Virus record (IMG/VR): IMGVR_UViG_3300035703_000008
Location: 144,933 to 208,932 of that record
DNA length: 64,000 nucleotides
Source: a virus
Reading direction: 5' to 3' (one strand)
In this document: positions 1 to 64,000 of the stretch, piece after piece
Numbering within the stretch: position 1 is the first letter of the stretch
Layout of the letters: every line of letters starts with the position of its first letter
Position numbers and translations under genes: made by a program
Notes under the pieces: generated by a model
Told to the model about the DNA's origin: nothing
Seen by the model: only the letters and a program-made list of their open reading frames with translations
Databases searched by the model: none

Positions 1-1
1 A

Positions 2-1327
2 CCAATGGCGGCACCAGCTGTGCTGAAAGCATCTCTATCTCGTGCCGGCATCAAGTCTACAGCGTTAGATCTAAATATTGAAGTATTAGTCAAAGTCCGA
101 TCCCACCATGAAGAAAAAGCCATTAGAAAATTCTTCAACAAACAGGAAGCAGAGGACTGGATAGTACACGAAATATCCAAGATATTGTTATATTGTGCCA
201 ATCGAATTACTGCATTGAAACCCACAGTGATTGCATTGAGTTTGTTGACATTCCAGGCTCAAAATTTTACTTTATGGTTATGCCTTTTGTTGCGCCAACT
301 TTGCCCGGATGCAAGAATAGTAATCGGCGGCCCTGGAATAAAAAACCTAGTGGCTAACTTTGATGATAAGTTCCGAGATCTAGCATTGGAAAAAGGATTG
401 ATCGATCATTATATCACCGGAGATGGCGATCAAGCATTGATAGAATATGTAAAAGGCAATTATGACTTTCCCGGTATCAACACAGACCATTGGGAACCAG
501 TCAAAGATTTAGATTCGTTACCGTATCCAGATTGGTCCGATTATAATTTTTATCTTTATTCGCAAACCTACATGCCTTTGGTTGATGCCAAAGGCTGCGT
601 GAGAAACTGTGAATTTTGTGATATCATTGAGTTTTGGGAAAAATTCCAGGCTAGAAAAGCTGAAAATATTTTCAAAGAAATGTTACATCAGATATCTCAA
701 TACGGCTATCGAGATTTTGATTTCAGAAGTAGTTTATCAAACGGCAATCTCAAAGAGTTCAAAAAATTGCTATCTCTGATGTATGAGTATAATCTATCTA
801 AACCTTACAGACCAGAACAGATTAGCTGGAATGCATCATTTATAGTCAGACAAAAGAGTCAACACCCAGAATCGATGTGGCAACAAATGGGAGCTACTCA
901 TGCTACATTGAGTCTAGGCGTAGAAAGTGTGGTGCCTCACATCAGGCAGGATCTGGGTAAACACTTTGAAAACGAAGACATCGACTGGCACCTTGAAATG
1001 GCTAAAAAATACAATGTCAAGATTATCATGATGATCATCACCGGCTATCCAACTGAAACAAGAGAAGATTGGGAATTTACCAAGCAATGGTTCAGAGATC
1101 GAGCTCAATATAAAGATATCATGACACGTCTTTTTTTGACCCCGGCTGGCATTTTACCCGGAACTGGCTTGCATAGGAATTCTGAATCGCATGGTATTAT
1201 ATGGATCGGGAAACCCAATATTGGAAATTGGCAAACTAAAAATATAGGCCGCGAAGAAAGACTAGAGTATCATTCAGAATTGGTTTTATTGTGCAAAGAT
1301 CTAGGATTCAATCTCGATGCTTACTAA
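2..1327 (+). CDS. B12-binding radical SAM protein (5' end cut by window edge)
   Basis: Radical SAM enzymes cleave S-adenosylmethionine with a [4Fe-4S] cluster; members with a cobalamin-binding N-terminal domain often methylate or rearrange unactivated carbons. Counting from the first ATG (position 5), the cluster motif C198-x3-C202-x2-C205 follows the sequence VDAKG, as in B12-type members. The preceding ~150 residues have the Rossmann-like pattern of the B12 domain (VIALSLLTFQ, then RIVIGGPG). The visible N-terminus (PMAAPAVLKASL) corresponds to the usual PP-x-P-x-L region some residues into the family, so the true start lies left of the window. The gene overlaps the next by 11 bases. Its DNA is more AT-rich than gp46. 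The substrate is unknown. Confidence 0.8.
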   Translation, partial: PMAAPAVLKASLSRAGIKSTALDLNIEVLVKVRSHHEEKAIRKFFNKQEAEDWIVHEISKILLYCANRITALKPTVIALSLLTFQAQNFTLWLCLLLRQLCPDARIVIGGPGIKNLVANFDDKFRDLALEKGLIDHYITGDGDQALIEYVKGNYDFPGINTDHWEPVKDLDSLPYPDWSDYNFYLYSQTYMPLVDAKGCVRNCEFCDIIEFWEKFQARKAENIFKEMLHQISQYGYRDFDFRSSLSNGNLKEFKKLLSLMYEYNLSKPYRPEQISWNASFIVRQKSQHPESMWQQMGATHATLSLGVESVVPHIRQDLGKHFENEDIDWHLEMAKKYNVKIIMMIITGYPTETREDWEFTKQWFRDRAQYKDIMTRLFLTPAGILPGTGLHRNSESHGIIWIGKPNIGNWQTKNIGREERLEYHSELVLLCKDLGFNLDAY

Positions 1328-1721
1328 TAATCTGACATTGACGTTCTGTTCCGAGAAGCGGTCTCATGATCTAGCTATAACGCTGAAAGATCGGAATAAT
1401 ACAATAATCAATACGATTACATTTGAAGACGATACAAAGAAATCAACAACATTCGATTTATCGTTTCCTAATACATTGAAAATCAAACTAACAAATGCCG
1501 CAGATGGTAATTTTTCAGTGCATCTCGAAAGTGTGAAATTATCTGGATTATACCTGACAGATCAAATCCTTGATCAGATATGTCATGTACACTTTCTGGA
1601 TTCAGATACCACATTGGTATCGCGGACATGGAATCAGTCTGGCGTAATATCGATTGACTTCTTTGCGGCTGATTGGATACAATATCATTTACTATACGGA
1701 AACAAGATTACTAAGTCATGA
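1317..1721 (+). CDS. hypothetical protein, beta-rich, 134 aa
   Basis: Not recognised. The sequence alternates hydrophobic and polar residues in short strands (for example LAITLKD, LKIKLTN, VISIDFF), suggesting an all-beta domain; there is no signal peptide, membrane segment or catalytic motif. It overlaps the radical SAM gene before it by 11 bases and gp46 after it by 4 (ATGA), so it is probably translated with them. Base composition is AT-rich like the upstream gene, so the two may have arrived together. A small partner or substrate-binding protein for the radical SAM enzyme is possible but only a guess from adjacency. Confidence 0.6.
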   Translation: MLTNNLTLTFCSEKRSHDLAITLKDRNNTIINTITFEDDTKKSTTFDLSFPNTLKIKLTNAADGNFSVHLESVKLSGLYLTDQILDQICHVHFLDSDTTLVSRTWNQSGVISIDFFAADWIQYHLLYGNKITKS

Positions 1722-3481
1722 TCCAGATCAAAGACCTTACAGTCAAAAACTTTATGAGCGTAGGCAATGCCACACAGGCCGTCAACTTTGATCGAAAAGA
1801 TCTCACCTTGGTACTGGGCGAAAACTTGGATCTCGGTGGCGATGGTAGCAGGAACGGCACGGGCAAAACCACAATCATCAATGCTCTTTCGTATGCCCTA
1901 TACGGACAAGCCTTGACTAACATCCGACGAGATAATCTCATCAACAAGACCAATGGCAAAAACATGTTGGTGAGTTTGGACTTCTCTGTGAACAGTCAGG
2001 ACTATCGTGTGGAACGAGGCCGTAAGCCAAACATCCTCAAATTTTATGTCAATTCAGAAGAAAAACAAGCGTCCGACGACAGCCAAGGTGACAGTCGTGA
2101 AACACAGGATGCCATAGAATCTGTGCTGGGTATGACGCACGATATGTTCCGGCATATCTTGGCCCTCAATACCTACACTGAACCATTCCTAAGCCTCAAG
2201 GCCAATGACCAGCGTGCCATCATCGAGCAACTGCTAGGTATCACGCTACTAAGTGAGCGTGCCGAAAAGATCAAAGAACTCAATCGTGCCACCCGAGATG
2301 CCATCGCACAAGAAGAATTCCGTATCCGTGCTGTGCAGGAAGCCAATGTCAGGATCGAAGAGCAGATCGTTAGTCTAGAAAAGCGCCGTGACCTTTGGCT
2401 ACGGAAACAACGAGAAGATTGTGCCAATCTAGAATCAGCTATATCCGCGCTGGAGCACATCGATATCGAAGCCGAAGTACAGGCACACCGAGATTTAGAA
2501 CTGTTCCACAGTCGCAAGAAACAGATCGACGAGCATCAGAAGTGGGTGCGACAAATCGATCTCGACGACGCCAAGCTAGAAAAAGATCAAGCCAAGCTAC
2601 AGCGAGACATTGATGCGCTGCGAGAACATCGTTGCCATGCCTGTGGACAAGAATTGCACGATAGCAAGCAAGACGAAATCCTGGCCGAGAAACAAAAGAA
2701 CTTGCAAGAGATCGTGCTGCAACTCTTGGCCAACAGCACCCAGAGGATCGAACATCTCAACGAGATCAGCGACCTTGGCGAACTTGGTGCAGCACCGCAG
2801 GTATTCTACGACGATCTTGAACAAGCACTGGGGCATAAAAACAGCATCGATGGCCTGCGTCGAGATCTTGCTAATCGACAGGCCGAAACTGATCCATACA
2901 CCGAACAAATCGCCGACATGCGCGGTCAAGCCTTGCAAGAGGTCACTTATGACACACTCAATGAACTCACAAGGGTACAGGAACACCAAGACTTCTTGCT
3001 CAAGCTCTTGACCAACAAGGATTCGTTTGTACGCAAGAAGATCATTGATCAGAATCTTTCTTATCTCAATGCCCGACTCACTCACTATCTAGATCGGATC
3101 GGTCTTCCGCACCAAGTGGCTTTCCAAAACGATCTCTCCGTGGAAATCACTGAACTGGGCAGGGATCTAGACTTTGACAACCTCAGTCGTGGCGAGCGTA
3201 ACCGTCTCATACTCTCCATGTCATGGGCATTCCGAGATGTTTGGGAAAGCCTGTATTCGCCCATCAATGTACTGTTCATCGACGAACTCATCGATTCGGG
3301 CATGGACACAGCCGGCATGGAATCCAGCCTAGCTCTTTTGAAGAAGATGAGCCGAGAAAGAAACAAAAGCATTTGGCTGGTGAGCCATCGCGACGAGTTG
3401 GCTGGGCGTGTAGGTAACATCCTGCGCGTGGTCAAAGAAAACGGTTTTACTTCCTATAACATAGACGTGGACATCGCATGA
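1718..3481 (+). CDS. 46: gp46 recombination endonuclease subunit (Rad50/SbcC-like ATPase)
   Basis: T4 gp46 pairs with gp47 (Mre11-like) to resect DNA ends for recombination-dependent replication and host DNA degradation. The 587-residue protein has the SMC/Rad50 layout: N-terminal ATPase half with an extended Walker A ending NGTGKTT (K50), long coiled-coil arms, a zinc-hook CHAC at about residues 306-309, an ABC signature LSRGERNR near 489, and Walker B VLFIDELID near 517-525, followed by a D-loop-like region and SHRDE. T4 gp46 is of similar size. A gp47 gene is not in the window, which is unusual because the two are normally neighbours. The start overlaps the upstream gene (ATGA) and the end overlaps the next gene (ATGA). 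Confidence 0.95.
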   Translation: MIQIKDLTVKNFMSVGNATQAVNFDRKDLTLVLGENLDLGGDGSRNGTGKTTIINALSYALYGQALTNIRRDNLINKTNGKNMLVSLDFSVNSQDYRVERGRKPNILKFYVNSEEKQASDDSQGDSRETQDAIESVLGMTHDMFRHILALNTYTEPFLSLKANDQRAIIEQLLGITLLSERAEKIKELNRATRDAIAQEEFRIRAVQEANVRIEEQIVSLEKRRDLWLRKQREDCANLESAISALEHIDIEAEVQAHRDLELFHSRKKQIDEHQKWVRQIDLDDAKLEKDQAKLQRDIDALREHRCHACGQELHDSKQDEILAEKQKNLQEIVLQLLANSTQRIEHLNEISDLGELGAAPQVFYDDLEQALGHKNSIDGLRRDLANRQAETDPYTEQIADMRGQALQEVTYDTLNELTRVQEHQDFLLKLLTNKDSFVRKKIIDQNLSYLNARLTHYLDRIGLPHQVAFQNDLSVEITELGRDLDFDNLSRGERNRLILSMSWAFRDVWESLYSPINVLFIDELIDSGMDTAGMESSLALLKKMSRERNKSIWLVSHRDELAGRVGNILRVVKENGFTSYNIDVDIA

Positions 3482-4041
3482 AATACATGATCACCGGTGG
3501 TAACTCAGGGCTAGGAGCCATACTATGTCAACGATTCGATGGCGACAGTTACAGTCGAGTCAATGGTTACGACATCGGCAAAGACTATCACAAACTCGCT
3601 GGCATCAGCATGGACTACGATGTGTTCATCAACAATGCCTATGACGGAGTACTAGGCGAGAGCTGGCATGGTGTTGGTCAGACACGCTTGCTACACGAAG
3701 TGGCCATGACATGGCAATGCCACAACAAAACCGGATTCATCATCAACATTGGTGGAGTAGGCAGTGAGGATTTGTCAGCACCGTTTCCTGGGTGGGAAAG
3801 CTATAATTCCAATAAACGAGCTCTCAAACACATGAGCTTACAGTGGACCCAGGCATTTAAAAACTCCCAAGTCAAGTTCCGCACGAGCTTGCTAACTATA
3901 GATCGACTGGATAAAAACAGCATCAACGACGGACACGATCTCAACAACATCGCTGATATGATTGAATTGTGTCTGAACGTTCGTGCCAACACCTGCATCG
4001 GAGAAATCAAGGCGTGGGTTAATTTGGATCATAAACAGTAA
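3478..4041 (+). CDS. short-chain dehydrogenase/reductase-like protein
   Basis: Short-chain dehydrogenases are NAD(P)-dependent Rossmann oxidoreductases. The N-terminus carries the cofactor motif TGGNSGLG (residues 6-13), an NNA motif follows in VFINNAYDG, a Ser lies near residue 96 in GGVGSED, and the catalytic YxxxK is present as Y109-N-S-N-K113. At 187 residues it is shorter than the usual ~250, with a reduced C-terminal substrate region. It overlaps gp46 by 4 bases, so it is translated from the same message. Its role next to a recombination gene is unexplained; it may be a host-derived metabolic gene or a degenerate cofactor-binding protein. The catalytic set looks intact. Confidence 0.75.
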   Translation: MKYMITGGNSGLGAILCQRFDGDSYSRVNGYDIGKDYHKLAGISMDYDVFINNAYDGVLGESWHGVGQTRLLHEVAMTWQCHNKTGFIINIGGVGSEDLSAPFPGWESYNSNKRALKHMSLQWTQAFKNSQVKFRTSLLTIDRLDKNSINDGHDLNNIADMIELCLNVRANTCIGEIKAWVNLDHKQ

Positions 4042-4056
4042 TATCAACGCAACAAT

Positions 4057-4575
4057 ATGCCATCACCAAGCAAAGCCAAAGGCAACTCGTTTGAACGACA
4101 AACTGCAGATTTTCTCACCAATCTCTACGGCGAAAAGTTCATGCGGGTGCCGGGCAGCGGTGCGTACATTGGTGGCAAAAACACACACCGCAAGCAGTTC
4201 CTACACGAAGGCCAGATACGCAGTTTCAAAGGGGATATCATCCCCGGCGAAAGTTTTCCGCGTTTCAATGCCGAGTGCAAATCCTACAAAGACTTTCCTT
4301 TCCATCAACTTTTTTCTGGCTCAGTTAAGATCCTGGACTCATGGATTGATCAATGCGTGGATGTCGCCGACGACGGTGACTTCAACATCATATTCATGAA
4401 GTTCAACAGAAAAGGCACCTTCGTAGCCGTTCAGGCCCAGCCCAACACTTCCCAACTAATTTTTACTCGGCATTTCAACTACACTTCCGGGCTTCGCGGA
4501 CATTGGATGATCATGGATCATGACATGTTCTGGGAGCTCAACTCTGACACAGTCAAGGCAATCTGCAAGGCATAA
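4057..4575 (+). CDS. putative PD-(D/E)XK nuclease (Holliday-junction-resolvase-like)
   Basis: The 172-residue protein shows the order of motifs expected for the PD-(D/E)XK fold: an early Glu in GNSFER (E13), an Asp in FKGDIIPGE near residue 60, and an E-x-K in FNAECKSYK near residues 73-75, followed by a basic and aromatic helix. Such enzymes cut branched or double-stranded DNA using metal ions. Placement after gp46 fits a recombination or repair role. This is a motif-based assignment: overall similarity to a named family was not established, and a structural or inactive relative is possible. The gene is followed by a 470-base non-coding region. Confidence 0.6.
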   Translation: MPSPSKAKGNSFERQTADFLTNLYGEKFMRVPGSGAYIGGKNTHRKQFLHEGQIRSFKGDIIPGESFPRFNAECKSYKDFPFHQLFSGSVKILDSWIDQCVDVADDGDFNIIFMKFNRKGTFVAVQAQPNTSQLIFTRHFNYTSGLRGHWMIMDHDMFWELNSDTVKAICKA

Positions 4576-4910
4576 CAGGCAGTAAGGGCTCGCACAGGCC
4601 GATTTCTTGTGCCCTAGACCTGGACTTCGAGTCGCAGGGATGGAAGACCCACCGCGCCAGTGGGCACTCAACCACTACCCGCAAGGATGAAGATGGCAAA
4701 GACCTGCCGTTTGGTTGTTTGAACAGGATATAAAAGGCCCAATGAGGGGAGCAAAACCCCAGGCACATGCGTGGTGACGGCGTACTACACATGTGTTGCC
4801 GTTGTGATAAGACGGAGTGAGCAGGTACCGGACAACCGCCTGCTTGGAACAAGTGCGTTCCGTAGCTCTAACGCTGTGTGACTGTGCAACTCGGATGATA
4901 CCAGTTTTTT

Positions 4911-4932
4911 CTTAGCCCTTTGCTGGGCTAAG
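4911..4932. repeat. 8-bp inverted repeat
   Basis: CTTAGCCC and GGGCTAAG are perfect arms with a 6-base loop. A T-run precedes rather than follows the hairpin on the + strand, and A's follow it on the minus strand, so it does not look like a terminator in either direction. Confidence 0.7.
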
Positions 4933-4964
4933 TGTGACCGCTTAATCTGGATGATACTGATATC

Positions 4965-5004
4965 TCGCTTGCGCTCGAAATAAATCAGTGATGAGCGCAA
5001 GCGA
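4965..5004. repeat. 12-bp perfect inverted repeat
   Basis: TCGCTTGCGCTC and GAGCGCAAGCGA are perfect arms around a 16-base AT-rich loop. The right arm is also enclosed by AGTGAT (4987-4992) and ATCACT (5006-5011), giving a competing pairing. Confidence 0.8.
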
Positions 5005-5011
5005 AATCACT

Positions 5012-5030
5012 AGAACTGCGCAGCAGTTCT
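5012..5030. repeat. 8-bp hairpin with GCA loop
   Basis: AGAACTGC and GCAGTTCT are perfect arms with a three-base loop, ending three bases before the TAAATA box of the following gene. Confidence 0.8.
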
Positions 5031-5038
5031 CTTAAATA
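5031..5038 (+). promoter_or_regulatory. T4-type late promoter box
   Basis: CTTAAATA matches the T4 late consensus TATAAATA. The start codon at 5045 is six bases after the box. Confidence 0.6.
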
Positions 5039-5044
5039 GATCCT

Positions 5045-6298
5045 ATGAACGTTGACAAAAGCACTTTCTGTGCTGCTCCTTGGTTCCAAATCAAAAATAC
5101 CACGCTTGGAAGTTACTGTAGCTGTTGCGAGATAGACCACGACAAAAGCACTTTCTCGGGCAACAAAGATTTCGCTTGGCCCACGCATCTACCATCGCAC
5201 TGGAACAACAGCGATTATGCTCGATACCTTAGGTCTGAGCTCACCAATGGTGTGCGTCTCCCCGAATGTCACAAGTGTTGGAGCAAAGAAGATGCTGGAC
5301 AACAAAGTCTTCGACAAACTATCAATGACACCGTGGCTGGCAATCGACCTTTTGAATCTAGTTGGATGCAATCCTACTTTAGAAAAAAGCAAGATTACGA
5401 ACATGATTTACTTTTGGCTGCCGATGTACAGGTCACCAATCTTTGCAACTTTGGCTGTGTGATGTGTGAGCCGGGTAGCAGCAGCCATCTCTATCGAAGA
5501 TGGCGGAGAGATCAGGACCATCCGTTGATAAAAAAACAGTTGATGATCTTCCCCAACGGCTATCTTGATCAGGTGAAAGAAACATACATCAACAGAAACA
5601 ACTACGAGCTACTGCAACACGTGATAGATCAATCTCCGCGGTACTTGAAGATCATAGGCGGTGAGCCTTTGTTGGATCAGCAGTTGATGTCTGTGTTGTG
5701 CAATCAGCTTCCCGAAGTCAAATCAAAAATCAAACTTTACATCACTACCAATGGGAGCCAAGATCTCTGCCACGCACAACAACGGTTGTCGGGTTACCAG
5801 GAAATTTTTTGGGTAGTCAGTCTAGAGTCCACGGGCAAACTGCAGGACTATGTGAGAAAAGGCAGCGTATGGTCCGAGATCGAGCACAACATTGACAGGT
5901 TTGTAAGCGAACACAGCAGTCAACACCTTTACATAGCCTATGTGATACAGAGTCTCACATTGGCTGGGCTGCCAACATTGTTGGAATGGGCCCAGCAACG
6001 CAACATTCCAGTGGCTACCAGTTTGCTGGCCAAACCTGAATTCATGGATGTTAGATCGTTGCCCACGGAGATGAAATCAAAGTTGATTGATCAATTGTCG
6101 CAGGCAACAAAGTATTCGATACCGCTGGAGATACAAAATCCAGCATCTGTCAATATTGCAGGGTTGTGCGAGCTCATCGGGCGCACCCAGTACGATAGAT
6201 CTGCCATGTTGGATCTACGAGAGTGGTTGGATTGGTACGATCCCGACCAGCAATGGCGAGACATCATTCCCGAGTGGGCACCATATTTCTCGGAGTAA
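5045..6298 (+). CDS. radical SAM protein with N-terminal SPASM/twitch-like cysteine cluster
   Basis: The enzyme should reductively cleave S-adenosylmethionine. The core motif is C134-x3-C138-x2-C141 (CNFGCVMC), with GGEP near residue 203 for SAM binding. Ahead of the core is a SPASM-like set: CAAPW at residues 9-13, CSCC at 25-28, and ECHKC near 75-78, which would bind an auxiliary Fe-S cluster. In typical SPASM proteins this set is C-terminal, so the order is permuted. The later gene at 56188 has the same architecture. Twitch-type radical SAM proteins occur in aquatic phage genomes; their substrate is not known to me. It ends directly against the converging apt gene with no gap. Confidence 0.85.
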   Translation: MNVDKSTFCAAPWFQIKNTTLGSYCSCCEIDHDKSTFSGNKDFAWPTHLPSHWNNSDYARYLRSELTNGVRLPECHKCWSKEDAGQQSLRQTINDTVAGNRPFESSWMQSYFRKKQDYEHDLLLAADVQVTNLCNFGCVMCEPGSSSHLYRRWRRDQDHPLIKKQLMIFPNGYLDQVKETYINRNNYELLQHVIDQSPRYLKIIGGEPLLDQQLMSVLCNQLPEVKSKIKLYITTNGSQDLCHAQQRLSGYQEIFWVVSLESTGKLQDYVRKGSVWSEIEHNIDRFVSEHSSQHLYIAYVIQSLTLAGLPTLLEWAQQRNIPVATSLLAKPEFMDVRSLPTEMKSKLIDQLSQATKYSIPLEIQNPASVNIAGLCELIGRTQYDRSAMLDLREWLDWYDPDQQWRDIIPEWAPYFSE

Positions 6299-6823
6299 TC
6301 AGTCATAGTCAACGAGACTGACCAGCGCGATACCTTGCTCGGTGACACGGCGTCGACCAGGCAAGAAATCTAGATTGGCGATCACGCCGGCTGCGAGATG
6401 ATCCACGGCAAAGTGTTGTCTCAAGATTGATGCCACAGCCAGCACGGTACCGCCAGTGGCGATCACGTCATCGACGATGAAAGGACGATCGCCGATCTGC
6501 GCTGATTGTTGAATTTCAATGGTGTCTGAGCTGTATTCAGTGTCGTAATCGGCTGAATATACAGCTCCGGGTAACTTGCCTTTTTTGCGAGCCAGCACCA
6601 AGGGAAATCCGTGTGTGCGTGCCAGGATAGCACCCATGACGAACCCACGGCTTTCAACAGCCACGATGCTGGTAGCACGATGTGCTTTCACATATTTTGA
6701 CATCTCGGTGCAGCAATGATCCAGCACATGTGGCGTGTTGAACACTTGATTGAGATCGAGGAAATCAACACCTTTTTTTGGCCAGTCTTTTACTGTGAGT
6801 ATGTTGTCTCTGATGTTGATCAT
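6299..6823 (-). CDS. apt: adenine phosphoribosyltransferase-like protein
   Basis: Adenine phosphoribosyltransferase salvages adenine to AMP using PRPP in the cytoplasm. The PRPP-binding loop is PFIVDDVIATGGT; other family signatures are VAVESRGFVMGAILA and LVLARKKGKLPG. The length (174 aa) is normal for the family. The ATG at 6823 is chosen because it overlaps the stop of the gene before (ATGA), typical of coupled translation; an upstream TTG at 6838 would lengthen it by five residues. It is the last gene of the minus-strand baseplate operon and presumably an auxiliary metabolic gene supplying purine nucleotides late in infection. A different purine or orotate specificity cannot be excluded. 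Confidence 0.85.
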   Translation of the reverse strand: MINIRDNILTVKDWPKKGVDFLDLNQVFNTPHVLDHCCTEMSKYVKAHRATSIVAVESRGFVMGAILARTHGFPLVLARKKGKLPGAVYSADYDTEYSSDTIEIQQSAQIGDRPFIVDDVIATGGTVLAVASILRQHFAVDHLAAGVIANLDFLPGRRRVTEQGIALVSLVDYD

Positions 6824-7152
6824 AGTTGGTCGGGCCAATCTCTGAAAAGTGCATGCTGGATGTCACCGGCAACAAACTGGTTGAAACTTTTGTGTTTGGT
6901 CTCGAGCTCGCCTTCTTGTGGCACCACTCTGCGGAAAGCATCATCCATTTGGGCCATGTTTTTGAACTCCATGAGGATCATCCATTCGGGCATGTCTGCG
7001 ATTGAGCGGAAGCCCATCTTGCAGCGTGTGATACGATAACTTTCCATCCGTCCTTCAGAGACCAAATGATCAAAGAAACTACGCATGCCGTTGACCCAGT
7101 CCAGGTCAGATATGTCGCCTTCTTTGTTGGCCCATATAGTGTAAAGATCCAT
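6820..7152 (-). CDS. hypothetical protein, possible ferredoxin-like barrel, 110 aa
   Basis: Not recognised with certainty. The order of segments (LYTIWANKEG strand, long amphipathic helix to about residue 35, strand SYRITRCKMGF, strand EWMILMEFK, helix with DDAFRRVV) resembles a small alpha/beta barrel of the stress-response or ferredoxin-like type, which usually dimerises. No catalytic residues stand out. It overlaps its upstream neighbour by one base (TAATG) and apt by four, so it is translated as part of the operon. It could be a partner of the salvage enzyme, but only position suggests this. Confidence 0.6.
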   Translation of the reverse strand: MDLYTIWANKEGDISDLDWVNGMRSFFDHLVSEGRMESYRITRCKMGFRSIADMPEWMILMEFKNMAQMDDAFRRVVPQEGELETKHKSFNQFVAGDIQHALFRDWPDQL

Positions 7153-7586
7153 TATTTCAGTGGTCCTAATATTTCAAATCCCTGTATGTCAAGCATATAG
7201 GGTTCTACCGATTCAAAGTACATGAATCGATAACCGCGATCACGATAGATCGCGCACTCGTTTTCCAAACTTCGTATGCCCAGCCTTAACCGGGGATTTC
7301 GATAGTCCCAGGCAAAGTGATCGCTGAGTATGCTTTCTGCGTCCCAGATGCGATACATGCTCCAGGCCACCAAGTGATCCCGATCATAATAACCAATCAA
7401 TTCAGTGTTGGGTGCAGTGAGTCGCCCAGGTACCATGGGCATCACGCTCTGGAAATGCTTGTGGACGCAGTAGTCTCGGTACACTCGTTGCACATCGTTC
7501 ACGGGCACTGGGTCTAGGATCTGTGCCGGGATGTCGTTGACATAGTGCGTGTCCTGGAGATTGATGCGACCAAACTGCCAGCTCAT
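7152..7586 (-). CDS. hypothetical protein, GNAT-acyltransferase-like, 144 aa
   Basis: The protein has features reminiscent of a GNAT fold: an N-terminal helix, then ELIGYYDRDHLVAWSMYRIWD with a strand pair resembling the central GNAT strands, a helix RLGIRSLENECAIYRDRGYRFMYFE and a C-terminal aromatic strand. The acetyl-CoA loop Q/R-x-x-G-x-G/A is not clear, so enzymatic activity is uncertain. It is coupled by ATGA overlap to the gene upstream and by TAATG to the gene downstream. It sits between baseplate assembly genes and apt, so the operon mixes structural and metabolic functions. Confidence 0.5.
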   Translation of the reverse strand: MSWQFGRINLQDTHYVNDIPAQILDPVPVNDVQRVYRDYCVHKHFQSVMPMVPGRLTAPNTELIGYYDRDHLVAWSMYRIWDAESILSDHFAWDYRNPRLRLGIRSLENECAIYRDRGYRFMYFESVEPYMLDIQGFEILGPLK

Positions 7587-8080
7587 GATCTGGGATCCTC
7601 TCGACCTTCAAACAGCACCGCAAGATAGTCTTCGGACCACCCATCGTAGTAACCTTTGGCAGCGATGAGTCGTGCAAAGTCGTTGAGTTTTGACAAAGGT
7701 TGTACAAAAGTGATGGCCCAGGTGCCTTGATTCATGCACACCCCGTTGATCTCTTCGTGATCGTCGGGGTGATCTGCCAGCGCGATGATGTCGCGACCGA
7801 GTAAAAAACCTGTGTTGAGCTCGCGCACCTGGCGATTGAATTCATCGGCGGTGAAATCTTTGGGATCATAGATGTAACCAATCACCATGAATTCACCAAG
7901 ATCGATCTTTTGTAGATCGGTATAGGGATCAATGATGCCTGGCCGTAGATCCAGTTGGCGATCTAGTCTAGCTTTCCGAGCATACGGACACGGCGGCCAG
8001 CCTTGGAGTCCGGGATTGGGCTGCTCAACGAACCCGGTGATCCAGTTTAAAACATCTTGTTTGGCTTGTACGAAATCCAT
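7583..8080 (-). CDS. hypothetical protein, 165 aa
   Basis: Not recognised. Features visible: an early motif NPGLQGWPPCPYARKARLD with a Cys-Pro-Tyr segment, an acidic middle (YDPKDFTADEFNRQVREL), a DHPDDHEEING stretch with several His and Asp that could bind metal, and a basic N-terminal half. The region YDPKDFTADEFN-x-x-V is reminiscent of small phage-conserved proteins but I cannot attach a function. It ends in an ATGA overlap with the next gene and follows the small gp51-like gene after two bases, placing it inside the baseplate operon. Confidence 0.6.
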   Translation of the reverse strand: MDFVQAKQDVLNWITGFVEQPNPGLQGWPPCPYARKARLDRQLDLRPGIIDPYTDLQKIDLGEFMVIGYIYDPKDFTADEFNRQVRELNTGFLLGRDIIALADHPDDHEEINGVCMNQGTWAITFVQPLSKLNDFARLIAAKGYYDGWSEDYLAVLFEGREDPRS

Positions 8081-8082
8081 GA

Positions 8083-8280
8083 TTAGAAAAACGGCAGTCC
8101 TGATTTTTTAGTGGTATCGAGATTTTCCTTGATGATACCATTGACTATGTCGCGATCGCTCCAGCTCATCTGCATGGCTTCGCTGATAGTGACGCCTCCG
8201 CGCATGAACCAACACAATTTCAGCGTCTCGGTCTTGATCGCTTTGGCCTCCTTTTCCAGTCGTTCTATGTACTTGACCAC
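8083..8280 (-). CDS. 51: small baseplate hub assembly protein, gp51-like
   Basis: The 65-residue protein contains ETLKLCWFMRGG, DRDIVNGIIKEN and the C-terminal TTKKSGLPFF, a pattern I associate with the small protein encoded next to gp26 in marine T4-like phages and annotated there as the hub assembly catalyst gp51. The frame is open upstream to an ATG at 8373, but that start would overlap gp26 by 76 bases; the GTG at 8280, just after the gp26 stop, is preferred. Gp51 acts during assembly and is not in the finished virion in T4. The start and the gp51 name are both moderately uncertain. Confidence 0.55.
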   Translation of the reverse strand: MVKYIERLEKEAKAIKTETLKLCWFMRGGVTISEAMQMSWSDRDIVNGIIKENLDTTKKSGLPFF

Positions 8281-8297
8281 GCCCGCGGGGTCTAGGA

Positions 8298-9134
8298 TCA
8301 GGAGGCGGCTTCGAAAAAATTTGCCATGTCCAGGGTAAACTGTTGCTGGTACTCGTTGCTGCAAGCGGTACACTTCATCTTGAGCGGTTTCAGCTCGCCG
8401 GTTTCTTTCACGGCCACGATGTGATCTCGGATCTTGGCAAACATCTTGCGATCACAGTTGGCCAACCATTCGGCGATGTGCTCGGGATCCTCGACCTGTG
8501 CTGCAGGAGTCTGCACCAATCTGATGTTTTGTGCCAGAGCTTGGGTAGTGATCTCAGTGATCTTTTTCAGCATGGCTCCCATCTGTGCCAGTCGCTGCTG
8601 ATCTTCCATGTCAGCAGCACCAAGGGCCTGCAGGGTCTTTTGTTCTTCAAACTGGCGCATGCTGTTTTCATTGATCTGGCGATAGGTCATGGGCCGGAAA
8701 TACAGCTTGAGATCGCCCAGTTCCAGGAATTCGTCGTAGTCGGGCCGGCCAATGTTTTCCAGGATCTGACGCAGGTCCAGGGCGTAATCTTCTTCGTTTT
8801 CGCATTTGGGACAGCGTGTGGTGATCTCCATCTCATGACCGTAAGTGGCGATGCGTATGGCCGTGATCACGGTGTCGATGTCCATGCTGGGCATTTTCCA
8901 AGCATCTCGGATGTTGGGCACACAGCTTTGGATCACCGACGGCACCGCTGATCCGTTGAACAGGGCATCAGGTGTGCGATAAGTGATCTCGTCCAGGGTG
9001 GTCATGGGCATCACGGGATATTCGCCGTTGGCAGTGGGTTCCAACGCGCCTTCGGGATAGTAACGGCCATCGCTGGGCAGGCGGATATAGATCGCCGGTT
9101 GGCGGAAATACTGCTTGAGTGGGTTGTTTGGCAT
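8298..9134 (-). CDS. 26: baseplate hub subunit, gp26-like
   Basis: T4 gp26 is part of the baseplate hub assembly pathway. This protein begins MPNNPLKQYFRQPAIYIRLP and continues with GRYYPEG, GEYPVMPMTT and DEITYRTPDAL, the family signature, and has two CxxC pairs (CPKCENEE near residue 107 and CTACSNEY near the end) that look like a zinc-binding site. An upstream ATG at 9182 would put the late-promoter box TATAAATA inside the coding region, so the ATG at 9134, 34 bases after the box, is chosen. It is the first gene of a six-gene minus-strand operon. T4 gp26 is shorter (about 208 aa), so the family here is extended. Confidence 0.75.
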   Translation of the reverse strand: MPNNPLKQYFRQPAIYIRLPSDGRYYPEGALEPTANGEYPVMPMTTLDEITYRTPDALFNGSAVPSVIQSCVPNIRDAWKMPSMDIDTVITAIRIATYGHEMEITTRCPKCENEEDYALDLRQILENIGRPDYDEFLELGDLKLYFRPMTYRQINENSMRQFEEQKTLQALGAADMEDQQRLAQMGAMLKKITEITTQALAQNIRLVQTPAAQVEDPEHIAEWLANCDRKMFAKIRDHIVAVKETGELKPLKMKCTACSNEYQQQFTLDMANFFEAAS

Positions 9135-9147
9135 GGTTTTAGGTTTG

Positions 9148-9155
9148 GGTAAATA
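9148..9155 (+). promoter_or_regulatory. late promoter box, right-facing
   Basis: GGTAAATA lies 34 bases before the GTG of the tape-measure gene and 13 bases from the opposing box at 9169-9176, forming a compact divergent pair. Confidence 0.5.
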
Positions 9156-9168
9156 AGATGCAGCGAAA

Positions 9169-9176
9169 TATTTATA
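9169..9176 (-). promoter_or_regulatory. late promoter box, left-facing, perfect consensus
   Basis: On the minus strand this reads TATAAATA, an exact match to the T4 late consensus; it drives the gp26-like operon. Confidence 0.75.
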
Positions 9177-9189
9177 GGCCAAAAACTCT

Positions 9190-12100
9190 GTGGATCAAGA
9201 ACTAGCACTTTTAATTGAACAACTGCGCGAGCTGACCCCGGCTCTGCGCAGCATGGGCGAGACCCAGGCCACGGCTTATACACGAGCCTCGGACCGCTTT
9301 GTGGCCAGCATGGCCAAAGTCGTGGCCAGCATGGAGAAAAGCAATCAAACACGGGCCCAGCAACAGCGAGCCACAGAAAAGTTCATTCGCGAAGTAGAAA
9401 AAGCCGCTGATGCCACCGAAGAATATCGCCAAGAACAAGAACGCCTGGCCCGTGAGCAAGAAGATGCTGCACGCGCCGCCGAAGAGCTGGCAGGTTCTCT
9501 AGATAGAGCCAGCCGCGCCAGCGATGCCGATCGAAATCGTGCAGCACTGCGCATGATGCGAGATCAGCGTCGTGCTCAATTTGATGATCAGAGAGAAGTT
9601 ACCGCGGGTCGGCTGTTTGACGAATTTGGCCGTGGTACCACTCTCATGGGTGCCGCACGCGAGGGCCTTGAGAATCTTGGAGGCACCAGCATTGGTGCCA
9701 CAGCAGGCCTACGCTTGTTCACTGCTGGTATAGAAGGTGCAGGCAAGGCCCTGCTCAGCTATGCCAAGGCCATGTACGACGGGGAACAAGGCGCGGCTGT
9801 TGCGGCCAAATCTGTGAAAGAATTCGCGGATACGGTCAGTAACGCGGCCATGGCCATTGGCACAGCCATGATGTTGATCCCGAAGTTGGGCATAGCCGCT
9901 CGCGTCGCTGGCGCGGCCGTGACGGCACTTGGCGGTGCAGCCAAACTTGGCGCCGAAGCCACAAAACTCGCGGCCGAACAAAGCGATCGTCTCTACAAAA
10001 ACTATCAGGTTCTCGGAAAATCCGGTGTGACCGCAGCCGATGGCATGATGGGCTTGGCCGAAGATGCGCAGCGTTTGGGTTATGGACTCAACGATGTTGA
10101 TCTTGCTGCATTCCAGCAGACCCTGGGTGGTGCCAGCAAAGATCTAGCCATGCTGTCAGGTTCGGCCGTGGACGGACGCCGGAGCTTTGCTCGGTTTTCG
10201 GGCGATATAACACGCAGCGAGCTTGGCGAATACTTCATGAATCTTGGCATGAGCGTGGACGAGATCAACGCAGGCACAGCAGGATTCGTCAAGCAACAGG
10301 TCAATCTTGGTCGTGCGCAAGGCATGACACAGGCACAGCTGACGCAAGGTGCTGTCAAGTATCTCAAAGAACTGGATGTGCTGACCAAGCTCACGGGCAT
10401 GCAAAAGCAAGAGCTTGAAGCGCAGATGGATTCCAACCGCAGGAACGAGAGATTCCGCGCAGCCATCGAAAAAGTGCGGGCCGAGCAAGGTGACGAAGCT
10501 GCTAGAAATCTCGAAATGAACATGGCCGTGGCCTCAGAGCGATTCCCTGGTCTGGCCAAAGGTCTCATGGATATCTCGGCGGGATTCGTCAACACCGAAG
10601 AAGCACAAAAAGTATTCCGCGCTGGCATGCAAGACGTGCCCATGCTGATGACCAAAGGACTGGGATCGGGCTTCCAGGAAATGGGGCAAGCCGCACAGAG
10701 AACCACAGATGCATTCGGGCATTTGGCAGCCGTGGGTGCCTACGGTGATGTGTTTGGCGACTATTATGAAAGCATGAAGGCCGCGGGCATGAGCAACGAG
10801 GATGCTGCCAAGCGTGCCCTAGAGTTGGCCGAGATACAGAAAAAACAAGGTGAAGGCGCTGACGCTGCTACCAAAGCACAGACTGAACTGCGACGCAGCC
10901 AGATGAACGCCAGGGACGACCTGCAAAACATGGTCAAAACTGGTGTGGTGTCTGCCACCAACGGCCTGAATTCGTTTGGAAAAGCCGCAGAAACCGTGGC
11001 CGATTCCATACGCAAGATGTTTGGCATCAAGACACCGGCATCAGAATTCAAAGGGCAAGTTGATCCAGAGCAGGTGAAAAAATCCCAGGAACAACTGGAG
11101 CTGGCCAAGAAGCGCAGTGAACTGGCTGACAAAAACCTAGCAGCAGCACGAGCTGAACTCGAAGAATTACAAAAGCAAAATGCCAGTTTTAGAAAAACGC
11201 GAGAAGCAAGGATCCGTGTATTCAAAGCACAGGAAGAACAGAGTCGCGCCCAGACTGCTCTAGCTGGTGCTACAAAAAGAGCCAGAGCAGCGGCACCGGC
11301 TGCTCAAGGAGCTCCAGGAGCTCCATCAGCTGGAGGAACTCCCTCACTCGGCACAACACCAGCACTTGGTACACCGTCTACTACACCGGCCACCGCCCCA
11401 AGCACTACCTCCCCAACCACTGGTGCAACACCTGCCGGAGGCCAGGACACAGCTGGAGCTACCGCTCCAACCAGCGACCTAGTACCCAAGCTGCTGGACT
11501 TTATTGGAAAAATAGAATCTCGCAACAACTACAACGTGTTAGTGGGAGGAAAAACCAAATCTGATCCAGCTCTCACAGACATGACCGTGGCACAGGTGCA
11601 AGAATTCCAGAGCAAGATGCTGGGCATGGGCCGAGAAAGCACAGCAGTGGGCAAATATCAGATCATCAGAAAAACCCTGGCTGGACTGATAGAAGAGGGA
11701 GTGGTCAAACCTTCGGACAAGTTTGATGCCGCTACCCAAGACAAGCTGGCCATAGCCTTGCTGGAACGTCGTGGGCTCAGAGACTATCAGTCGGGCAAGA
11801 TCAAACCCAACACGTTTGCCGACAACCTTGCCATGGAGTGGGCCAGTTTGCCTATGTCCAACAATCGCAGCTACTATGCTGACATTGGCAGCAACAAGAG
11901 CGGTGTTGATCGTGACGCTGTCATGCAAGTGATCGCTGCAGCCAAAGGTGGAGTAGCACAAGGGCCCAAGCTAGGGTATCCAGCTGTGCTACACGGTACC
12001 GAAGCTGTGGTACCTTTGCCTGATGGCAAACACATTCCAGTTGACATCAAAAACTTTGATATTCGAAAGATCATAGATTCTATGATGACTAAAAAATCCC

Positions 12101-12660
12101 GCGCATTGGGATTTGACAACAAGAATATCTCAGTTGATATCAAAAACTTTGATGTACAAAAAATCATGGATACCATGATGACCAAGTGGATGGATCCATC
12201 AGCTGTGCGACAACTACAGGGCAAGGACCGTGGGGATAAGTCAATAGAATCCAGCTTTGCCTATCTCATGGACAACTACGGAAAAGAGTCAAAGAATCTT
12301 GATCGTATCACAGAGTCGTTGTCCACGATGTTTGCTAGCATGCAAGATCGAGTGCTGCCAGAGATATCAAACTTAAAAGACAGCGTGTTTACTTCTATCG
12401 CAGACATGCGATCTCGTGAAATCGCAACCACGGGCACAGCCATCGATGATCAATTCTTGCAAGAACTGCGGGCAGTGAACAGAGAACTGCCCACAGCAGT
12501 AGAACGTGCGGTACGAACAGCCATGACTGACACACAACGGGCACAAGCTGATGTATCTGCGGCTGTGAAATCCCTGATCCCCGAACTGCAAACACAGACA
12601 CAGGTCTTGCAACGTCAGACATCAGTGAGCGAGCGTATATTACAGGCAGCACAAAACTAG
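9190..12660 (+). CDS. tape-measure-like tail protein with lambda-R-type lysozyme domain
   Basis: The 1156-residue protein has an Ala/Gln/Glu-rich coiled-coil N-terminus (to about residue 130), two hydrophobic stretches (AIGTAMMLIPKLGIAARVA and following), another long helical region, a Pro/Thr/Ala linker (about 700-762), a lysozyme-like domain (about 765-920) and a tape-measure-type motif GYPAVLHGTEAVVPLP (about 930-945), then more coiled coil. The lysozyme part follows lambda R transglycosylase: Glu776 in IESRNNYN, VGGKTKSD, STAVGKYQI, and WASLP. It likely sets tail length and cuts peptidoglycan during injection. T4 gp29 has no such domain, so this is a fusion relative to T4. GTG start at 9190; an imperfect 93-base repeat lies near 12040. 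Confidence 0.75.
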   Translation: MDQELALLIEQLRELTPALRSMGETQATAYTRASDRFVASMAKVVASMEKSNQTRAQQQRATEKFIREVEKAADATEEYRQEQERLAREQEDAARAAEELAGSLDRASRASDADRNRAALRMMRDQRRAQFDDQREVTAGRLFDEFGRGTTLMGAAREGLENLGGTSIGATAGLRLFTAGIEGAGKALLSYAKAMYDGEQGAAVAAKSVKEFADTVSNAAMAIGTAMMLIPKLGIAARVAGAAVTALGGAAKLGAEATKLAAEQSDRLYKNYQVLGKSGVTAADGMMGLAEDAQRLGYGLNDVDLAAFQQTLGGASKDLAMLSGSAVDGRRSFARFSGDITRSELGEYFMNLGMSVDEINAGTAGFVKQQVNLGRAQGMTQAQLTQGAVKYLKELDVLTKLTGMQKQELEAQMDSNRRNERFRAAIEKVRAEQGDEAARNLEMNMAVASERFPGLAKGLMDISAGFVNTEEAQKVFRAGMQDVPMLMTKGLGSGFQEMGQAAQRTTDAFGHLAAVGAYGDVFGDYYESMKAAGMSNEDAAKRALELAEIQKKQGEGADAATKAQTELRRSQMNARDDLQNMVKTGVVSATNGLNSFGKAAETVADSIRKMFGIKTPASEFKGQVDPEQVKKSQEQLELAKKRSELADKNLAAARAELEELQKQNASFRKTREARIRVFKAQEEQSRAQTALAGATKRARAAAPAAQGAPGAPSAGGTPSLGTTPALGTPSTTPATAPSTTSPTTGATPAGGQDTAGATAPTSDLVPKLLDFIGKIESRNNYNVLVGGKTKSDPALTDMTVAQVQEFQSKMLGMGRESTAVGKYQIIRKTLAGLIEEGVVKPSDKFDAATQDKLAIALLERRGLRDYQSGKIKPNTFADNLAMEWASLPMSNNRSYYADIGSNKSGVDRDAVMQVIAAAKGGVAQGPKLGYPAVLHGTEAVVPLPDGKHIPVDIKNFDIRKIIDSMMTKKSRALGFDNKNISVDIKNFDVQKIMDTMMTKWMDPSAVRQLQGKDRGDKSIESSFAYLMDNYGKESKNLDRITESLSTMFASMQDRVLPEISNLKDSVFTSIADMRSREIATTGTAIDDQFLQELRAVNRELPTAVERAVRTAMTDTQRAQADVSAAVKSLIPELQTQTQVLQRQTSVSERILQAAQN
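12037..12192 (+). repeat. imperfect tandem repeat within tape-measure gene
   Basis: Two units 93 bases apart encode VDIKNFDIRKIIDSMMTK and VDIKNFDVQKIMDTMMTK; the DNA is nearly identical over the first 21 bases of each (12040 and 12133). Confidence 0.75.
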
Positions 12661-12661
12661 G

Positions 12662-12669
12662 GTTAAATA
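12662..12669 (+). promoter_or_regulatory. late promoter box before gp20
   Basis: GTTAAATA directly follows the TAG of the tape-measure gene; the gp20 ATG is four bases downstream, leaving no room for a ribosome binding site on a transcript starting here. Confidence 0.55.
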
Positions 12670-12673
12670 TCGT

Positions 12674-14464
12674 ATGGGTTGGAAAAAATACTTCAAGGTA
12701 GCAAATGCCAATGGTGAGCTGAGTCCGCTTTCGGGATCAACTGCACAGGGTCTGCCCGGCTATGGGCGCAACAACGGTGCAGATCCCATGACCGGGCATG
12801 CTAATGTGGTGTACCGCAACTATGCCAGCCAACTGCCTGAAGTCTATTCAGGACACCCCAATCGTATTGAAAGATACAATCAATACGAAAACATGGACAC
12901 CGATTCAGAGATCAATGCCTGTCTGGATATCATATCAGAATTTTCCACCCAGGTCGATGAGCAAACTGGTGTGCCTTTCCGTGTCAGCTACAACGAGCAG
13001 CCCACTGACAGCGAAGTAGAAATCATCAAAAAACAGCTCAAGCAATGGGTCAAGCTCAACAAGCTAGATCAGCGCATATTCAAGCTGTTCCGTAACACAC
13101 TCAAGTACGGAGACCAGGTCTTTGTGCGCGACCCAGAAACATTTGAGATGTACTGGGTAGACATGACCAAGGTCAGTCGAGTGATCGTCAACGAAAGCGA
13201 GGGCAAAAGACCCGAGCAGTATGTGATCCGAGACATCAACCCCAACTTCCAGAATCTCACGATCGCAGCCAAGACCACATCAGATTATCAGAGCAATCCT
13301 CCCAGCTCGGGTTATGTGGGTCAGTTCAACTACACAGCGCCGCAGTCCAATGTGCCAGGTGGTAGTGCTGGCCAGAGCCGATTCTCAGCGGCTATGAACG
13401 AAGCCGTGTTGGATGCCAAGCATGTGGTGCACATCAGCCTCAGCGAAGGACTGGACTTTTTCTGGCCGTTTGGGCAGAGCATACTTGATGTGATCTATCG
13501 TGTTTTCAAGCAGAAAGAACTGCTAGAAGATGCGGTGCTGATCTATCGCGTGAGTCGTGCTCCTGAGCGCCGGGTATTCAAGATTGACGTGGGCAACATG
13601 CCTAGCCACATGGCCATGAGCTTTGTGGAGCGTGTTAAAAACGAGATCCATCAGCGCAGGATACCCAGCCATACCGGGGGTGGAGATGGTCGACACATCA
13701 TGGATTCGGGCTACAACCCACTTAGTATCAACGAAGACTACTTTTTCCCACAGACCGCAGACGGTCGTGGTTCCAGCGTAGAAACACTGCCCGGCGGGTC
13801 AAATCTCGGCGAGATCGACGACCTCAAGTACTTCAACAACAAGATGTGCCGCGGTCTGCGTGTGCCTTCCAGCTATCTGCCCACCGGACCCGACGACAGC
13901 GACCGCCCCATGAACGATGGACGTGTGGGCACAGCGCTCATCCAGGAGTATCGTTTCAATCAATACTGCGAGCGTCTACAGCGTCTAGTGGTACAAAAGC
14001 TCGACGACGAGTTCAAGATGTTCATGCGTTGGCGTGGCCTCAACATTGATTCGGGTCTGTTCAATCTTGAATTTTGCCCCCCGCAAAACTTTGCCAGCTA
14101 TCGCGAAGCCGAGTTGGATACCACTCGTGTGAGCACTTTCCAAAGCCTTGATGGTGTACCTTATTTCAGCAAGAGATTCTTGCTCAAACGCTATCTTGGA
14201 CTCACTGAAGAAGAGATCACAGAAAACGAGACCATGTGGTTGGAAGAGCGCAGCAAACCAGACATGCCGGGTGCTACTGGACAGGATCTGCGATCTGTGG
14301 GCATCAATCCTGCCGATCTCGAGTCTGATATCACAACCGGTGAAGAGTTGTCAGATCTTTCCATAGGTGCACCAGGAGAGATTGGTGCTGGAGAACCAGG
14401 CACCACCGGAGCCAGCCCAGGACAACAGCCAGGTGCGGCCGTGACTCCCCCGCCAGCCGCATAA
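12674..14464 (+). CDS. 20: gp20 portal vertex protein
   Basis: The portal is the dodecameric ring through which DNA is packaged and ejected and on which the prohead is nucleated. The 596-residue protein carries the family sequence around RIERYNQYENMDTDSEINAC, the stem and crown regions, RVSRAPERRVFKIDVGN, and YLPTGPDDSD near the tunnel-loop region, as in T4 gp20 (524 aa) and cyanophage homologues. The C-terminal ~60 residues are Gly/Pro/Thr-rich and variable. It opens the standard T4 head order 20-core-21-22-23. The start sits four bases after a late box, so translation may be leaderless or depend on read-through from the gene upstream. Confidence 0.95.
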   Translation: MGWKKYFKVANANGELSPLSGSTAQGLPGYGRNNGADPMTGHANVVYRNYASQLPEVYSGHPNRIERYNQYENMDTDSEINACLDIISEFSTQVDEQTGVPFRVSYNEQPTDSEVEIIKKQLKQWVKLNKLDQRIFKLFRNTLKYGDQVFVRDPETFEMYWVDMTKVSRVIVNESEGKRPEQYVIRDINPNFQNLTIAAKTTSDYQSNPPSSGYVGQFNYTAPQSNVPGGSAGQSRFSAAMNEAVLDAKHVVHISLSEGLDFFWPFGQSILDVIYRVFKQKELLEDAVLIYRVSRAPERRVFKIDVGNMPSHMAMSFVERVKNEIHQRRIPSHTGGGDGRHIMDSGYNPLSINEDYFFPQTADGRGSSVETLPGGSNLGEIDDLKYFNNKMCRGLRVPSSYLPTGPDDSDRPMNDGRVGTALIQEYRFNQYCERLQRLVVQKLDDEFKMFMRWRGLNIDSGLFNLEFCPPQNFASYREAELDTTRVSTFQSLDGVPYFSKRFLLKRYLGLTEEEITENETMWLEERSKPDMPGATGQDLRSVGINPADLESDITTGEELSDLSIGAPGEIGAGEPGTTGASPGQQPGAAVTPPPAA

Positions 14465-14467
14465 ATA
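14460..14467 (+). promoter_or_regulatory. late promoter box overlapping gp20 stop
   Basis: CATAAATA contains the TAA stop of gp20; the next ATG (14473) is five bases after the box. Confidence 0.5.
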
Positions 14468-14472
14468 CTGAT

Positions 14473-14691
14473 ATGATACTAAACGAGATCTATGAACGCC
14501 CACCCGAGGAATTCCAAGACACTGCGCAGGACAACAGCCAACCACGCCTGGGCGATCTCCGCAAGACCAAACTCACTCTGCGTCAACTCAATAAGCTGCG
14601 CAGGATGAACGATGTTCGTTCTTACGAGTACAAGGAAAAGCTCAAAAACATCCAGCTGATCTATGCACCACCGGCTCAACCTCTGGGTTGA
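14473..14691 (+). CDS. small charged protein between portal and prohead core, 72 aa
   Basis: Occupies the place of T4 gene 67 but I do not recognise the sequence. It is mostly helical and charged, with a basic middle (LRKTKLTLRQLNKLRRMNDV) and an acidic start (MILNEIYERPPEEF), ending in a Pro-rich tail. T4 gp67 is small and strongly acidic, so this is not an obvious homologue. Position suggests a minor prohead core component or assembly factor. The start lies five bases after a late box overlapping the gp20 stop, with no ribosome binding site in between. Confidence 0.6.
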   Translation: MILNEIYERPPEEFQDTAQDNSQPRLGDLRKTKLTLRQLNKLRRMNDVRSYEYKEKLKNIQLIYAPPAQPLG

Positions 14692-14743
14692 TCGTCATTT
14701 TCCAGTAATATTTCCTGATTTTATAGCTTAAACTGCTTATAAA

Positions 14744-14790
14744 ACCCTCCATGGCTTAAATATCTAACAGAGCCATTACTTTTGGAGGGT
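14744..14790 (+). promoter_or_regulatory. hairpin hiding the ribosome binding site, with late promoter in its loop
   Basis: ACCCTCCATGGC (14744-14755) pairs with GCCAT (14772-14776) and GGAGGGT (14784-14790), a 5-bp inner and 7-bp outer stem. GGAGGGT is the ribosome binding site of the core-protein gene at 14794. The late box TAAATA (14757-14762) is in the loop, so transcripts beginning there lack the left arm and leave the site free, while read-through transcripts would mask it. Confidence 0.65.
14755..14762 (+). promoter_or_regulatory. late promoter box before prohead core gene
   Basis: CTTAAATA, 31 bases before the ATG at 14794, inside the loop of the hairpin spanning 14744-14790. Confidence 0.6.
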
Positions 14791-14793
14791 CTC

Positions 14794-15651
14794 ATGAATA
14801 AATTTGAACAACTGATCGAATACGTGATCAATGACGAGGAAGCAAAAGCTCGCGAGCTTTTCCACGAGATCGTCGTTGACAAGAGCCGTCAGATCTACGA
14901 AGAACTCATGCAAGAGGAGTCCACCGAAGACGAAGACGAGAAAGCCGAAAAGGCCGGTGAAAAAGTCACCAAAGATCTTGAGTACGATGATGCCAAAGAT
15001 CGCAAGGAAAAGAAGATGGACGAAGGCATGCACGACATGGATGAAACCATGGGCGGCGACGCTGCTGACGACCTCATCGACGATGTAGAAACCGAAGAAC
15101 AAGGCCTTTCCATGGAAGCCGAAGGTGATGACGAAGAAGATCATCACGATGACATGGGCGGCAACGAAGAGCTGGAAGATCGTGTGGTTGATCTCGAAGA
15201 CAAGCTCGACGAACTCATGGCTGAATTTGAAGCTCTCATGGGCGGCGATGAAGACATGGGCGACGAAGAAGGCGAAGAGATGGACATGGACATGGAAGTT
15301 GACACTGACGGTGGCGACGACATGACTGACATTGAAGTAGCTGACGACGAGTTTGAAACCGAAGGCATGATGGAAGCTGTGACACTGAAAGCAGTGCCCA
15401 AGCCCACACACGGCGATAACGGTGCTAACAACAAGAGCCCTGTGGCTGCCAATGCTGGCGCTAAAGGTGCAATGGCTCAGCCCGTCAAGATGACTGGCGA
15501 TACAGCGCAAGGACGTCCTGCTCCCACAGCAAAAGATGCCATCGGCAAGGTTGGTAACACACCTGCTCAAAGCACACAAGAACCCAAGCCTGCAACCAAG
15601 CCCCATCTGGCACAGGCCTCCGGTGTCAACACCAAGTCTGTTATCCAATAA
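14794..15651 (+). CDS. acidic prohead core protein (gp67/gp68-like)
   Basis: A 285-residue, very acidic protein in the position of T4 genes 67/68, whose products are minor components of the scaffold core inside the prohead and are degraded by gp21. The N-terminus MNKFEQLIEYVINDEEAKAR and the segment VVDKSRQIYEELMQEES are typical of the core-protein family; the centre is a long run of Asp/Glu with coiled-coil potential (residues ~60-200), and the C-terminal third is low-complexity Ala/Pro/Lys. The ATG at 14794 follows a strong GGAGG. The exact T4 equivalent is uncertain because T4 gp67 (80 aa) and gp68 (141 aa) are both shorter. Confidence 0.7.
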   Translation: MNKFEQLIEYVINDEEAKARELFHEIVVDKSRQIYEELMQEESTEDEDEKAEKAGEKVTKDLEYDDAKDRKEKKMDEGMHDMDETMGGDAADDLIDDVETEEQGLSMEAEGDDEEDHHDDMGGNEELEDRVVDLEDKLDELMAEFEALMGGDEDMGDEEGEEMDMDMEVDTDGGDDMTDIEVADDEFETEGMMEAVTLKAVPKPTHGDNGANNKSPVAANAGAKGAMAQPVKMTGDTAQGRPAPTAKDAIGKVGNTPAQSTQEPKPATKPHLAQASGVNTKSVIQ

Positions 15652-15663
15652 GGATCCGGGTAA

Positions 15664-16290
15664 ATGGCTCTTTACCTAAGAGAAAATCTTACCTTCAACC
15701 AAGCCAACATTGTTGTGGAAGGCGCGGGAGAAGGTAAGGATCTCTATATGAAAGGTATCTGTATCCAAGGCGGGGTTAAAAATGCCAATGAGCGTGTTTA
15801 CCCTGTGCAAGAGATCGAGCGTGCAGTGCAAACACTGAACGAGCAGATCACCGAAGGCTACAGTGTCATGGGCGAAGTTGATCACCCCGATGATCTCAAA
15901 GTAAACCTAGATCGAGTCAGTCACATCATCACTTCGATGTGGATGGACGGTCCCAACGGTTTTGGAAAACTAAAAATATTGCCCACGCCCATGGGTCAGC
16001 TGGTTTCTACCATGCTGAATTCTGGTGTGAAGCTAGGAGTTTCGAGTCGTGGCAGCGGTAATGTCGACGACCGTACAGGATACGTCAGTGACTTTGAGAT
16101 AGTCACTGTCGATATTGTTGCCCAGCCCAGCGCTCCCAACGCATATCCCAAGGCTATCTACGAAGGACTCATGAACATGAAATATGGTCATCGTACCCTC
16201 GAGATAGCACGCGATGCTGGTCAGGACAACAAAGTACAGAGATACTTGAAGAGCGAAGTAATCAAGCTCATCAATGATCTCAAAATCTAG
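15664..16290 (+). CDS. 21: gp21 prohead core protease
   Basis: Gp21 is the serine protease that digests the scaffold and trims gp23 and internal proteins in T4 head maturation, generally after Leu/Ile-x-Glu. The 208-residue length matches the family (T4 212). The conserved His is in GEVDHP (H74) and the catalytic Ser in GVSSRGSG (S127/S128); NERVYPVQEIERAV and IVAQPSAPNAYP are further family signatures. The sequence NIVVEG near residue 20 could be a self-cleavage site. It lies between the core protein and gp22, as in T4. Several other genes in the window begin with peptides ending in likely gp21 sites. Confidence 0.95.
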   Translation: MALYLRENLTFNQANIVVEGAGEGKDLYMKGICIQGGVKNANERVYPVQEIERAVQTLNEQITEGYSVMGEVDHPDDLKVNLDRVSHIITSMWMDGPNGFGKLKILPTPMGQLVSTMLNSGVKLGVSSRGSGNVDDRTGYVSDFEIVTVDIVAQPSAPNAYPKAIYEGLMNMKYGHRTLEIARDAGQDNKVQRYLKSEVIKLINDLKI

Positions 16291-16299
16291 GAGAATCGC

Positions 16300-17391
16300 A
16301 TGTTTGATGCACTGAAACCACTACTAGATAGCGATCTTATCAATGAAGACACTCGCACAGCGATTTCTGAAGCCTGGGAAACCAAGCTCAATGAAGCTCG
16401 TGAGCAAGTGCGTGCAGAACTCCGCGAAGAGTTTGCACAACGCTATGAGCATGACAAAACAGTGATGGTGGAAGCCCTAGATCGCATGGTAACAGAAGGT
16501 CTCTCTGCAGAGATCCAGGCTGTGACTGCTGAAAAGCAAGCACTGGCCGAAGATCGCGTTCGTTTCCAAAGCAAGATGAAAGAAAGTGCCTCGAAGTTTG
16601 ACAGCTTCATGGTTTCTAAACTTGCCGAAGAAATCGGCGAACTGCGCAAGGATCGCAAACAGCACAACGAAGGATTCAAGAAACTCGAGAAATTCGTGGT
16701 GCGTGCCCTTGCTGAAGAGATCCGGGAATTTGCCGAAGACAAGCGTGACTTGGTGGAAACCAAAGTGCGTCTGGTCAGCGAAGCAAGATCCAAGCTGGAA
16801 TCACTGAAAGCACGATTCATCAAAGAATCTGCTAACAAGATGAGCCGGGCTGTTAGCCAGCATCTCCGGGCCGAACTGACCCAGTTGCAAGAAGACATCA
16901 AGATTGCTCGAGAGAACAATTTTGGTCGTCGCTTGTTTGAAGCGTTTGCTGCCGAATTTGGTGCTACTCATCTCAATGAGAACGCCGAAGTCCGCAAGCT
17001 CTCGCAGCTTGTTCAAGACAAGAACCGTCAACTGGCAGAAGCCACCCAGACCCTCGAGAAAGCCAAAGTTCTCGTTGAGTCCAAGGACCGTGAGATTCGC
17101 ATGATCAAAGAATCCAATGTGCGTCAAAGCACAATGGAAGAGCTGCTGAGTCCTCTCAACGAGGAAAAGCGTGAGGTCATGAAGAATCTCTTGGAAAGCG
17201 TTCAAACCAACCGTTTGAAGAACGCTTTTGAGAAATATCTACCAGCAGTACTCGCTGAAGGCAAATCATCGAAAGCTCGTCAAGTGATCGCTGAAAGCCA
17301 TGTCGAAGTCACTGGTGATAAAAGTGTCAAGGCAGTTGAAGACGAATCTCGTTCCAACGTGATCGACATCAAACGCCTGGCAGGACTGTAA
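16300..17391 (+). CDS. 22: gp22 prohead scaffolding protein
   Basis: Gp22 forms the main scaffold of the T4 prohead core and is cut to small peptides by gp21. The 363-residue protein is almost entirely helical and Lys/Glu-rich (long coiled coil from about residue 25 to 300), with the family-type N-terminus MFDALKPLLDSDLINEDTR and the conserved C-terminal portion LLSPLNEEKREVMKNLLE followed by FEKYLPAVLAEG. Many L-x-E and I-x-E triplets fit extensive digestion. T4 gp22 is 269 aa, so this version is longer. A TAGGAG ribosome binding site precedes the ATG. Its position between gp21 and gp23 is standard. Confidence 0.92.
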   Translation: MFDALKPLLDSDLINEDTRTAISEAWETKLNEAREQVRAELREEFAQRYEHDKTVMVEALDRMVTEGLSAEIQAVTAEKQALAEDRVRFQSKMKESASKFDSFMVSKLAEEIGELRKDRKQHNEGFKKLEKFVVRALAEEIREFAEDKRDLVETKVRLVSEARSKLESLKARFIKESANKMSRAVSQHLRAELTQLQEDIKIARENNFGRRLFEAFAAEFGATHLNENAEVRKLSQLVQDKNRQLAEATQTLEKAKVLVESKDREIRMIKESNVRQSTMEELLSPLNEEKREVMKNLLESVQTNRLKNAFEKYLPAVLAEGKSSKARQVIAESHVEVTGDKSVKAVEDESRSNVIDIKRLAGL

Positions 17392-17408
17392 TATAAAGGA
17401 GACATAGA

Positions 17409-18626
17409 ATGTCACAAGAACTGCTTGAAAGCCGTTGGGACGAGACCAAAGATGCCCTCATGGAAGGCCTCAAAGGTAGCCGTCGCAATACAATGGGTGT
17501 AATCCTTGAGAACACTCGCAAGTACCTGAAAGAGAATGCCAGCCCCGGTTCTACAGTTTCGGGTAACATCGCCACTCTGAACCGTGTGATCCTGCCAGTG
17601 ATTCGACGGGTCATGCCCACTGTCATCGCTAACGAACTCGTTGGTGTGCAGCCCATGACTGGTCCTGTTGGCCAGATCCACACTCTGCGTGTGCGTTATG
17701 CTTCGACCATGACTGACCAAACAGCAGCCGCTACTTCCGTAGTTGCTGGTGAAGAAGCTCTGTCACCATTTAAGATCGCTGTTGCTTACTCCGCTGGCGC
17801 TCGTGGTGCTGACAACGCTGCTACAACACAAACTGCTGCCCAGGGTTATGCTGGTGGCACAACTGCTCTGCTCGAGGGCAACGGTGGTCGTCAGATCTCC
17901 GTGCAGATCCTGAAGCAGGCTGTTGAAGCCAAAACTCGTAAACTGCAAGCTCGCTGGACATTTGAAGCTGCTCAAGACGCACAAGCCATGCACGGTATTG
18001 ACGTTGAGGCAGAAATCATGGCCGCACTTGCCCAGGAAATCACTGCTGAAATCGATCAGGAGATCCTCCTGAGCCTCCGCAGCCTGGCCACTACAGAGTT
18101 CACATACAACCAAGCTACCGTTTCTGGTACAGCTACATTCGTTGGTGACGAGCACGCTGCTCTTGCTGTTCTCATCAATCGTGTTGCTAACCTGATCGCT
18201 CAGCGTACACGCCGTGGCGCAGGTAACTGGGCAGTTGTTTCGCCCGCTTCGTTGACTGTGCTCCAGTCCGCAACAACTTCTGCTTTTGCTCGTACTACAG
18301 AAGGTACTTTCGAAGCACCTACCAACACCAAGTTCGTTGGAACACTGAACGGCGCAATGCGTGTGTTCGTTGACTCCTATGCCAGCGACTCCACACCTGT
18401 GCTGGTTGGTTACAAGGGTTCGTCTGAGGCTGACGCAGCAGCATTCTACTGCCCCTACATCCCCCTCATGAGCTCTGGTGTTGTTCTGGATCCCACAACG
18501 TTTGAACCCGTTGTGAGCTTCATGACACGTTATGGCTACATCGAGCTTACAAACACAGCCTCGTCCTTTGGCAACGCAGGCGACTATGTTGGTGAGATCG
18601 CTGTTTCTAACCTGTCGTTCTCCTAA
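17409..18626 (+). CDS. 23: gp23 major capsid protein
   Basis: Forms the hexamers of the head with an HK97 fold. The protein is 405 residues, shorter than T4 gp23 (521). Family signatures include TLNRVILPVIRRVMPTVIAN, VGVQPMTGPVGQIHTLRVRY, KLQARWTFEAAQD, AEIMAALAQEITAEIDQEIL, RRGAGNWAVVS and the C-terminal VVSFMTRYGYIEL. The N-terminal region up to about residue 45 (YLKENASPG) is the likely propeptide removed by gp21. A strong AAAGGAGA site precedes the ATG. The gene is followed by a clear intrinsic terminator and ends the head operon; no gp24 vertex gene is visible. Confidence 0.96.
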   Translation: MSQELLESRWDETKDALMEGLKGSRRNTMGVILENTRKYLKENASPGSTVSGNIATLNRVILPVIRRVMPTVIANELVGVQPMTGPVGQIHTLRVRYASTMTDQTAAATSVVAGEEALSPFKIAVAYSAGARGADNAATTQTAAQGYAGGTTALLEGNGGRQISVQILKQAVEAKTRKLQARWTFEAAQDAQAMHGIDVEAEIMAALAQEITAEIDQEILLSLRSLATTEFTYNQATVSGTATFVGDEHAALAVLINRVANLIAQRTRRGAGNWAVVSPASLTVLQSATTSAFARTTEGTFEAPTNTKFVGTLNGAMRVFVDSYASDSTPVLVGYKGSSEADAAAFYCPYIPLMSSGVVLDPTTFEPVVSFMTRYGYIELTNTASSFGNAGDYVGEIAVSNLSFS

Positions 18627-18646
18627 TCAGAGAATCGTAACAAAAC

Positions 18647-18672
18647 AAAAAAGCCCCGAAAGGGGCTTTTTT
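18647..18672 (+). terminator. intrinsic terminator of the head operon
   Basis: AAAAAAGCCCC and GGGGCTTTTTT arms with a GAAA tetraloop, 20 bases after the gp23 stop. The A/T symmetry makes it usable in both directions. Confidence 0.92.
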
Positions 18673-18707
18673 GTTGATGTTTGTACAGTCTTATTCATAG
18701 ATACAAA

Positions 18708-18735
18708 AACAAAACCCGCTAACGCGGGTTTTGTT
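18708..18735 (-). terminator. intrinsic terminator, probably bidirectional
   Basis: AACAAAACCCGC and GCGGGTTTTGTT form a 12-bp stem with a TAAC loop. It lies just past the stop of the minus-strand gene at 18751 and is followed on that strand by a T-rich stretch. Confidence 0.85.
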
Positions 18736-18750
18736 GATTAAATGTAGAAT

Positions 18751-19143
18751 TTAATTGGAATCGATTAACGATCTCAAAGTTTGGTTATCTAATGATTCTA
18801 AATTTAAATCTGAATTGTGAAGATGCTGATATGTTGCACGAAGTTGACGAAACAGTAATTCTTTTGGATGAGAAGAAATTGGAGTCACAAATCCTAAATC
18901 AAGATCTTCTCTACTTTGATAGATTTTAGTTACCACATTGCCGTTGACAGTGACTTGTAGTTTTTCTTGAGAAATAAGAAGTTCATTTTGGGCAACTAAA
19001 CTTTGCTCCATTGCTAGAAAGTCAGTGAGATCTTCGGGATTTGTGACGTTAGCTTCTAGCCAAGCGACAAAATTGTAAGGCTCACCGGTGTCAATAACAC
19101 AAGTGATTGTTCCGTCTTGATTCTGAGTTGAAGTAAAAGCCAT
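18751..19143 (-). CDS. hypothetical protein, 130 aa, downstream of gp23
   Basis: Not recognised. The first 45 residues read like a short beta strand pair (GTITCVIDTGEPYNFVAWLEA) followed by helix, the middle is Gln/Leu-rich helix (MEQSLVAQNELLISQEKLQ), and the end is Leu/Asn-rich. There is no signal peptide or membrane segment. The ATG at 19143 has AAGGAAA upstream and a late box CATAAATA 22 bases ahead, so it should be made late, from a single-gene unit ending at the terminator at 18708-18735. A chaperone or decoration role is possible but unsupported. Confidence 0.6.
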   Translation of the reverse strand: MAFTSTQNQDGTITCVIDTGEPYNFVAWLEANVTNPEDLTDFLAMEQSLVAQNELLISQEKLQVTVNGNVVTKIYQSREDLDLGFVTPISSHPKELLFRQLRATYQHLHNSDLNLESLDNQTLRSLIDSN

Positions 19144-19165
19144 GGTGGTTTCCTTTTGTTGTGTT

Positions 19166-19173
19166 TATTTATG
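19166..19173 (-). promoter_or_regulatory. late promoter box, left-facing
   Basis: Minus strand CATAAATA, 22 bases before the ATG at 19143; pairs divergently with the box at 19184. Confidence 0.6.
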
Positions 19174-19183
19174 TTTGATACTG

Positions 19184-19191
19184 AGTAAATA
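19184..19191 (+). promoter_or_regulatory. late promoter box, right-facing
   Basis: AGTAAATA, five bases before the ATG at 19197. The neighbouring upstream gene is on the other strand, so this is the likely promoter and the message would be essentially leaderless. Confidence 0.55.
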
Positions 19192-19196
19192 GATGT

Positions 19197-19802
19197 ATGA
19201 CATCATTTTTCACTCCTCCGGGATATTCTGGCACAGCTGAACTCACAGCTTCTAGTGGGCTTGAAATAGTAAATCAAGGTCTTTGGAAATTTAGTCAATC
19301 TGGTTACAACGACGGAGCTACATTTGGTCTCAGTCTCACCCATCCTAAGCCGTTGTCGGGCGGAACACTTTCTTTATCGGCACAGGCATGGACTATATCC
19401 ACAGTGGGCAACGATCTCACATCTTACACTGATATCAGTACTGGTATTACATATCCTGCGGATCAATGCCAGATCTCAATCACAGGTAAATGGGTGGTGA
19501 AGCGGACTCCTAATTCTAATTCTTTCAACGGTGTAGGAGTGATCTATACCGGGTCAACGGTGACAGATCTTGGATCTAGAGATATGACCACGTATCTACT
19601 AGATTTTGAAAGTAGATCAGCCACATATGTGATACAAGGGTCAGGGGTAACCGGCGGTGCCCAAGATACTTTTTCTAATCGAGTGTTTTCGTGCGTAGTC
19701 GAAGAGTCAGCCAGCACAGACAATAGTAATCGCGAGTTTCAGTCAAACAGCACGGTAAGACCGGTATGGGTATACAGTTTCCGTAAAAGTTGGCAAATTT
19801 AA
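19197..19802 (+). CDS. hypothetical beta-rich virion-type protein, 201 aa
   Basis: Not recognised. Composition (Ser/Thr/Gly-rich, few charges) and alternating strands such as SGLEIVNQGLWKFSQSG and TYVIQGSGVTGGAQ resemble appendage or fibre domains of contractile phages. No catalytic motif or membrane segment. It is a single-gene unit between two minus-strand genes with its own late box five bases ahead of the ATG; no ribosome binding site is visible. Its last bases overlap the converging gene at 19799 by four. A capsid or fibre accessory role is the best guess from composition and context. Confidence 0.6.
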   Translation: MTSFFTPPGYSGTAELTASSGLEIVNQGLWKFSQSGYNDGATFGLSLTHPKPLSGGTLSLSAQAWTISTVGNDLTSYTDISTGITYPADQCQISITGKWVVKRTPNSNSFNGVGVIYTGSTVTDLGSRDMTTYLLDFESRSATYVIQGSGVTGGAQDTFSNRVFSCVVEESASTDNSNREFQSNSTVRPVWVYSFRKSWQI

Positions 19803-20140
19803 TCGCTGAATGCTGAACGAAACTTTTGCCAAAATTCTAGATAGATTGTGTTGCGACTCTCAGGGATGGTATCACACCACTGATCGTGAATTTCCGTTGA
19901 CTTCCAATTGATAATCGGACCGTCCTCGGTAAATTCTTTCCAGGCATCCCCGGCTGCCATAGCATCAGCTACCATTTTTTCATGTTCGAGATGAACCTCT
20001 TGCCAGAGATCTTGCTCCTCCTGCGGCAAAGTCTTCATCCAGACATTTATTTCAATGGGACGACCTGACTCGTCTTTGGGCCATTTAACGGTTATTTTTC
20101 GATGGTTGTCGTTGTGTTGCAAATTTACTATGTCTGACAT
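19799..20140 (-). CDS. hypothetical acidic protein, 113 aa
   Basis: Not recognised. Trp-, Glu- and Asp-rich, with a likely beta start (HRKITVKWPKDESGRPIEINVWM) followed by helices (EEQDLWQEVHLEHEKMVADAMAAG). The pattern resembles small phage tail-assembly or chaperone proteins, but no family is identifiable. The ATG lies five bases after a left-facing late box AATAAATA; an AGGAA occurs only upstream of that box, so a transcript starting at the box would be leaderless. It converges on the preceding + gene with a four-base overlap. Confidence 0.6.
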   Translation of the reverse strand: MSDIVNLQHNDNHRKITVKWPKDESGRPIEINVWMKTLPQEEQDLWQEVHLEHEKMVADAMAAGDAWKEFTEDGPIINWKSTEIHDQWCDTIPESRNTIYLEFWQKFRSAFSD

Positions 20141-20145
20141 AAAAA

Positions 20146-20153
20146 TATTTATT
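20146..20153 (-). promoter_or_regulatory. late promoter box, left-facing
   Basis: Minus strand AATAAATA, five bases before the ATG at 20140. It faces away from the right-facing box at 20179. Confidence 0.55.
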
Positions 20154-20178
20154 CCTGGATTATTTTTCGTAAATCTAT

Positions 20179-20186
20179 GTTAAATA
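20179..20186 (+). promoter_or_regulatory. late promoter box with 90-base leader
   Basis: GTTAAATA; the next start (20277) is 90 bases away and has a strong AAGGAG site, the longest late leader in the window after a strand switch. Confidence 0.55.
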
Positions 20187-20276
20187 CTATCAACGTATTC
20201 TGCGTTTTATGCGGCGATTAATACCCACCGCGTACCGGATAGAACCCGGATCGGACTTCTTTTAAGGAGAAAACAA

Positions 20277-20792
20277 ATGGGACGTCCTCTCAAGATCAAG
20301 AAAACTACAACCAAAGATGTTGGTTTTAACAGCTTTGACCAGCTAGAAAACCCAGTTTACCCGGCCACTCTCAACACTACCCAGTTCTTGGGTGTAGTAG
20401 GTGGCGCCAACGCTTCTGTGGCCACTACCAGCTATCCAGTGGTCAAGTGCCAGGTTTTTGGCGCCGGCGAAAGCGCCGAAGAAGCAGGCTACATCATCCG
20501 CCAAAAAGGTTCTACCACATATCTGGTGTATGGTCAGACTTCGGGCAACACCTTCCAGTGCATCTTGGCCAATCAAGCCACTGGAAACCTCACAGCCGGC
20601 AACATGAACATCGCTATTTTTGCCGGCGACAGTTCTGATATCCTTGTCAAGAAGCTCACAAACAAATGGGCCTTAGACTACAGCGACAATCGTTATGTGA
20701 TCAACTTCTTCAGCGACGAAGGAACTGAGATCAAATCGGGAACACGCGGCAACACCAACCCCCTCGCGATCACAGAAAACTATACTTCTTAA
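20277..20792 (+). CDS. putative virion structural protein, 171 aa
   Basis: Not assigned to a named family. The protein begins with a basic segment (GRPLKIKKTTTK) and continues as a Gly/Ala/Thr/Asn-rich beta domain (TTQFLGVVGGANAS, KCQVFGAGESAEEAGYIIRQ, TYLVYGQTSG). A strong AAGGAGAAAAC ribosome binding site and its own late promoter with a long leader suggest high-level late expression. Such small abundant proteins near the fibre cluster of marine T4-like phages are generally virion components. It is followed by a hairpin that doubles as terminator and ribosome-binding-site mask for the next gene. Confidence 0.6.
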   Translation: MGRPLKIKKTTTKDVGFNSFDQLENPVYPATLNTTQFLGVVGGANASVATTSYPVVKCQVFGAGESAEEAGYIIRQKGSTTYLVYGQTSGNTFQCILANQATGNLTAGNMNIAIFAGDSSDILVKKLTNKWALDYSDNRYVINFFSDEGTEIKSGTRGNTNPLAITENYTS

Positions 20793-20795
20793 ATA
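20788..20795 (+). promoter_or_regulatory. late promoter box overlapping stop codon
   Basis: CTTAAATA contains the TAA stop of the preceding gene; it lies upstream of the hairpin at 20809 that covers the next ribosome binding site. Confidence 0.45.
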
Positions 20796-20808
20796 TCGCA
20801 GGCTCTGG

Positions 20809-20842
20809 ATCCTCCTTGCGCTACATACAAGGAGGATTTTTT
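20809..20842 (+). terminator. terminator-like hairpin that also contains the next gene's ribosome binding site
   Basis: ATCCTCCTTG (20809-20818) and CAAGGAGGAT (20828-20837) are perfect 10-bp arms with a 9-base loop, followed by a run of T ending at 20842. The right arm AAGGAGGA is the ribosome binding site of the ATG at 20843. The element can therefore act as a terminator or as a translational mask. Confidence 0.7.
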
Positions 20843-21451
20843 ATGACCGCATTTGTTCTTGGCAATGGTGTTAGTCGTAGGGGCATTGATGTCCACGATC
20901 TCTTACGGCATGGTGCTGTGTACGGCTGCAATGCCCTTTATCGTACAAGCACCCCCACGGTATTGGTAGCTACAGATCGACCCATCAGCGAAGAAATACA
21001 AGCATCGGGCTATGCAAAAAACAATCGGTTTTACACTCGCAGGCCCTTGCCAGGCACAGGGGCGCAGAAGGTTCCTGACTGCTATCGAGGATTCAGTTCA
21101 GGTCCCATTGCTGCTGGACTGGCAGCCATGGATCGACACAATCCTGTGATCTTGTTGGGTTTTGATCTTGGGCCCGATGCTGACGGTAGATTCAACAATG
21201 TCTATGCTGACACGGATTTTTACAAAAAAACCGGCGATCTCCCCACCTTCACAGGTAACTGGGTGCGTCAGCTGATCACGGTGGCACGGGACCATCCCGG
21301 TCAGAGATTCGTACGAGTTCATGGTGATACCACTGCGCGTGTCGCAGACTTTGATGCAGTACCAAACTGGTTGACAATGCCTATCTCTGACTTGATTTTG
21401 CTAATAAATAAGGGCAAAGGATCTCTGGATGAATACCTACAAAAACGTTAG
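20843..21451 (+). CDS. DUF115/MptE-like protein near tail fibres
   Basis: The protein reads FVLGNGVSRRGI, AVYGCNALYR, VLVATDRPISEEI and NPVILLGFDLG, a Rossmann-type pattern shared with phage proteins related to the DUF115/MptE group (pterin or sugar-modification enzymes in bacteria). The ATG at 20843 is chosen because AAGGAGGA immediately precedes it; a TTG nine codons earlier lies inside the hairpin. A paralogue sits at the other end of the fibre cluster (33829), with VIGTNLD, FLVETDRSLLEEF and EEIFVMGYTK at matching places. A role in modifying fibres or host glycans is inferred only from fold and position. Confidence 0.6.
   Translation: MTAFVLGNGVSRRGIDVHDLLRHGAVYGCNALYRTSTPTVLVATDRPISEEIQASGYAKNNRFYTRRPLPGTGAQKVPDCYRGFSSGPIAAGLAAMDRHNPVILLGFDLGPDADGRFNNVYADTDFYKKTGDLPTFTGNWVRQLITVARDHPGQRFVRVHGDTTARVADFDAVPNWLTMPISDLILLINKGKGSLDEYLQKR
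21403..21410 (+). promoter_or_regulatory. late promoter box inside preceding gene's 3' end
   Basis: AATAAATA lies 18 bases before the ATG at 21429, within the last codons of the DUF115-like gene. Confidence 0.45.
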
Positions 21452-22058
21452 CGGCGACTACATCATCACTGTAGACAGTGGCGATGGAAATGTGATCATC
21501 AACGGCAACCTCAATGTAGAAGGAAACGTGACCTACATTGAGACCACTGAACTCAAAGTTGATGATCCTTTTATTCTGGTAGCTGCACACAATATAGGTC
21601 CTAATGAAGCTAACGCTCTTTTCTTTAGTCAAGGACTGGTTACTAAAACATCTAGTTCAACCTATGCTGGACTGAGATTTGACAACGACTCATTGACCTG
21701 GCAGATCAGCCCCAATGTCAACGAAGATGGCAGCGAGATCACTGCCTATCAGACCATCGGTGTAGCTACGGCTGGCAGCGTAGGCGGTCCTCTCTATAGT
21801 ATCCAGATCCACGATGCAGGGAATGTATTTGGCGGTTATTCTGATTTTTCTTATGATTACGCCAACGATCGAGTTACCCTACAAGGGCATCTCTCGTTTG
21901 GAAATGTAGGTACAGCGCCACCTGCCACGGCCAACACTGTGGCTCTTTATCACAATCAACAAGGTAGTGGAGGTACTGGACTTTATGTCAAGAGCTCTAT
22001 TACCGAAGACGAGTTGGTCAGCAAGAGTGCGGCCATCGTGTTTTCAATCATTTTTTAA
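21429..22058 (+). CDS. tail-fibre-type structural protein, 209 aa
   Basis: Begins with the module found at the head of several fibre proteins in the window: GNVIINGNLNVEGNVTYIETTELKVDDPFILVA, closely paralleling GNLTVQGNTTTIDTVNVVVEDPLLLLA in the giant fibre at 27387. The rest is Gly/Thr/Asn-rich beta sequence ending in a hydrophobic IVFSIIF. The start overlaps the preceding gene by 23 bases. It is probably a short fibre or fibre adaptor; the shared start module may be the trimer-forming or attachment region. The specific place in the virion is unknown. Confidence 0.65.
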   Translation: MNTYKNVSGDYIITVDSGDGNVIINGNLNVEGNVTYIETTELKVDDPFILVAAHNIGPNEANALFFSQGLVTKTSSSTYAGLRFDNDSLTWQISPNVNEDGSEITAYQTIGVATAGSVGGPLYSIQIHDAGNVFGGYSDFSYDYANDRVTLQGHLSFGNVGTAPPATANTVALYHNQQGSGGTGLYVKSSITEDELVSKSAAIVFSIIF

Positions 22059-22067
22059 GGAAGTATC

Positions 22068-22397
22068 ATGCCAATCGCAACAGCCAGTGTGACTACCAGT
22101 GCCGGAAACGTGTATGTGAGTTCGGGCAACACGGCCATCACATTTATGAGCATATGTAACTATGCTGCCTCTAACGTGTCGGTAGACATACATGCAGTGC
22201 CAGCTGGAGATACAGCTGGCAATGACAACGTGATCATCACAGGCCTTGAGCTTAATGCTGCCGGCAACGGCAGCGGAGACACCTATCAGCTCTATTCCGG
22301 CGGTGAAAAACTGCTGCTAGGCAACAATGACACCATACAGATCGCAGCCAGCGCAGGTAATTCCGTGACCGTGGTCACCAGTTACACCACTATCTAA
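22068..22397 (+). CDS. small fibre-associated structural protein, 109 aa
   Basis: A short, uncharged beta domain (Val/Ala/Thr/Asn/Gly-rich) with the pattern SAGNVYVSSGNTAITFMSICNYA, SNVSVDIHAVPAGD, YQLYSGGEKLLLGNNDTIQI. The layout resembles small phage proteins that form a single beta sandwich, such as tail or head decoration proteins. It follows an AAGGAAG site and overlaps the next gene by one base (TAATG). I do not recognise a named family; context in the fibre cluster makes a virion role likely. Confidence 0.6.
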   Translation: MPIATASVTTSAGNVYVSSGNTAITFMSICNYAASNVSVDIHAVPAGDTAGNDNVIITGLELNAAGNGSGDTYQLYSGGEKLLLGNNDTIQIAASAGNSVTVVTSYTTI

Positions 22398-22795
22398 TGG
22401 GCTATTTTGTTAAAAATCGTAGGCTGCAATCGGGATCGTCGGGCGTTCTTTTGCCTTACGGACCCAGCTCGAGTCGTCCTGACAGCCCTGTATTTGGTCT
22501 CACGCGATTCAACACCGAGCTTGGTGCCATTGAATTCTTTGACGGGATACAGTTTGTGCAACTGGGCGAGAGCGGTGCTATCAACTACACAGTGGATGCC
22601 TTTACCGGTGATGGAAGCACTGTTAGTTTTAACATGAGCGTGGCTGAATCCCAGGCAACGCAGATCATTGTGTTTGTGGGATCAATCTATCAAACTCCCG
22701 GTGTTGCCTACACTGTAAACGGAACTATCACTATCACATTCACATCTGCACCGCCTTCGGGTGAGCCTATATCCGTTATCCATAGCGATAGTTGA
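22397..22795 (+). CDS. fibre-cluster protein carrying two shared fibre modules, 132 aa
   Basis: Two modules recur in the larger fibres. First, PVFGLTRFNTELGAIEFFDGIQ, matching GTIRFNSETVVLEVYDG (24903 gene) and GMIRFNSQLDQFEFYDN (27387 gene). Second, FTGDGSTVSFNMSV followed by IIVFVGSIYQTPGVAYTV and ITFTSAPPSGEPISV, matching FNGDGATTVFTL with SINGVVQLPVTAYAV and TFTEAPEVGDVIEV. So it is a minimal unit of the same building blocks. It starts at a TAATG overlap with the gene before. Probably a fibre or baseplate-fibre connector. Confidence 0.65.
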   Translation: MGYFVKNRRLQSGSSGVLLPYGPSSSRPDSPVFGLTRFNTELGAIEFFDGIQFVQLGESGAINYTVDAFTGDGSTVSFNMSVAESQATQIIVFVGSIYQTPGVAYTVNGTITITFTSAPPSGEPISVIHSDS

Positions 22796-22798
22796 TCC

Positions 22799-22806
22799 CA
22801 TAAATA
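22799..22806 (+). promoter_or_regulatory. late promoter box
   Basis: CATAAATA, 18 bases before the ATG at 22825, just after the stop of the preceding gene. Confidence 0.55.
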
Positions 22807-22824
22807 AGGGATAAAGGGCCGCTG

Positions 22825-24903
22825 ATGTCAATCAACAAAATTTCAGGAAATATACTGCAGGACAATCTGCAGCGTGGATCTAATCTCACTTTCCAGACTG
22901 ATCTTTTGGTCGTTGATGTGGTCAATCAACGGATTGGTGTAAACACTGCTGCTACTACCCATGTTCTCACCGTGGGTGGAAATATTTCAGCCGGCAACAT
23001 CGATGCAGCCAATGTTGTTGTCATTGACGGAGTGTTTGCTAACACCGTCAACATTGTTGGTAATTCGGTGTTTGACGGTGTTACGATATCGGGCAACTCT
23101 ATATCGGCTGCATCAGGACGCCTTGAACTTGGCAGTGCAGCCAACATCGAAATACTGGGCGGAAGCCTAGGATTTGTTCTTACCACAGACGGAGCTGGAA
23201 ATCTTGATTGGACCAGCACATCTAACATCACTGGCGTGCTGGGTAATCTAGTAGATCTTGGCACACCATCGGCGGGAAATCTCGTCAGTAATGCAGTAAC
23301 TTTGACAGCGAATACATCAGTGACCGACGGCATAGCACAACTCAACGTGATACTCGGCAAGCTGGTACCTCCAGCTCCACCAGCCTTTCCTGGATCAAGT
23401 TCCCTTTCGATTACTACATCTACCACATCGGCTCGCATGTGTTTGGGGTTTACTCAACCTGACAACACGCCTGGCGCCAACAAAGCAGTAGCAGCTGGTA
23501 CTTTGGTGTCGGTGATACGTGGCAGTTCTTATTCAACCAATACTATTTCCAATACCGGACCAGGAGATTCAGGCACATTGACCCTGTACCTCAATGGCAC
23601 AGGTGCTGGCAATGTTACCTTCAACTCGGGAGCTAATCCCACTGCCAATGGTACCTACAGCAACCTTGTAGTCACCAACAACTATGACTACAACGTGGCC
23701 AATGCCAACATCGCTTCAGGTTTCTGGTATGTGTTTTCAGCTCGCGGCGCAGGCACAGTGACTTCGGGCTGGAACGAAGTTGGAATGACTCACAGCGGTG
23801 CTGGGTCAACAAATACGCCATCCTGGTATTATGACAACTCTACTGTGGCAGCCCCACAGTTTACAAACACCTCGATAGCTCCAACTTCCAACAGTTTCAG
23901 CTATACCAGCACCATACCGCACTACACTTCGAGTACTCAGTTTACCATTGGGTTTGACGTGAATCGCCTGTCAGCGAACATGTATCCCAATTCCAACAAT
24001 CTCACATCAACCACCGCAGCAGGAGGTAGTTTTGCTGCCCCGGCCGCGATAACCTATGCTGCAGCCGGCATATCCACGCCCTTGGCACAGAATCTCTATG
24101 CCAACACCGGAGCAGTTACAGCTTCGACAACCGTGTCCGTCACTACCGGGTTTGGATCTAGCAGCACAGGGCCTTCGATATCGGTGACCAATAGCTACAA
24201 CACCGGATCAAATACCTTCAGTCCCGGTGCAACAGTGCTGAGAAAAACAGGTACAGCCACAGCCGTTGACGAAGGCAACGTGGTGGTCACTAATGTGGGA
24301 ACTGGATCAGGCAACGCCGTGCGTATAGCGAACCCAGGCAGTGGAAACACGCCGGCTTACACAGCCAGCGCTACCGCATTTGACAGTCAAAACGGCCCTT
24401 TGCAGACCTATGATGCTGTGGTGGTTGGATCAGGCAGCCAAGGTGTGCTGAGACATGACCAGACCAATTACAGTACAGGATATCTTCCTGTGGGCCCTGA
24501 TCTGTCTGTGGGACGCAGTGGCACACAGTATTTCACCATCAAGTTTGTTCGCACCGATGTCAGCAAGTTTGACATACGCTATTCGGGCAACGTGGCCGGA
24601 ATGTGGGTGGCCCTTCCTGGATCAGCCATAGATTCGAGCTCGGGCGCCAATGGCTGGATAGACATGACTGTGGCCTATGCTGGCAGTGGATACCCTGGCG
24701 TGAACGCACCCGGCAACGGCAGCGATGGTTGCAGCCTAGGTGGTGTTGTACAAGTGAATACCACGGTGGCCAATGCCAGCAAGACCTGTACGTTTGGTAC
24801 AGTGTCTAGTTCCGGCACAGCTACCAATGAAATCTATGTGAGAATCGCACTCACATCCGGTCAGAGTGTCACGGCTCTGTCATTACAACAGGCGACTAAC
24901 TGA
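22825..24903 (+). CDS. tail fibre protein, 692 aa
   Basis: Begins MSINKISGNILQDNLQRGSNL, then NQRIGVNT, a common start of marine phage fibres. The N-terminal quarter has GN-rich beta-helix-like repeats (GGNISAGNIDAANVVVIDGV); the rest is Ser/Thr/Gly/Asn-rich beta sequence without obvious repeats, ending in GTATNEIYVRIALTSGQSVTALSLQQATN. No peptidase or hydrolase motif is visible. It overlaps the next fibre gene by one base (TGATG). Likely forms a trimeric fibre with the receptor-binding part in the C-terminal half; receptor unknown. Confidence 0.75.
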   Translation: MSINKISGNILQDNLQRGSNLTFQTDLLVVDVVNQRIGVNTAATTHVLTVGGNISAGNIDAANVVVIDGVFANTVNIVGNSVFDGVTISGNSISAASGRLELGSAANIEILGGSLGFVLTTDGAGNLDWTSTSNITGVLGNLVDLGTPSAGNLVSNAVTLTANTSVTDGIAQLNVILGKLVPPAPPAFPGSSSLSITTSTTSARMCLGFTQPDNTPGANKAVAAGTLVSVIRGSSYSTNTISNTGPGDSGTLTLYLNGTGAGNVTFNSGANPTANGTYSNLVVTNNYDYNVANANIASGFWYVFSARGAGTVTSGWNEVGMTHSGAGSTNTPSWYYDNSTVAAPQFTNTSIAPTSNSFSYTSTIPHYTSSTQFTIGFDVNRLSANMYPNSNNLTSTTAAGGSFAAPAAITYAAAGISTPLAQNLYANTGAVTASTTVSVTTGFGSSSTGPSISVTNSYNTGSNTFSPGATVLRKTGTATAVDEGNVVVTNVGTGSGNAVRIANPGSGNTPAYTASATAFDSQNGPLQTYDAVVVGSGSQGVLRHDQTNYSTGYLPVGPDLSVGRSGTQYFTIKFVRTDVSKFDIRYSGNVAGMWVALPGSAIDSSSGANGWIDMTVAYAGSGYPGVNAPGNGSDGCSLGGVVQVNTTVANASKTCTFGTVSSSGTATNEIYVRIALTSGQSVTALSLQQATN

Positions 24904-27230
24904 TGGCCGTATCTCTAGCTCAATACGTTGATCTGCTGTTCAAGAAGCTGCAAGGTGTAGCCAAAACAGCCAATGCCACGGTCAAAGGAGCCAGCAACGA
25001 AAGCATCGCCAGTCCCCCGCTGCTGCGTGGCGACATCATTTGGATGGACAGCGATCAGATACCTGGAACAGCACAGGCATTGGCCAATATCGCACAAGCC
25101 TACACCGGAGCCAATGCTGTCGAATGCGTGGCCGACACTACGGTACCGCCCATTGGTGGAGTGAGACCAACTTGGTTGACAAATCTTGACTATTGGATAC
25201 CTCAAGAGTTTGGATCCACATGGCTGCCCAAGATCTATGTTGATAGTCCGGGTGTGGCCAACGTTGAAGCCACGGGCACTCAGATTTTTGCAGCAGGTAT
25301 TGGTGGTGCCGGCGAGTACTACTTTGACACACAAGCTGGTGTGCTCAATTTCATTGGTGAGACCATACCTTCTACCTTGACCTCGGGCAAGGTGATCTAT
25401 GTGTCGGGTTACCGATATGTGGGCGCAGTGGGCATCAACAGTGGATCCGGTAATGTCAATCTAGCTAACCTGCGTGTGGCCAACACCACGATCACCACCG
25501 ATGGCACGATTGGTAACATCGTGCTTGAGCCCACAGGCAACGGTATAGCAATCATTGACACCACCACAGGACTCCTGGTACCTGTGGGTAACACAGCTCA
25601 ACAACCTGTGCCGGCCAGTACAGGAACCATACGATTCAATTCAGAAACAGTGGTCTTGGAAGTCTATGACGGCAACAGCTGGGTGCCTGCTGGCGGATCG
25701 ACATTTAATATCAGCAATCAGACCATCAATCCCGACGGCATCACGGATACTTTTGTTTTGAATTATGATGCCACTGACGACACGGTATTGGTCACCATCA
25801 ACGGCATCATGCAGACACCGGCAGTGTCATACAGCATCACTGGTAATTCGATCACATTTGCTGAGATACCCGAACCCACAGACACGGTACAAATAAGATA
25901 TATCTCGGCCACTGAAACTGTGACGTTTATTGACAATGTGTCGGGCAATGCTTTGGTTCGTACAGAAACATCCGGGGATGTCACGATACTTTCTACAGGA
26001 ACCATTGACCTCACGGGCAACCTACTGCCATCGGCCAACATCACGTATTCCTTGGGCAACACTGATCTGCGTTGGAGCGATCTCTGGCTGTCGGGCAACA
26101 CCCTGGTGCTTGGCAATATCGTGGTCAAAAATACCACGGGCAATGTCATTGGGTTTTTTGGTCCCGATGGCGTTACCCCAGCCACACTTGATGCCAATGC
26201 CGAAATCGTCAGCGATGCCATAGCCAGCGGTACCAGCGAGATTGACTTTGCTGCACCCAACGGTAACATACAAGCTACTGTGGGCGGATCCACAGTGGCA
26301 GTGATATCAACGTCGGGCATCACGATCACCGGTGATATCACTGCTGGAAACTATGTTGGGAACGGTAGCCAACTCACTGATATAGTAGTCAGCTCTGTAC
26401 CAGCAGCCAATGTCATTGGCCTGGCCAATGTGGCAACCTCTGGCGACTACACCGATCTTATCAATACGCCCACGATACCCACTCACACGTCAAATCTCGT
26501 CAATGATTCGGGATTTATAACCACAGCCACTGCCAATGTGATATCTGTGAATGGTCAGTCAGGTGTGGTCACTATTGCCACTTATGGCAACACTGATGTA
26601 GCCAACTATCTGCCCACGTATTCAGGAAACATTGGCGGAACGTTGACCACAGCCGGTCAGCCCAATATCACTGCTGTGGGTACGTTGGGGTCGTTGACAG
26701 TGACTGGCAATATCACCGGCGGTAACATGTCAGTGTCAACGGGTTCGATCACTGTGGGCAATGTCATCAATGCCAACGGTAACGGTGTGGGAAATATTGG
26801 ATCGAGCTCTAATTATTTTGACACCATATTTGCACGAGCCACATCTGCACAATATGCCGACGTGGCAGAAAAATTCATCAGCGATCAGGTGTATTCACCA
26901 GGCACTGTGTTAGTGTTTGGTGGATCCCAGCAAGTCACACTATGTGATCGTTACGCCGATCCCAGGGCCGCTGGCATAGTTTCCACTGATCCAGCCTATC
27001 TCATGAATAGCGGAGCATCCGGAATCACAGTGGATCTAGCACTTACCGGTCAGGTCCCTTGTTTGGTAGTGGGCCCTGTGAGCAAAGGCGATATCCTGAC
27101 CACTTCAGACTTGCCAGGGTATGCATGCCGATTGGAGTCTGAGCACTGGCGCCCGGGCGTGATCATAGGCAAAGCTCTGGAAAGCTGCAGAAGCGGACAT
27201 CATCGTATATTGGTATTTGTTTGTCGATGA
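24903..27230 (+). CDS. tail fibre protein with conserved C-terminal domain, 775 aa
   Basis: After a distinct N-terminal ~180 residues, the protein carries shared fibre modules: GTIRFNSETVVLEVYDGNSW, a module ending ITFAEIPEPTDTVQIRYI, a strand-turn region VLGNIVVKNTTGNV, and LVNDSGFITTATANVISVNG typical of fibres. The last ~145 residues (NIGSSSNYFDTIFARATSAQ then YADVAEKF) match the end of the giant fibre at 27387 (NIGSSTGYFNTIFAKATSAQ then YADLAEMY), so the two are paralogous there. This C-terminal domain may serve trimerisation or as a knob. The gene closes the first half of the fibre operon; a 156-base gap follows. Confidence 0.75.
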   Translation: MAVSLAQYVDLLFKKLQGVAKTANATVKGASNESIASPPLLRGDIIWMDSDQIPGTAQALANIAQAYTGANAVECVADTTVPPIGGVRPTWLTNLDYWIPQEFGSTWLPKIYVDSPGVANVEATGTQIFAAGIGGAGEYYFDTQAGVLNFIGETIPSTLTSGKVIYVSGYRYVGAVGINSGSGNVNLANLRVANTTITTDGTIGNIVLEPTGNGIAIIDTTTGLLVPVGNTAQQPVPASTGTIRFNSETVVLEVYDGNSWVPAGGSTFNISNQTINPDGITDTFVLNYDATDDTVLVTINGIMQTPAVSYSITGNSITFAEIPEPTDTVQIRYISATETVTFIDNVSGNALVRTETSGDVTILSTGTIDLTGNLLPSANITYSLGNTDLRWSDLWLSGNTLVLGNIVVKNTTGNVIGFFGPDGVTPATLDANAEIVSDAIASGTSEIDFAAPNGNIQATVGGSTVAVISTSGITITGDITAGNYVGNGSQLTDIVVSSVPAANVIGLANVATSGDYTDLINTPTIPTHTSNLVNDSGFITTATANVISVNGQSGVVTIATYGNTDVANYLPTYSGNIGGTLTTAGQPNITAVGTLGSLTVTGNITGGNMSVSTGSITVGNVINANGNGVGNIGSSSNYFDTIFARATSAQYADVAEKFISDQVYSPGTVLVFGGSQQVTLCDRYADPRAAGIVSTDPAYLMNSGASGITVDLALTGQVPCLVVGPVSKGDILTTSDLPGYACRLESEHWRPGVIIGKALESCRSGHHRILVFVCR

Positions 27231-27243
27231 TTTTGCTGACCTG

Positions 27244-27251
27244 ACTAAATA
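27244..27251 (+). promoter_or_regulatory. late promoter box, distal
   Basis: ACTAAATA in the 156-base gap before the giant fibre gene, 135 bases from its start. Confidence 0.4.
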
Positions 27252-27346
27252 AAAACACAACATCAACGGTCGCAACGACCAAGCGTTCTCCCAAAAAATC
27301 CACTCTGTCTTTTTGCCAGGCACGAAGACTGATTTCCTATGATTTC

Positions 27347-27354
27347 GGTAAATA
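27347..27354 (+). promoter_or_regulatory. late promoter box, proximal
   Basis: GGTAAATA, 32 bases before the ATG at 27387, which has GGGAGA as ribosome binding site. Confidence 0.5.
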
Positions 27355-27386
27355 TGCTGGATGCCCATGGGGCGGGAGACTAAAAA

Positions 27387-30300
27387 ATGGCCGTGACACG
27401 AATTAATAATAATCAGATATCCGACGCATCGGCAGGTAATGCGTATGTGGGTATCAATGCTGCAGTTAAGCTGCAGGATTACTCGATCACCTCGGGTAAG
27501 ATCTCTAACAACCTGACTTATGGTAGCGATCTTACTGTCGCAGGTAACCTTACTGTACAAGGTAACACAACAACAATCGACACCGTTAACGTGGTCGTCG
27601 AAGATCCACTGCTGCTGCTTGCTGCTGCACAGACCGGATCGCCCACGCTGGACATTGGCTTTATTGGCAAGCGTGGTACCAGCGATAACATCGCGTTTGT
27701 CTGGGACGAAAGCGAAGGATTGTTTGCAGCCGCATTCACTTCTAGCGAAGTCACAAACACAACTATCACTATCAACAGCTATGCCAGCGTGAAATCTCTG
27801 GATTCTGCTGTGACTGGAAATCTTTCGGTAACAGGAATCAGCACATTTACTGGCAATGTCACACTGGGCAACCTCTTTGTTGACGGTCAAAAAACCATTG
27901 ATGTTGGCAACAGCATCATCGGCAATGTGCAGTATCCTGTGGCCAACACTGATGCTGCAACCAAGAAGTTTGTTCTCGACGAAACCAGCGGCGGCTTCTT
28001 TGTCACTGATGCAGCAAATGCCAGCCCCCAAGAAGTCAAAAAGGGCGAGTACCTTAGATTCCTTGGCACCACTAATGAAGTCGACGTCGCAGTAGGCGCC
28101 ACAGACAATGTTACAATCGGCTTGCCTGCTAATGTAACTATCAGCAACGACCTCACAGTCAACAACAACGCCACTATCGAAGGCGAGATTTTTGCCAACG
28201 GCAACATCCTGGTATCTGTGGCTAATACTTACAGCCTGGGCAATGCTTCTCATCGTTTCAAGGATCTTTACCTCAGTGGCAACACACTGTATCTGGGCAA
28301 TGTTGAGCTTTCCCAGACTACAACTGATCGTACCATCCCTGTTGTCACCATTTCTGCCAATGGCTCAGACGCAGTAGCCAACGCTGAATCGTTTAACGCT
28401 TCCAATGCTGTCACAGCTGGCGGCAACGTTACTGGTGCCAATGTTATTGCTACAGCCAATGTCACTGCCACAGGCAACGTATCAGGTGGCAACGTATTGG
28501 CCACAGCAGGGCTGTATGGCGCTTCTTTGAGCGTGACTGGCAACATCGCAGGTGGAAACCTCAGTTCAGCTGGTATCATCACAGCAGTTGGTAACATCGC
28601 AGGTGGAAATCTTGCTGCTAGCGGTGCTATTGATGCCACAGGTAATGTCACAGCTGGCAACGTGATCACAGTTGGTGTTGTAACTGCCACAGGCAACGTA
28701 ACAGGTGGAAACCTGATCACAGCTGGTGCAGTGACTGCCACAGGCAACATCACAGCCACAGGCAATGTTGTAGGCGGAAACCTCGTAACAGCTGGAAACC
28801 TCGAAGCCAACAATGCTTCTATTGCTGGTTCGTTCAGTGCCAACAACCTTTCGGCAGTGAACAATGTCACTGGCAACGTGATCACATCCAACACCAGCAT
28901 CAACGGTCAGACCGTGGTAGCTTCTGGAAACGTCACAGCTGGTAACGTGATCTCCAGCGGTATCGTAAGTGCCACAGGCAACGTGAGCGGTGGAAACCTG
29001 ACCACAGCTGGCCTCGTAAGTGCCACAGGCAACGTGAGCGGTGGAAACCTGACCACAGCTGGCCTCGTAAGTGCCACAGGCAACGTGAGCGGTGGAAACC
29101 TGACCACAACTGGTAAAGTGTCTGCTGCAACTGGTACATTCACTGGCGACGTTGACGTAGCTAATCTTTCTGCTTCTGGTACAGCCACAGTCACAGGCAA
29201 TGTGCTGGCTGGTAACCTCAACACTGGTGGAAAAGTAGTGGCCACTGGCAACATTGACAGTTCCGCTCATATTTCGGCAACAAACAGCATCACAGCTGGC
29301 GGTAACATCTCTGGTGGTAATATCAGTGCTTCGGGCACAATCGCTGCCACAGGCAATGTGTCAGGAGGTAACCTTACTACACTGGGCGCAGTAATAGCAT
29401 CCGGTAACGTCACTGGTGACAATCTCTTTGGCGATGCACTGTTTGGCGTCACTGGCGACTTCAATATCTATGCACCTGCTGGTAACCACAGCATCATCCT
29501 TAATGCTACTGGTACAGGTACCATCGACGTTGGCAACGTCAGAATCACCACACTGGCTGAACCCAGCAACGACAACGATGCCGCAACCAAAGGCTATGTT
29601 GACTCGGTAGCACAGGGTCTCGATGTCAAAGCTTCGGTGGTAGTTGCTACTACAGCACCTCTGCCTGCATTTACCTATAACAACGGTAATGCTGGTGTTG
29701 GCGCTACAATCACAGCTTCTGCAGCTGGTAACCTCGAGATTGACGGTGTAACAGTATCCACTGGCGATCGCGTGCTGATCAAGAACGAAACCGGTGCTGA
29801 TGAGCCTTACAACGGTATCTACGTAGTGACCACAGCGGGTACACCCAGCGTACCGTTTGAACTGACACGTTCCACAGACATGGACAACGGAAGCCCCAGC
29901 GGTGAGTTCCCTGGTGCGTTTACGTTTGTCGAAGAAGGTACAGTGAACTTTGATTCGGGCTGGGTATGTACTACCAACGCTCCAGTCACAGTGGGCACAA
30001 CACCTATCACGTTCCAGCAGTTCTCGGGTGCAGGTTCGATCGTTGCTGGTAACGGTCTGGGCAAAACAGGTAGTACACTGTTCGTCAACGTTGACAACGA
30101 TACCACAGCTATCGTAGCTGACAACGTGGTAGTTAAAGCAGGTGCTAACCTGGTAACTCCCAACATTGGCAACGCCACAGGTACCACACTCACACTCACA
30201 GGCAACGTAGTAGCTGGTAACGTCAACTCCAACGGCGCAGTCACAGCTGGAACAAGCGTCACAGCCACAGGCAACATCAGCGGTGCTAACTTGTTGGCCA

Positions 30301-33300
30301 GTGGTTATGTAGCTGCTTCGGGCAACGTAAGCGGTGCTAACTTGTTGGCCAGTGGTTTTGTATCTGCCACAGGCAACGTAATTGGTGCCAATGTTGTCGC
30401 TGTCAATGGACTGTACGGTACCACATTGTCAGTTGTGGGCAATGTCGATGCTGGCAACCTCAACACCACAGGCAAAGTAGTTGCAGTTGGCAACGTTGAT
30501 GCAGGTAACGTCAACACTGCTGGTAATGTAGCTGCAAACTTTGTGTTTGCTACAGGCAACGTTGATGCAGGTAACCTGATCACTTCGGGCGTGATGACTG
30601 CCACAGGCAACGTAACAGGTGGTAATGTACTCACAGCTGGTATCGTAAGTGCTACAGGTAATGTAAGCGGCGGCAATGTAACCACAGCTGGTCGTGTTGA
30701 TGCCACAGGTAACGTGGCTGGTGGAAACTTGACCACAGCTGGTCGTGTTGATGCAGTTGGCAACGTGGCTGGTGGAAACCTGACCACAGCTGGTGCAGTT
30801 GATGCAATTGGTAACGTATCTGGCGGTAATGTACTGTCCAGCGGTATCGTAAGTGCCACAGGCAACGTGAGCGGTGGAAACCTGACCACAGTGGGACAAG
30901 TTCTTGCCACAGGCAACGTAGCTGGCGGCAACATCACCACAGTGGGCGGTGTCACTGCTACTGGCAATGTCAACGCATTTGACGTAGTAGCCAGCAACGC
31001 ACTGATTGGTAACAGCCTGGTAATTAGCGGCAACATCAACGGTGGAAACCTCAACGCTGTTAATGCTGTCAATGCCGGTACTACAGTGACCGCAGTTGGA
31101 AATGTCACGGGTGGTAATGTACTCACAGCTGGTATCGTAAGTGCCACAGGCAACGTCACAGGTGGTAATGTACTCACAGCTGGTATTGTAAGTGCTACAG
31201 GCAATGTAAGCGGTGGCAACGTAACCACAGCTGGTATCGTGAGCGCCACAGGCAATGTAACAGGTGGAAATCTGGTTGCGATTGGCGATGTCAGCGGTGC
31301 TACACTCACTATCAGCGGTAATGTAGCAGGTGGAAACCTGATCACTTCTGGTCAAGTTCTTGCCACAGGCAACGTAACAGGTGGTAATGTACTCACAGCT
31401 GGTATCGTAAGTGCCACAGGCAACGTCACAGGCGGTAACCTGATCACAGCAGGTGAAATGACTGCTACAGGCAACGTCACAGGCGGTAATGTAATCACAG
31501 CTGGTATCGTAAGTGCCACAGGCAACGTAACAGGTGGAAACCTTATTACTAGCGGTTCCGCTGAAATCACAGGAAATGCTTCGGCTAACAACCTGTCAGT
31601 GACAACTACTGCTGCGCTGGGCAACATCGTGATCTCTGGTGATGACGTAACTGGTACCAACGGCAAAGTAACATTCAATGCTGCTGGTGACGACATTGAC
31701 TTTGTGTTCTCGGGCAACAATGCTGCCAATTTGCTGGTAGTTGATTCTGGGGCCGACACAGTGTTGATCAACACTGGAACACCGGTTACAGACTCCTTGC
31801 TCACCATTGGTGGTGCAAGCTCAATGATCATCCCCGTGGGTAATACAAGCCAGCGTCCGCTAGCACCTGTGAGTGGTATGATCCGATTCAACAGCCAGCT
31901 CGACCAGTTTGAGTTCTATGACAACAACAGCTGGACCACAGCCGGTGTTGAGTTCACAGTGATCGCTTCCGAAACCTTCAACGGTGACGGTGCTACCACA
32001 GTGTTTACATTGAGCTCTAACCAGACCACAGCTTCCTGTATCGTCAGCATCAACGGTGTGGTACAGTTGCCCGTGACAGCTTACGCTGTAACAGGCGGAA
32101 CTACACTGACATTTACTGAAGCTCCTGAAGTAGGTGACGTGATTGAAGTACGCGAGATCACAACAACTACCACTATCATGGGTATCAGCAATGGTGATGC
32201 TTCTGCTCAGATCGAAGCTTCAGCCAACACCGCTGATATCGATATCACTGGTAACCTGCTGCCTACAGCCAATGTCACATATAACTTGGGTAGCAATACT
32301 GCAGCTTGGAACGACCTGTATCTGGCAGGTAACACCATTTACCTCGGACCCCTGCGTCTTGAAGCTGCTGACGCCAACACATTCGTGGTGTTGAACAGCA
32401 GCGGACAACAGGCCAACATCGACGTTGGTGCAGTTGACGTCTCGGCTATCTCCAGTGGAACCACAACAATTGGTATCGCAACACCCAATGGAAATGCTTA
32501 TGTGAGCGTGGGCGGACAAGCCAATCGTTTGGTGGTAAGCACTGCAGGCGCTAATGTTGATGGAACATTTGGTGTCACAGGCAACATCACTGGTGGCAAC
32601 GTAAGTGCTACAGGAATTGCTGGTACATTGAGCACAGCAGCACAGCCCAACATCACCAGTGTTGGTACACTGACAAGTCTGGCAGTAACTGGCAATATCA
32701 GTAGTGGCAACGTAATTGCTACAGGAATCGCTGGTACACTGAGCACAGCAGCGCAGCCCAATATCACCAGTGTTGGTACACTGGGATCGTTGACTGTAAC
32801 TGGCAATATCAGTGGTGGAAATCTTGCAGGCACATTGACCACAGCAACACAGACCAACATCACAACAATTGGTACACTGGGATCGTTGACTGTAACAGGC
32901 AACGTCAACACTGGTAACGTAAGTGGTACTACAGGTACATTTACTAATGTGTCTGGTACATTGACCACAGCAGCACAGACCAACATTACTAGTGTTGGTA
33001 CACTGGGCAGCCTGGCAGTTACAGGAAACGTTTCAACTGGTAACGTAAGTGGTACTACAGGTACATTTACTAATGTGTCTGGTACATTGACCACAGCAGC
33101 ACAGACCAACATCACATCGTTGGGTACACTGGGAAGTCTGGCAGTTACTGGCAATATCGGTGGTGGCAACCTCAACATTACAGGAAACATCGTTGACAGC
33201 GGAGCACTCAGCATCATCACAGGATCCAATGGTAATCTTACATTGAATGCTGGAACTGGCTCTATCATAGTCAACAGTGACATCCTAAATGGTCGTGCCA

Positions 33301-33746
33301 ATGGCGTCGGCAATATTGGTTCTAGTACTGGTTACTTCAACACAATTTTTGCCAAGGCCACAAGTGCTCAGTACGCTGACTTGGCAGAGATGTATGAAGC
33401 CGATGCTGCTATCGAACCTGGTACAGTGGTGTGCTTTGGTGGAGACAAAGAAGTACAAGTTTGTGCCCACGACGAAGACACAGCAGTGGCTGGCGTGATA
33501 TCTACCAACCCCAGCTACATCATGAACTCGGCCCAGACTGGCGAGCACGTGGTTGCTGTGGCATTCACAGGTCGCGTACCTTGTAAAGTAGTTGGTCCTG
33601 TCAAGAAGGGTGATCTCATGGTATCGGCTGGCAATGGTGCAGCCAAGGCCAAGAAGGATCCCAAAGTTGGTACAGTGATTGGTAAAGCACTGGCCGACTT
33701 TGATGGTGCCGAAGGCGTGATCGAAGTGGTAGTTGGACGCTTCTAA
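27387..33746 (+). CDS. giant repeat tail fibre, 2119 aa
   Basis: The largest gene in the window. After the start module (GNLTVQGNTTTIDTVNVVVE and a lattice of VGINAAVKLQDYSI), about 1000 residues consist of degenerate 15-17-residue repeats of the form ATGNVSGGNLTTAGLVS, expected to fold as a long beta-helical shaft. An interruption near residues 715-900 (AATKGYVDSVAQGLDVKASV and following) is a known fibre segment. Near the end come IRFNS/EFYDN and GDG modules, then 42-residue GTLTTAAQTNITSVGTLGSL repeats and the C-terminal domain shared with the 24903 gene. DNA repeats are partly perfect, so copy number could change. Likely a long tail fibre reaching the receptor. Confidence 0.85.
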   Translation: MAVTRINNNQISDASAGNAYVGINAAVKLQDYSITSGKISNNLTYGSDLTVAGNLTVQGNTTTIDTVNVVVEDPLLLLAAAQTGSPTLDIGFIGKRGTSDNIAFVWDESEGLFAAAFTSSEVTNTTITINSYASVKSLDSAVTGNLSVTGISTFTGNVTLGNLFVDGQKTIDVGNSIIGNVQYPVANTDAATKKFVLDETSGGFFVTDAANASPQEVKKGEYLRFLGTTNEVDVAVGATDNVTIGLPANVTISNDLTVNNNATIEGEIFANGNILVSVANTYSLGNASHRFKDLYLSGNTLYLGNVELSQTTTDRTIPVVTISANGSDAVANAESFNASNAVTAGGNVTGANVIATANVTATGNVSGGNVLATAGLYGASLSVTGNIAGGNLSSAGIITAVGNIAGGNLAASGAIDATGNVTAGNVITVGVVTATGNVTGGNLITAGAVTATGNITATGNVVGGNLVTAGNLEANNASIAGSFSANNLSAVNNVTGNVITSNTSINGQTVVASGNVTAGNVISSGIVSATGNVSGGNLTTAGLVSATGNVSGGNLTTAGLVSATGNVSGGNLTTTGKVSAATGTFTGDVDVANLSASGTATVTGNVLAGNLNTGGKVVATGNIDSSAHISATNSITAGGNISGGNISASGTIAATGNVSGGNLTTLGAVIASGNVTGDNLFGDALFGVTGDFNIYAPAGNHSIILNATGTGTIDVGNVRITTLAEPSNDNDAATKGYVDSVAQGLDVKASVVVATTAPLPAFTYNNGNAGVGATITASAAGNLEIDGVTVSTGDRVLIKNETGADEPYNGIYVVTTAGTPSVPFELTRSTDMDNGSPSGEFPGAFTFVEEGTVNFDSGWVCTTNAPVTVGTTPITFQQFSGAGSIVAGNGLGKTGSTLFVNVDNDTTAIVADNVVVKAGANLVTPNIGNATGTTLTLTGNVVAGNVNSNGAVTAGTSVTATGNISGANLLASGYVAASGNVSGANLLASGFVSATGNVIGANVVAVNGLYGTTLSVVGNVDAGNLNTTGKVVAVGNVDAGNVNTAGNVAANFVFATGNVDAGNLITSGVMTATGNVTGGNVLTAGIVSATGNVSGGNVTTAGRVDATGNVAGGNLTTAGRVDAVGNVAGGNLTTAGAVDAIGNVSGGNVLSSGIVSATGNVSGGNLTTVGQVLATGNVAGGNITTVGGVTATGNVNAFDVVASNALIGNSLVISGNINGGNLNAVNAVNAGTTVTAVGNVTGGNVLTAGIVSATGNVTGGNVLTAGIVSATGNVSGGNVTTAGIVSATGNVTGGNLVAIGDVSGATLTISGNVAGGNLITSGQVLATGNVTGGNVLTAGIVSATGNVTGGNLITAGEMTATGNVTGGNVITAGIVSATGNVTGGNLITSGSAEITGNASANNLSVTTTAALGNIVISGDDVTGTNGKVTFNAAGDDIDFVFSGNNAANLLVVDSGADTVLINTGTPVTDSLLTIGGASSMIIPVGNTSQRPLAPVSGMIRFNSQLDQFEFYDNNSWTTAGVEFTVIASETFNGDGATTVFTLSSNQTTASCIVSINGVVQLPVTAYAVTGGTTLTFTEAPEVGDVIEVREITTTTTIMGISNGDASAQIEASANTADIDITGNLLPTANVTYNLGSNTAAWNDLYLAGNTIYLGPLRLEAADANTFVVLNSSGQQANIDVGAVDVSAISSGTTTIGIATPNGNAYVSVGGQANRLVVSTAGANVDGTFGVTGNITGGNVSATGIAGTLSTAAQPNITSVGTLTSLAVTGNISSGNVIATGIAGTLSTAAQPNITSVGTLGSLTVTGNISGGNLAGTLTTATQTNITTIGTLGSLTVTGNVNTGNVSGTTGTFTNVSGTLTTAAQTNITSVGTLGSLAVTGNVSTGNVSGTTGTFTNVSGTLTTAAQTNITSLGTLGSLAVTGNIGGGNLNITGNIVDSGALSIITGSNGNLTLNAGTGSIIVNSDILNGRANGVGNIGSSTGYFNTIFAKATSAQYADLAEMYEADAAIEPGTVVCFGGDKEVQVCAHDEDTAVAGVISTNPSYIMNSAQTGEHVVAVAFTGRVPCKVVGPVKKGDLMVSAGNGAAKAKKDPKVGTVIGKALADFDGAEGVIEVVVGRF
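28965..29110 (+). repeat. three tandem 51-bp copies in the giant fibre gene
   Basis: Units start at 28965, 29016 and 29067 with GTAAGTGCCACAGGCAACGT, identical through at least 40 bases; each encodes 17 residues. The third copy diverges after about 42 bases. Perfect identity implies recent duplication. Confidence 0.9.
32910..33112 (+). repeat. 126-bp period duplication in the giant fibre gene
   Basis: The 77 bases at 32910-32986 recur exactly at 33036-33112; the unit encodes 42 residues containing GTTGTFTNVSGTLTTAAQTN. Less similar units precede it. Confidence 0.88.
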
Positions 33747-33764
33747 GCATCACAGGCAGTAACT

Positions 33765-33797
33765 AAAATAGGGCAGCTGACGCTGCCCTATTTTTTT
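33765..33797 (+). terminator. intrinsic terminator after the giant fibre
   Basis: ATAGGGCAGC and GCTGCCCTAT form a 10-bp stem with a TGAC loop, followed by seven T's. Confidence 0.93.
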
Positions 33798-33828
33798 GGC
33801 TAAGTAATCAAGACTAGGAGAGGGTCAG

Positions 33829-34491
33829 ATGATACAGCAAAAATTCCGCAAAGATTATTCAGGCGAATTTATCGTCCTACAAGTGAGATATGTAGATGGA
33901 AAAAAACAAGAGATACGCGAATGGGTCGAGAATCCCATACAAAATGATCACATGAAACGAGCTGCTGTGATCGGTACCAACCTCGATCGACACTTTTTCG
34001 ACTATTCAAAACTGGAGCGTCATCGTGGAGGACTCTTGGCCAGTAAAAAACTACAGACCTATGTCACAGGGCAGATGTGGAAGGAAATCAAGGCTGATTT
34101 TCTAGTAGAAACTGACCGATCTCTCTTGGAAGAATTTATAAAAGAAAAGTACACCTCAACTCGTGTGTGTTATACCACAGCCACGAATTGTATCCGATAT
34201 CCGGGCGAATTCTATCTCGTGCCTTTCAACCCCAAAATTGATGTCATGGCTTTGCCATTGTATCTTGCAGCATTTGACGGTCACGAAGAGATTTTCGTGA
34301 TGGGCTATACTAAAATCACGGAATCGGGAACCAAAGCCTGGCGAACCAACGTGGATCAAGTGATACGAGCCTATCCGGGCGTGAAGTTTTATTTTGTCGG
34401 ACCGGAGACAAATACTCCAGAAATGTGGAGACACAACAAAAATGTCAGTTGCATGACCTATCGAGATTTCATCACTTACTGTGATGTGTGA
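33829..34491 (+). CDS. DUF115/MptE-like protein, paralogue of the 20843 gene
   Basis: The 220-residue protein shares a sequence order with the gene at 20843: AAVIGTNLDRHFFD, ADFLVETDRSLLEEFI, YLAAFDGHEEIFVMGYTK and VKFYFVGPE. This is a Rossmann-like arrangement seen in phage proteins related to DUF115. It follows the fibre terminator, with an AGGAGAGG ribosome binding site; a weakened late box GCTAAGTA lies upstream. Its 3' end overlaps the converging Nudix gene by 16 bases. Both paralogues flank the fibre cluster, which suggests work on fibres or glycans, though this is an inference. Confidence 0.6.
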   Translation: MIQQKFRKDYSGEFIVLQVRYVDGKKQEIREWVENPIQNDHMKRAAVIGTNLDRHFFDYSKLERHRGGLLASKKLQTYVTGQMWKEIKADFLVETDRSLLEEFIKEKYTSTRVCYTTATNCIRYPGEFYLVPFNPKIDVMALPLYLAAFDGHEEIFVMGYTKITESGTKAWRTNVDQVIRAYPGVKFYFVGPETNTPEMWRHNKNVSCMTYRDFITYCDV

Positions 34492-34901
34492 ACTGTGGTC
34501 CTGATGGTGTCTATTTTTTGACGAACAGCATCGAAGTTTATCATGTTCCATAGTCCGGGATGCATGGGCTTGGGCCATGAACCCGAGTCAATCCAGGCAT
34601 ATCCCAGATGTTCGTCGTTGAGCCTGGGACCAAACTCGTTGAGTACACAACAGAAGAACGTGTGATAAACGAACCCACCGTCGGCACTGGTAAACTGTTC
34701 TAAAGGAACCAACTTGACATGATCGGGAAACTCGCCAATCTCTTCTTGGCATTCGCGAGTCATGGCAGCCAACAAACTTTCCCCAGCTTCGGCTTTGCCG
34801 CCGGGTAGTCCCCAGGTCATGGGATGTTTGGCATCGTTCCTTAGCAGATAAAGATATCGCTGTGTGTCGAGGCTGTAAAACCATACACCAACTGCGTTCA
34901 C
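34476..34901 (-). CDS. Nudix hydrolase
   Basis: Nudix enzymes hydrolyse nucleoside diphosphates linked to another group. The box is complete: GGKAEAGESLLAAMTRECQEEIGEF, that is G-x5-E-x7-R-E-x2-E-E-x-G, written here only as a pattern match. The GTG at 34901 overlaps the stop of the upstream gp15 gene (GTGA) and has GGAG nine bases ahead, so it is preferred; an in-frame ATG at 34916 is an alternative. T4 carries NudE for ADP-ribose and NADH turnover; which substrate is used here is unknown. It is the last gene of the gp14-gp15 minus-strand unit. Confidence 0.85.
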   Translation of the reverse strand: MNAVGVWFYSLDTQRYLYLLRNDAKHPMTWGLPGGKAEAGESLLAAMTRECQEEIGEFPDHVKLVPLEQFTSADGGFVYHTFFCCVLNEFGPRLNDEHLGYAWIDSGSWPKPMHPGLWNMINFDAVRQKIDTIRTTVHTSQ

Positions 34902-36280
34902 AGAACCAGACTCCATTCGCCTGACGGGTAAAGTCCTTCGTAGCTTTTGACCCATTCTCTGCCGGTCCATCTGTATTGCAATCCCGTAGTGATGTTGGTC
35001 ATGTATTGTACATTGGTTCCAGTCTCGCTGTCAAATGCCACTTGCCATTGACCATCTGCGTACTGTATCACATCGTTGGCCGTGGCCACTACTGGGCCCC
35101 ATGCAGCAGCAAATGCGGTGTCAGTGTCGCTGCCAATGTCGTTGAGTATGAGATATCGTTGTCCTTCGGCTGCGGCAGGCAAACCAGCACCCGGACCACT
35201 GAGCAAGGGATCAATCACGGCATCTACGGGATCCAAGGTGTTTACAGGCACAGTGTCTTGGTCGATGTCAACCAGCAAGAATCTTTCATCGGTGGGGTCG
35301 TAGCTCACGGTTCCGATGATTTCGTTATCGCCGCCCCACTGATCAGAAAATCTTATCTGCGAAATTCCCGGCCTCAGCACACCATACATGCCCACTACAG
35401 CAGGCCAAAACTCGTTGCTGAACGGCGAGTCGGGTGGATTGACATTGCTGTTGGGCTGATCAACCACGGCTGAATATTTGAGTACCTGTACCTTGTTGCC
35501 CAACAGCAAGGTCTGGAAGTTGTAAGGCGTGAATTTTTGGCGTGTGCCCAGCAAGAGATCATTGTTGGTGATGGCTTCGTTGGCATCACCTTGTGCATCA
35601 AACACCGAGTAAATGATCTTCTCTACCACTCCCAGTTTCTTGATCTTGGCCGGAGCAGAGATCCAGATAGGAACAGTGAATCTCATGGTCATGATATCGA
35701 TGGGATTTTCTGTGCCTTGGGGGATGGTACGACTGCTCCAAGTCACATTGTCCAAGTCCACGGTGGTGAGGCTGGTCCAATCGATGTAGCTGTCGGTGCT
35801 TTGTATTTCCAATGCAGGATTGAACAAGGTAGAGATCTGTTCGAAGATCTGGAACTTTTGGTTGGTATTTGAAGTCCAGATATCGCAGTTGATGGTCATC
35901 TTATAGGGCACTGGCATGAGTCGTTCGATGGTGAAGGCATTGCCCTGCGTGGTCTCGTAGCTTTCAGTGTCGGGATCATAGGTGCGTTGACGTACCTGCA
36001 TCTTGTTGACGAAGTAGGGCTCTTGCATCCTAGGACGATCGTAGTCCATGCCCACGATGTAAAAAGTGATCAATGGAGTAGATGGCATGGAGTTGGCCGA
36101 GTTCTCCTGTATGATGGTCTGTGCCTGGCGGCTGGCATCACCGTAGCGTACCGGGACACGCACCAAAGTGGCTTCGAGGCTTTCATCACGACCATACTCG
36201 ACTTGGAAGTTGGAAAAGATCCTAGCAAACTGCAAAAGGAATCTGCGTATCTGTTCGTCGTAAAAATGTTGCTGAGCCAT
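34898..36280 (-). CDS. 15: gp15 tail sheath stabiliser / tail terminator
   Basis: Gp15 caps the T4 tail tube and sheath and joins tail to neck. The N-terminal 260 residues match the family: FYDEQIRRFLLQFARIFSNF, TLVRVPVRYGDASRQAQTI, FYIVGMDYDRPRMQEPYFVN, PVPYKMTINCDIWTSNTNQKFQIFEQI and RFTVPIWISAPAKIKK. T4 gp15 is 272 aa; here about 190 extra C-terminal residues contain GQRYLILNDIG, DVIQYADGQW and YRWTGREWVKSYEG, an added domain of the type seen on other virion proteins. The ATG overlaps the stop of gp14 by one base (TAATG). It lies on the strand opposite to gp13. Confidence 0.88.
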   Translation of the reverse strand: MAQQHFYDEQIRRFLLQFARIFSNFQVEYGRDESLEATLVRVPVRYGDASRQAQTIIQENSANSMPSTPLITFYIVGMDYDRPRMQEPYFVNKMQVRQRTYDPDTESYETTQGNAFTIERLMPVPYKMTINCDIWTSNTNQKFQIFEQISTLFNPALEIQSTDSYIDWTSLTTVDLDNVTWSSRTIPQGTENPIDIMTMRFTVPIWISAPAKIKKLGVVEKIIYSVFDAQGDANEAITNNDLLLGTRQKFTPYNFQTLLLGNKVQVLKYSAVVDQPNSNVNPPDSPFSNEFWPAVVGMYGVLRPGISQIRFSDQWGGDNEIIGTVSYDPTDERFLLVDIDQDTVPVNTLDPVDAVIDPLLSGPGAGLPAAAEGQRYLILNDIGSDTDTAFAAAWGPVVATANDVIQYADGQWQVAFDSETGTNVQYMTNITTGLQYRWTGREWVKSYEGLYPSGEWSLVL

Positions 36281-37641
36281 TATCTTCCTGGTGGTCTTGG
36301 GTTAGGCGGTAAGTTGCCACCTTGATCGCCGTTGTCGGCCAAGGGACGTAGTGCTTGACTGAGACTCTGCCGGCTGGGTATGTTGCCCATATCGGTGGTA
36401 GACACGGTGTATTCGTTGTTGACAAAACTGCTTCGCAGCGTCTGATTGCTGGGACCATTGGTGAGATTGGTACGCACCTTGTCCTCGATCTTGAGCCAAC
36501 CACGTCCGTTGAAGCGAAACAAACGATTTGGGAAATAATCCAAGCGCAGGCAGTAGTCGCCTTCTTGTGGGTTGGTAGGAAAGCTCACGCCTGGCGTCAC
36601 AGGCAGGCCATTTGGGGCTATGCCGTCGCCGGTGAGATAGCCCATGGTCCAACCATCGGCTCTTGGGGTTTGACTGGCATCAGCCACTCCTACTCCGGTG
36701 TAGTCTACAGTGGGTACAGTACCGTCCACTGTGGGACCTGCTGGATTGGCCGGTGTGCCATCGGGGTTGGTGGGGAATATGTAAAACTTCACAGTGTCGT
36801 AGCCACTGAGAGGAACTTCTACTTCGGCCTGTGCCAGTATGGCATCATTGATCTCAAGGTCTTTGTTGCGGGTGCTGGCCTTGTCAGCTATGGTAGTGGG
36901 GTTGGTGATCTCGCGCCAGTAGTTGGTGTCTGTGATGGGTGTGCCCACTGGCACATCTACACGGGCTTCGTAGTAGACATCTCCTTGATTCACTATGGTA
37001 CCTGCAGGATAGAAGTTGCCTGGATCCCAGATGTTTTCAGGCATGAACGGCCGGTCGATGATTTCCTGGTACTCTTGTGCATTGACCATGGGTGTGGCTT
37101 TCACACGCCACAAATGGGGCAACCAAGTCTGCGAAAAACCTTCGCTGGCGAAAGCAGCATCTTGTACCACATAATATTTGGGAAGAGCCCGGGTAATGGC
37201 AGCATTCAAGGGATTGGGATCTTTGAGATTTGGGACTTCGATCACATCGCCACTCATGATTTTCCTACCAATGGTGTCGATCATGTTGTTGTAGTGGAAT
37301 GTCATGAACAAGGTATCGTTGTTTAGGAACAGTCCAAATTGCGTGAGATCAAAGTCGATGTCCTGGATCTGGTACACGGCTCGCATCTGGTACACATCGG
37401 GATCATAGGAACGATCTCGGTTTTCCAGCAGCAAGAGATCCTGTATGAACAACGGATTGCTTTCGTCATAGACTGGCTGCGTGGCATCAGCGTTTCCGGG
37501 GTCATCGGGCAAGACTTTTGGGCCCAGATACTTGTGCAGATAGATGTCAACCCCGCCGACTTGATACATTTCGGCGATAGTGCGATCAAAAAAACGGTAA
37601 TCGTTGGTTTGTTGGGGTCGCCAAAGGCTCAATCTGGGCAT
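36280..37641 (-). CDS. 14: gp14 neck protein with extra carbohydrate-binding-like insert
   Basis: Gp14 completes the neck with gp13 so that tails can join heads. The first ~180 residues match the family (IAEMYQVGGVDIYLHKYLGP, TQFGLFLNNDTLFMTFHYNN, RKIMSGDVIEVPNLKD). T4 gp14 is 256 aa; here there are about 200 more. Residues ~207-249 (YPAGTIVNQGDVYYEARVDV and TNYWREI) resemble a CBM5/12 chitin-binding-type module. The C-terminal region has EGDYCLRLDYFPNRLFRFNG and a Pro-rich tail. A left-facing late box ends seven bases before the ATG; no ribosome binding site fits between. Confidence 0.85.
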   Translation of the reverse strand: MPRLSLWRPQQTNDYRFFDRTIAEMYQVGGVDIYLHKYLGPKVLPDDPGNADATQPVYDESNPLFIQDLLLLENRDRSYDPDVYQMRAVYQIQDIDFDLTQFGLFLNNDTLFMTFHYNNMIDTIGRKIMSGDVIEVPNLKDPNPLNAAITRALPKYYVVQDAAFASEGFSQTWLPHLWRVKATPMVNAQEYQEIIDRPFMPENIWDPGNFYPAGTIVNQGDVYYEARVDVPVGTPITDTNYWREITNPTTIADKASTRNKDLEINDAILAQAEVEVPLSGYDTVKFYIFPTNPDGTPANPAGPTVDGTVPTVDYTGVGVADASQTPRADGWTMGYLTGDGIAPNGLPVTPGVSFPTNPQEGDYCLRLDYFPNRLFRFNGRGWLKIEDKVRTNLTNGPSNQTLRSSFVNNEYTVSTTDMGNIPSRQSLSQALRPLADNGDQGGNLPPNPRPPGR

Positions 37642-37648
37642 AGTCTTG

Positions 37649-37656
37649 TATTTAGC
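37649..37656 (-). promoter_or_regulatory. late promoter box for gp14-gp15-nudix unit
   Basis: Minus strand GCTAAATA, seven bases before the gp14 ATG. Nothing on this strand lies upstream nearby, so it is probably the promoter of the unit. Confidence 0.6.
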
Positions 37657-37663
37657 GGCAAGG

Positions 37664-37692
37664 TTGACTCAAAATTCCAGTTTTGCTAAAAT
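37664..37692 (+). promoter_or_regulatory. sigma70-type promoter
   Basis: TTGACT, 17-base spacer, TAAAAT. The ATG at 37698 begins five bases after the -10 box, so the message would be leaderless. Confidence 0.6.
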
Positions 37693-37697
37693 ACACT

Positions 37698-37970
37698 ATG
37701 ACTTTGGAAAACTGGCATGAACTAGATCGCCGTTTGACCCAGGCAAAAAATGCCTATCTCAGTGTGAACACAGGTACCATGGATCTTTTCCGCATGCACC
37801 GCGCTGCCAGTAGGCTACTACAACAGGCCAACTCTGAGTGGGTCAACTGTAGACATCGTGGACAGGGCAGTGCTAGATTTGATCATTTGCTGACAGAAGC
37901 TGAACAAGTCATAAAGAATTTTGAAGGTCATTGCATGTTGGCTAAACTAATGCACAAGGAGCAGAGATGA
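37698..37970 (+). CDS. hypothetical helical protein, 90 aa
   Basis: Not recognised. The protein is predicted helical (NWHELDRRLTQAKNAYLSVN, RMHRAASRLLQQANSEWVN, HLLTEAEQVIKNFEGHCM) with two amphipathic stretches, suggesting a small coiled-coil or four-helix protein. It is the first gene of a + strand unit preceded by a good sigma70-type promoter, so unlike the structural genes it should be expressed early. It overlaps the next gene by four bases. An upstream TTG at 37683 would fall inside the promoter and is rejected. Confidence 0.6.
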   Translation: MTLENWHELDRRLTQAKNAYLSVNTGTMDLFRMHRAASRLLQQANSEWVNCRHRGQGSARFDHLLTEAEQVIKNFEGHCMLAKLMHKEQR

Positions 37971-39115
37971 ACGCTGTGGCACACAAACCCATCAAGACAT
38001 TGATGCCAAAAACCGCGGATGTAAAATACACCGGGCCTGAACCCGAATGGCGCACCCAACCCGATAGCGACAATCGCAACAGCCGCCTGGGAGCAGGGTT
38101 TTACTGGTATGGATACCATTACGGCAAAAAGGAAGTGAAAGAATTCATCATTGATTGGCTTGTCCGCAACGATCGACCAGCAGAAGCCAAAGAATTCGCC
38201 AGGGTGCCCGAATCTGCTGTGCCCAACGTGTATGGTTGGTTGGCTCGCATGAATCTCCGAGGTCTGCAACTCAACGATCACGAGCTGCTCAAGCTCAACG
38301 ATGAGATCAAGTCACATCTCAGTTCTGTACGAGCAGTCAAGGAAGTGGTCAGTAAACCCGAGGAAGCGGTGGCAGCTCGACCCACGATCCAGGATCGACT
38401 ACGAGAGAAGATGTTGGAAGCGGCTGGTGAACTCGAAGGCATGTATGACGCCATGATCCAGGCCGGTGCCAAGATGAGCGCCGATTACAAACCTATCACG
38501 GTTCTGCGTGGCGTGAACGTGGCTCCACAACTCACGTCAGAAATCGTCCAGCAGTGGCGAGCTCGACTCGATGAGCTCGAGCTGGTCATTGAGGGCAAAG
38601 ACGCACAGCTAGTGGAAGGGTATGGCAATTTTGGCAAGCTGCAACTGCGGAATCTAGTCAAGTTCTGCGAGCAGGTCATCTCTGACTGCGGCAGTTATGT
38701 ACAGATCAAGAAGACCGAGCGTGCTCCACGCAAGAAAAAGCCAGTGAGCCCTGAAAAGCTCACAGCCAAATTCAAGTATCTACGAGAATTTGACGAACTC
38801 AAACTGGTCAGTGAACCTGTGACCAAACTGGTTGGCGCCCAAGAGGCCTGGTTGTACGACACCAAGAAACGCAAGCTGATCTATGTGGTAGCCGACACGC
38901 ATGCTGGGTCGTTTACCGTGAAAGGGTCTGCGATCATTGGCTTTGACACCACCAACTCTGTTCAGAAGACCTTGCGTAAGCCACCCGAGCAGATTCCGGC
39001 ATTGTTGAAGGGCGGAGTAGCTCAGCATCGCCGGTATTTCAAAGATATCCGGGCCACCGAAGTCAAATTCAACGGTCGTGGAAACGAGAACTTGGTACTG
39101 TTAAAGATCCGCTAA
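37967..39115 (+). CDS. hypothetical protein, 382 aa, upstream of gp13
   Basis: Not assigned. N-terminal ~100 residues include DSDNRNSRLGAGFYWYGYHY and KEVKEFIIDWL; the middle is long helix (EEAVAARPTIQDRLREKMLE, LTSEIVQQWRARLDELELVI); the C-terminal third (TERAPRKKKPVSPEKLTAKF then LVSEPVTKLVGAQEAWLYDT) is basic, with VVADTHAGSFTVKG and GRGNENLVLLKIR. Proteins of this kind recur in marine T4-like phages, function unknown. It shares the early-type promoter with the 90-residue gene before it. The mixed basic/helical character could fit nucleic-acid binding, but no motif proves it. Confidence 0.65.
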   Translation: MNAVAHKPIKTLMPKTADVKYTGPEPEWRTQPDSDNRNSRLGAGFYWYGYHYGKKEVKEFIIDWLVRNDRPAEAKEFARVPESAVPNVYGWLARMNLRGLQLNDHELLKLNDEIKSHLSSVRAVKEVVSKPEEAVAARPTIQDRLREKMLEAAGELEGMYDAMIQAGAKMSADYKPITVLRGVNVAPQLTSEIVQQWRARLDELELVIEGKDAQLVEGYGNFGKLQLRNLVKFCEQVISDCGSYVQIKKTERAPRKKKPVSPEKLTAKFKYLREFDELKLVSEPVTKLVGAQEAWLYDTKKRKLIYVVADTHAGSFTVKGSAIIGFDTTNSVQKTLRKPPEQIPALLKGGVAQHRRYFKDIRATEVKFNGRGNENLVLLKIR

Positions 39116-39118
39116 ATA
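39111..39118 (+). promoter_or_regulatory. late promoter box overlapping stop codon
   Basis: GCTAAATA contains the TAA stop of the preceding gene, 19 bases before gp13. Confidence 0.55.
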
Positions 39119-39119
39119 C

Positions 39120-39136
39120 TGGGGCAAGGAGCCCCA
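39120..39136 (+). promoter_or_regulatory. hairpin presenting the gp13 ribosome binding site in its loop
   Basis: TGGGGC and GCCCCA arms enclose AAGGA, the ribosome binding site for the ATG at 39138. The loop display could aid or limit ribosome access. Confidence 0.5.
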
Positions 39137-39137
39137 A

Positions 39138-39899
39138 ATGGCAGATCAAACGCTGGACCCACTCAAGAAACGACTCATTGAATATGTGCAGCTACAGCTC
39201 GGTGATCAGATCGTCGACATCGAGCTGGACCCGGCTCATTACGAAGCTGCATATCAACGCACGTTAGGTGTGTATCGTCAACGAGCGCAAAATGCCTACG
39301 AAGAAAGCTACAGTTTTCTCAAGCTCTTGGACAATGTCAACGAGTATGTTCTACCACAAGAGGTAAGCCAGGTCCGTAATATCTATCGCAGAAACATCGG
39401 ACTAGGCACTGGCGGTACCGGCAGTAGTTTTGATCCCTTCGCGCAGGCAGCCATGAACATCTATCTCCTGGCCTATGATCAGGCTGGTGGATTGGCCACT
39501 TACGACTTTTACAATCAGTATGTGGAACTAGCGGCTCGCATGTTTGGTGGGTACATCAACTACACATGGAATCCAGTGACCAAGAAGCTGCAACTCATAC
39601 GTGATCCACGCGGATCTGGAGAAGTAGTTCTGCTATGGACCTACAACCTCAGACCCGAGATCGTGCTCCTGAGCGATCATCAGATCAGCCAATGGATACG
39701 AGATCACATGGTGGGTGCTGCCAAATACATCATCGGCGAAGCTCGAGAAAAGTTCGCATCGATCGCAGGACCACAAGGCGGGTCGACACTGAATGGTGCT
39801 GCTATGAAAGCCGAAGGTCAGGCCATGATGGACCGTTGTGTGGAAGATCTCAAACTTTATGTGGATGGAAGTCAGCCCCTGACTTTCGTGATAGGCTGA
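39138..39899 (+). CDS. 13: gp13 neck protein
   Basis: Gp13 and gp14 form the T4 neck, closing the packaged head for tail joining. The 253-residue protein (T4 309) has the family pattern: DPLKKRLIEYVQLQLGDQIV, DPAHYEAAYQRTLGVYRQRA, QEVSQVRNIYRR, GGYINYTWNPVTKKLQLIRD and HQISQWIRDHMVGAAKYIIG. It sits on the strand opposite to gp14/gp15, which in T4 are adjacent and co-directional. Its stop overlaps the next start (TGATG), coupling it to the small basic protein. Hairpin-presented AAGGA precedes the ATG. Confidence 0.92.
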   Translation: MADQTLDPLKKRLIEYVQLQLGDQIVDIELDPAHYEAAYQRTLGVYRQRAQNAYEESYSFLKLLDNVNEYVLPQEVSQVRNIYRRNIGLGTGGTGSSFDPFAQAAMNIYLLAYDQAGGLATYDFYNQYVELAARMFGGYINYTWNPVTKKLQLIRDPRGSGEVVLLWTYNLRPEIVLLSDHQISQWIRDHMVGAAKYIIGEAREKFASIAGPQGGSTLNGAAMKAEGQAMMDRCVEDLKLYVDGSQPLTFVIG

Positions 39900-40177
39900 T
39901 GCGAGCCAGCGAATTCATCGACGAGCACCGCATGGTTTGGCGCCGCAATCCTCGGACTGGTAAAGTCACTCTACGGTGGCGTTGCGAATCGGGTTGGAGG
40001 AAAAATCGCACAGTGCCAGCAGTCAGCGATTGTGGTAAAGCCCCAGACATCGCGCAGGCACAGCAAATGAAACGCACTCGTGCCAAGACCAAAATCCGGC
40101 AAGCCCGAAGGACCAAGCGTACCAAACGAGTGAATCCATCTAGTAAATTGGCACAAAGACTCAACAAGAGTCGCTAG
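39899..40177 (+). CDS. very basic small protein with capsid-targeting-like start, 92 aa
   Basis: Starts MRASEFIDEHRMVWRRN; the first nine residues resemble the T4 capsid-targeting sequence MKTYQEFIAE, with FIDE as a plausible gp21 cut site. The rest is rich in Arg/Lys (RRNPRTGKVTLRWR, RAKTKIRQARRTKRTKR), consistent with binding DNA, and has two cysteines. It is coupled to gp13 (TGATG). The start resembles MRAREFLAE at 53301 and the DNA around both starts is nearly identical. An internal head protein packaged with DNA is my preferred reading; not proven. Confidence 0.65.
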   Translation: MRASEFIDEHRMVWRRNPRTGKVTLRWRCESGWRKNRTVPAVSDCGKAPDIAQAQQMKRTRAKTKIRQARRTKRTKRVNPSSKLAQRLNKSR

Positions 40178-40203
40178 ACTTTTTCAAAAAAATCAGCTAT
40201 ACT
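40175..40203 (+). promoter_or_regulatory. sigma70-type promoter for the nucleotide operon
   Basis: TAGACT, 17-base spacer, TATACT. The ATG at 40210 begins six bases after the -10 box, again leaving no leader. Confidence 0.55.
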
Positions 40204-40209
40204 ACCAGC

Positions 40210-40740
40210 ATGGCTGATATCATGATTGACATCGAAACCTGCGGCACCGGACCCGACGCCTGCATCCTTACTATCGCGGCACAGTGCTTTGATCCCTTGA
40301 ATCGACACGAGTTTGGCGAATATCGCAGCTACTATGCCAGGATCGATCCTGGTAGCCAACCCAATCGCAGTGTGCAGGATGAAACCATCGCTTGGTGGGC
40401 GACCCAGCCTCCCGAAGCCCAAGAGGAAGCATTTGGCGAAGACAATCGTATACCATTGAAACAAAGCCTGGAAGAGTTGGGCAAGTTGATCTGGCAAAGC
40501 AAACGATTCTGGGCCAACGGTCCCACATTTGATGCCAACATACTCGAGCATGCCTACAAAGAAGCTGGTATGGCCCTGCCCTGGAAATTTTTCGTGGTCA
40601 GAGATGCTCGCACAGTGTATGGGCTATGTCCCACCCTTGACAAGTATCCAGCCAGCCATCATGCCCTAGAGGATTGCCGCAGGCAGATCTATCTACTCTG
40701 GGACAGCCTAGAAACACTCAAAGTAAAGGAATTGGTGTGA
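40210..40740 (+). CDS. dexA: DexA-like 3'-5' exonuclease
   Basis: DEDDh-type exonuclease of the DexA/Rv2179c group. Asp7 and Glu9 in IDIETCG bind metal; FWANGPTFDANILEH supplies the next Asp; HHALEDCRRQ holds the final His/Asp pair. The size (176 aa) is close to the catalytic core; T4 DexA is 227 aa and acts on single-stranded DNA. It heads an operon (dexA, nucleotidase, dNMP kinase) joined by start-stop overlaps and preceded by an early-type promoter, fitting recycling of DNA into nucleotides. An RNA substrate cannot be excluded. Confidence 0.85.
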   Translation: MADIMIDIETCGTGPDACILTIAAQCFDPLNRHEFGEYRSYYARIDPGSQPNRSVQDETIAWWATQPPEAQEEAFGEDNRIPLKQSLEELGKLIWQSKRFWANGPTFDANILEHAYKEAGMALPWKFFVVRDARTVYGLCPTLDKYPASHHALEDCRRQIYLLWDSLETLKVKELV

Positions 40741-41228
40741 ACTTTTTCATTGACATGGATGATGTGGTAGCTGACTGGCGTGCGCAGGCCCAGACCTTTC
40801 TGGGCATCGAATGGGACCGAGAATCCAACGAACGCATTCCGCAAACAGACTGGGATCGACTCACCCAGAATGAGAGATTCTACCTGGATCTCCCAGTTCG
40901 TGAAGGCGCCACTGAACTCATGTCTTGGATGACAAAGAGACAGCGCAGCACCGGCGATGGAGTATTCTTCCTCACAGCAATACCACACGATTACAGCATG
41001 CCCTATGCGGCCCAAGACAAGGTCTGGTGGGCATATCGATATTTTCCCGATGTTCCTGTGTTTTTTGGACCATTTAGCCACGACAAATGGCGACATTGCT
41101 GCCCCGGCGATGTTCTCATCGACGATCGGTCCAGCAACTGCGGAGAATGGACTTCGGCAGGAGGGCGTGCCCATGTGTATCGAGATTGGGCATCATGCAA
41201 ACTCTGGCTCGAGGAGACACTGGCATGA
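40737..41228 (+). CDS. 5'-nucleotidase of the HAD superfamily (NT5C-like)
   Basis: HAD phosphatase beginning MNFFIDMDDVVADW with the nucleophile/acid pair Asp6 and Asp8 (DMD), followed by FFLTAIP (motif II Thr) and GDVLIDDRSSNC (motif IV acidic pair), the pattern of 5'(3')-deoxyribonucleotidases. The GTG at 40737 overlaps the stop of dexA (GTGA). It dephosphorylates nucleoside monophosphates in known relatives. Next to a dNMP kinase, it may tune the pool by removing unwanted nucleotides. Motif III Lys is probably in SHDKW. Similar genes are known in T4-like phages. Confidence 0.8.
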   Translation: MNFFIDMDDVVADWRAQAQTFLGIEWDRESNERIPQTDWDRLTQNERFYLDLPVREGATELMSWMTKRQRSTGDGVFFLTAIPHDYSMPYAAQDKVWWAYRYFPDVPVFFGPFSHDKWRHCCPGDVLIDDRSSNCGEWTSAGGRAHVYRDWASCKLWLEETLA

Positions 41229-41860
41229 TTATTGGAGTTTGCGGCCTCATCGGTGCCGGCAAAGACACAGTGGCCGACTATCTAGTCAACGTACACGAGT
41301 TTCGCAGGGATAGTTTTGCAGCCACACTCAAAGATGCCGTGAGTGCTGTGTTTGGCTGGGATCGTGACATGCTGGAAGGACGCACTAAAAGCAGCCGGGA
41401 ATGGCGGGAACAGGTAGATCCATGGTGGAGCCAACGCCTGGGAATACCGCAACTGTCGCCTCGCTGGGTACTACAGCAGTGGGGAACCAATGTGCTTAGA
41501 CAAGGTTTCCACGATGACATCTGGATCGCTAGCGTGGAGAACAAGATAAGGAATTCCTCTGATGATGTGGTGATATCTGACTGTAGATTCCCCAATGAGA
41601 TTGATGCCATACGCAGTGCCGGCGGCATAGTAGTACGTGTGGTAAGGGGCAAAGATCCCAGCTGGTTTGACCAGGCCCGCAGCCATCTGATGTCAGGCAA
41701 TGATTTACCCGATGATGCTCCGCACTCCAGCGAGTGGGCCTGGGCTGCCACTGAATTTGACTATATCGTTGACAACAACGGCAGCATGGATGAGCTTTAT
41801 ATCCAGCTCAACGATCTGGTTCGATGTCTCCGGGTCGCCAAGGTAGATCCAGCTTTGTGA
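41225..41860 (+). CDS. 1: deoxynucleoside monophosphate kinase (gp1)
   Basis: T4 gp1 phosphorylates dGMP, dTMP and hydroxymethyl-dCMP for viral DNA synthesis. The P-loop is GLIGAGKDT (residues 7-15, Lys13); further family features are DSFAATLKDAVSAVFGWDRD, RWVLQQWGTNVLR, VVISDCRFPNEID and VVRVVRGK. The length (211 aa) is close to T4's 241. The start ATG overlaps the preceding stop (ATGA). Its 3' end overlaps the converging minus-strand gene at 41808 by 53 bases. Whether the phage DNA carries modified bases is not shown by this gene alone. Confidence 0.92.
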   Translation: MIIGVCGLIGAGKDTVADYLVNVHEFRRDSFAATLKDAVSAVFGWDRDMLEGRTKSSREWREQVDPWWSQRLGIPQLSPRWVLQQWGTNVLRQGFHDDIWIASVENKIRNSSDDVVISDCRFPNEIDAIRSAGGIVVRVVRGKDPSWFDQARSHLMSGNDLPDDAPHSSEWAWAATEFDYIVDNNGSMDELYIQLNDLVRCLRVAKVDPAL

Positions 41861-42152
41861 TCTCTTCGATGCAGTTGAGGCACACAGTTTTAAGATTTCT
41901 CAGTTCACAGTCGTTGAGATCACCGTTGACATGATATACCACGAGTTGAGTTCGGTATCTTGCTATGAAGCCACATCGATCGCATGTGGCTTTCTTTTTA
42001 TATCCTGCTAGTTCCCAACGTGGTTTGGGCTTCTTGAGATTCTTCCCGCGCCTAATACAGGACGAACACCGGCTACGATAGTAGATTTTGCCACGATGAT
42101 ATCCATTGATGGCAGCGAGATTTTTACCACAGACTTGACATAAAGGACGCAT
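41808..42152 (-). CDS. zinc-ribbon HNH-like protein, 114 aa
   Basis: Two Cys pairs at the start (CQVCG, CSSC), then CDRCGF and a terminal LKTVCLNC, with YHVNGDLNDCELRNLKTVC resembling the HNH nuclease core (H...N...). The middle is basic (RRGKNLKKPKPRWELAGYKK). Similar small proteins recur in marine T4-like phages. It could be a DNA-binding protein or a reduced HNH nuclease. A left-facing late box lies five bases before the ATG. It overlaps the 3' end of the dNMP kinase gene antisense by 53 bases. Confidence 0.65.
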   Translation of the reverse strand: MRPLCQVCGKNLAAINGYHRGKIYYRSRCSSCIRRGKNLKKPKPRWELAGYKKKATCDRCGFIARYRTQLVVYHVNGDLNDCELRNLKTVCLNCIEEITKLDLPWRPGDIEPDR

Positions 42153-42157
42153 AGCGG

Positions 42158-42165
42158 TATTTAGC
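42158..42165 (-). promoter_or_regulatory. late promoter box, left-facing
   Basis: Minus strand GCTAAATA, five bases before the ATG at 42152; the next upstream gene is divergent, so the message would be leaderless. Confidence 0.55.
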
Positions 42166-42173
42166 GACGCGGA

Positions 42174-42185
42174 CCTTAATTAAGG
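42174..42185. repeat. perfect 12-bp palindrome between divergent promoters
   Basis: CCTTAATTAAGG lies midway between the left-facing box at 42158 and the right-facing box at 42216; a dyad like this is a possible protein-binding site. Confidence 0.55.
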
Positions 42186-42215
42186 CACCTGTTCACGGCA
42201 TTTTTTTGGCTCACC

Positions 42216-42223
42216 AATAAATA
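42216..42223 (+). promoter_or_regulatory. late promoter box for gp18
   Basis: AATAAATA, 27 bases before the ATG, with AAAAAGGATG as ribosome binding region. Confidence 0.6.
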
Positions 42224-42250
42224 TGCTTAACCATTAAAAAGGATGAAAAT

Positions 42251-45200
42251 ATGGCACTTGTATCTCCTGGCGTAGAAGTTACCATCATTGATGAAAGTAA
42301 CTATCTTCCTGCCTCAACAAATTCGGTACCCTATATCCTGCTCGCCACAGCCCAGAACAAGGCTTCAGGCACAGGACTAGGCGTCGCAGCTGGCACACTC
42401 AAAGTCAATGCTGGTAAAGTATACCTCATCACCAGCCAGCGAGATCTAGCAGCGACTTTTGGAAACCCTTTCTTCTACAAAACATCGGCTGGTACTCCCA
42501 TCAACGGTTACGAGCTCAACGAATATGGATTGTTGGCAGCACATTCGGTGCTGGGAATCAGCAATCGTGCCTACATCCAGCGAGCTGACATTGACCTCAG
42601 CGAGCTCACAGCTACCCTGGTCCGACCCACAGGTGCTCCAGCCAATGGCACATATTGGCTAGATACCACACAAACTCAGTGGGGCATTTTTGAATGGAAC
42701 CAAGCCACTGGTGCATTCTCTTCTAAAACTCCCATCGTGATCACAGATTCCTCGCAGATCACCGGTAATGCTCCCAAACAAGAGATTGGTGCCATTGGTG
42801 ACTATGCTGTTAATGCAGTAAGCGTATTCAACCCCATTTACAAGAAGCAGTCCAACAACGCCTGGGTGCTGGTAGGATCTAATCTTTGGAAATCGGGTCT
42901 GATCACTGTGCAGGGAACTAACACAGTTTCGGGCGCGACATTGACCCCCGGTGATTATCTCATCATCAACGGCGTTACAGTGTCGGTGCCTTCCGCAGGC
43001 ACAGTGGCATCATTTGTATCTGCAGTAAATTCGGCTGCCATCACCGGAGTCACAAGCACAGTGGGCACCAACGACACTTTCCAGCTTCGTGCTGATTCTA
43101 CTGCTGAAAGCGATGGATCTTCGGGCGGCGGAGGAATTATCGTGATCGATGATTCAAGTTCGTCGGGCCTGCTCGACGATCTCGGTATTGATCTCAGCGT
43201 CAACAATATATTCCTTGCCCCAGATCTGCAGCAGGGCTACAATTACCAAGCTCCGAGATGGAAAACCGGTGACACCGACGGTGGTCGTCCCACTGGATCT
43301 GTATGGCAGATCATGAATCCTGTAAATCAAGGTGCCAACATCGTTCTCAAACAGTACGACGATGCTGTGGGCGATTATCTCGTCAAAGATGTTTCTTTGT
43401 TCAATACCTGGGCTAACATTCTTTACGGTCTCGATCCTGCAGGCGGCGGTAAGAATATTCCCCTTGGCACACACATTGGTCTGGTTGACGCTTATCCAGT
43501 GCCCAGTGGCTCCGACTTTCTCAACACTGGTACGATAGAACTGTTCTATTCTTACAACGCAGGTCAAACAGTGGTCACAGCCGACGACACCAATCCTGAA
43601 TTTGAATCCGGTGACGAACTGGACATTATTTTCTCTCAAGCCGGCACAGCCGCATTGACCACAGTGAGCGTGACCCTGAGCGGTACTACTGCTGCTAGTT
43701 TTGTCACAGATGTCAATACCCAGTTAGGAGGATATCCGGTGTCAGCACTGATTTCGTCTACTGGTGCTATTTCATTCATACACACCGAAGGCGGATTTAT
43801 CGTACTCCGAGATATCACAGGCACGCCCACAGCAGATGCTGGATTCAACGTCGATGTGGAAGGTGTCTGGAGATATCCATTTGGTGGCCGTCTTCTCAGC
43901 AACTTTGAAGTGTTTGAGTACACAGCTTCGAGCACAGCTCCCAGTGTAGATCCTGCCGATGGACGTTTGTGGTATTACAGTGCTACCAACCAAGTAGACA
44001 TCATGATCCAGGACGGTGGTGAGTGGAAAGGTTATCGCACAGTCAGCAACGACTATCGTAACTACAATCTCACACTTACAGACCCAGCAGGTCCTATCAT
44101 CTCGGCTTCGGAGCCCACTGAGCAGAGCGACGGCACCGATCTCGTCTACGGCGATCTCTGGATTGATACCAGCGATCTCGAGCAGTATCCCATCATCAAG
44201 CGTTGGGAAAACGTGGGTGGCGTCGACCAGTGGGTGACCATAGTCAACAGCGATCAGACCACCAGTAACGGTGTGTTGTTTGCTGATGCACGTTGGGCAC
44301 CTAACGGTACCACAGATCCCATCACCGGCGACTATCCCACTATCACCAGTCTCCTGACCAGCAACTATCTTGACATTGACGCTCCAGATTCCACGCTCTA
44401 TCCTGAAGGTATGTTGCTGTGGAATACACGTCGTTCGGGATTCAACGTCAAGAGCTTCCAGGTTGGATATTTCAATGCCAGTGACTTCTCTGTGGCCAAC
44501 TATTCTTCGGTGACCAGCTATGCTGTAGGCGACAAGGTGCTTTATAATGCCGTGATCTATGTGTGTATCGCTGCCAGTACCGGCAACGTTCCCACAAACA
44601 CCACTTACTGGAGCCCCATTGAGACCAATGCTTGGGTAAATGCTTCGGGCAACCGCACTGACGGCTCGCCTTACATGGGTCGTAAAGCTGTGCGTGAGCT
44701 GGTTGTGCGCGCTCTCAAATCCGCGATCGACACACAAGATACCTTGCGTGAAGAGCAGAACGAGTTCAATCTCATCGCATGCCCACAGTATCCTGAACTG
44801 ATGACCAACATGGTGGCACTCAACAACGAGCGCAGCAACACAGCATTCGTGATCGGTGACACACCTTTGCGTCTTGGACCTTCGGGCAACGATCTCGTGA
44901 GCTGGGCCACCAACCAAGGCGGTCTAGGACTGGGCGGCGAAGATGGTATCACTACCAGCGATCCTTATCTCGCTGTGTTCTATCCCCAGTGCTTGACCAC
45001 CGACCTTGGTGGAAGTCCTGTGGTACAGCCAGCCAGTCACATGATGCTGCGTACATTCGTCCGCAACGACGAAGTGGCCTATCCATGGTTGGCACCCGCA
45101 GGTGTACGCCGCGGTGTGGTCGACAATGCCACTGCCATTGGCTATGTGAATGCCCAGACCGGCGAGTTCACTACGATCGCCACAGGCCAGGGTGTGCGTG

Positions 45201-45643
45201 ATGTGCTTTACACCAACAAGATTAACCCAATCACGTTCATCCCGGGTGTAGGCATCACCAACTACGGTAACAAGACTGAATCAGCCATCGCCAGTGCTCT
45301 GGATAGAATCAATGTGGCACGTTTGGTAGCATTCATCCGCGGCAGACTCAACGAGATCGGCAAGCAGTTTGTGTTTGAGCCCAACGATCAGATCACACGC
45401 AACGAGATCACCAATGCCATCGATGGACTCATGATCGACTTGGTGGCCAAGCGTGGTATCTATGACTATCTGATCGTGTGTGACGAAAGCAACAACACAC
45501 CAGCTCGAATCGATAGAAACGAACTCTATGTTGACATCGCTATTGAGCCTGTCAAAGCTGTTGAGTTTATCTACATTCCTGTGCGAATCAAGAACACAGG
45601 CGAGATCGCAGCCGGTGAAGTTGCCAGCTCAGCCACCACTTAA
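42251..45643 (+). CDS. 18: gp18 contractile tail sheath protein, greatly enlarged
   Basis: The sheath contracts to drive the tube through the cell envelope. The ends match the family: start MALVSPGVEVTIIDESNYLP; C-terminal part with AYPWLAPAGVRRGVVDNATA, VLYTNKINPITFIPGVGITN, RINVARLVAFIRGRLNEIGK and ELYVDIAIEPVKAVEFIYIP. At 1130 residues it is far longer than T4 gp18 (659); the extra mass is in the middle, including two related ~90-residue beta domains (about 220-310 and 420-530) with GTVASFVSAVNSAAI and GTTAASFVTDVNTQLG, and a CBM5/12-like stretch near 755 (SYAVGDKVLYNAVIYVCIAA and TTYWSP). These would decorate the tail surface. Confidence 0.93.
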   Translation: MALVSPGVEVTIIDESNYLPASTNSVPYILLATAQNKASGTGLGVAAGTLKVNAGKVYLITSQRDLAATFGNPFFYKTSAGTPINGYELNEYGLLAAHSVLGISNRAYIQRADIDLSELTATLVRPTGAPANGTYWLDTTQTQWGIFEWNQATGAFSSKTPIVITDSSQITGNAPKQEIGAIGDYAVNAVSVFNPIYKKQSNNAWVLVGSNLWKSGLITVQGTNTVSGATLTPGDYLIINGVTVSVPSAGTVASFVSAVNSAAITGVTSTVGTNDTFQLRADSTAESDGSSGGGGIIVIDDSSSSGLLDDLGIDLSVNNIFLAPDLQQGYNYQAPRWKTGDTDGGRPTGSVWQIMNPVNQGANIVLKQYDDAVGDYLVKDVSLFNTWANILYGLDPAGGGKNIPLGTHIGLVDAYPVPSGSDFLNTGTIELFYSYNAGQTVVTADDTNPEFESGDELDIIFSQAGTAALTTVSVTLSGTTAASFVTDVNTQLGGYPVSALISSTGAISFIHTEGGFIVLRDITGTPTADAGFNVDVEGVWRYPFGGRLLSNFEVFEYTASSTAPSVDPADGRLWYYSATNQVDIMIQDGGEWKGYRTVSNDYRNYNLTLTDPAGPIISASEPTEQSDGTDLVYGDLWIDTSDLEQYPIIKRWENVGGVDQWVTIVNSDQTTSNGVLFADARWAPNGTTDPITGDYPTITSLLTSNYLDIDAPDSTLYPEGMLLWNTRRSGFNVKSFQVGYFNASDFSVANYSSVTSYAVGDKVLYNAVIYVCIAASTGNVPTNTTYWSPIETNAWVNASGNRTDGSPYMGRKAVRELVVRALKSAIDTQDTLREEQNEFNLIACPQYPELMTNMVALNNERSNTAFVIGDTPLRLGPSGNDLVSWATNQGGLGLGGEDGITTSDPYLAVFYPQCLTTDLGGSPVVQPASHMMLRTFVRNDEVAYPWLAPAGVRRGVVDNATAIGYVNAQTGEFTTIATGQGVRDVLYTNKINPITFIPGVGITNYGNKTESAIASALDRINVARLVAFIRGRLNEIGKQFVFEPNDQITRNEITNAIDGLMIDLVAKRGIYDYLIVCDESNNTPARIDRNELYVDIAIEPVKAVEFIYIPVRIKNTGEIAAGEVASSATT

Positions 45644-45660
45644 CGGCACCGCTAGACCAG

Positions 45661-45690
45661 AAAATGGGGGTTTCGACCCCCATTTTTTTT
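45661..45690 (+). terminator. intrinsic terminator after gp18
   Basis: AAAATGGGGGT and ACCCCCATTTT arms with a TTCG tetraloop, followed by T's; 17 bases after the gp18 stop. It should lower read-through from sheath to tube, which has its own late box. Confidence 0.95.
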
Positions 45691-45703
45691 GGCCGAGATA
45701 GTT

Positions 45704-45711
45704 CATAAATA
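45704..45711 (+). promoter_or_regulatory. late promoter box for gp19
   Basis: CATAAATA, 22 bases before the gp19 ATG, directly after the gp18 terminator. Confidence 0.65.
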
Positions 45712-45733
45712 TCTACATATAGGAGAGACCATT

Positions 45734-46351
45734 ATGGCCGTTTCATCGCTAACAAGAATGACAGTGCCGCTGGCCAGCGACCAATCCGCTTCGGCCCAGG
45801 GCCTTCTCATGCCCAAGCTCAAATATCGGTTCCGTACCATGTTTGAGAACTTTGGTGTGAGCACACCACGTACCGAGCTTACCAAGCAAGTGATCGATTT
45901 TACTCGACCTTCGGTGAGCTTCGACGAGATCGTACTGGATGTCTACAACAGCCGACTTTATCTGGCAGGCAAGCACACCTGGGAGCAGGTCACGGTCAAC
46001 GTCCGCGACGATGCATCGGGTTCTGTGGCACGCCTGGTAGGCGAGCAACTCCAGAAGCAGTTGGACTTCATGGAGCAGGCTTCGGCAGCTTCAGGCATCG
46101 ATTACAAGTTTGTCACTCGTTGTGAAATACTCGACGGCGGCAATGGCACAGCACAACCCATCGTTCTCGAAAACTGGGAACTATATGGCTGCATGTTGAC
46201 ATCAGTGAACTACAACGATCTCAACTACGCCAGCAGCGAAGCAGTGACCATCACCATGAACATCCGATTCGACAATGCTGTACAGACTCCCATCGGTTCA
46301 GGTGTTGGTGCCACAGTAGCACGGACAGTCAACGACGTAGTCACAGGATAA
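45734..46351 (+). CDS. 19: gp19 tail tube protein
   Basis: Forms the stacked hexameric rings of the inner tail tube. The 205-residue protein (T4 163) has the family run LLMPKLKYRFRTMFENFGVS, TELTKQVIDFTRPSVSFDEI, VLDVYNSRLYLAGKHTWEQV, a KQLDFMEQASAASGIDYKFV helix and the C-terminal ENWELYGCMLTSVNYNDLNY. The ATG at 45734 is supported by TAGGAGAG just upstream; an earlier in-frame start at 45689 would lie in the promoter. Separated from gp18 by a terminator, so tube and sheath levels can be set separately. Confidence 0.93.
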   Translation: MAVSSLTRMTVPLASDQSASAQGLLMPKLKYRFRTMFENFGVSTPRTELTKQVIDFTRPSVSFDEIVLDVYNSRLYLAGKHTWEQVTVNVRDDASGSVARLVGEQLQKQLDFMEQASAASGIDYKFVTRCEILDGGNGTAQPIVLENWELYGCMLTSVNYNDLNYASSEAVTITMNIRFDNAVQTPIGSGVGATVARTVNDVVTG

Positions 46352-46358
46352 TCCTGCC

Positions 46359-47483
46359 ATGGCCTTTGGGCAGGATTTCCTCAAAGCCTTCTTTGGGAAC
46401 GACTATCTCAAAGATTATACTCACGCGGCGAAGACGTTCCGTAGCAATGGCTACGCGAACGCTCCTCGCTTCAAGTTTCTTTTCCATGTGTATTTCAATC
46501 TCAATACCGCAGAGATTCCAGCTCTGCGTACCATATTTGATGCTGGTGAAACTTCAACCATTGGTCTCTTGGTCAAGAACATAGATCTACCGCAGTACAA
46601 GTTAGAAGTTGACACGCTCAATCAGTACAATCGCAAACGTCTGGTTCAGAAGAAAATCAACTACGAACCAGTAAAAGTCACGTTCCACGACGACGGCGGC
46701 GATCTCATACGCAACCTCTGGTACAACTACTACGCTTACTATTATAAAGACCCCAATCAACCTTATCGTGGGCAGTCGGCCACCAACGGTACCATGGGTC
46801 TCAATGCCAATCGTGCCGCTGGATTCAGCTACAACGATCGAGATATCTACACCAATTCAAGACCAGTCAATGACTGGGGATTCGTGGGCGAAGCCTATGC
46901 TGATGGCACCAATAGTTCAGGTGGCAAGCCGGCTTTCTTCAAAGACATCTCCATATACGGATTTGATCAGCACAAGTTTGTGGAATATGTGTTGATCAAC
47001 CCCATGATCACAGACTGGCGTCACGACAACTACGACTACAGCCAAGGCGACGGCATCATGGAAAATACCATGACCGTGGCCTACGAAACTGTGAAATACT
47101 ATTCAGGAGCTATTGGTGCTGTGAGACCCGACACCAATGTGCAGGGCTTCGCAGACCCCAACACCTACGACCAAGTCAAGAGTCCGTTGTCAAGGCCGGG
47201 TGGTACACAGAGTATATTGGGCCAAGGTGGATTAGTGGATGCTGGTATCGGTATCTACGAAGATCTACAGACCGGCACCGTGGCCAGCTTGATCGGTGCC
47301 GCGCAGAAAGCTGGAACAGCCTACAATACTTTCAAAGGTGCTAACCTACAAGCAGTGGTCAACCAGACCGCGATTGATTCTGCTAAATCAGTGATACAAA
47401 CTGGACTGCCTGGTGCATTGAGATCACAACCAGCACAAGAGATCTTAAATGCACCGGTTTTCCCAACACCACCGCGAGACTAA
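46359..47483 (+). CDS. tube/baseplate-type protein (gp54/gp48-like)
   Basis: A 374-residue protein after gp19. The first 250 residues have the tail-tube-fold pattern also used by T4 gp54 and gp48: RFKFLFHVYFNLNTAE, LVKNIDLPQYKLEVDTLNQY, RKRLVQKKINYEPVKVTFHD, GGDLIRNLWYNYYAYYYKD, FDQHKFVEYVLINPMITDWR and ENTMTVAYETVKYYSG. The last 120 residues are Ala/Gly/Gln-rich helix. By analogy it may start tube assembly on the baseplate. Which of gp54 or gp48 it replaces cannot be decided by eye. Confidence 0.6.
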   Translation: MAFGQDFLKAFFGNDYLKDYTHAAKTFRSNGYANAPRFKFLFHVYFNLNTAEIPALRTIFDAGETSTIGLLVKNIDLPQYKLEVDTLNQYNRKRLVQKKINYEPVKVTFHDDGGDLIRNLWYNYYAYYYKDPNQPYRGQSATNGTMGLNANRAAGFSYNDRDIYTNSRPVNDWGFVGEAYADGTNSSGGKPAFFKDISIYGFDQHKFVEYVLINPMITDWRHDNYDYSQGDGIMENTMTVAYETVKYYSGAIGAVRPDTNVQGFADPNTYDQVKSPLSRPGGTQSILGQGGLVDAGIGIYEDLQTGTVASLIGAAQKAGTAYNTFKGANLQAVVNQTAIDSAKSVIQTGLPGALRSQPAQEILNAPVFPTPPRD

Positions 47484-47486
47484 TCC

Positions 47487-47846
47487 ATGGGCAGTGTAAA
47501 CGTACTCAACCCCAACGTTGATCAGACCGTGCGAGTCTACGACAACTTCTACAGATTTGAAGTGGTAGTAGATGCCAATACCTGGGATCAGGTCTACAGC
47601 TATTTCCGATCAGTGTATTCCGACGATGCTATTGCTAACAATTTTGCTACTTCACTGTTTCGCATCGCTGAAAAAACTGCCACACCTGTGCTGACCTTGC
47701 TGCAGAGCATACAAGGACAAAACTCTGTGCAACTCACAGCCACAGTGTGTTATTATCTCAATGGACTACGCAGTCCATCCACGCTCCTGGGAGTGAACGG
47801 AAGGGTCACACCCAATATCTGGGCGGCCAGGAATGTGCTGTCGTGA
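47487..47846 (+). CDS. conserved small virion-assembly protein, 119 aa
   Basis: Not named. It sits between the tube/baseplate-type gene and gp4. Sequence: VRVYDNFYRFEVVVDANTWD, VYSYFRSVYSDDAIANNFAT, SLFRIAEKTATPVLTLLQSI, a pattern of strands then helices with no charged cluster. It overlaps gp4 by four bases (GTGA). Proteins of this type and position recur in marine T4-like phages, probably in head or tail completion. No domain beyond that is identifiable. Confidence 0.6.
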   Translation: MGSVNVLNPNVDQTVRVYDNFYRFEVVVDANTWDQVYSYFRSVYSDDAIANNFATSLFRIAEKTATPVLTLLQSIQGQNSVQLTATVCYYLNGLRSPSTLLGVNGRVTPNIWAARNVLS

Positions 47847-48274
47847 GCAAGTTCGCCCAAGGCATCTACAAGGTCACCAACACTGACAAGTATGCGGGTC
47901 GCCGCGAACCCAGGTATCGTTCGGGTTGGGAGCATGCCTTCATGCGATTCTGCGACAGCAACGACAACATCATACAGTGGGCATCTGAATCTATATCCAT
48001 ACCCTATCGCCATCCACTCACGGGCAAGATGACCATGTATGTGCCTGACTTCCTTGTGATGTATCGCGACAAAAACAATCAAGTTCGAGCTGAAGTGATC
48101 GAGATCAAGCCCAAGAAGCAAAGCGTGATCGAAAGCCGAGCATCGGCACGAGATCGTGCCATAGTGGCTGTGAACTATGCCAAATGGGACGCTGCTCAAA
48201 AATGGTGCCGACGCCAAGGGCTCACGTTCCGCGTGGTCACCGAAGATGATCTGTTCGTAAATGGAAAGAGATAA
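47843..48274 (+). CDS. 4: gp4 head completion protein (nuclease-fold)
   Basis: T4 gp4 is needed to finish filled heads before tail joining. The 143-residue protein contains KYAGRREPRYRSGWEHAFMR, WASESISIPYRHPLTGK, MYVPDFLVMYRDKN and VIEIKPKKQSVIES, the PD-(D/E)XK layout (Glu in GWE, PDF, E-I-K). The GTG at 47843 overlaps the upstream stop (GTGA). T4 gp4 is 150 aa. The downstream stop codon is part of a TAAATA box, after which an HNH gene is inserted. Nuclease activity in vivo is suspected but not established for the family. Confidence 0.88.
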   Translation: MSKFAQGIYKVTNTDKYAGRREPRYRSGWEHAFMRFCDSNDNIIQWASESISIPYRHPLTGKMTMYVPDFLVMYRDKNNQVRAEVIEIKPKKQSVIESRASARDRAIVAVNYAKWDAAQKWCRRQGLTFRVVTEDDLFVNGKR

Positions 48275-48277
48275 ATA
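48270..48277 (+). promoter_or_regulatory. late promoter box overlapping gp4 stop
   Basis: GATAAATA contains the gp4 TAA; it is the left copy of the TAAATA that brackets the HNH gene. Confidence 0.5.
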
Positions 48278-49038
48278 ACATTGTAAAGGATTATACAATG
48301 TTATTCGAAAACAACAAATATACTAAGTGGTATAATTTAATAGTTCAAAATGCACAAAATAGGATGACGGACTTATCCTATTTTGAGAGACATCATATCG
48401 TTCCAAAATCTCTCGGCGGCACAAATAATAAAGAAAATTTAGTAATGCTTACAGCCCGAGAGCATTATGTTTGTCACCTGTTGCTGACTAAGATGCTCTC
48501 TGGAGATTCAAAAAGAAAAATGATTTATGCATTTTGGCAGTTATCAAATCAAAAGAATTCAAGTCAAAAAAGATATTGCCCAACTAGCAAAACATATGAG
48601 ATCGCCCGAAAAATGTTTGCAGAGTGCCATTCTGCCAGAATGAAAGAAAATCATCCCTTAAATGATGAAAACAATAAACGCAAACATCAACTTGGAGTTG
48701 ATAAACGCGGACCAACTTCGGTTAAAGGAGCAAAGCGGCCAGAATCAATGAAAGAGAAAATGAGAAATAGAGTATGGACAGAGAAGGCAATACAAACAAG
48801 ATTAGATAATTGTCTCAAGAATGCAGCCGCAAGAAAAGGTAAATCCTGGTCCGAGAAAAAACGACAATCTACTCTTGACACTTATATAGAAAAAAATATA
48901 GATATTGCTTTAAAAATTATCCCTTTGCACGAATCTGGAATGAATAATCTCCAGATATCAAAAGAATTAGGAATTAGTTGGGAAAAAGTCAAATATACTC
49001 TGAAGCATAAAACGGATTTTCTGGCGTATCGGCCGCGG
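48278..49038 (+). mobile_element. HNH homing-endonuclease insertion between gp4 and gp16
   Basis: The segment between the two TAAATA copies (48272-48277 and 49039-49044) holds only the HNH gene. Removing it together with one copy would place gp16 four bases after a TAAATA that includes the gp4 stop, the common arrangement at other junctions. Confidence 0.55.
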
Positions 49039-49041
49039 TAA
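48298..49041 (+). CDS. HNH homing endonuclease (free-standing)
   Basis: The HNH core is FERHHIVPKSLGG (His32, His33), NNKENLVML and AREHYVCHLLL, a standard metal-dependent nuclease fold. The C-terminal half looks like NUMOD-type DNA-binding repeats (KGAKRPESMKEKMRNR, RKGKSWSEKKRQST) and ends in a helix-turn-helix-like SGMNNLQISKELGISWEKVK. It has an AAAGGA site 11 bases upstream. The DNA is clearly AT-richer than gp4 and gp16, marking it as acquired. It lies between gp4 and gp16, bounded by TAAATA on both sides, and is expected to spread by cutting phages that lack it. Confidence 0.92.
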   Translation: MLFENNKYTKWYNLIVQNAQNRMTDLSYFERHHIVPKSLGGTNNKENLVMLTAREHYVCHLLLTKMLSGDSKRKMIYAFWQLSNQKNSSQKRYCPTSKTYEIARKMFAECHSARMKENHPLNDENNKRKHQLGVDKRGPTSVKGAKRPESMKEKMRNRVWTEKAIQTRLDNCLKNAAARKGKSWSEKKRQSTLDTYIEKNIDIALKIIPLHESGMNNLQISKELGISWEKVKYTLKHKTDFLAYRPR

Positions 49042-49044
49042 ATA
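49037..49044 (+). promoter_or_regulatory. late promoter box before gp16
   Basis: GGTAAATA contains the stop of the HNH gene; the gp16 ATG is four bases downstream. Confidence 0.55.
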
Positions 49045-49048
49045 CGCG

Positions 49049-49576
49049 ATGACCAAGAAACTGGAAGAACTGTTTAACCTACCCACCAAAGATGATGATG
49101 CCGAGCACGATGGCATCATAGATTCAGATCCTGCCGAACCCGGCAATGATTTACAGGCCAATCTCCCGCTGTTGCCTGAGAGTCTCGAAGCTCTTGACAA
49201 GATCGAAGCTGCACTTCCTGCGGTACGTGGTCTAGATGCCAGCGATGCTGAGATGGACGAACTGGCAGCCAAAGCCACCAAAGAGTTCGACAATCTCATG
49301 GATCTAGGCATGAATGTAGACAGTCGCTATGCATCAGAAATTTTCTCGGTGGCCAGCCAGATGCTGGGTCATGCCATCACGGCCAAGACTGCCAAGATGA
49401 ACAAAAAACTGAAAATGATCGACCTGCAGATGAAAAAACTCAAGCTAGATCGCGACGGCAACGACAACGATTCGACCTTGCCTACGGCACAAGGGCATGT
49501 GCTTGATCGCAACGACCTCTTGAACCGCTTGCTGGGCAAACAGCCCTCGGGCAGCTCAAACGATAAAAAAAGCTAA
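49049..49576 (+). CDS. 16: gp16 small terminase subunit
   Basis: Gp16 recognises the genome and regulates the gp17 packaging ATPase. The 175-residue protein (T4 164) begins MTKKLEELFNLP, the usual start of the family in marine T4-like phages, has an acidic segment, a central helix pair (LAAKATKEFDNLMDLGMNVD, SRYASEIFSVASQMLGHAI) that forms the ring oligomer, and a Lys-rich coiled coil (AKMNKKLKMIDLQMKKLKLD), ending HVLDRNDLLNRLLGK. It is separated from gp17 by about 8 kb, unlike T4 where the two adjoin. The box-to-ATG distance is four bases. Confidence 0.85.
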   Translation: MTKKLEELFNLPTKDDDAEHDGIIDSDPAEPGNDLQANLPLLPESLEALDKIEAALPAVRGLDASDAEMDELAAKATKEFDNLMDLGMNVDSRYASEIFSVASQMLGHAITAKTAKMNKKLKMIDLQMKKLKLDRDGNDNDSTLPTAQGHVLDRNDLLNRLLGKQPSGSSNDKKS

Positions 49577-49579
49577 ATA
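49572..49579 (+). promoter_or_regulatory. late promoter box overlapping gp16 stop
   Basis: GCTAAATA contains the gp16 TAA, 17 bases before the ATG at 49597. Confidence 0.55.
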
Positions 49580-49596
49580 TCGCATAGGATCCTGAT

Positions 49597-50199
49597 ATGA
49601 AAAAACTTGCACAATACCTGGCGGAGTCTGAAAAAACCTTTGATTACCGCATCAAATTCGTGGGTGAGGTACCTGCCGACTTTGTTCGCAGCTTCAAAGA
49701 AAAACTCAAAAAGTTTGATCCGGTGAGGATCACAGATGCCAAGACCACTCCTATCCTGGCTCGGCCCGCGGACTTTCCGGCACACACCAACCAGCGTGTG
49801 TCGATCATGGACTGCACTTTCCGTTATCCAGCCATCCCGCCACAGATCGCCCAGATCGCCAAGCTCCTGGGGCTTGATGAAGATCGTATCTGCATCAACG
49901 ATCTACACTGGGCCGAGGGCATGGACCAGGAACTGGCCGGTATCGACAGTCAAAGCCAGGATCTCTTAAACACACCTTATCCGGCAAACAGTCCCGAGCA
50001 GAATGCTCTCAAAAAGGACTATGCTGCCGCGGCCCAAGACAAACAAGTGGTAAAAAATTCAGCCACAGAAGCCACATGGACAGTGGCTGGAGGACGCACT
50101 CCTCCCGCTGAAACCACCAATGATTTGCCCATGGGAGTAAAAAGCCCAATGACGTCGATGAAAAGACCGCCACGGCCTGCCACAGGATTCCAGAAATAA
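49597..50199 (+). CDS. putative internal/virion protein with capsid-targeting-like start, 200 aa
   Basis: Starts MKKLAQYLAESEKTFDYRIK; the first ten residues are like T4 capsid-targeting peptides and YLAE/S fits the gp21 cut pattern. The next ~100 residues form a mixed alpha/beta domain (DYRIKFVGEVPADFVRSFKE, RVSIMDCTFRYPAIPPQIAQ, GLDEDRICINDLHW), followed by a low-complexity tail with many Pro and Thr. This resembles a conserved marine T4-like phage protein of unknown function found near gp16/gp17. Structural or packaged roles are inferred. Confidence 0.65.
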   Translation: MKKLAQYLAESEKTFDYRIKFVGEVPADFVRSFKEKLKKFDPVRITDAKTTPILARPADFPAHTNQRVSIMDCTFRYPAIPPQIAQIAKLLGLDEDRICINDLHWAEGMDQELAGIDSQSQDLLNTPYPANSPEQNALKKDYAAAAQDKQVVKNSATEATWTVAGGRTPPAETTNDLPMGVKSPMTSMKRPPRPATGFQK

Positions 50200-50206
50200 G
50201 GACACT

Positions 50207-52105
50207 ATGATGAACAACATGTATGACATACTCGCAAAAATGAACCTCTTGGAAGGTCGAGGCAGCAAGCCTGACTTCTTGGATCTTGACAAAGACGGCA
50301 ACCGGTCAGAGCCCATGAAAGATGCCGCCAAAGAAGTTGACGAAAGTGCGCTACAAGCCTATCTTGGCAAGAAGAAATATGGCAAAGAGGGAATGAAGGC
50401 TTTGCAACAGGCTGGTCGGGAAGGTGCCAGTAAAGAAAGAATGGCATCTATTCGAGATCGTCATGACAAAATGGACGAAGCTGAATTTGGCGAAGGCAAC
50501 GAGTTTTCGGGCGCTAGACAAGCAGCCATCCGTGCTGGTAAACCCACGTTTTCCGTAGACGGCAAGACATATCGAGTTACTGGCGATACTTCAGATGAAA
50601 AGTCCATGGCAGAAGGCCGCACCGAGTATGATCCAGTGACAGGCACCACACGCCATCGCGGCAGTTATGGTACAGAATACCAAGGCGACGACGGCGATGA
50701 CGATGATTACGATCAGTGGGGCAATCGCAAGCCTGGTGCCAAGAAGAAAGCCGCAGTAGATCCCGCGGCACCCAAGCGTGGCCGTGGACGTCCCAAGGGC
50801 ACAGGTCGTGCCATCGGAGCCAAAGGTCCCACAGGTACGAGCAAGCTCATGCGTGAAGAGGACATGGAAGAAGCCATTGGTGACCCTGAAGGTCGTGGCG
50901 AGAGAGAAGCACAGCGCCGTCACCTGGCACGGGATCACAAAAAGCTCAACGACCTTGAGCGGCGTGCTCTAGAAAAAGCCAAGCAGACCAAGCTGCCTGC
51001 CAAGAAGGCCATGGGCGAAGACTACGACAAAGACGAGTACGACGAAGAAGGCGAGATGGCACAGAGTCAAGCTCGTACCATCGAAGATGCTGCTCAAGAG
51101 CTGCAGAGCATTCTTGATGCCCAGGAGAATCTGCCTGAGTGGGTACAAAAGAAAATCTCCCTGGCCATGGACTACATCGACACTGCTAGAGACTATCTTG
51201 CTGCCAATCGTCCCGAAGATGCGATGGTAGCAGAAAAAGCTGTGAGCAAAGCACAGCGTGCTGCTGCTGGAATCGCACATGCTGCACAAAAAGGCGACAT
51301 TCCCAAATCTGAACTGCGCGGTGCTTCCAAAGAAATGGCCAAGATGGAGCCCAAAGAACTCCGGAAGTTCGCCAAGACCCGAGAAAAAGGTCTTCCTGAG
51401 AAAGTCCGAGAAGTTGATATGGGCCAAGCCGATGCTCGCAAGACCTCTCCTTCCAGCAAAGAACACAACGATAAAGTTTTTGCCAATGCTCGCGAACGAT
51501 CAAAAAAAGAACGTGCTGAGCACGAGGCCAAACAAAAAGAAAAATCAGTCGAAGAGACCACGGTAGCAGGCTCAGTGGCCGTCAGCGATGCAGCACCCAA
51601 AGGCAAAAAAGGCATGCAGTTTGGCAAAGGTGTATATGAGAGCCGTCTAGAAGAAGGTTTCCAAGCGAGCTTGGATTCCGTGCTCAACGAAAGCATGAGC
51701 ATGAATGTCAGCACCGACGACCAGGGCGGGAAGAGCCTGACCATCACAGCCACCGACGCTGATGCAGAAAAGCTGTCCGACATACTCAAGCTGGCAGGCA
51801 TGCAAAGCAGTGGTTATCGTGATGCTTGTCCCAGTTGCGGTGGCATGCACGAAGGCGCTTGCAAGATGTCCGAAGACCTGGCCAACAGCCCTGATCCAGT
51901 TTCGGCCGAACTGGGCGACACCGGCGACTATGGAGTGGCTGGCGGCGTCAACGGTCCCAAGCAGCAAGTGAATCCCAACAATGCCGGCGACAATCCTTTG
52001 GCCATGCGCGACCTTGGTCGCACTGCACACACACTGAGCCTGGGCAAAGTGGACGAGAGCGTGGAACAGCGTCTCTGGGACATCTACAAGCGATACGAAT
52101 CATGA
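50207..52105 (+). CDS. large charged putative internal protein with AT-hook
   Basis: The 632-residue protein starts MMNNMYDILAKMNLLEGRGS, with NLLE/G a possible gp21 cut site, then FLDLDKDGNRSEPM, which resembles a calcium-binding EF-hand loop (D-x-D-x-D-G). A run of Asp (DDGDDDDYD) is followed near residue 190 by KRGRGRPKG, a classical AT-hook for the DNA minor groove. The centre is Lys/Glu-rich coiled coil (RRHLARDHKKLNDLERRALE). Near 540 there is CPSCGGMHEGAC, a short zinc-knuckle-like cluster. These features suggest a packaged or scaffold-associated DNA-binding protein. Its function is unknown. Confidence 0.7.
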   Translation: MMNNMYDILAKMNLLEGRGSKPDFLDLDKDGNRSEPMKDAAKEVDESALQAYLGKKKYGKEGMKALQQAGREGASKERMASIRDRHDKMDEAEFGEGNEFSGARQAAIRAGKPTFSVDGKTYRVTGDTSDEKSMAEGRTEYDPVTGTTRHRGSYGTEYQGDDGDDDDYDQWGNRKPGAKKKAAVDPAAPKRGRGRPKGTGRAIGAKGPTGTSKLMREEDMEEAIGDPEGRGEREAQRRHLARDHKKLNDLERRALEKAKQTKLPAKKAMGEDYDKDEYDEEGEMAQSQARTIEDAAQELQSILDAQENLPEWVQKKISLAMDYIDTARDYLAANRPEDAMVAEKAVSKAQRAAAGIAHAAQKGDIPKSELRGASKEMAKMEPKELRKFAKTREKGLPEKVREVDMGQADARKTSPSSKEHNDKVFANARERSKKERAEHEAKQKEKSVEETTVAGSVAVSDAAPKGKKGMQFGKGVYESRLEEGFQASLDSVLNESMSMNVSTDDQGGKSLTITATDADAEKLSDILKLAGMQSSGYRDACPSCGGMHEGACKMSEDLANSPDPVSAELGDTGDYGVAGGVNGPKQQVNPNNAGDNPLAMRDLGRTAHTLSLGKVDESVEQRLWDIYKRYES

Positions 52106-53010
52106 AAAGCCTCAGAGACTACATCACCGAAGCTGAAATCTGGGTAGATACGCCTGCCCAGGGCGATGTGTTGGCCATCAATATCCGCGAAGAATGCCTG
52201 ATCGAAACGCACATCGTTGATGTGCGTACAGATGGCGTGGTGGTACATGCCGATGAAAAAATGATGAGTCTGCTGGAAAGCTATGGATACGCAGCCGAAG
52301 AGATCCGTAGATACGGTCCAGTGGGCACAGGCAGTGGCACTGGCTATACCGGCGTTGCCGAGACCTGTGGCAGCGAAAGCAACTACGAACCCGAAGATGC
52401 TTTTCAGCGAGTCATGGAACTGGCCGGACTTGGCACACCCAATGCCGCACACAACGATCCCCTGGCGGCCAAGGCCGCAGATCTTGCCCCTGTGGGCACC
52501 GAACAAGACCCCACCACTGCTACCACAGTGGACGAAGGCGTGATGTCAGAGGTAGATCAAGACTTGCAAGACATTGCTGACAGCCAAGATTTTGACATGC
52601 TGTATGCAGCCTTTGACGGCGAGATGGGCGGAGCAACCAAGACTTGGTTGGACAACATGTTTGCTAGAATAGCACAGCACCGTCGTCTGCATCCCGATGA
52701 TCAGCAAGAAGAAATCCTAGAGATCATGATGGACGAGATTGTGGCTGATTACGGCACCAACATCAGCGAAGCTGAATATCAGGGTCGTAAAGTACAACTA
52801 GGCAAGCCCACTCGTGGTGATGTGAAAAAGTTCAAGGTCTATGTCAAGGATCCCTCCACTGGCAACATCAAAAAAGTCAATTTTGGTGATCCCAACATGA
52901 AGATCAAAAAATCAAACCCCAAGCGCAGGAAAAGTTTCCGCGCACGCCATAACTGTGACAATCCAGGACCTCGCACCAAAGCTCGGTACTGGAGCTGTCG
53001 AGCCTGGTAA
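52102..53010 (+). CDS. putative internal/virion protein with basic C-terminal domain, 302 aa
   Basis: Starts MKSLRDYITEAEIWVDTPA; YITE/A is an exact match to the gp21 consensus. The N-terminal ~75 residues form a small beta domain; the middle is acidic helix (DFDMLYAAFDGEMGGATKTW, HPDDQQEEILEIMMDEIVAD). The C-terminal ~75 residues, EAEYQGRKVQLGKPTRGDVK onward with DPNMKIKKSNPKRRKSFRAR, HNCDNPGPRTK and YWSC, form a basic, Cys/Trp-containing domain that recurs in many marine T4-like phages. It overlaps the gene before by four bases (ATGA). Role unknown; DNA contact is plausible from the charge. Confidence 0.7.
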   Translation: MKSLRDYITEAEIWVDTPAQGDVLAINIREECLIETHIVDVRTDGVVVHADEKMMSLLESYGYAAEEIRRYGPVGTGSGTGYTGVAETCGSESNYEPEDAFQRVMELAGLGTPNAAHNDPLAAKAADLAPVGTEQDPTTATTVDEGVMSEVDQDLQDIADSQDFDMLYAAFDGEMGGATKTWLDNMFARIAQHRRLHPDDQQEEILEIMMDEIVADYGTNISEAEYQGRKVQLGKPTRGDVKKFKVYVKDPSTGNIKKVNFGDPNMKIKKSNPKRRKSFRARHNCDNPGPRTKARYWSCRAW

Positions 53011-53022
53011 AGGAACCGATCA

Positions 53023-53301
53023 ATGGCACAAGCCAACGTTTATACTACCGCATCCGCACAAACATGGTACACCGACAAAGCCAGGATAGTCACTGGCACC
53101 AATCCGGTGACTTATCAAGTCAATGTGGTTTATCCATCAGCCACAGGCAATCTCTATTCCAACCCTGCACAAGCACCAGCCAGCAGCATCACCGAGATCT
53201 ATGTGGGAGTGGGCAACAAGCTCACTGTTGTGGGCGGCAATGTCACCATACAAGAACTGGGCACAGCCACTTCGGCACAGCGCAGCGTGAGACTGGTCTG
53301 A
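53023..53301 (+). CDS. small beta-rich structural protein, 92 aa
   Basis: Not recognised. Uncharged, Thr/Val/Ala-rich, with strands SAQTWYTDKARIVTGTNPVT, QVNVVYPSAT and EIYVGVGNKLTVVGGNVTIQ, as in small phage decoration or adaptor proteins. AAAGGAACC precedes the ATG. It overlaps the next start by one base (TGATG). The context of putative internal and appendage proteins makes a virion role the best guess. Confidence 0.6.
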   Translation: MAQANVYTTASAQTWYTDKARIVTGTNPVTYQVNVVYPSATGNLYSNPAQAPASSITEIYVGVGNKLTVVGGNVTIQELGTATSAQRSVRLV

Positions 53302-53672
53302 TGCGAGCCAGAGAATTCCTTGCCGAACTCAAGAATAAAAACATATCCAAGCGCCAGCAGACAGCCACTCGCGGGCTCAATATCTATTCTGATTCAGAGA
53401 GGTGGAACAGTGATTACACCCTGAGCCGCCTGGGGCAGGCCGTGGCCTGTACTGATGGTACCAATCTCCCCGATGTCGACCCCAAGAGTTGGTTTGGCAA
53501 ACACAAGACCACACATCCTTATACTCGCGAAGAACAGGCCATGCTCAAGCAGGCTTATCGAGCCATTGGTGCCAGCTACAAAGATCTCAACGGCGGCGAC
53601 ATGGATTCCGAAGAGCTGCCTGATACCAATCGCCAGAGTCCAGTAAAACCATTCCGAGGGTATCCAAGATAA
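53301..53672 (+). CDS. small protein with capsid-targeting-like start, 123 aa
   Basis: Starts MRAREFLAELKNKNISKRQQ; the first eight residues fit the T4 capsid-targeting pattern and FLAE/L is a possible gp21 cut site. The rest contains ATRGLNIYSDSERWNSDYTL, SRLGQAVACTDG, DPKSWFGKHKTTHPYTREEQ and AMLKQAYRAIGASYKDLN, a conserved arrangement in marine T4-like phages of unknown function. The DNA at the start, CTGATGCGAGCCAG, is identical to that at 39897. It overlaps genes on both sides by one base. Confidence 0.65.
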   Translation: MRAREFLAELKNKNISKRQQTATRGLNIYSDSERWNSDYTLSRLGQAVACTDGTNLPDVDPKSWFGKHKTTHPYTREEQAMLKQAYRAIGASYKDLNGGDMDSEELPDTNRQSPVKPFRGYPR

Positions 53673-55234
53673 TGGAACCAGATCCACAACAAGTGCCGCC
53701 ATGGTATCTGCGTAATATAACACAGGCACTGGCTCTCAATGAATCTACTGGCAACGTCTATGTTCGAACTGATGCCCAACTGACTCTGGGTAATGTAGGG
53801 AATGTCAATGTCACTGATGTTGAAATATTAGCTCTGGGAAATGTTGACATATCAGGTAGTAACTTACCAATTTCGGGCAACGTTGGCATCATTGGTAACA
53901 TAGCAGTTGATCCTGTTACTGGCAATGTTGGTATATTAGGTAATGTGAATGTTTTACAAGGTACAAGTCCCTGGGTTGTATCCGGCAATGTAGGGATTAC
54001 AGGTACTGCTAATGTTGTGTTAGCCGACGATGCTAATGTGGTCATTTCAGGATTTGGTGGTGCTACCAGTGATGCATTTGGTAGACTACGAGTAAGTAAT
54101 CCATTCACATTGTTTGATACTAACTCAAGATATTACGATCATCAACAATTTAGTAGTTTGATCAATGGATCAGCGAATGTGGTATATGTCGCAAACCAAA
54201 GTAGTTTTCAACTCAATGTAGGTTCAAGCTCAGGTGATTCTGTAATTCGTGAAACAATGAAAGTATTTCCTTATCAGCCAGGTAAGAGCCAGCTTACATT
54301 GCTTACATTCTGTATGAGTACACCAAAAACAAATCTACGCCAGCGTGTGGGATTGTTTGGTGCCAATGATGGTGTATTCTTTGAAAACGATGGCACATAT
54401 AATTACATGGTGATTCGTTCTGGGTCCACCGGCATAGAAGAACGGGTGAGACAGGATGCATGGAACGGAGATAGGTTGAATGGTGCAGGCGGTGCAAACA
54501 ATCCATCGGGCATCACACTATATCCTGATCGAACACAGATTTATTATGCTGATGTTGAGTGGTTAGGCGTGGGATCAGTACGAACTGGATTTATCATAAA
54601 CGGCAGCTTCGTGGTGTGTCATACATTTAATCACGCTAATCAGTTGGGCAATACCAAAGTTTACATGACCACTGCTACATTGCCCATACGCTATGAAATC
54701 ACCAATACCGGTGTCACTAGCGGTGCCAGCATGATGACACAGATTTGTAGCACAGTCGTCAGTGAAGGTGGATATAACAGTTTTGGTACTACCCAGACTT
54801 CAGGTACAGGCACTACACCTAAAAGACTGACCACTGCTGGCACATACTATCCCATTGTTAGTATCAGGCTAGCCCCAACAAGATTAGACAGTATTGTTTT
54901 TCCTAGACAGATCGATGTGTTGAGTCCATCGGTTAATTATTACAGATGGACATTGTTGCAGAATGCAACTTTGACTGGTGCTACTTTTGCCAATACCAGT
55001 CCAACTGGAACTGTGCAGATCGATACTGCTGCCACTGCTGTAAGTGGCGGCATAGAAATTCAAACAGGATATGCCGGTTCGAGAGAATTGTCGCAATTAA
55101 GTGCAGTTGATTTTTTCCAATTCCAATTGGGGAGAACACTAGCAGGAGTCAGTGATACTGTTACACTGGCCATAGCAGCAACAGCAAACAATGCTGATGT
55201 GCTTGCTGAACTTGGATGGCAAGAATTGACCTAA
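53672..55234 (+). CDS. putative virion appendage protein, 520 aa
   Basis: Begins with short GN-repeats (SGNVGIIGNIAV, TGNVGILGNVNV), then FGGATSDAFGRLRVSNPFTL and FDTNSRYYDHQQF, a signature I associate with a conserved structural protein of marine phages. The long middle domain includes FCMSTPKTNLRQRVGLFGAN and GVGSVRTGFIINGSFVVCHT; the end is LAIAATANNADVLAELGWQE. No enzyme motif is visible. It may form a short fibre or head decoration. The DNA is somewhat richer in AT than its neighbours. It overlaps the gene before by one base. Confidence 0.65.
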   Translation: MEPDPQQVPPWYLRNITQALALNESTGNVYVRTDAQLTLGNVGNVNVTDVEILALGNVDISGSNLPISGNVGIIGNIAVDPVTGNVGILGNVNVLQGTSPWVVSGNVGITGTANVVLADDANVVISGFGGATSDAFGRLRVSNPFTLFDTNSRYYDHQQFSSLINGSANVVYVANQSSFQLNVGSSSGDSVIRETMKVFPYQPGKSQLTLLTFCMSTPKTNLRQRVGLFGANDGVFFENDGTYNYMVIRSGSTGIEERVRQDAWNGDRLNGAGGANNPSGITLYPDRTQIYYADVEWLGVGSVRTGFIINGSFVVCHTFNHANQLGNTKVYMTTATLPIRYEITNTGVTSGASMMTQICSTVVSEGGYNSFGTTQTSGTGTTPKRLTTAGTYYPIVSIRLAPTRLDSIVFPRQIDVLSPSVNYYRWTLLQNATLTGATFANTSPTGTVQIDTAATAVSGGIEIQTGYAGSRELSQLSAVDFFQFQLGRTLAGVSDTVTLAIAATANNADVLAELGWQELT

Positions 55235-55235
55235 A

Positions 55236-55448
55236 ATGACCCTGGAAGATCTGCAAAGACTTGCTGGAATTTCGTTGTCGGGTTACGGTAACAGCCTGCG
55301 CCGCACTGCCGAGGGATCGAACATCAGTATCACGGGCACAGAAAAAGCCGAATTGCAACGCAAGCACAACATCGAACCTGGTACTCCCGAATGGTTCCAA
55401 CTCTGGTTTAGTCTTCCTTTACTCACCGGCGAACGGCCCGTTAAATAA
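55236..55448 (+). CDS. small hypothetical protein, 70 aa
   Basis: Not recognised by function. Starts MTLEDLQRLAGISLSGYGNS and ends KHNIEPGTPEWFQLWFSLPL, a conserved-looking short protein with two amphipathic helices. It follows the appendage gene after one base and its stop codon overlaps the TAAATA box used by the next gene. It may be an assembly partner of the protein before it, by position only. Confidence 0.55.
   Translation: MTLEDLQRLAGISLSGYGNSLRRTAEGSNISITGTEKAELQRKHNIEPGTPEWFQLWFSLPLLTGERPVK
55440..55447 (+). promoter_or_regulatory. late promoter box overlapping a stop codon
   Basis: GTTAAATA ends inside the TAA of the 70-residue gene; the next ATG (55453) is five bases away. Confidence 0.5.
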
Positions 55449-55452
55449 TCCC

Positions 55453-56178
55453 ATGCTATTGATATCAGGTTGTAGCTTCGTTGACAACGAAGATTTCCCA
55501 GTGGCCTCTTTTGGCCCCGGAGTGTTCATGGATCAGCATGCCCGGCACCTTGGTCGCGGCGGTGCCGGCAATTACTACATCGCGCAAAGTGTGTTGGACA
55601 ATCTCGACGGTGTAGATCGTGTGTTTATACTATGGTCAGGACTGCATCGCATAGATGTGAGCTTGCCAAAGAGTTTGCTCGGCGAGCTCGGTACCTATGA
55701 TCATGCTCATGAAACACGTGACGAATTATGGTTTCATTCAGGCGGGTTTGCTGGATCTTGGCACAGCCATAGCCGACATCGTTATCCTGATTGGTTATAC
55801 CAGTACCTACAAGCCCAGTATCGCAGCATGGATTGGCAGTATCTCAATCATCGCAGCCTGAGCGTGATAGCATCTTGTTTGGCAGTGTTAGAAGCACGTC
55901 ACATACCCTATGCTTTTGGTTTCATCTATGACATACATCGAGACTACAGCGATACACACAGTGCTCTAGGAACTCCGGTTGACGTCACGGATCCCGTCTA
56001 TCGCATGATCCCCTGGCATCGGTGCCTGAGAAATACACCCTTGGAATTCTGTGCCGAACGGGGATTGCTGCAGGACGATGGATTCCACCCCACTCGAGAA
56101 GGCTATCATCAGTGGTGGCAGTCAGTGCGAGATCAAGTACCGTTTGGTCTTTTTGGTGCTGCACGCCGGGGAAAGTAA
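55453..56178 (+). CDS. SGNH-hydrolase-like protein
   Basis: SGNH enzymes are esterases acting on acyl groups of lipids or sugars. The start LLISGCSFVDNEDFP carries the block I Ser in GCSF; GRGGAGNYYIAQSV has the block II/III Gly and Asn; the C-terminal DGFHPTREGYHQWW holds the DxxH pair. The size (241 aa) is normal. The ATG at 55453 lies five bases after a late box; earlier in-frame codons overlap the preceding gene. It is followed at once by a radical SAM gene, so both may act on a common substrate. Substrate not predictable; deacylation of host surface glycans is one idea. Confidence 0.65.
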   Translation: MLLISGCSFVDNEDFPVASFGPGVFMDQHARHLGRGGAGNYYIAQSVLDNLDGVDRVFILWSGLHRIDVSLPKSLLGELGTYDHAHETRDELWFHSGGFAGSWHSHSRHRYPDWLYQYLQAQYRSMDWQYLNHRSLSVIASCLAVLEARHIPYAFGFIYDIHRDYSDTHSALGTPVDVTDPVYRMIPWHRCLRNTPLEFCAERGLLQDDGFHPTREGYHQWWQSVRDQVPFGLFGAARRGK

Positions 56179-56181
56179 ATA
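56174..56181 (+). promoter_or_regulatory. late promoter box overlapping a stop codon
   Basis: AGTAAATA contains the TAA of the SGNH gene; the radical SAM ATG is six bases downstream. Confidence 0.5.
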
Positions 56182-56187
56182 ACCTAC

Positions 56188-57339
56188 ATGGAACTCAAAT
56201 ACTGCGCTGCGCCCTGGAAAGGGCTGCACATCAATTTCCGCGGTGATGTCAAGACCTGCTGTGCTGGTGACCCCAACATGCTGGGAGATCTCAATCATCA
56301 CACCATACAAGACATCGTTTACGGCCGCACACTGAAAGAAATACGCCAGAGCATCAAATCTGGCGTGCTACATCCTGAATATTGTTCCAATTGTATCAAA
56401 GCCGAAAAAAACGGACGCAGCGAACGGCATTGGCACAATGATGTCAATCAAGACTTTGATGTGTTGTCTGCTGATGACGACTACTACGATCCCACCATTA
56501 TTGACATACGCTGGAATACCACTTGCAATTTGTCATGCAACTACTGCGGTGAATACTGCTCCAGCAAATGGCAAAGCATCAAAAAAGGCATACCCATCAA
56601 AAACGGCGCACGACCCTACTACGAGCAGGTGTGCGACTTCCTGGAACATCATGCCACAGACATAAAAGAAGTGGCTCTAGTGGGTGGCGAACCGTTTTTG
56701 CTGCCCGAAAATGAAAGACTCATAGATATCATTCCCGAGGATTGTATCGTGACATTGATTACCAATACTTCGGTACAACTGGAACGCAATGCCATCTTCC
56801 ACAAGCTCACCCAACGCCGGCGTGTTGGCTGGTCAATGAGCTTTGACAACATTGGCGCACGATTTGAATACGTGCGCCACGGCGGCGAATGGGATCTACT
56901 GAATCACAATGTGGATCTCATCAAGGATCTCATGACCCGTCAAGGTCACTGGGGCGGCATACATGCTGTGTACAATGTGTATAACTGCACACGCTTGGTT
57001 GAATTCCGGCAGTGGGCACACGAACGCGGACTCACTATCATGTGGCAGACCTTGTTCCAGCCTGAATACCTTGACCCTTTGCAGCACGGATCAGAACTGC
57101 GGGAATTGGCCGGTACTGAAGCACAACGATTGTTGGACACCTGCGGTGATATCCTGCAAGATTCTGAACGAGATTTTTTCATGCATGCAGTGACCAATCT
57201 CAAAAATACTGCTCCTCGATCAGAGTATCACAGTCAACTGTTCCGGCAGCATATCCAGGACAACGAAAACATCTACCATACCGACAAGCTGGGTCAGTTC
57301 ACAGAGCTCTGGCCCGAGCTTGCTTTCTTGCTTAAATAA
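56188..57339 (+). CDS. radical SAM protein with N-terminal SPASM/twitch-like cluster (second copy)
   Basis: Same architecture as the gene at 5045: N-terminal YCAAPWKGLHINFRGDVKTC then CAGD and CSNC near residue 70, followed by the radical SAM core CNLSCNYC and the SAM-binding GGEP in VALVGGEPFLL. The N-terminal set, CxxPW...G.V..CC, is the SPASM signature, normally C-terminal. The 383-residue protein shows only distant similarity to the first copy in the C-terminal half. Phage-encoded members have no known substrate. Located after an SGNH gene and before a secreted nuclease; a late box overlaps the upstream stop. Confidence 0.85.
   Translation: MELKYCAAPWKGLHINFRGDVKTCCAGDPNMLGDLNHHTIQDIVYGRTLKEIRQSIKSGVLHPEYCSNCIKAEKNGRSERHWHNDVNQDFDVLSADDDYYDPTIIDIRWNTTCNLSCNYCGEYCSSKWQSIKKGIPIKNGARPYYEQVCDFLEHHATDIKEVALVGGEPFLLPENERLIDIIPEDCIVTLITNTSVQLERNAIFHKLTQRRRVGWSMSFDNIGARFEYVRHGGEWDLLNHNVDLIKDLMTRQGHWGGIHAVYNVYNCTRLVEFRQWAHERGLTIMWQTLFQPEYLDPLQHGSELRELAGTEAQRLLDTCGDILQDSERDFFMHAVTNLKNTAPRSEYHSQLFRQHIQDNENIYHTDKLGQFTELWPELAFLLK
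57331..57338 (+). promoter_or_regulatory. late promoter box overlapping a stop codon
   Basis: CTTAAATA at the end of the radical SAM gene, 19 bases before the nuclease ATG, which has an AAGGAG site. Confidence 0.5.
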
Positions 57340-57357
57340 TCCACAAGGAGAATCACA

Positions 57358-57783
57358 ATGAAACGTATATTTGCAGCATTCACCATTTACTTTGCCATGC
57401 TGGGTTCGGCCTGGGCCAATCCCTATCCAGTCAAAGTACTGCGTGTCATCGACGGAGACACCATCGAGATTGAAGCACGCTTTCTTCCACCCGAACTCAA
57501 ACAAAAACTTTCTATCCGTGTACTAGGTGTGGACACTCCAGAAAAAGGTCATCGTGCCCAGTGCCCACAAGAAGCTGCCTTGGCCGAGCGTGCGTCGGAG
57601 TACACCAAAAGCCTCATCGCTTCGGGCCAGCCCGTGGAAATCGACATCGCTGGCTGGGACAAGTACGGCGGTCGTATCCTAGGAGCGGTCCGGATTGGTG
57701 GTCAAGATCTCACACAAGGTCTCATAGCCAACGGTCTGGCTCGTCCCTACTACGGCGAGAAAAAGTCCAGCTGGTGCCAATAA
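57358..57783 (+). CDS. secreted staphylococcal-nuclease-like protein
   Basis: SNase-type nucleases cut DNA and RNA using calcium. A signal peptide is clear: KR, hydrophobic IFAAFTIYFAMLGS, and AWA/N cleavage after residue 20. The mature part has VLRVIDGDTIEI, SIRVLGVDTPEKG with Arg and Glu of the active site, and WDKYGGRILGAV with the second Arg. It has the usual small size (141 aa). A phage protein sent to the periplasm is unusual; it could degrade host or competitor DNA, or act at lysis or entry. It sits just before gp17 with a 21-base gap. Confidence 0.88.
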   Translation: MKRIFAAFTIYFAMLGSAWANPYPVKVLRVIDGDTIEIEARFLPPELKQKLSIRVLGVDTPEKGHRAQCPQEAALAERASEYTKSLIASGQPVEIDIAGWDKYGGRILGAVRIGGQDLTQGLIANGLARPYYGEKKSSWCQ

Positions 57784-57804
57784 TCAACTCGACGGTGAAC
57801 ACTC

Positions 57805-59370
57805 GTGGCTAGAAACGACGAAATAGCTCTCGTCAAGACGCCGCATCGGCGTGAAGTGTTTACCGATGAGCAGATCCGTGAGTTCGCGGCCTGTGCCGAT
57901 CCCGACACCGGCCCCATGTACTTCATGGACAACTTCTTTTACATCCAGCACCCCACTCGCGGGCGCATGCAGTACCACCCGTTTGAATATCAGCGCCGAC
58001 TCATCGACACTTATCATCAGTATCGATTCAGCATTTCGATGATGCCCAGGCAGACCGGTAAGTCAACATCTGCGGCCGGCTATCTACTGTGGTATGCCAT
58101 GTTTGTGCCTGACTCCACCATCCTGGTAGCAGCACACAAATATCTCGGCGCGCAAGAGATCATGCAGCGTGTGCGATATGCCTATGAAAACTGTCCGGAT
58201 CACATACGTGCAGGTGTGACCAGCTACAACAAAGGCAGCTTGGAATTTGACAACGGCAGCCGCATCGTCAGCCAGACCACGACTGAAAACACTGGCCGAG
58301 GTATGAGTATCTCGCTGCTCTACGCTGACGAGTTCGCGTTCGTGCGCCCCACCATAGCCACAGAATTCTGGACTTCGATCTCGCCCACCTTGGCCACTGG
58401 TGGTAAAGCCATCATCACAAGTACCCCCAACAGTGACGAGGATCAGTTCGCTCTGCTATGGAAGGGCGCCAACCGGATGGAAGACGAATATGGCAATCCT
58501 ACCGAAGTGGGACAGAACGGATTCCGCGCCTATCGAAGTTTCTGGAACGAGCACCCTGATCGCGACGAGGTCTGGGCACAACAACAACGAGCAGCCTTGG
58601 GCGTGGAGAGATTCCGTCGAGAGATGGACTGTGAATTCATCATCAACGATGAGACACTCATAGCTCCTACCACTCTCATCGATCTCCAAGGTCGGGACCC
58701 TGTGTACAAGACCGGCGAAGTTCGCTGGTTCCGTGAGCCCGTTCCAGGTCGTATCTATGTGGTAGGCCTGGATCCCAGCCTTGGTACCGGCGGCGATCCT
58801 TCGGCTATACAAGTATTTGAAGCCGACACCACCGAACAGGTAGCTGAATGGCGCCACAATCGCACAGATATCCCCACACAGGTCAGGATCCTGTCCAACA
58901 TCATACAGCACATCCACGAACGCGTCAAGGACGACAAAAGCATCTACTACAGCATCGAAAACAACACCATTGGCGAAGCTGCTTTGATCTCCATCGCTGA
59001 ATACGGCGAAGAAAACATAAGCGGATACTTTCTCAGTGAAACCGGCAGCAACAACGGGCGAAGATTCCGCAAAGGATTCAACACCAGCCACAAGCCCAAG
59101 CTGGCTGCTTGTGCCAAGCTCAAGCATCTCATTGAATCCAAACGTATGCGTATAAATTCGCCGAGCTTGATCAGCGAGCTTAAAAATTTTGTTGCATCGG
59201 GCACCGGCTACGCAGCCAAGATAGGCGAGACCGACGATTTGGTCATGGCCACTGTGTTGGTGGTGCGTATGCTGCAACTGTTGCAGAGTTTCCATTCCAA
59301 TCTCGATGATCAAATGCGCGATCACCAAGACACCATCATCGAACCCTTGCCCTTTGTCATGACCATGTAG
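57805..59370 (+). CDS. 17: gp17 large terminase (packaging ATPase and nuclease)
   Basis: Gp17 pumps DNA into the head and cuts it. The ATPase half has Walker A MPRQTGKST (Lys86), Walker B LLYADEF (Asp175/Glu176) and the coupling motif TSTPN. The nuclease half begins VVGLDPSLGTGGDPSA (Asp323) and has YSIENNTIGEAAL and ETDDLVMA (Asp477/Asp478) for metal binding. The 521 residues compare with 610 in T4. The start is a GTG at 57805. No intron or inserted endonuclease is present. A late box overlaps nothing here; the next gene's box follows the stop directly. Confidence 0.96.
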   Translation: MARNDEIALVKTPHRREVFTDEQIREFAACADPDTGPMYFMDNFFYIQHPTRGRMQYHPFEYQRRLIDTYHQYRFSISMMPRQTGKSTSAAGYLLWYAMFVPDSTILVAAHKYLGAQEIMQRVRYAYENCPDHIRAGVTSYNKGSLEFDNGSRIVSQTTTENTGRGMSISLLYADEFAFVRPTIATEFWTSISPTLATGGKAIITSTPNSDEDQFALLWKGANRMEDEYGNPTEVGQNGFRAYRSFWNEHPDRDEVWAQQQRAALGVERFRREMDCEFIINDETLIAPTTLIDLQGRDPVYKTGEVRWFREPVPGRIYVVGLDPSLGTGGDPSAIQVFEADTTEQVAEWRHNRTDIPTQVRILSNIIQHIHERVKDDKSIYYSIENNTIGEAALISIAEYGEENISGYFLSETGSNNGRRFRKGFNTSHKPKLAACAKLKHLIESKRMRINSPSLISELKNFVASGTGYAAKIGETDDLVMATVLVVRMLQLLQSFHSNLDDQMRDHQDTIIEPLPFVMTM

Positions 59371-59377
59371 CTAAATA
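59370..59377 (+). promoter_or_regulatory. late promoter box after gp17
   Basis: GCTAAATA begins at the last base of the gp17 stop; the next ATG (59385) is seven bases away. Confidence 0.5.
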
Positions 59378-59384
59378 CACGATC

Positions 59385-60647
59385 ATGGAAAACAACGCCG
59401 CATCCGCCCTTTACAACCTCCTGGTCACCAAAGACTTTGAACCCGAAGCCCTGGATTCTTCAGGCAAAGCAGCCACAGACCCTGCCGAAGCCGAAATGTT
59501 CAGCTTTGATTTCCGCACACCCGATTCCAACTATGGAACTGTGGTAGTGCTCCTGGGTGCCGACAACGATCTGTCGGTGTATTTTGGCGACAATCTCGGC
59601 CGCGGCATGGATCGCGCAGATCGTAAATTCTGGTATGACTTCTTGGCACAGCTCAAGAGTTTTGCCACCCGTAACATGCTGGAATTCAATCTCGAAAATC
59701 TCAATCGGCTCAAGTATACCATGCAAGGCATGGCAGCCATACGTGAAGGCCTGTTTGAAGGCTACTACGGCACACGACGGGTGAGCTACAGCGACCAACC
59801 ACAACGCACCCGGCTCATGATACGGCACAACCGCGATCTCGGCGAAGGCGAAGCACGCCATCGCGCTATCGAATCCATATTCATCGAAAACGAAAGTGGC
59901 GAGCGTTTCCGTGTGCCCACCCGCAGTCTCACACACGGTCGCATGCTGGCACGACACGTGGCCGAAGGCGGCACTCCCTATGACGCGTTTGGACAACACA
60001 TCAACGAAGTGGTGCAAGAGATGGCCACGCTGAGCCGTTTCATCCGTGCAGCACGCAGCAAAGGGTTCCAGGGCGAAGCTGCCGGCATGATCGAAGCAGC
60101 AGTGCGGCACTATACCGATCTCAAAGCCAAGGCCAAGAACATGATCAGCCGTCGCGGATATCTCGAAGCACGAGATGGGTTTGACCCCGCTGGCAGTCGC
60201 GATGTCGAGCACACTGTGGAAAGCATACGCAGCATGTTTATCGAGCAGAGCCTGGATCAGAGAATCGAAGAAGCCCTGCCCATCTTGGCTCGCATGGCCC
60301 GTGATGGTGCTGCCGATGACATGCGCGAGATCACCGAATTTGAACAGTGGGCTGATTCTGTGCTGGAAGACTCTGATGCTGCTCTACCCCAAGATCGAGA
60401 GCGGCTAGAACAGCTCATGGGCAAGCCGCTCGCAGTGGGTCCAGACGCACTCAATGCCACTGAAGCCTTGTCGGGAATCTTTGACGACCAAGAACTGTTT
60501 GCTGAATTACAAGATCTTGCTGCCCAAGATGCTGATGCTGATGCTCGTCCTGTGATCCTGCAGTATCTCCGGGACACCGAAAGCATGGAAGAAGATCTTG
60601 ACACCGACGGTGTGATGATGACCCGTCCTTCCAACATGAGCAGCTGA
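59385..60647 (+). CDS. conserved hypothetical protein, 420 aa, after gp17
   Basis: Not assigned a function. The N-terminal ~190 residues form an alpha/beta domain (MFSFDFRTPDSNYGTVVVLL, VYFGDNLGRGMDRADRKFWY, EFNLENLNRLKYTMQGMAAI); the middle (VPTRSLTHGRMLARHVAEGG, QHINEVVQEMATLSRFIRAA) is helical; the last ~100 residues are acidic (EDSDAALPQDRERLEQLMGK, AAQDADADARPVILQYLRDT). A protein with these features follows gp17 in other marine T4-like phages. DNA-related or structural roles are both open. It overlaps the next gene by one base (TGATG). Confidence 0.65.
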   Translation: MENNAASALYNLLVTKDFEPEALDSSGKAATDPAEAEMFSFDFRTPDSNYGTVVVLLGADNDLSVYFGDNLGRGMDRADRKFWYDFLAQLKSFATRNMLEFNLENLNRLKYTMQGMAAIREGLFEGYYGTRRVSYSDQPQRTRLMIRHNRDLGEGEARHRAIESIFIENESGERFRVPTRSLTHGRMLARHVAEGGTPYDAFGQHINEVVQEMATLSRFIRAARSKGFQGEAAGMIEAAVRHYTDLKAKAKNMISRRGYLEARDGFDPAGSRDVEHTVESIRSMFIEQSLDQRIEEALPILARMARDGAADDMREITEFEQWADSVLEDSDAALPQDRERLEQLMGKPLAVGPDALNATEALSGIFDDQELFAELQDLAAQDADADARPVILQYLRDTESMEEDLDTDGVMMTRPSNMSS

Positions 60648-61489
60648 TGCGCACAGCCATAGTCCAGACCTATCCTGCGCATTTTTACCAGACCCAACTC
60701 ACTTTAAAAACCCTAAGAAAATGTTATCCCGATCTCGAACACGTGATCGTGATAGCCGACACTTGGAGCGAGCTGGCATGGCCTGGATACCGTGATCAAT
60801 GCCAGAGCAGTTACGGTGAGCTGGCCGACGAAGTGTGGATGACTCGGGAAATATTCCAAGATTTTGCATGCCTGGCTGGCTGGCCGTATGCACGTCAACA
60901 GACTTTCAAGCTCTATCTCGATACGCGATTTCCACTGTCAGTTGAAGAATGGCTGTTCGTAGACGGCGATGTAGAATTCCATGCGCCCATGCCTGCTCCC
61001 GGGATAGTAGCTACAAAGTTGCGATATCAAGGTACATCATTGGAACAACGCGATCCTGGTCCTGGAGAAAACAGCAGCCAGATCACTTTTTACATACGTC
61101 GGATGCTGGGATCTCAGTGGCAGTACTGGCTAGATCCCGAAGGTTCGGACTATATTCTCACTACCACCCATCCTCCAGTCAAGCACATGCGCCGCGACAT
61201 TTTGGTGGCCTTGCGTGAGTTTGTTTACCATCAACACCGTAAAACTTTGATCGATCTACATTGGCAATTGGCCAGAGACACACGCATGAGCATCAGCGAA
61301 TGGGAACTTTTGGAAGCGTTCCGCCAAGACATCCTGGGCGAACCAGTGGATTGGATACTCAATCGCGGAGAATTCTGCTCAGCGACCTGGAGCAGTGACC
61401 GCGAATTAGGCGAAGATTGGTTCCGGGAACGGGGCATTGAGATCGACCCTGCCCTTTGGTCACAACTGCCTTTGGCAAAATATCTCTGA
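60647..61489 (+). CDS. glycosyltransferase-like protein (DUF6492-type)
   Basis: Starts RTAIVQTYPAHFYQTQLTLK, with a fold and motif order like nucleotide-sugar transferases: an early beta strand, then a DxD-type metal motif in EWLFVDGDVEFH (Asp106, Asp108), and a later strongly aromatic region. The pattern LFVDGDVEFH is that of DUF6492 proteins. 280 residues. It overlaps the stop of the 420-residue gene by one base. The acceptor is unknown; phage DNA, virion proteins or host lipopolysaccharide are all possible. A simple sugar-binding role cannot be excluded. Confidence 0.65.
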   Translation: MRTAIVQTYPAHFYQTQLTLKTLRKCYPDLEHVIVIADTWSELAWPGYRDQCQSSYGELADEVWMTREIFQDFACLAGWPYARQQTFKLYLDTRFPLSVEEWLFVDGDVEFHAPMPAPGIVATKLRYQGTSLEQRDPGPGENSSQITFYIRRMLGSQWQYWLDPEGSDYILTTTHPPVKHMRRDILVALREFVYHQHRKTLIDLHWQLARDTRMSISEWELLEAFRQDILGEPVDWILNRGEFCSATWSSDRELGEDWFRERGIEIDPALWSQLPLAKYL

Positions 61490-61497
61490 TATCGCTG

Positions 61498-61527
61498 TTG
61501 ACTTTGCTAAATAACACCGTGTACACT
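61498..61527 (+). promoter_or_regulatory. sigma70-like promoter before gp32
   Basis: TTGACT, 18-base spacer, TACACT. A late box sits within the spacer, so early and late start sites may coincide. Confidence 0.4.
61506..61513 (+). promoter_or_regulatory. late promoter box before gp32
   Basis: GCTAAATA, 95 bases before the gp32 ATG, inside the spacer of the sigma70-like promoter. Confidence 0.5.
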
Positions 61528-61591
61528 GTTATCAGTGTATGCACTTAGGCATGTAGTACAATCAACATACACTAGGCAACTTATAGGCAAC
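61522..61591 (+). promoter_or_regulatory. gp32 leader with competing pairings and a repeated AGGCAAC
   Basis: TACACTG (61522-61528) pairs with CAGTGTA (61533-61539), while AGTGTATG (61534-61541) pairs with CATACACT (61566-61573); the two exclude one another. AGGCAAC occurs at 61574 and 61585. The ribosome binding site AAAGGA follows at 61593. In T4 the gp32 leader folds into a pseudoknot that nucleates gp32 binding; this may be the equivalent. Confidence 0.5.
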
Positions 61592-61608
61592 GAAAGGACA
61601 ATCATACT

Positions 61609-62613
61609 ATGGCATCCCTAGCAGAAATCCGCGCAAGACTCGCAGCCGCAGAGTCAGGCAAAAGTGGACAATCAACTGGCGGCGACAACGCGATTTACCC
61701 TCACTGGAACATGGAAGAAGGAGCGAACGTAACAGTTCGGTTCTTGCCTGATGGCAACCCTAAAAATACCTTTTTCTGGGTGGAGCGGGCCATGATCAAA
61801 CTGCCGTTCAATGGCGTCAAGGGTGAGATGGACTCCAAGCAAGTGCAAGTACAAGTGCCTTGCGTGGAAATGTGGGGCGAAAGCTGCCCAATCCTGGCCG
61901 AAGTACGCACTTGGTTCAAGGACAAGAGTCTCGAGGACATGGGTCGTAAATACTGGAAAAAGCGCAGTTATCTGTTCCAAGGTTTCGTGCGAGAGAATCC
62001 TCTCAGCGATGACAAGACCCCAGAAAATCCCATCCGCAGATTCATCATTGGTCCCCAGATCTTCCAAACAATCAAATCCGCACTGATGGATCCTGAGTTG
62101 GAAGAACTGCCCACCGATCTCTTGCGTGGCCTGGACTTCCGTATCAGCAAAACCAGCAAGGGTGGCTACGCTGACTACTCTACGTCCAAATGGGCTAGAA
62201 AAGAAACAGCTCTCACCGAAGCCGAACAAGAGGCTCTGGAAAAACACGGACTGTTCAATCTCGCAGAATTCCTGCCCAAGAAGCCCACCGATGTAGAGCT
62301 TCGTGTGATGAAGGAAATGTTTGAAGCATCTGTTGATGGTCAGCCTTACGATCCCGATCGTTGGGGACAGTACTTCCGTCCGGCTGGCATGTCGGCACCG
62401 ACGGGATCATCAACATCAGCCCCGGCGGCTCCAGCAACAGTGGTAGAAGATCCACCCTTTGAAGCAGCCAAGCCGGCGGCTAGTTCGTTTGACGACGAGG
62501 ATGATGCCCCAGTAGCGACTGCGCCAGTGGCCAAACCTGCCAGCGGCAGTGGCGGCAATCAAAGTGCCCAGGACATCCTGGCCATGATCCGCGCACGTCA
62601 AAACAAATCATAG
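61609..62613 (+). CDS. 32: gp32 single-stranded DNA-binding protein
   Basis: Gp32 coats single-stranded DNA in replication, recombination and repair and represses its own translation in T4. The protein has the N-terminal basic cooperativity segment (MASLAEIRARLAAAESGKSG), the OB-fold core YPHWNMEEGANVTVRFLPDG, FFWVERAMIKLPFNGVKGEM, CVEMWGESCP (Cys85, Cys93, part of a possible zinc site), YLFQGFVRENPL and RRFIIGPQIFQTIKSALMDP, and an acidic/Pro-rich C-terminal tail that in T4 recruits partners. 334 residues compare with 301 in T4. The leader has structure that could serve self-regulation. Confidence 0.95.
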   Translation: MASLAEIRARLAAAESGKSGQSTGGDNAIYPHWNMEEGANVTVRFLPDGNPKNTFFWVERAMIKLPFNGVKGEMDSKQVQVQVPCVEMWGESCPILAEVRTWFKDKSLEDMGRKYWKKRSYLFQGFVRENPLSDDKTPENPIRRFIIGPQIFQTIKSALMDPELEELPTDLLRGLDFRISKTSKGGYADYSTSKWARKETALTEAEQEALEKHGLFNLAEFLPKKPTDVELRVMKEMFEASVDGQPYDPDRWGQYFRPAGMSAPTGSSTSAPAAPATVVEDPPFEAAKPAASSFDDEDDAPVATAPVAKPASGSGGNQSAQDILAMIRARQNKS

Positions 62614-63228
62614 ATGTGTTTTTTAAAGTTACTAAATTGGGATATCACTGAAGATCTAAGATCTTCAGTGATAAATTCCAATTATAAAAATTTTGCAATA
62701 ACAACTTCTTCATCAAAATTAAATTCTATAAAATCAATTCTAAAAGGATATTTGGGCAGACAACATAAGTTACAAGGTTTTCAGAAAATCCATGGAATCT
62801 TTGGTCAAAATTTAGCCTCCATAGAAAACTATGCTTTACCAAAAGATTTAGAAAAAAATATTTTATCAGAAATAATGATTTTATTCGGAACCGATGAAAT
62901 ACCAGTCGTACGCCTGCAAAGAATACATGGCGGAAATAGTATACCTATACACATAGATATGACTCGCCATAGCAGTCTGATTATTCCACTGGAACATCAC
63001 GACAATAGCATCACAAACTTTTTTAAATACAATGGGGTTGATTGTCAATTAATTGATCCTTTAAGATGTGAATATTGGAAAAGCATAGAAATTGATCGTC
63101 CAACATTGATAGATACCAAAGTACCTCACAATGTTGTGCTATCAAAAAACACAGTTAGGGTTAGTATTACTGCAAAATGGCCAAATACATCATTCAATGA
63201 TTTAAAAAGGATGATATCAATTTCATGA
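62614..63228 (+). CDS. 2OG-Fe(II) oxygenase-like protein, AT-rich
   Basis: The iron-binding facial triad is visible: His113-x-Asp115 in IPIHIDM and His172 in VPHNVV, with Arg182 ten residues later to bind 2-oxoglutarate (NTVRVSI). Between them, SSLIIPLEHHDNSITNFFKY resembles the double-stranded beta-helix core. 204 residues. The gene starts directly after the gp32 stop. Its DNA is much richer in AT than gp32, indicating recent acquisition. Such enzymes hydroxylate sugars, amino acids or nucleobases; the target is unknown. A catalytically silent cupin is an alternative. Confidence 0.65.
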   Translation: MCFLKLLNWDITEDLRSSVINSNYKNFAITTSSSKLNSIKSILKGYLGRQHKLQGFQKIHGIFGQNLASIENYALPKDLEKNILSEIMILFGTDEIPVVRLQRIHGGNSIPIHIDMTRHSSLIIPLEHHDNSITNFFKYNGVDCQLIDPLRCEYWKSIEIDRPTLIDTKVPHNVVLSKNTVRVSITAKWPNTSFNDLKRMISIS

Positions 63229-63476
63229 ACTTTTTGAAAAAAAGTCGGCTACATCTTAAAGAAACTGGGTGGGGATATTGGTATCATCTTTATCATAGTT
63301 TTTATCAAAGTGGTCGACTCATTGTAATTTCAATAAAATCTATTTTACATGGAATTTTTCCTTGGATTTTTACCGCGAGCGCACCACTTGGGATCTATAG
63401 GATTTACAAAGAAATTAGATCCATGCATCACGTTAAACGCATGTTTCTAGAAGAAGATAACATAAAAAAGTCTTGA
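63225..63476 (+). CDS. small membrane-associated protein, DUF6356-like
   Basis: The 83-residue protein has HLKETGWGYWYHLYHSFYQS, then a hydrophobic stretch GRLIVISIKSILHGIFPWIF long enough to span a membrane, and a basic end. This matches the pattern of DUF6356, found in bacteria and in some marine phages near glycan genes. It overlaps the 2OG-like gene before it by four bases (ATGA). An inner-membrane location is likely from the segment; function unknown. Its AT-rich DNA groups it with its two neighbours. Confidence 0.6.
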   Translation: MNFLKKSRLHLKETGWGYWYHLYHSFYQSGRLIVISIKSILHGIFPWIFTASAPLGIYRIYKEIRSMHHVKRMFLEEDNIKKS

Positions 63477-63478
63477 TC

Positions 63479-64000
63479 ATGAACATAGTATTAATAGGCT
63501 TCAAAGAAGCGACAGTGTTGCAAGATTTATATTTTCTTATTGAAAAAAACATTGGAAAATATATAACGGTGTTAAATCCCAATGAATTTCTGGATCATGG
63601 ATCCAGCCACGACAAGATGCATCTTGTGGTCATCACACGTGATATGGAATTGAGAGAACAAGTATCAAAAAAAATTGATAACGACGGACTTCAACGATAC
63701 ACCTATATTGATCCAACTGCTATGGTTGTTGATACTGCAGAAATAGGAGAAGGATCAATTATTTTTCCTTATTCTTCGGTATTTTCTCAGGCAGTGTTAG
63801 GTTCAGATTGTATGATTAGTCCATATAGCATGGTATCTCATAAATCTGTGTTAGGACAAGGTGTAGTCATGCAGCCTTATTCGATTGTCGCTGGATCCAG
63901 TTACTTGGGAAATTGGTCAAAAATGAATGTGAGATCGTTGATATTGGATCAAATAAATGTTGTTGATCGCTGCGAAATAGGTGCAGCATCGACTGTGAAA
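63479..64000 (+). CDS. hexapeptide-repeat acyltransferase (3' end cut by window edge)
   Basis: The reading frame from the ATG at 63479 is open to the end of the window (174 codons). The N-terminal ~75 residues form a Rossmann-like domain (NIVLIGFKEATVLQDLYFLI); then come hexapeptide repeats of the left-handed beta-helix: IDPTAMVVDTAEIGEGSIIF, SSVFSQAVLGSDCMISPYSM, VSHKSVLGQGVVMQPYSIVA. This is the layout of PglD/NeuD-type sugar O- or N-acyltransferases. It follows the DUF6356-like gene by two bases. With the oxygenase-like gene it may modify a surface glycan; not proven. Confidence 0.75.
   Translation, partial: MNIVLIGFKEATVLQDLYFLIEKNIGKYITVLNPNEFLDHGSSHDKMHLVVITRDMELREQVSKKIDNDGLQRYTYIDPTAMVVDTAEIGEGSIIFPYSSVFSQAVLGSDCMISPYSMVSHKSVLGQGVVMQPYSIVAGSSYLGNWSKMNVRSLILDQINVVDRCEIGAASTVK

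Follow-up and report, generated by a model that had tools for sequence, protein, structure and literature searches.

The window analysed here, a stretch of 64,000 nt that forms bases 144933–208932 of the 208,932-base IMG/VR virus record of an uncultured T4-like phage, contains an HNH gene lodged between a gp4-like and a gp16-like gene and bracketed by two copies of TAAATA, the putative late promoter box. This raises the question of where the two boxes came from, and of how the intruding gene could be expressed late while gp16 keeps its own late start. The first-pass annotation had placed the gp4 stop in one TAAATA (48272) and the HNH stop in another (49039), with gp16 following four bases on, and the sequence confirms all three placements. 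The features of the segment are listed below (L numbers designate comparison loci).

47843–48274 (+): gp4-like head completion/closure gene, GTG start; PHROG 218 (head closure), E 1.3e-41
48272–48277 (+): 5′ TAAATA box, the predicted HNH late box, with the gp4 stop TAA (48272–48274) inside it; kept in L006 and L081
48274–48305 (+): hairpin with arms 48274–48285 and 48294–48305; RNA fold −11.1 kcal/mol
48298–49041 (+): HNH homing endonuclease gene, 247 aa; PHROG 655 and Pfam HNH
48742–49020 (+): C-terminal domain of the HNH protein, presumed DNA-binding, common to GIY-YIG endonucleases at the same junction
49034–49048 (+): possible short stem, CGCG/CGCG, round the 3′ box; stems are enriched here in empty junctions
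49039–49044 (+): 3′ TAAATA box, the apparent ancestral gp16 late box, with the HNH stop TAA (49039–49041) inside it; bases 49045–49048 separate it from the gp16 ATG at 49049
49049–49576 (+): gp16-like gene, probable small terminase; PHROG 16202 (unknown function)

The HNH gene, its neighbours and the TAAATA boxes

The HNH product matches the phage HNH homing endonuclease family PHROG 655 (E 4.4e-40) as well as Pfam HNH, is 33% identical to T4 MobD, and carries an HNH signature (ERHHI...N...H) that is invariant across four homologues. The gene is A+T-rich, with a G+C content of 35% compared with about 50% in its neighbours. Relative to its homologues in L081 and L006 it has a dN of 0.17–0.29 and a dS that is about 1.5 or saturated, and it appears to be under purifying selection and not decaying. 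Its distribution is patchy: among the loci compared, an HNH gene of this type occupies the junction only in the window, L006 and L081, with more distant ones in L083 and L159. Judged by its sequence, the segment is a free-standing, "selfish" HNH homing endonuclease gene situated between two virus-assembly genes. It resembles T4 MobD and other PHROG 655 members in its HNH domain, overall similarity and free-standing organization, but it lies at a different site, and T4 mobD is counted among the genes read from upstream promoters (PMC2988022).

Assignment of the gp16-like gene as a probable small terminase rests on weak matches to terminase small subunits, found for 6 of 16 homologues (best E 0.0014); a profile search of PDB gave 0 matches supporting this identity. 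Because the HNH gene lies directly 5′ of this gene, it could be suggested that it encodes a packaging partner of the adjacent terminase and not a homing enzyme, as in HK97, where an HNH nuclease acts with terminase (discussed in PMC10448857). We regard this as very improbable, as the HNH gene is absent from most relatives and is thus not conserved beside the terminase in the HK97 manner, unrelated GIY-YIG genes occupy the same spot in others, PHROG 655 is annotated as a homing endonuclease family, and an allele pair and a deletion scar described below reveal gain and loss at this position.

TAAATA is over-represented twofold in the window, with 31 copies against 15.4 expected and no shuffled sequence reaching 31. 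Twenty-two of the copies lie 3–40 nt 5′ of an ATG that opens an ORF of at least 80 aa, while the 14 other orderings of its letters occur 0–16 times before such ORFs, the highest counts being those of the overlapping words AAATAT and ATAAAT. The record also encodes a gp55-like late sigma factor (profile match E 1.6e-24), although the profile matches cellular sigma factors as well. We consider the identification of TAAATA as the late promoter box to be well founded but not proven. In T4, late transcription starts about 6 nt after the box, and we take both the promoter role of TAAATA and the +6 start from that phage. Two independent hints agree with this start: the sixth base after the box is a G in 56 of 65 leaders of a new type (see below), exactly where their first stem begins, and the ATGs of leaderless-type genes in the window fall at roughly this position too. 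The spacing between TAAATA and ATG falls into two classes, one of 4–7 nt without a Shine-Dalgarno sequence and one of about 17–30 nt, usually with one, and the first of these suggests that some late mRNAs may be leaderless. Boxes of this short-spaced class, before the ATGs of long ORFs, are at positions 5033, 12664, 19186, 49039, 55442, 56176 and 59372 on the plus strand and at 42163, 37654 and 20151 on the minus strand.

Empty junctions and the origin of the two boxes

Relatives were collected from IMG/VR by one scan with gp4 and one with gp16, giving about 155 loci. Insert-free relatives might have carried both boxes at this place, or none, but in 57 of the 58 distinct empty junctions that have a box, the interval from the gp4 end to gp16 contains exactly one TAAATA, placed a few bases 5′ of the gp16 ATG. 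The proposal in the first-pass annotation that deleting the segment restores a standard late-promoter junction also holds up well: excising 48278–49044 leaves GAGATAAATACGCGATGACC, which has the same form as the natural empty junctions of L093, L127 and L144 (..GCGGTAAATACCGCATGAC..). The 3′ box at 49039 therefore corresponds, as far as can be read from these alignments, to the late box that precedes gp16 in the empty relatives, and its retention before gp16 agrees with the view that control of gp16 is unbroken. Among these loci no empty relative comes close to identity with the window phage; the flanks of the nearest one are about 75% identical in DNA sequence.

Stems of at least 4 bp surround the box in 35 of the 58 empty junctions, compared with 21 (maximum 29) when the partners are shuffled. 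We considered a functional gp16 hairpin in the window but do not include it in our explanation, as the window copy folds no better than shuffled sequences (z −0.28). The two-box layout is not universal, since L006 has the same HNH gene and no box directly before gp16. In L006 (6150–6210) the usual start of the gp16 homologue is ATT and not ATG, with a TTG four codons on, and the nearest box, TATAAATA, is about 47 nt upstream of the gp16 start, within the HNH gene.

The 5′ box has a different context. It overlaps a 12 bp hairpin (z −5.97; 0 of 200 shuffles as stable) in which the Shine-Dalgarno sequence AAGGA (48286–48290) forms the loop and the AUG (48298–48300) is part of the 3′ arm. With the start position assumed from T4, the predicted late +1 is G48283, inside the 5′ arm, and folding gives the AUG a pairing probability of 1.0 in a read-through RNA and 0.4 in an RNA starting at 48283. 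Both sequence features of a late translational switch are therefore present as predictions, in that the hairpin would hide the Shine-Dalgarno sequence and the AUG, and the late RNA would lose the 5′ arm. The stem is exact in L006, and in L081 it shows one compensatory change (U-A to C-G) and one mismatch; this hairpin type is known from these three sequences only.

A similar arrangement has been described for I-TevI, I-TevII, I-TevIII, T4 SegB and Aeh1 MobE, in which the late promoter is so placed that the late RNA lacks the 5′ hairpin arm, while in longer transcripts the hairpin hides the Shine-Dalgarno sequence and start codon (PMC2988022). A switch of the I-TevI/SegB/MobE type is thus predicted by folding for the window HNH gene, which differs from those examples in lying between late-type virion genes, in having the gp4 stop within its box, and in having its own stop within a second box. 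By eye, the HNH leader and the empty junctions share TAAATA only, which is too short to judge any likeness to the I-TevI-type operator and homing site.

Because the 5′ box overlaps a hairpin kept in L006 and L081, and because other endonucleases at this site bring different box-plus-leader modules, one of which is also present at other loci, it is most likely the intruder's own and part of an HNH expression cassette that probably comprises a late-switch promoter and an RNA hairpin. The suggestion in the earlier annotation that insertion copied or used the late box must accordingly be divided. Copying on insertion is improbable here, as the 5′ box probably came with the cassette, while literal use of the box is seen in other lineages (L073 and L159, below). 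That interpretation as a whole is supported in part, with the single-box relatives and the retained gp16 box on its side and the origin of the 5′ box corrected.

Gain, loss and exchange of endonuclease genes at the junction

Comparison of L043 (occupied) with L019 (empty) provides an instructive allele pair. The two are 97.9% identical over 2.4 kb upstream, without a single difference in the first 365 nt of gp4. Next comes a single replaced tract, made up of the final gp4 codons, the insert and the opening codons of gp16, beyond which identity resumes at 92%. Both L043 boxes lie inside the replaced tract, with new sequence and not the recipient box at both ends, which points to import with co-conversion of the flanks and argues against copying of the recipient box. 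The pair shows that a different endonuclease, a sister element, arrived here within a tract that has a box at each end; no close empty/occupied pair was found among the loci for the window's own HNH element. Conversely, L025 (5436–5480) contains a deletion scar, in which the last codons of an L043-type endonuclease and TAAATA directly follow gp4 and the gene itself is absent. The allele pair and the scar together indicate that endonuclease genes are both gained and lost at this junction.

These observations bear on the possibility that insertion duplicated the gp16 box, as a target-site duplication, or that the gene landed in a pre-existing stop-in-box, in either case leaving two copies of one TAAATA. 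Some empty junctions do have the gp4 stop inside their single box (L007, L093, L127 and L144), and splitting or duplicating such a box, as found in L007, L093 and L127, would give something resembling the window; a close relative whose empty junction ended in GAGATAAATACGCGATG would strengthen this reading. However, the nearest empty relative, L001, has its gp4 stop outside the box, the 5′ box and its intruder-specific hairpin are kept in L006 even though L006 is without the 3′ copy, box modules of other kinds accompany the other endonucleases found at the site, and the L019/L043 pair represents replacement and not duplication. We therefore think duplication unlikely, and target-site duplication was rejected as the main reading on the strength of the L043 replaced tract, the other box modules and the empty junctions.

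The gp4–gp16 junction is a hot spot for both HNH and GIY-YIG genes. L003, L016, L033 and L118 have GIY-YIG genes behind a different box-hairpin, while the GIY-YIG genes of L043, L084 and L174 and the HNH gene of L083 stand behind another, structured leader. The GIY-YIG ORF of L073 (5433–6044) and the HNH ORF of L159 (2981–3609) use the gp16 ATG itself, immediately after the ancestral box, as their start codon, and gp16 restarts through an ATGA overlap or from a Shine-Dalgarno sequence and GTG; these two lineages have taken over the gp16 box and start codon. In the window, as in L081, L043, L083 and L174, the stop of the intruder falls within the gp16 box. In another clade the place of an endonuclease at the junction is taken by a gene on the opposite (minus) strand that encodes a hypothetical protein of about 496 aa (L002:2655–4142, L004:5438–6925, L005:5828–7315).

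A further possibility is that the 5′ TAAATA arose by chance, simply because gp4 ends in a stop codon, and that the HNH gene is a promoter-less cassette read only from upstream transcripts. TAAATA does contain a stop codon, gp4 often ends in TAA in the empty relatives, and seven T4 free-standing endonucleases have been described as promoter-less cassettes (PMC2988022). Nonetheless, we find this quite unlikely, since L006 and L081 retain the box along with a stable hairpin (z −6), which would shut off those same upstream transcripts, and since TAAATA occurs near the start of every other junction endonuclease whose 5′ end was inspected, with the exception of the truncated L052, which has a degenerate TAAGTA.

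The occupants also share a part of their proteins. The C-terminal part of the window HNH protein, which matches the helix-turn-helix family PHROG 3855, is 66.7% identical over 93 aa to that of the L043 GIY-YIG protein, and the HNH protein of L083 is 76% identical to the L043 protein in its C-terminal part. This common domain suggests an exchange of catalytic heads, with the presumed DNA-reading domain and the insertion site retained, and it fits recognition of the gp4–gp16 junction, in line with the proposal of the first-pass annotation that the recognized sequence may include gp4 or gp16.

We consider it quite likely that the HNH cassette entered the gp4–gp16 junction with its own late box and hairpin, that the ancestral gp16 box was kept, and that the element spreads by cutting empty junctions. 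This explanation draws on the gene family, the single box in empty relatives, the fold, its conservation, the hot spot and the sister-element allele pair as they are read from sequence, and predicts the promoter activity, start site, translational switch, target and cutting. The HNH late box (48272) would double as part of the 5′ arm of the hairpin, such that gp4 read-through transcripts would fold the hairpin and yield no enzyme, and RNA started about 6 nt after the box, without most of the 5′ arm, would allow the HNH gene to be translated late. The old gp16 box (49039), its TAA serving as the intruder's stop, would preserve the late start of gp16, and loss of this box together with the intruder would be costly to the phage. 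The enzyme would cut empty junctions, recognized via its C-terminal domain, and the tract would be copied across.

Embedded promoters of downstream genes are known for segG, segA, segE, mobB and mobC (PMC2988022). As in those genes, overlap with the promoter of the downstream gene would favour retention of the intruder, but in the window only the gene end overlaps and the stop codon is itself part of the promoter box. Homing endonuclease genes of different nuclease classes have also been reported near terminase and other essential genes (PMC10448857), a pattern like that of the different classes beside the probable terminase gene at the gp4–gp16 junction, although that report makes no mention of promoters or leaders and does not describe this junction of these uncultured phages. 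Alleles of this one junction form a natural series, with empty, occupied, scarred and promoter-takeover forms. From it one may read, and test, how a late operon can accommodate selfish endonuclease genes with no harm to the essential gene next to them.

A structured leader before other homing endonucleases

The leader of L043 and its counterparts has a constant order: the box, five bases, a G (predicted +1), a six-pair stem P1, an inner stem P2, UCUAAY, a Shine-Dalgarno hairpin, AUG and UAYUUA. The set was assembled from a pattern scan of IMG/VR together with the loci from the gp4 and gp16 scans, filtered for the box and at least 5 of 6 P1 pairs, and comprises at least 71 distinct copies (with box), nearly all 5′ of GIY-YIG or HNH-like ORFs, these families being judged by eye from N-terminal sequences. 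Locations include the following.

L043:2440–2486, L083:2935–2981, L084:2653–2700, L174:2937–2983: leader at the gp4–gp16 junction
L181:2933–2978: leader before a GIY-YIG gene at another locus
G000, about 1041–1108 (L162:1041–1087): leader before a second HNH gene of the window's genome, outside the window
Many of L186–L303: leader before GIY-YIG or HNH genes

Across the stems, 98.3% of cells pair and there are 35 double-sided changes compared with 7.3 in shuffles; the covariation score is 0.449 against 0.126 (0 of 500 shuffles), and slid controls collapse. The scan pattern selected conserved bases and was blind to P2 pairing, whereas copies with fewer than five P1 pairs were filtered out; covariation in P2 is accordingly the cleaner evidence. 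We conclude from this covariation that the leader is a real structured element. A covariance model finds it in L043, L083, L084, L162, L174 and L181 and gives no match in the window. The leaders have no match in Rfam 15, blastn of two example leaders against isolated phages and a strict-pattern search of GTDB genomes returned none, and no description was found in the open-access literature.

We lean towards the view that standard expression modules, beginning at a late box, are common to the late-acting homing endonucleases of uncultured phages and pass between unrelated catalytic families; at the gp4–gp16 junction either the structured leader or the window's box-hairpin travels along, and what moves would be a cassette of promoter, leader and enzyme. 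The leader RNA, absent from Rfam 15, would then link late promoters to homing endonucleases, and the late-switch logic of T4 would extend to uncultured T4-like phages.

UAUUUA (or UACUUA) follows the start codon of the leader in 53 of 65 cases, at an offset of 3–5 nt and in different reading frames. We do not claim that the box pairs with UAUUUA, as folding gives the AUG no more pairing in read-through RNA (0.55 against 0.56) and the UACUUA variants would break a pair. Elsewhere in the window, Rfam matches on the plus strand identify a Polynucleobacter-1 RNA at 4587–4720 (118 bits) and a freshwater-2 RNA at 20191–20279 (69 bits).
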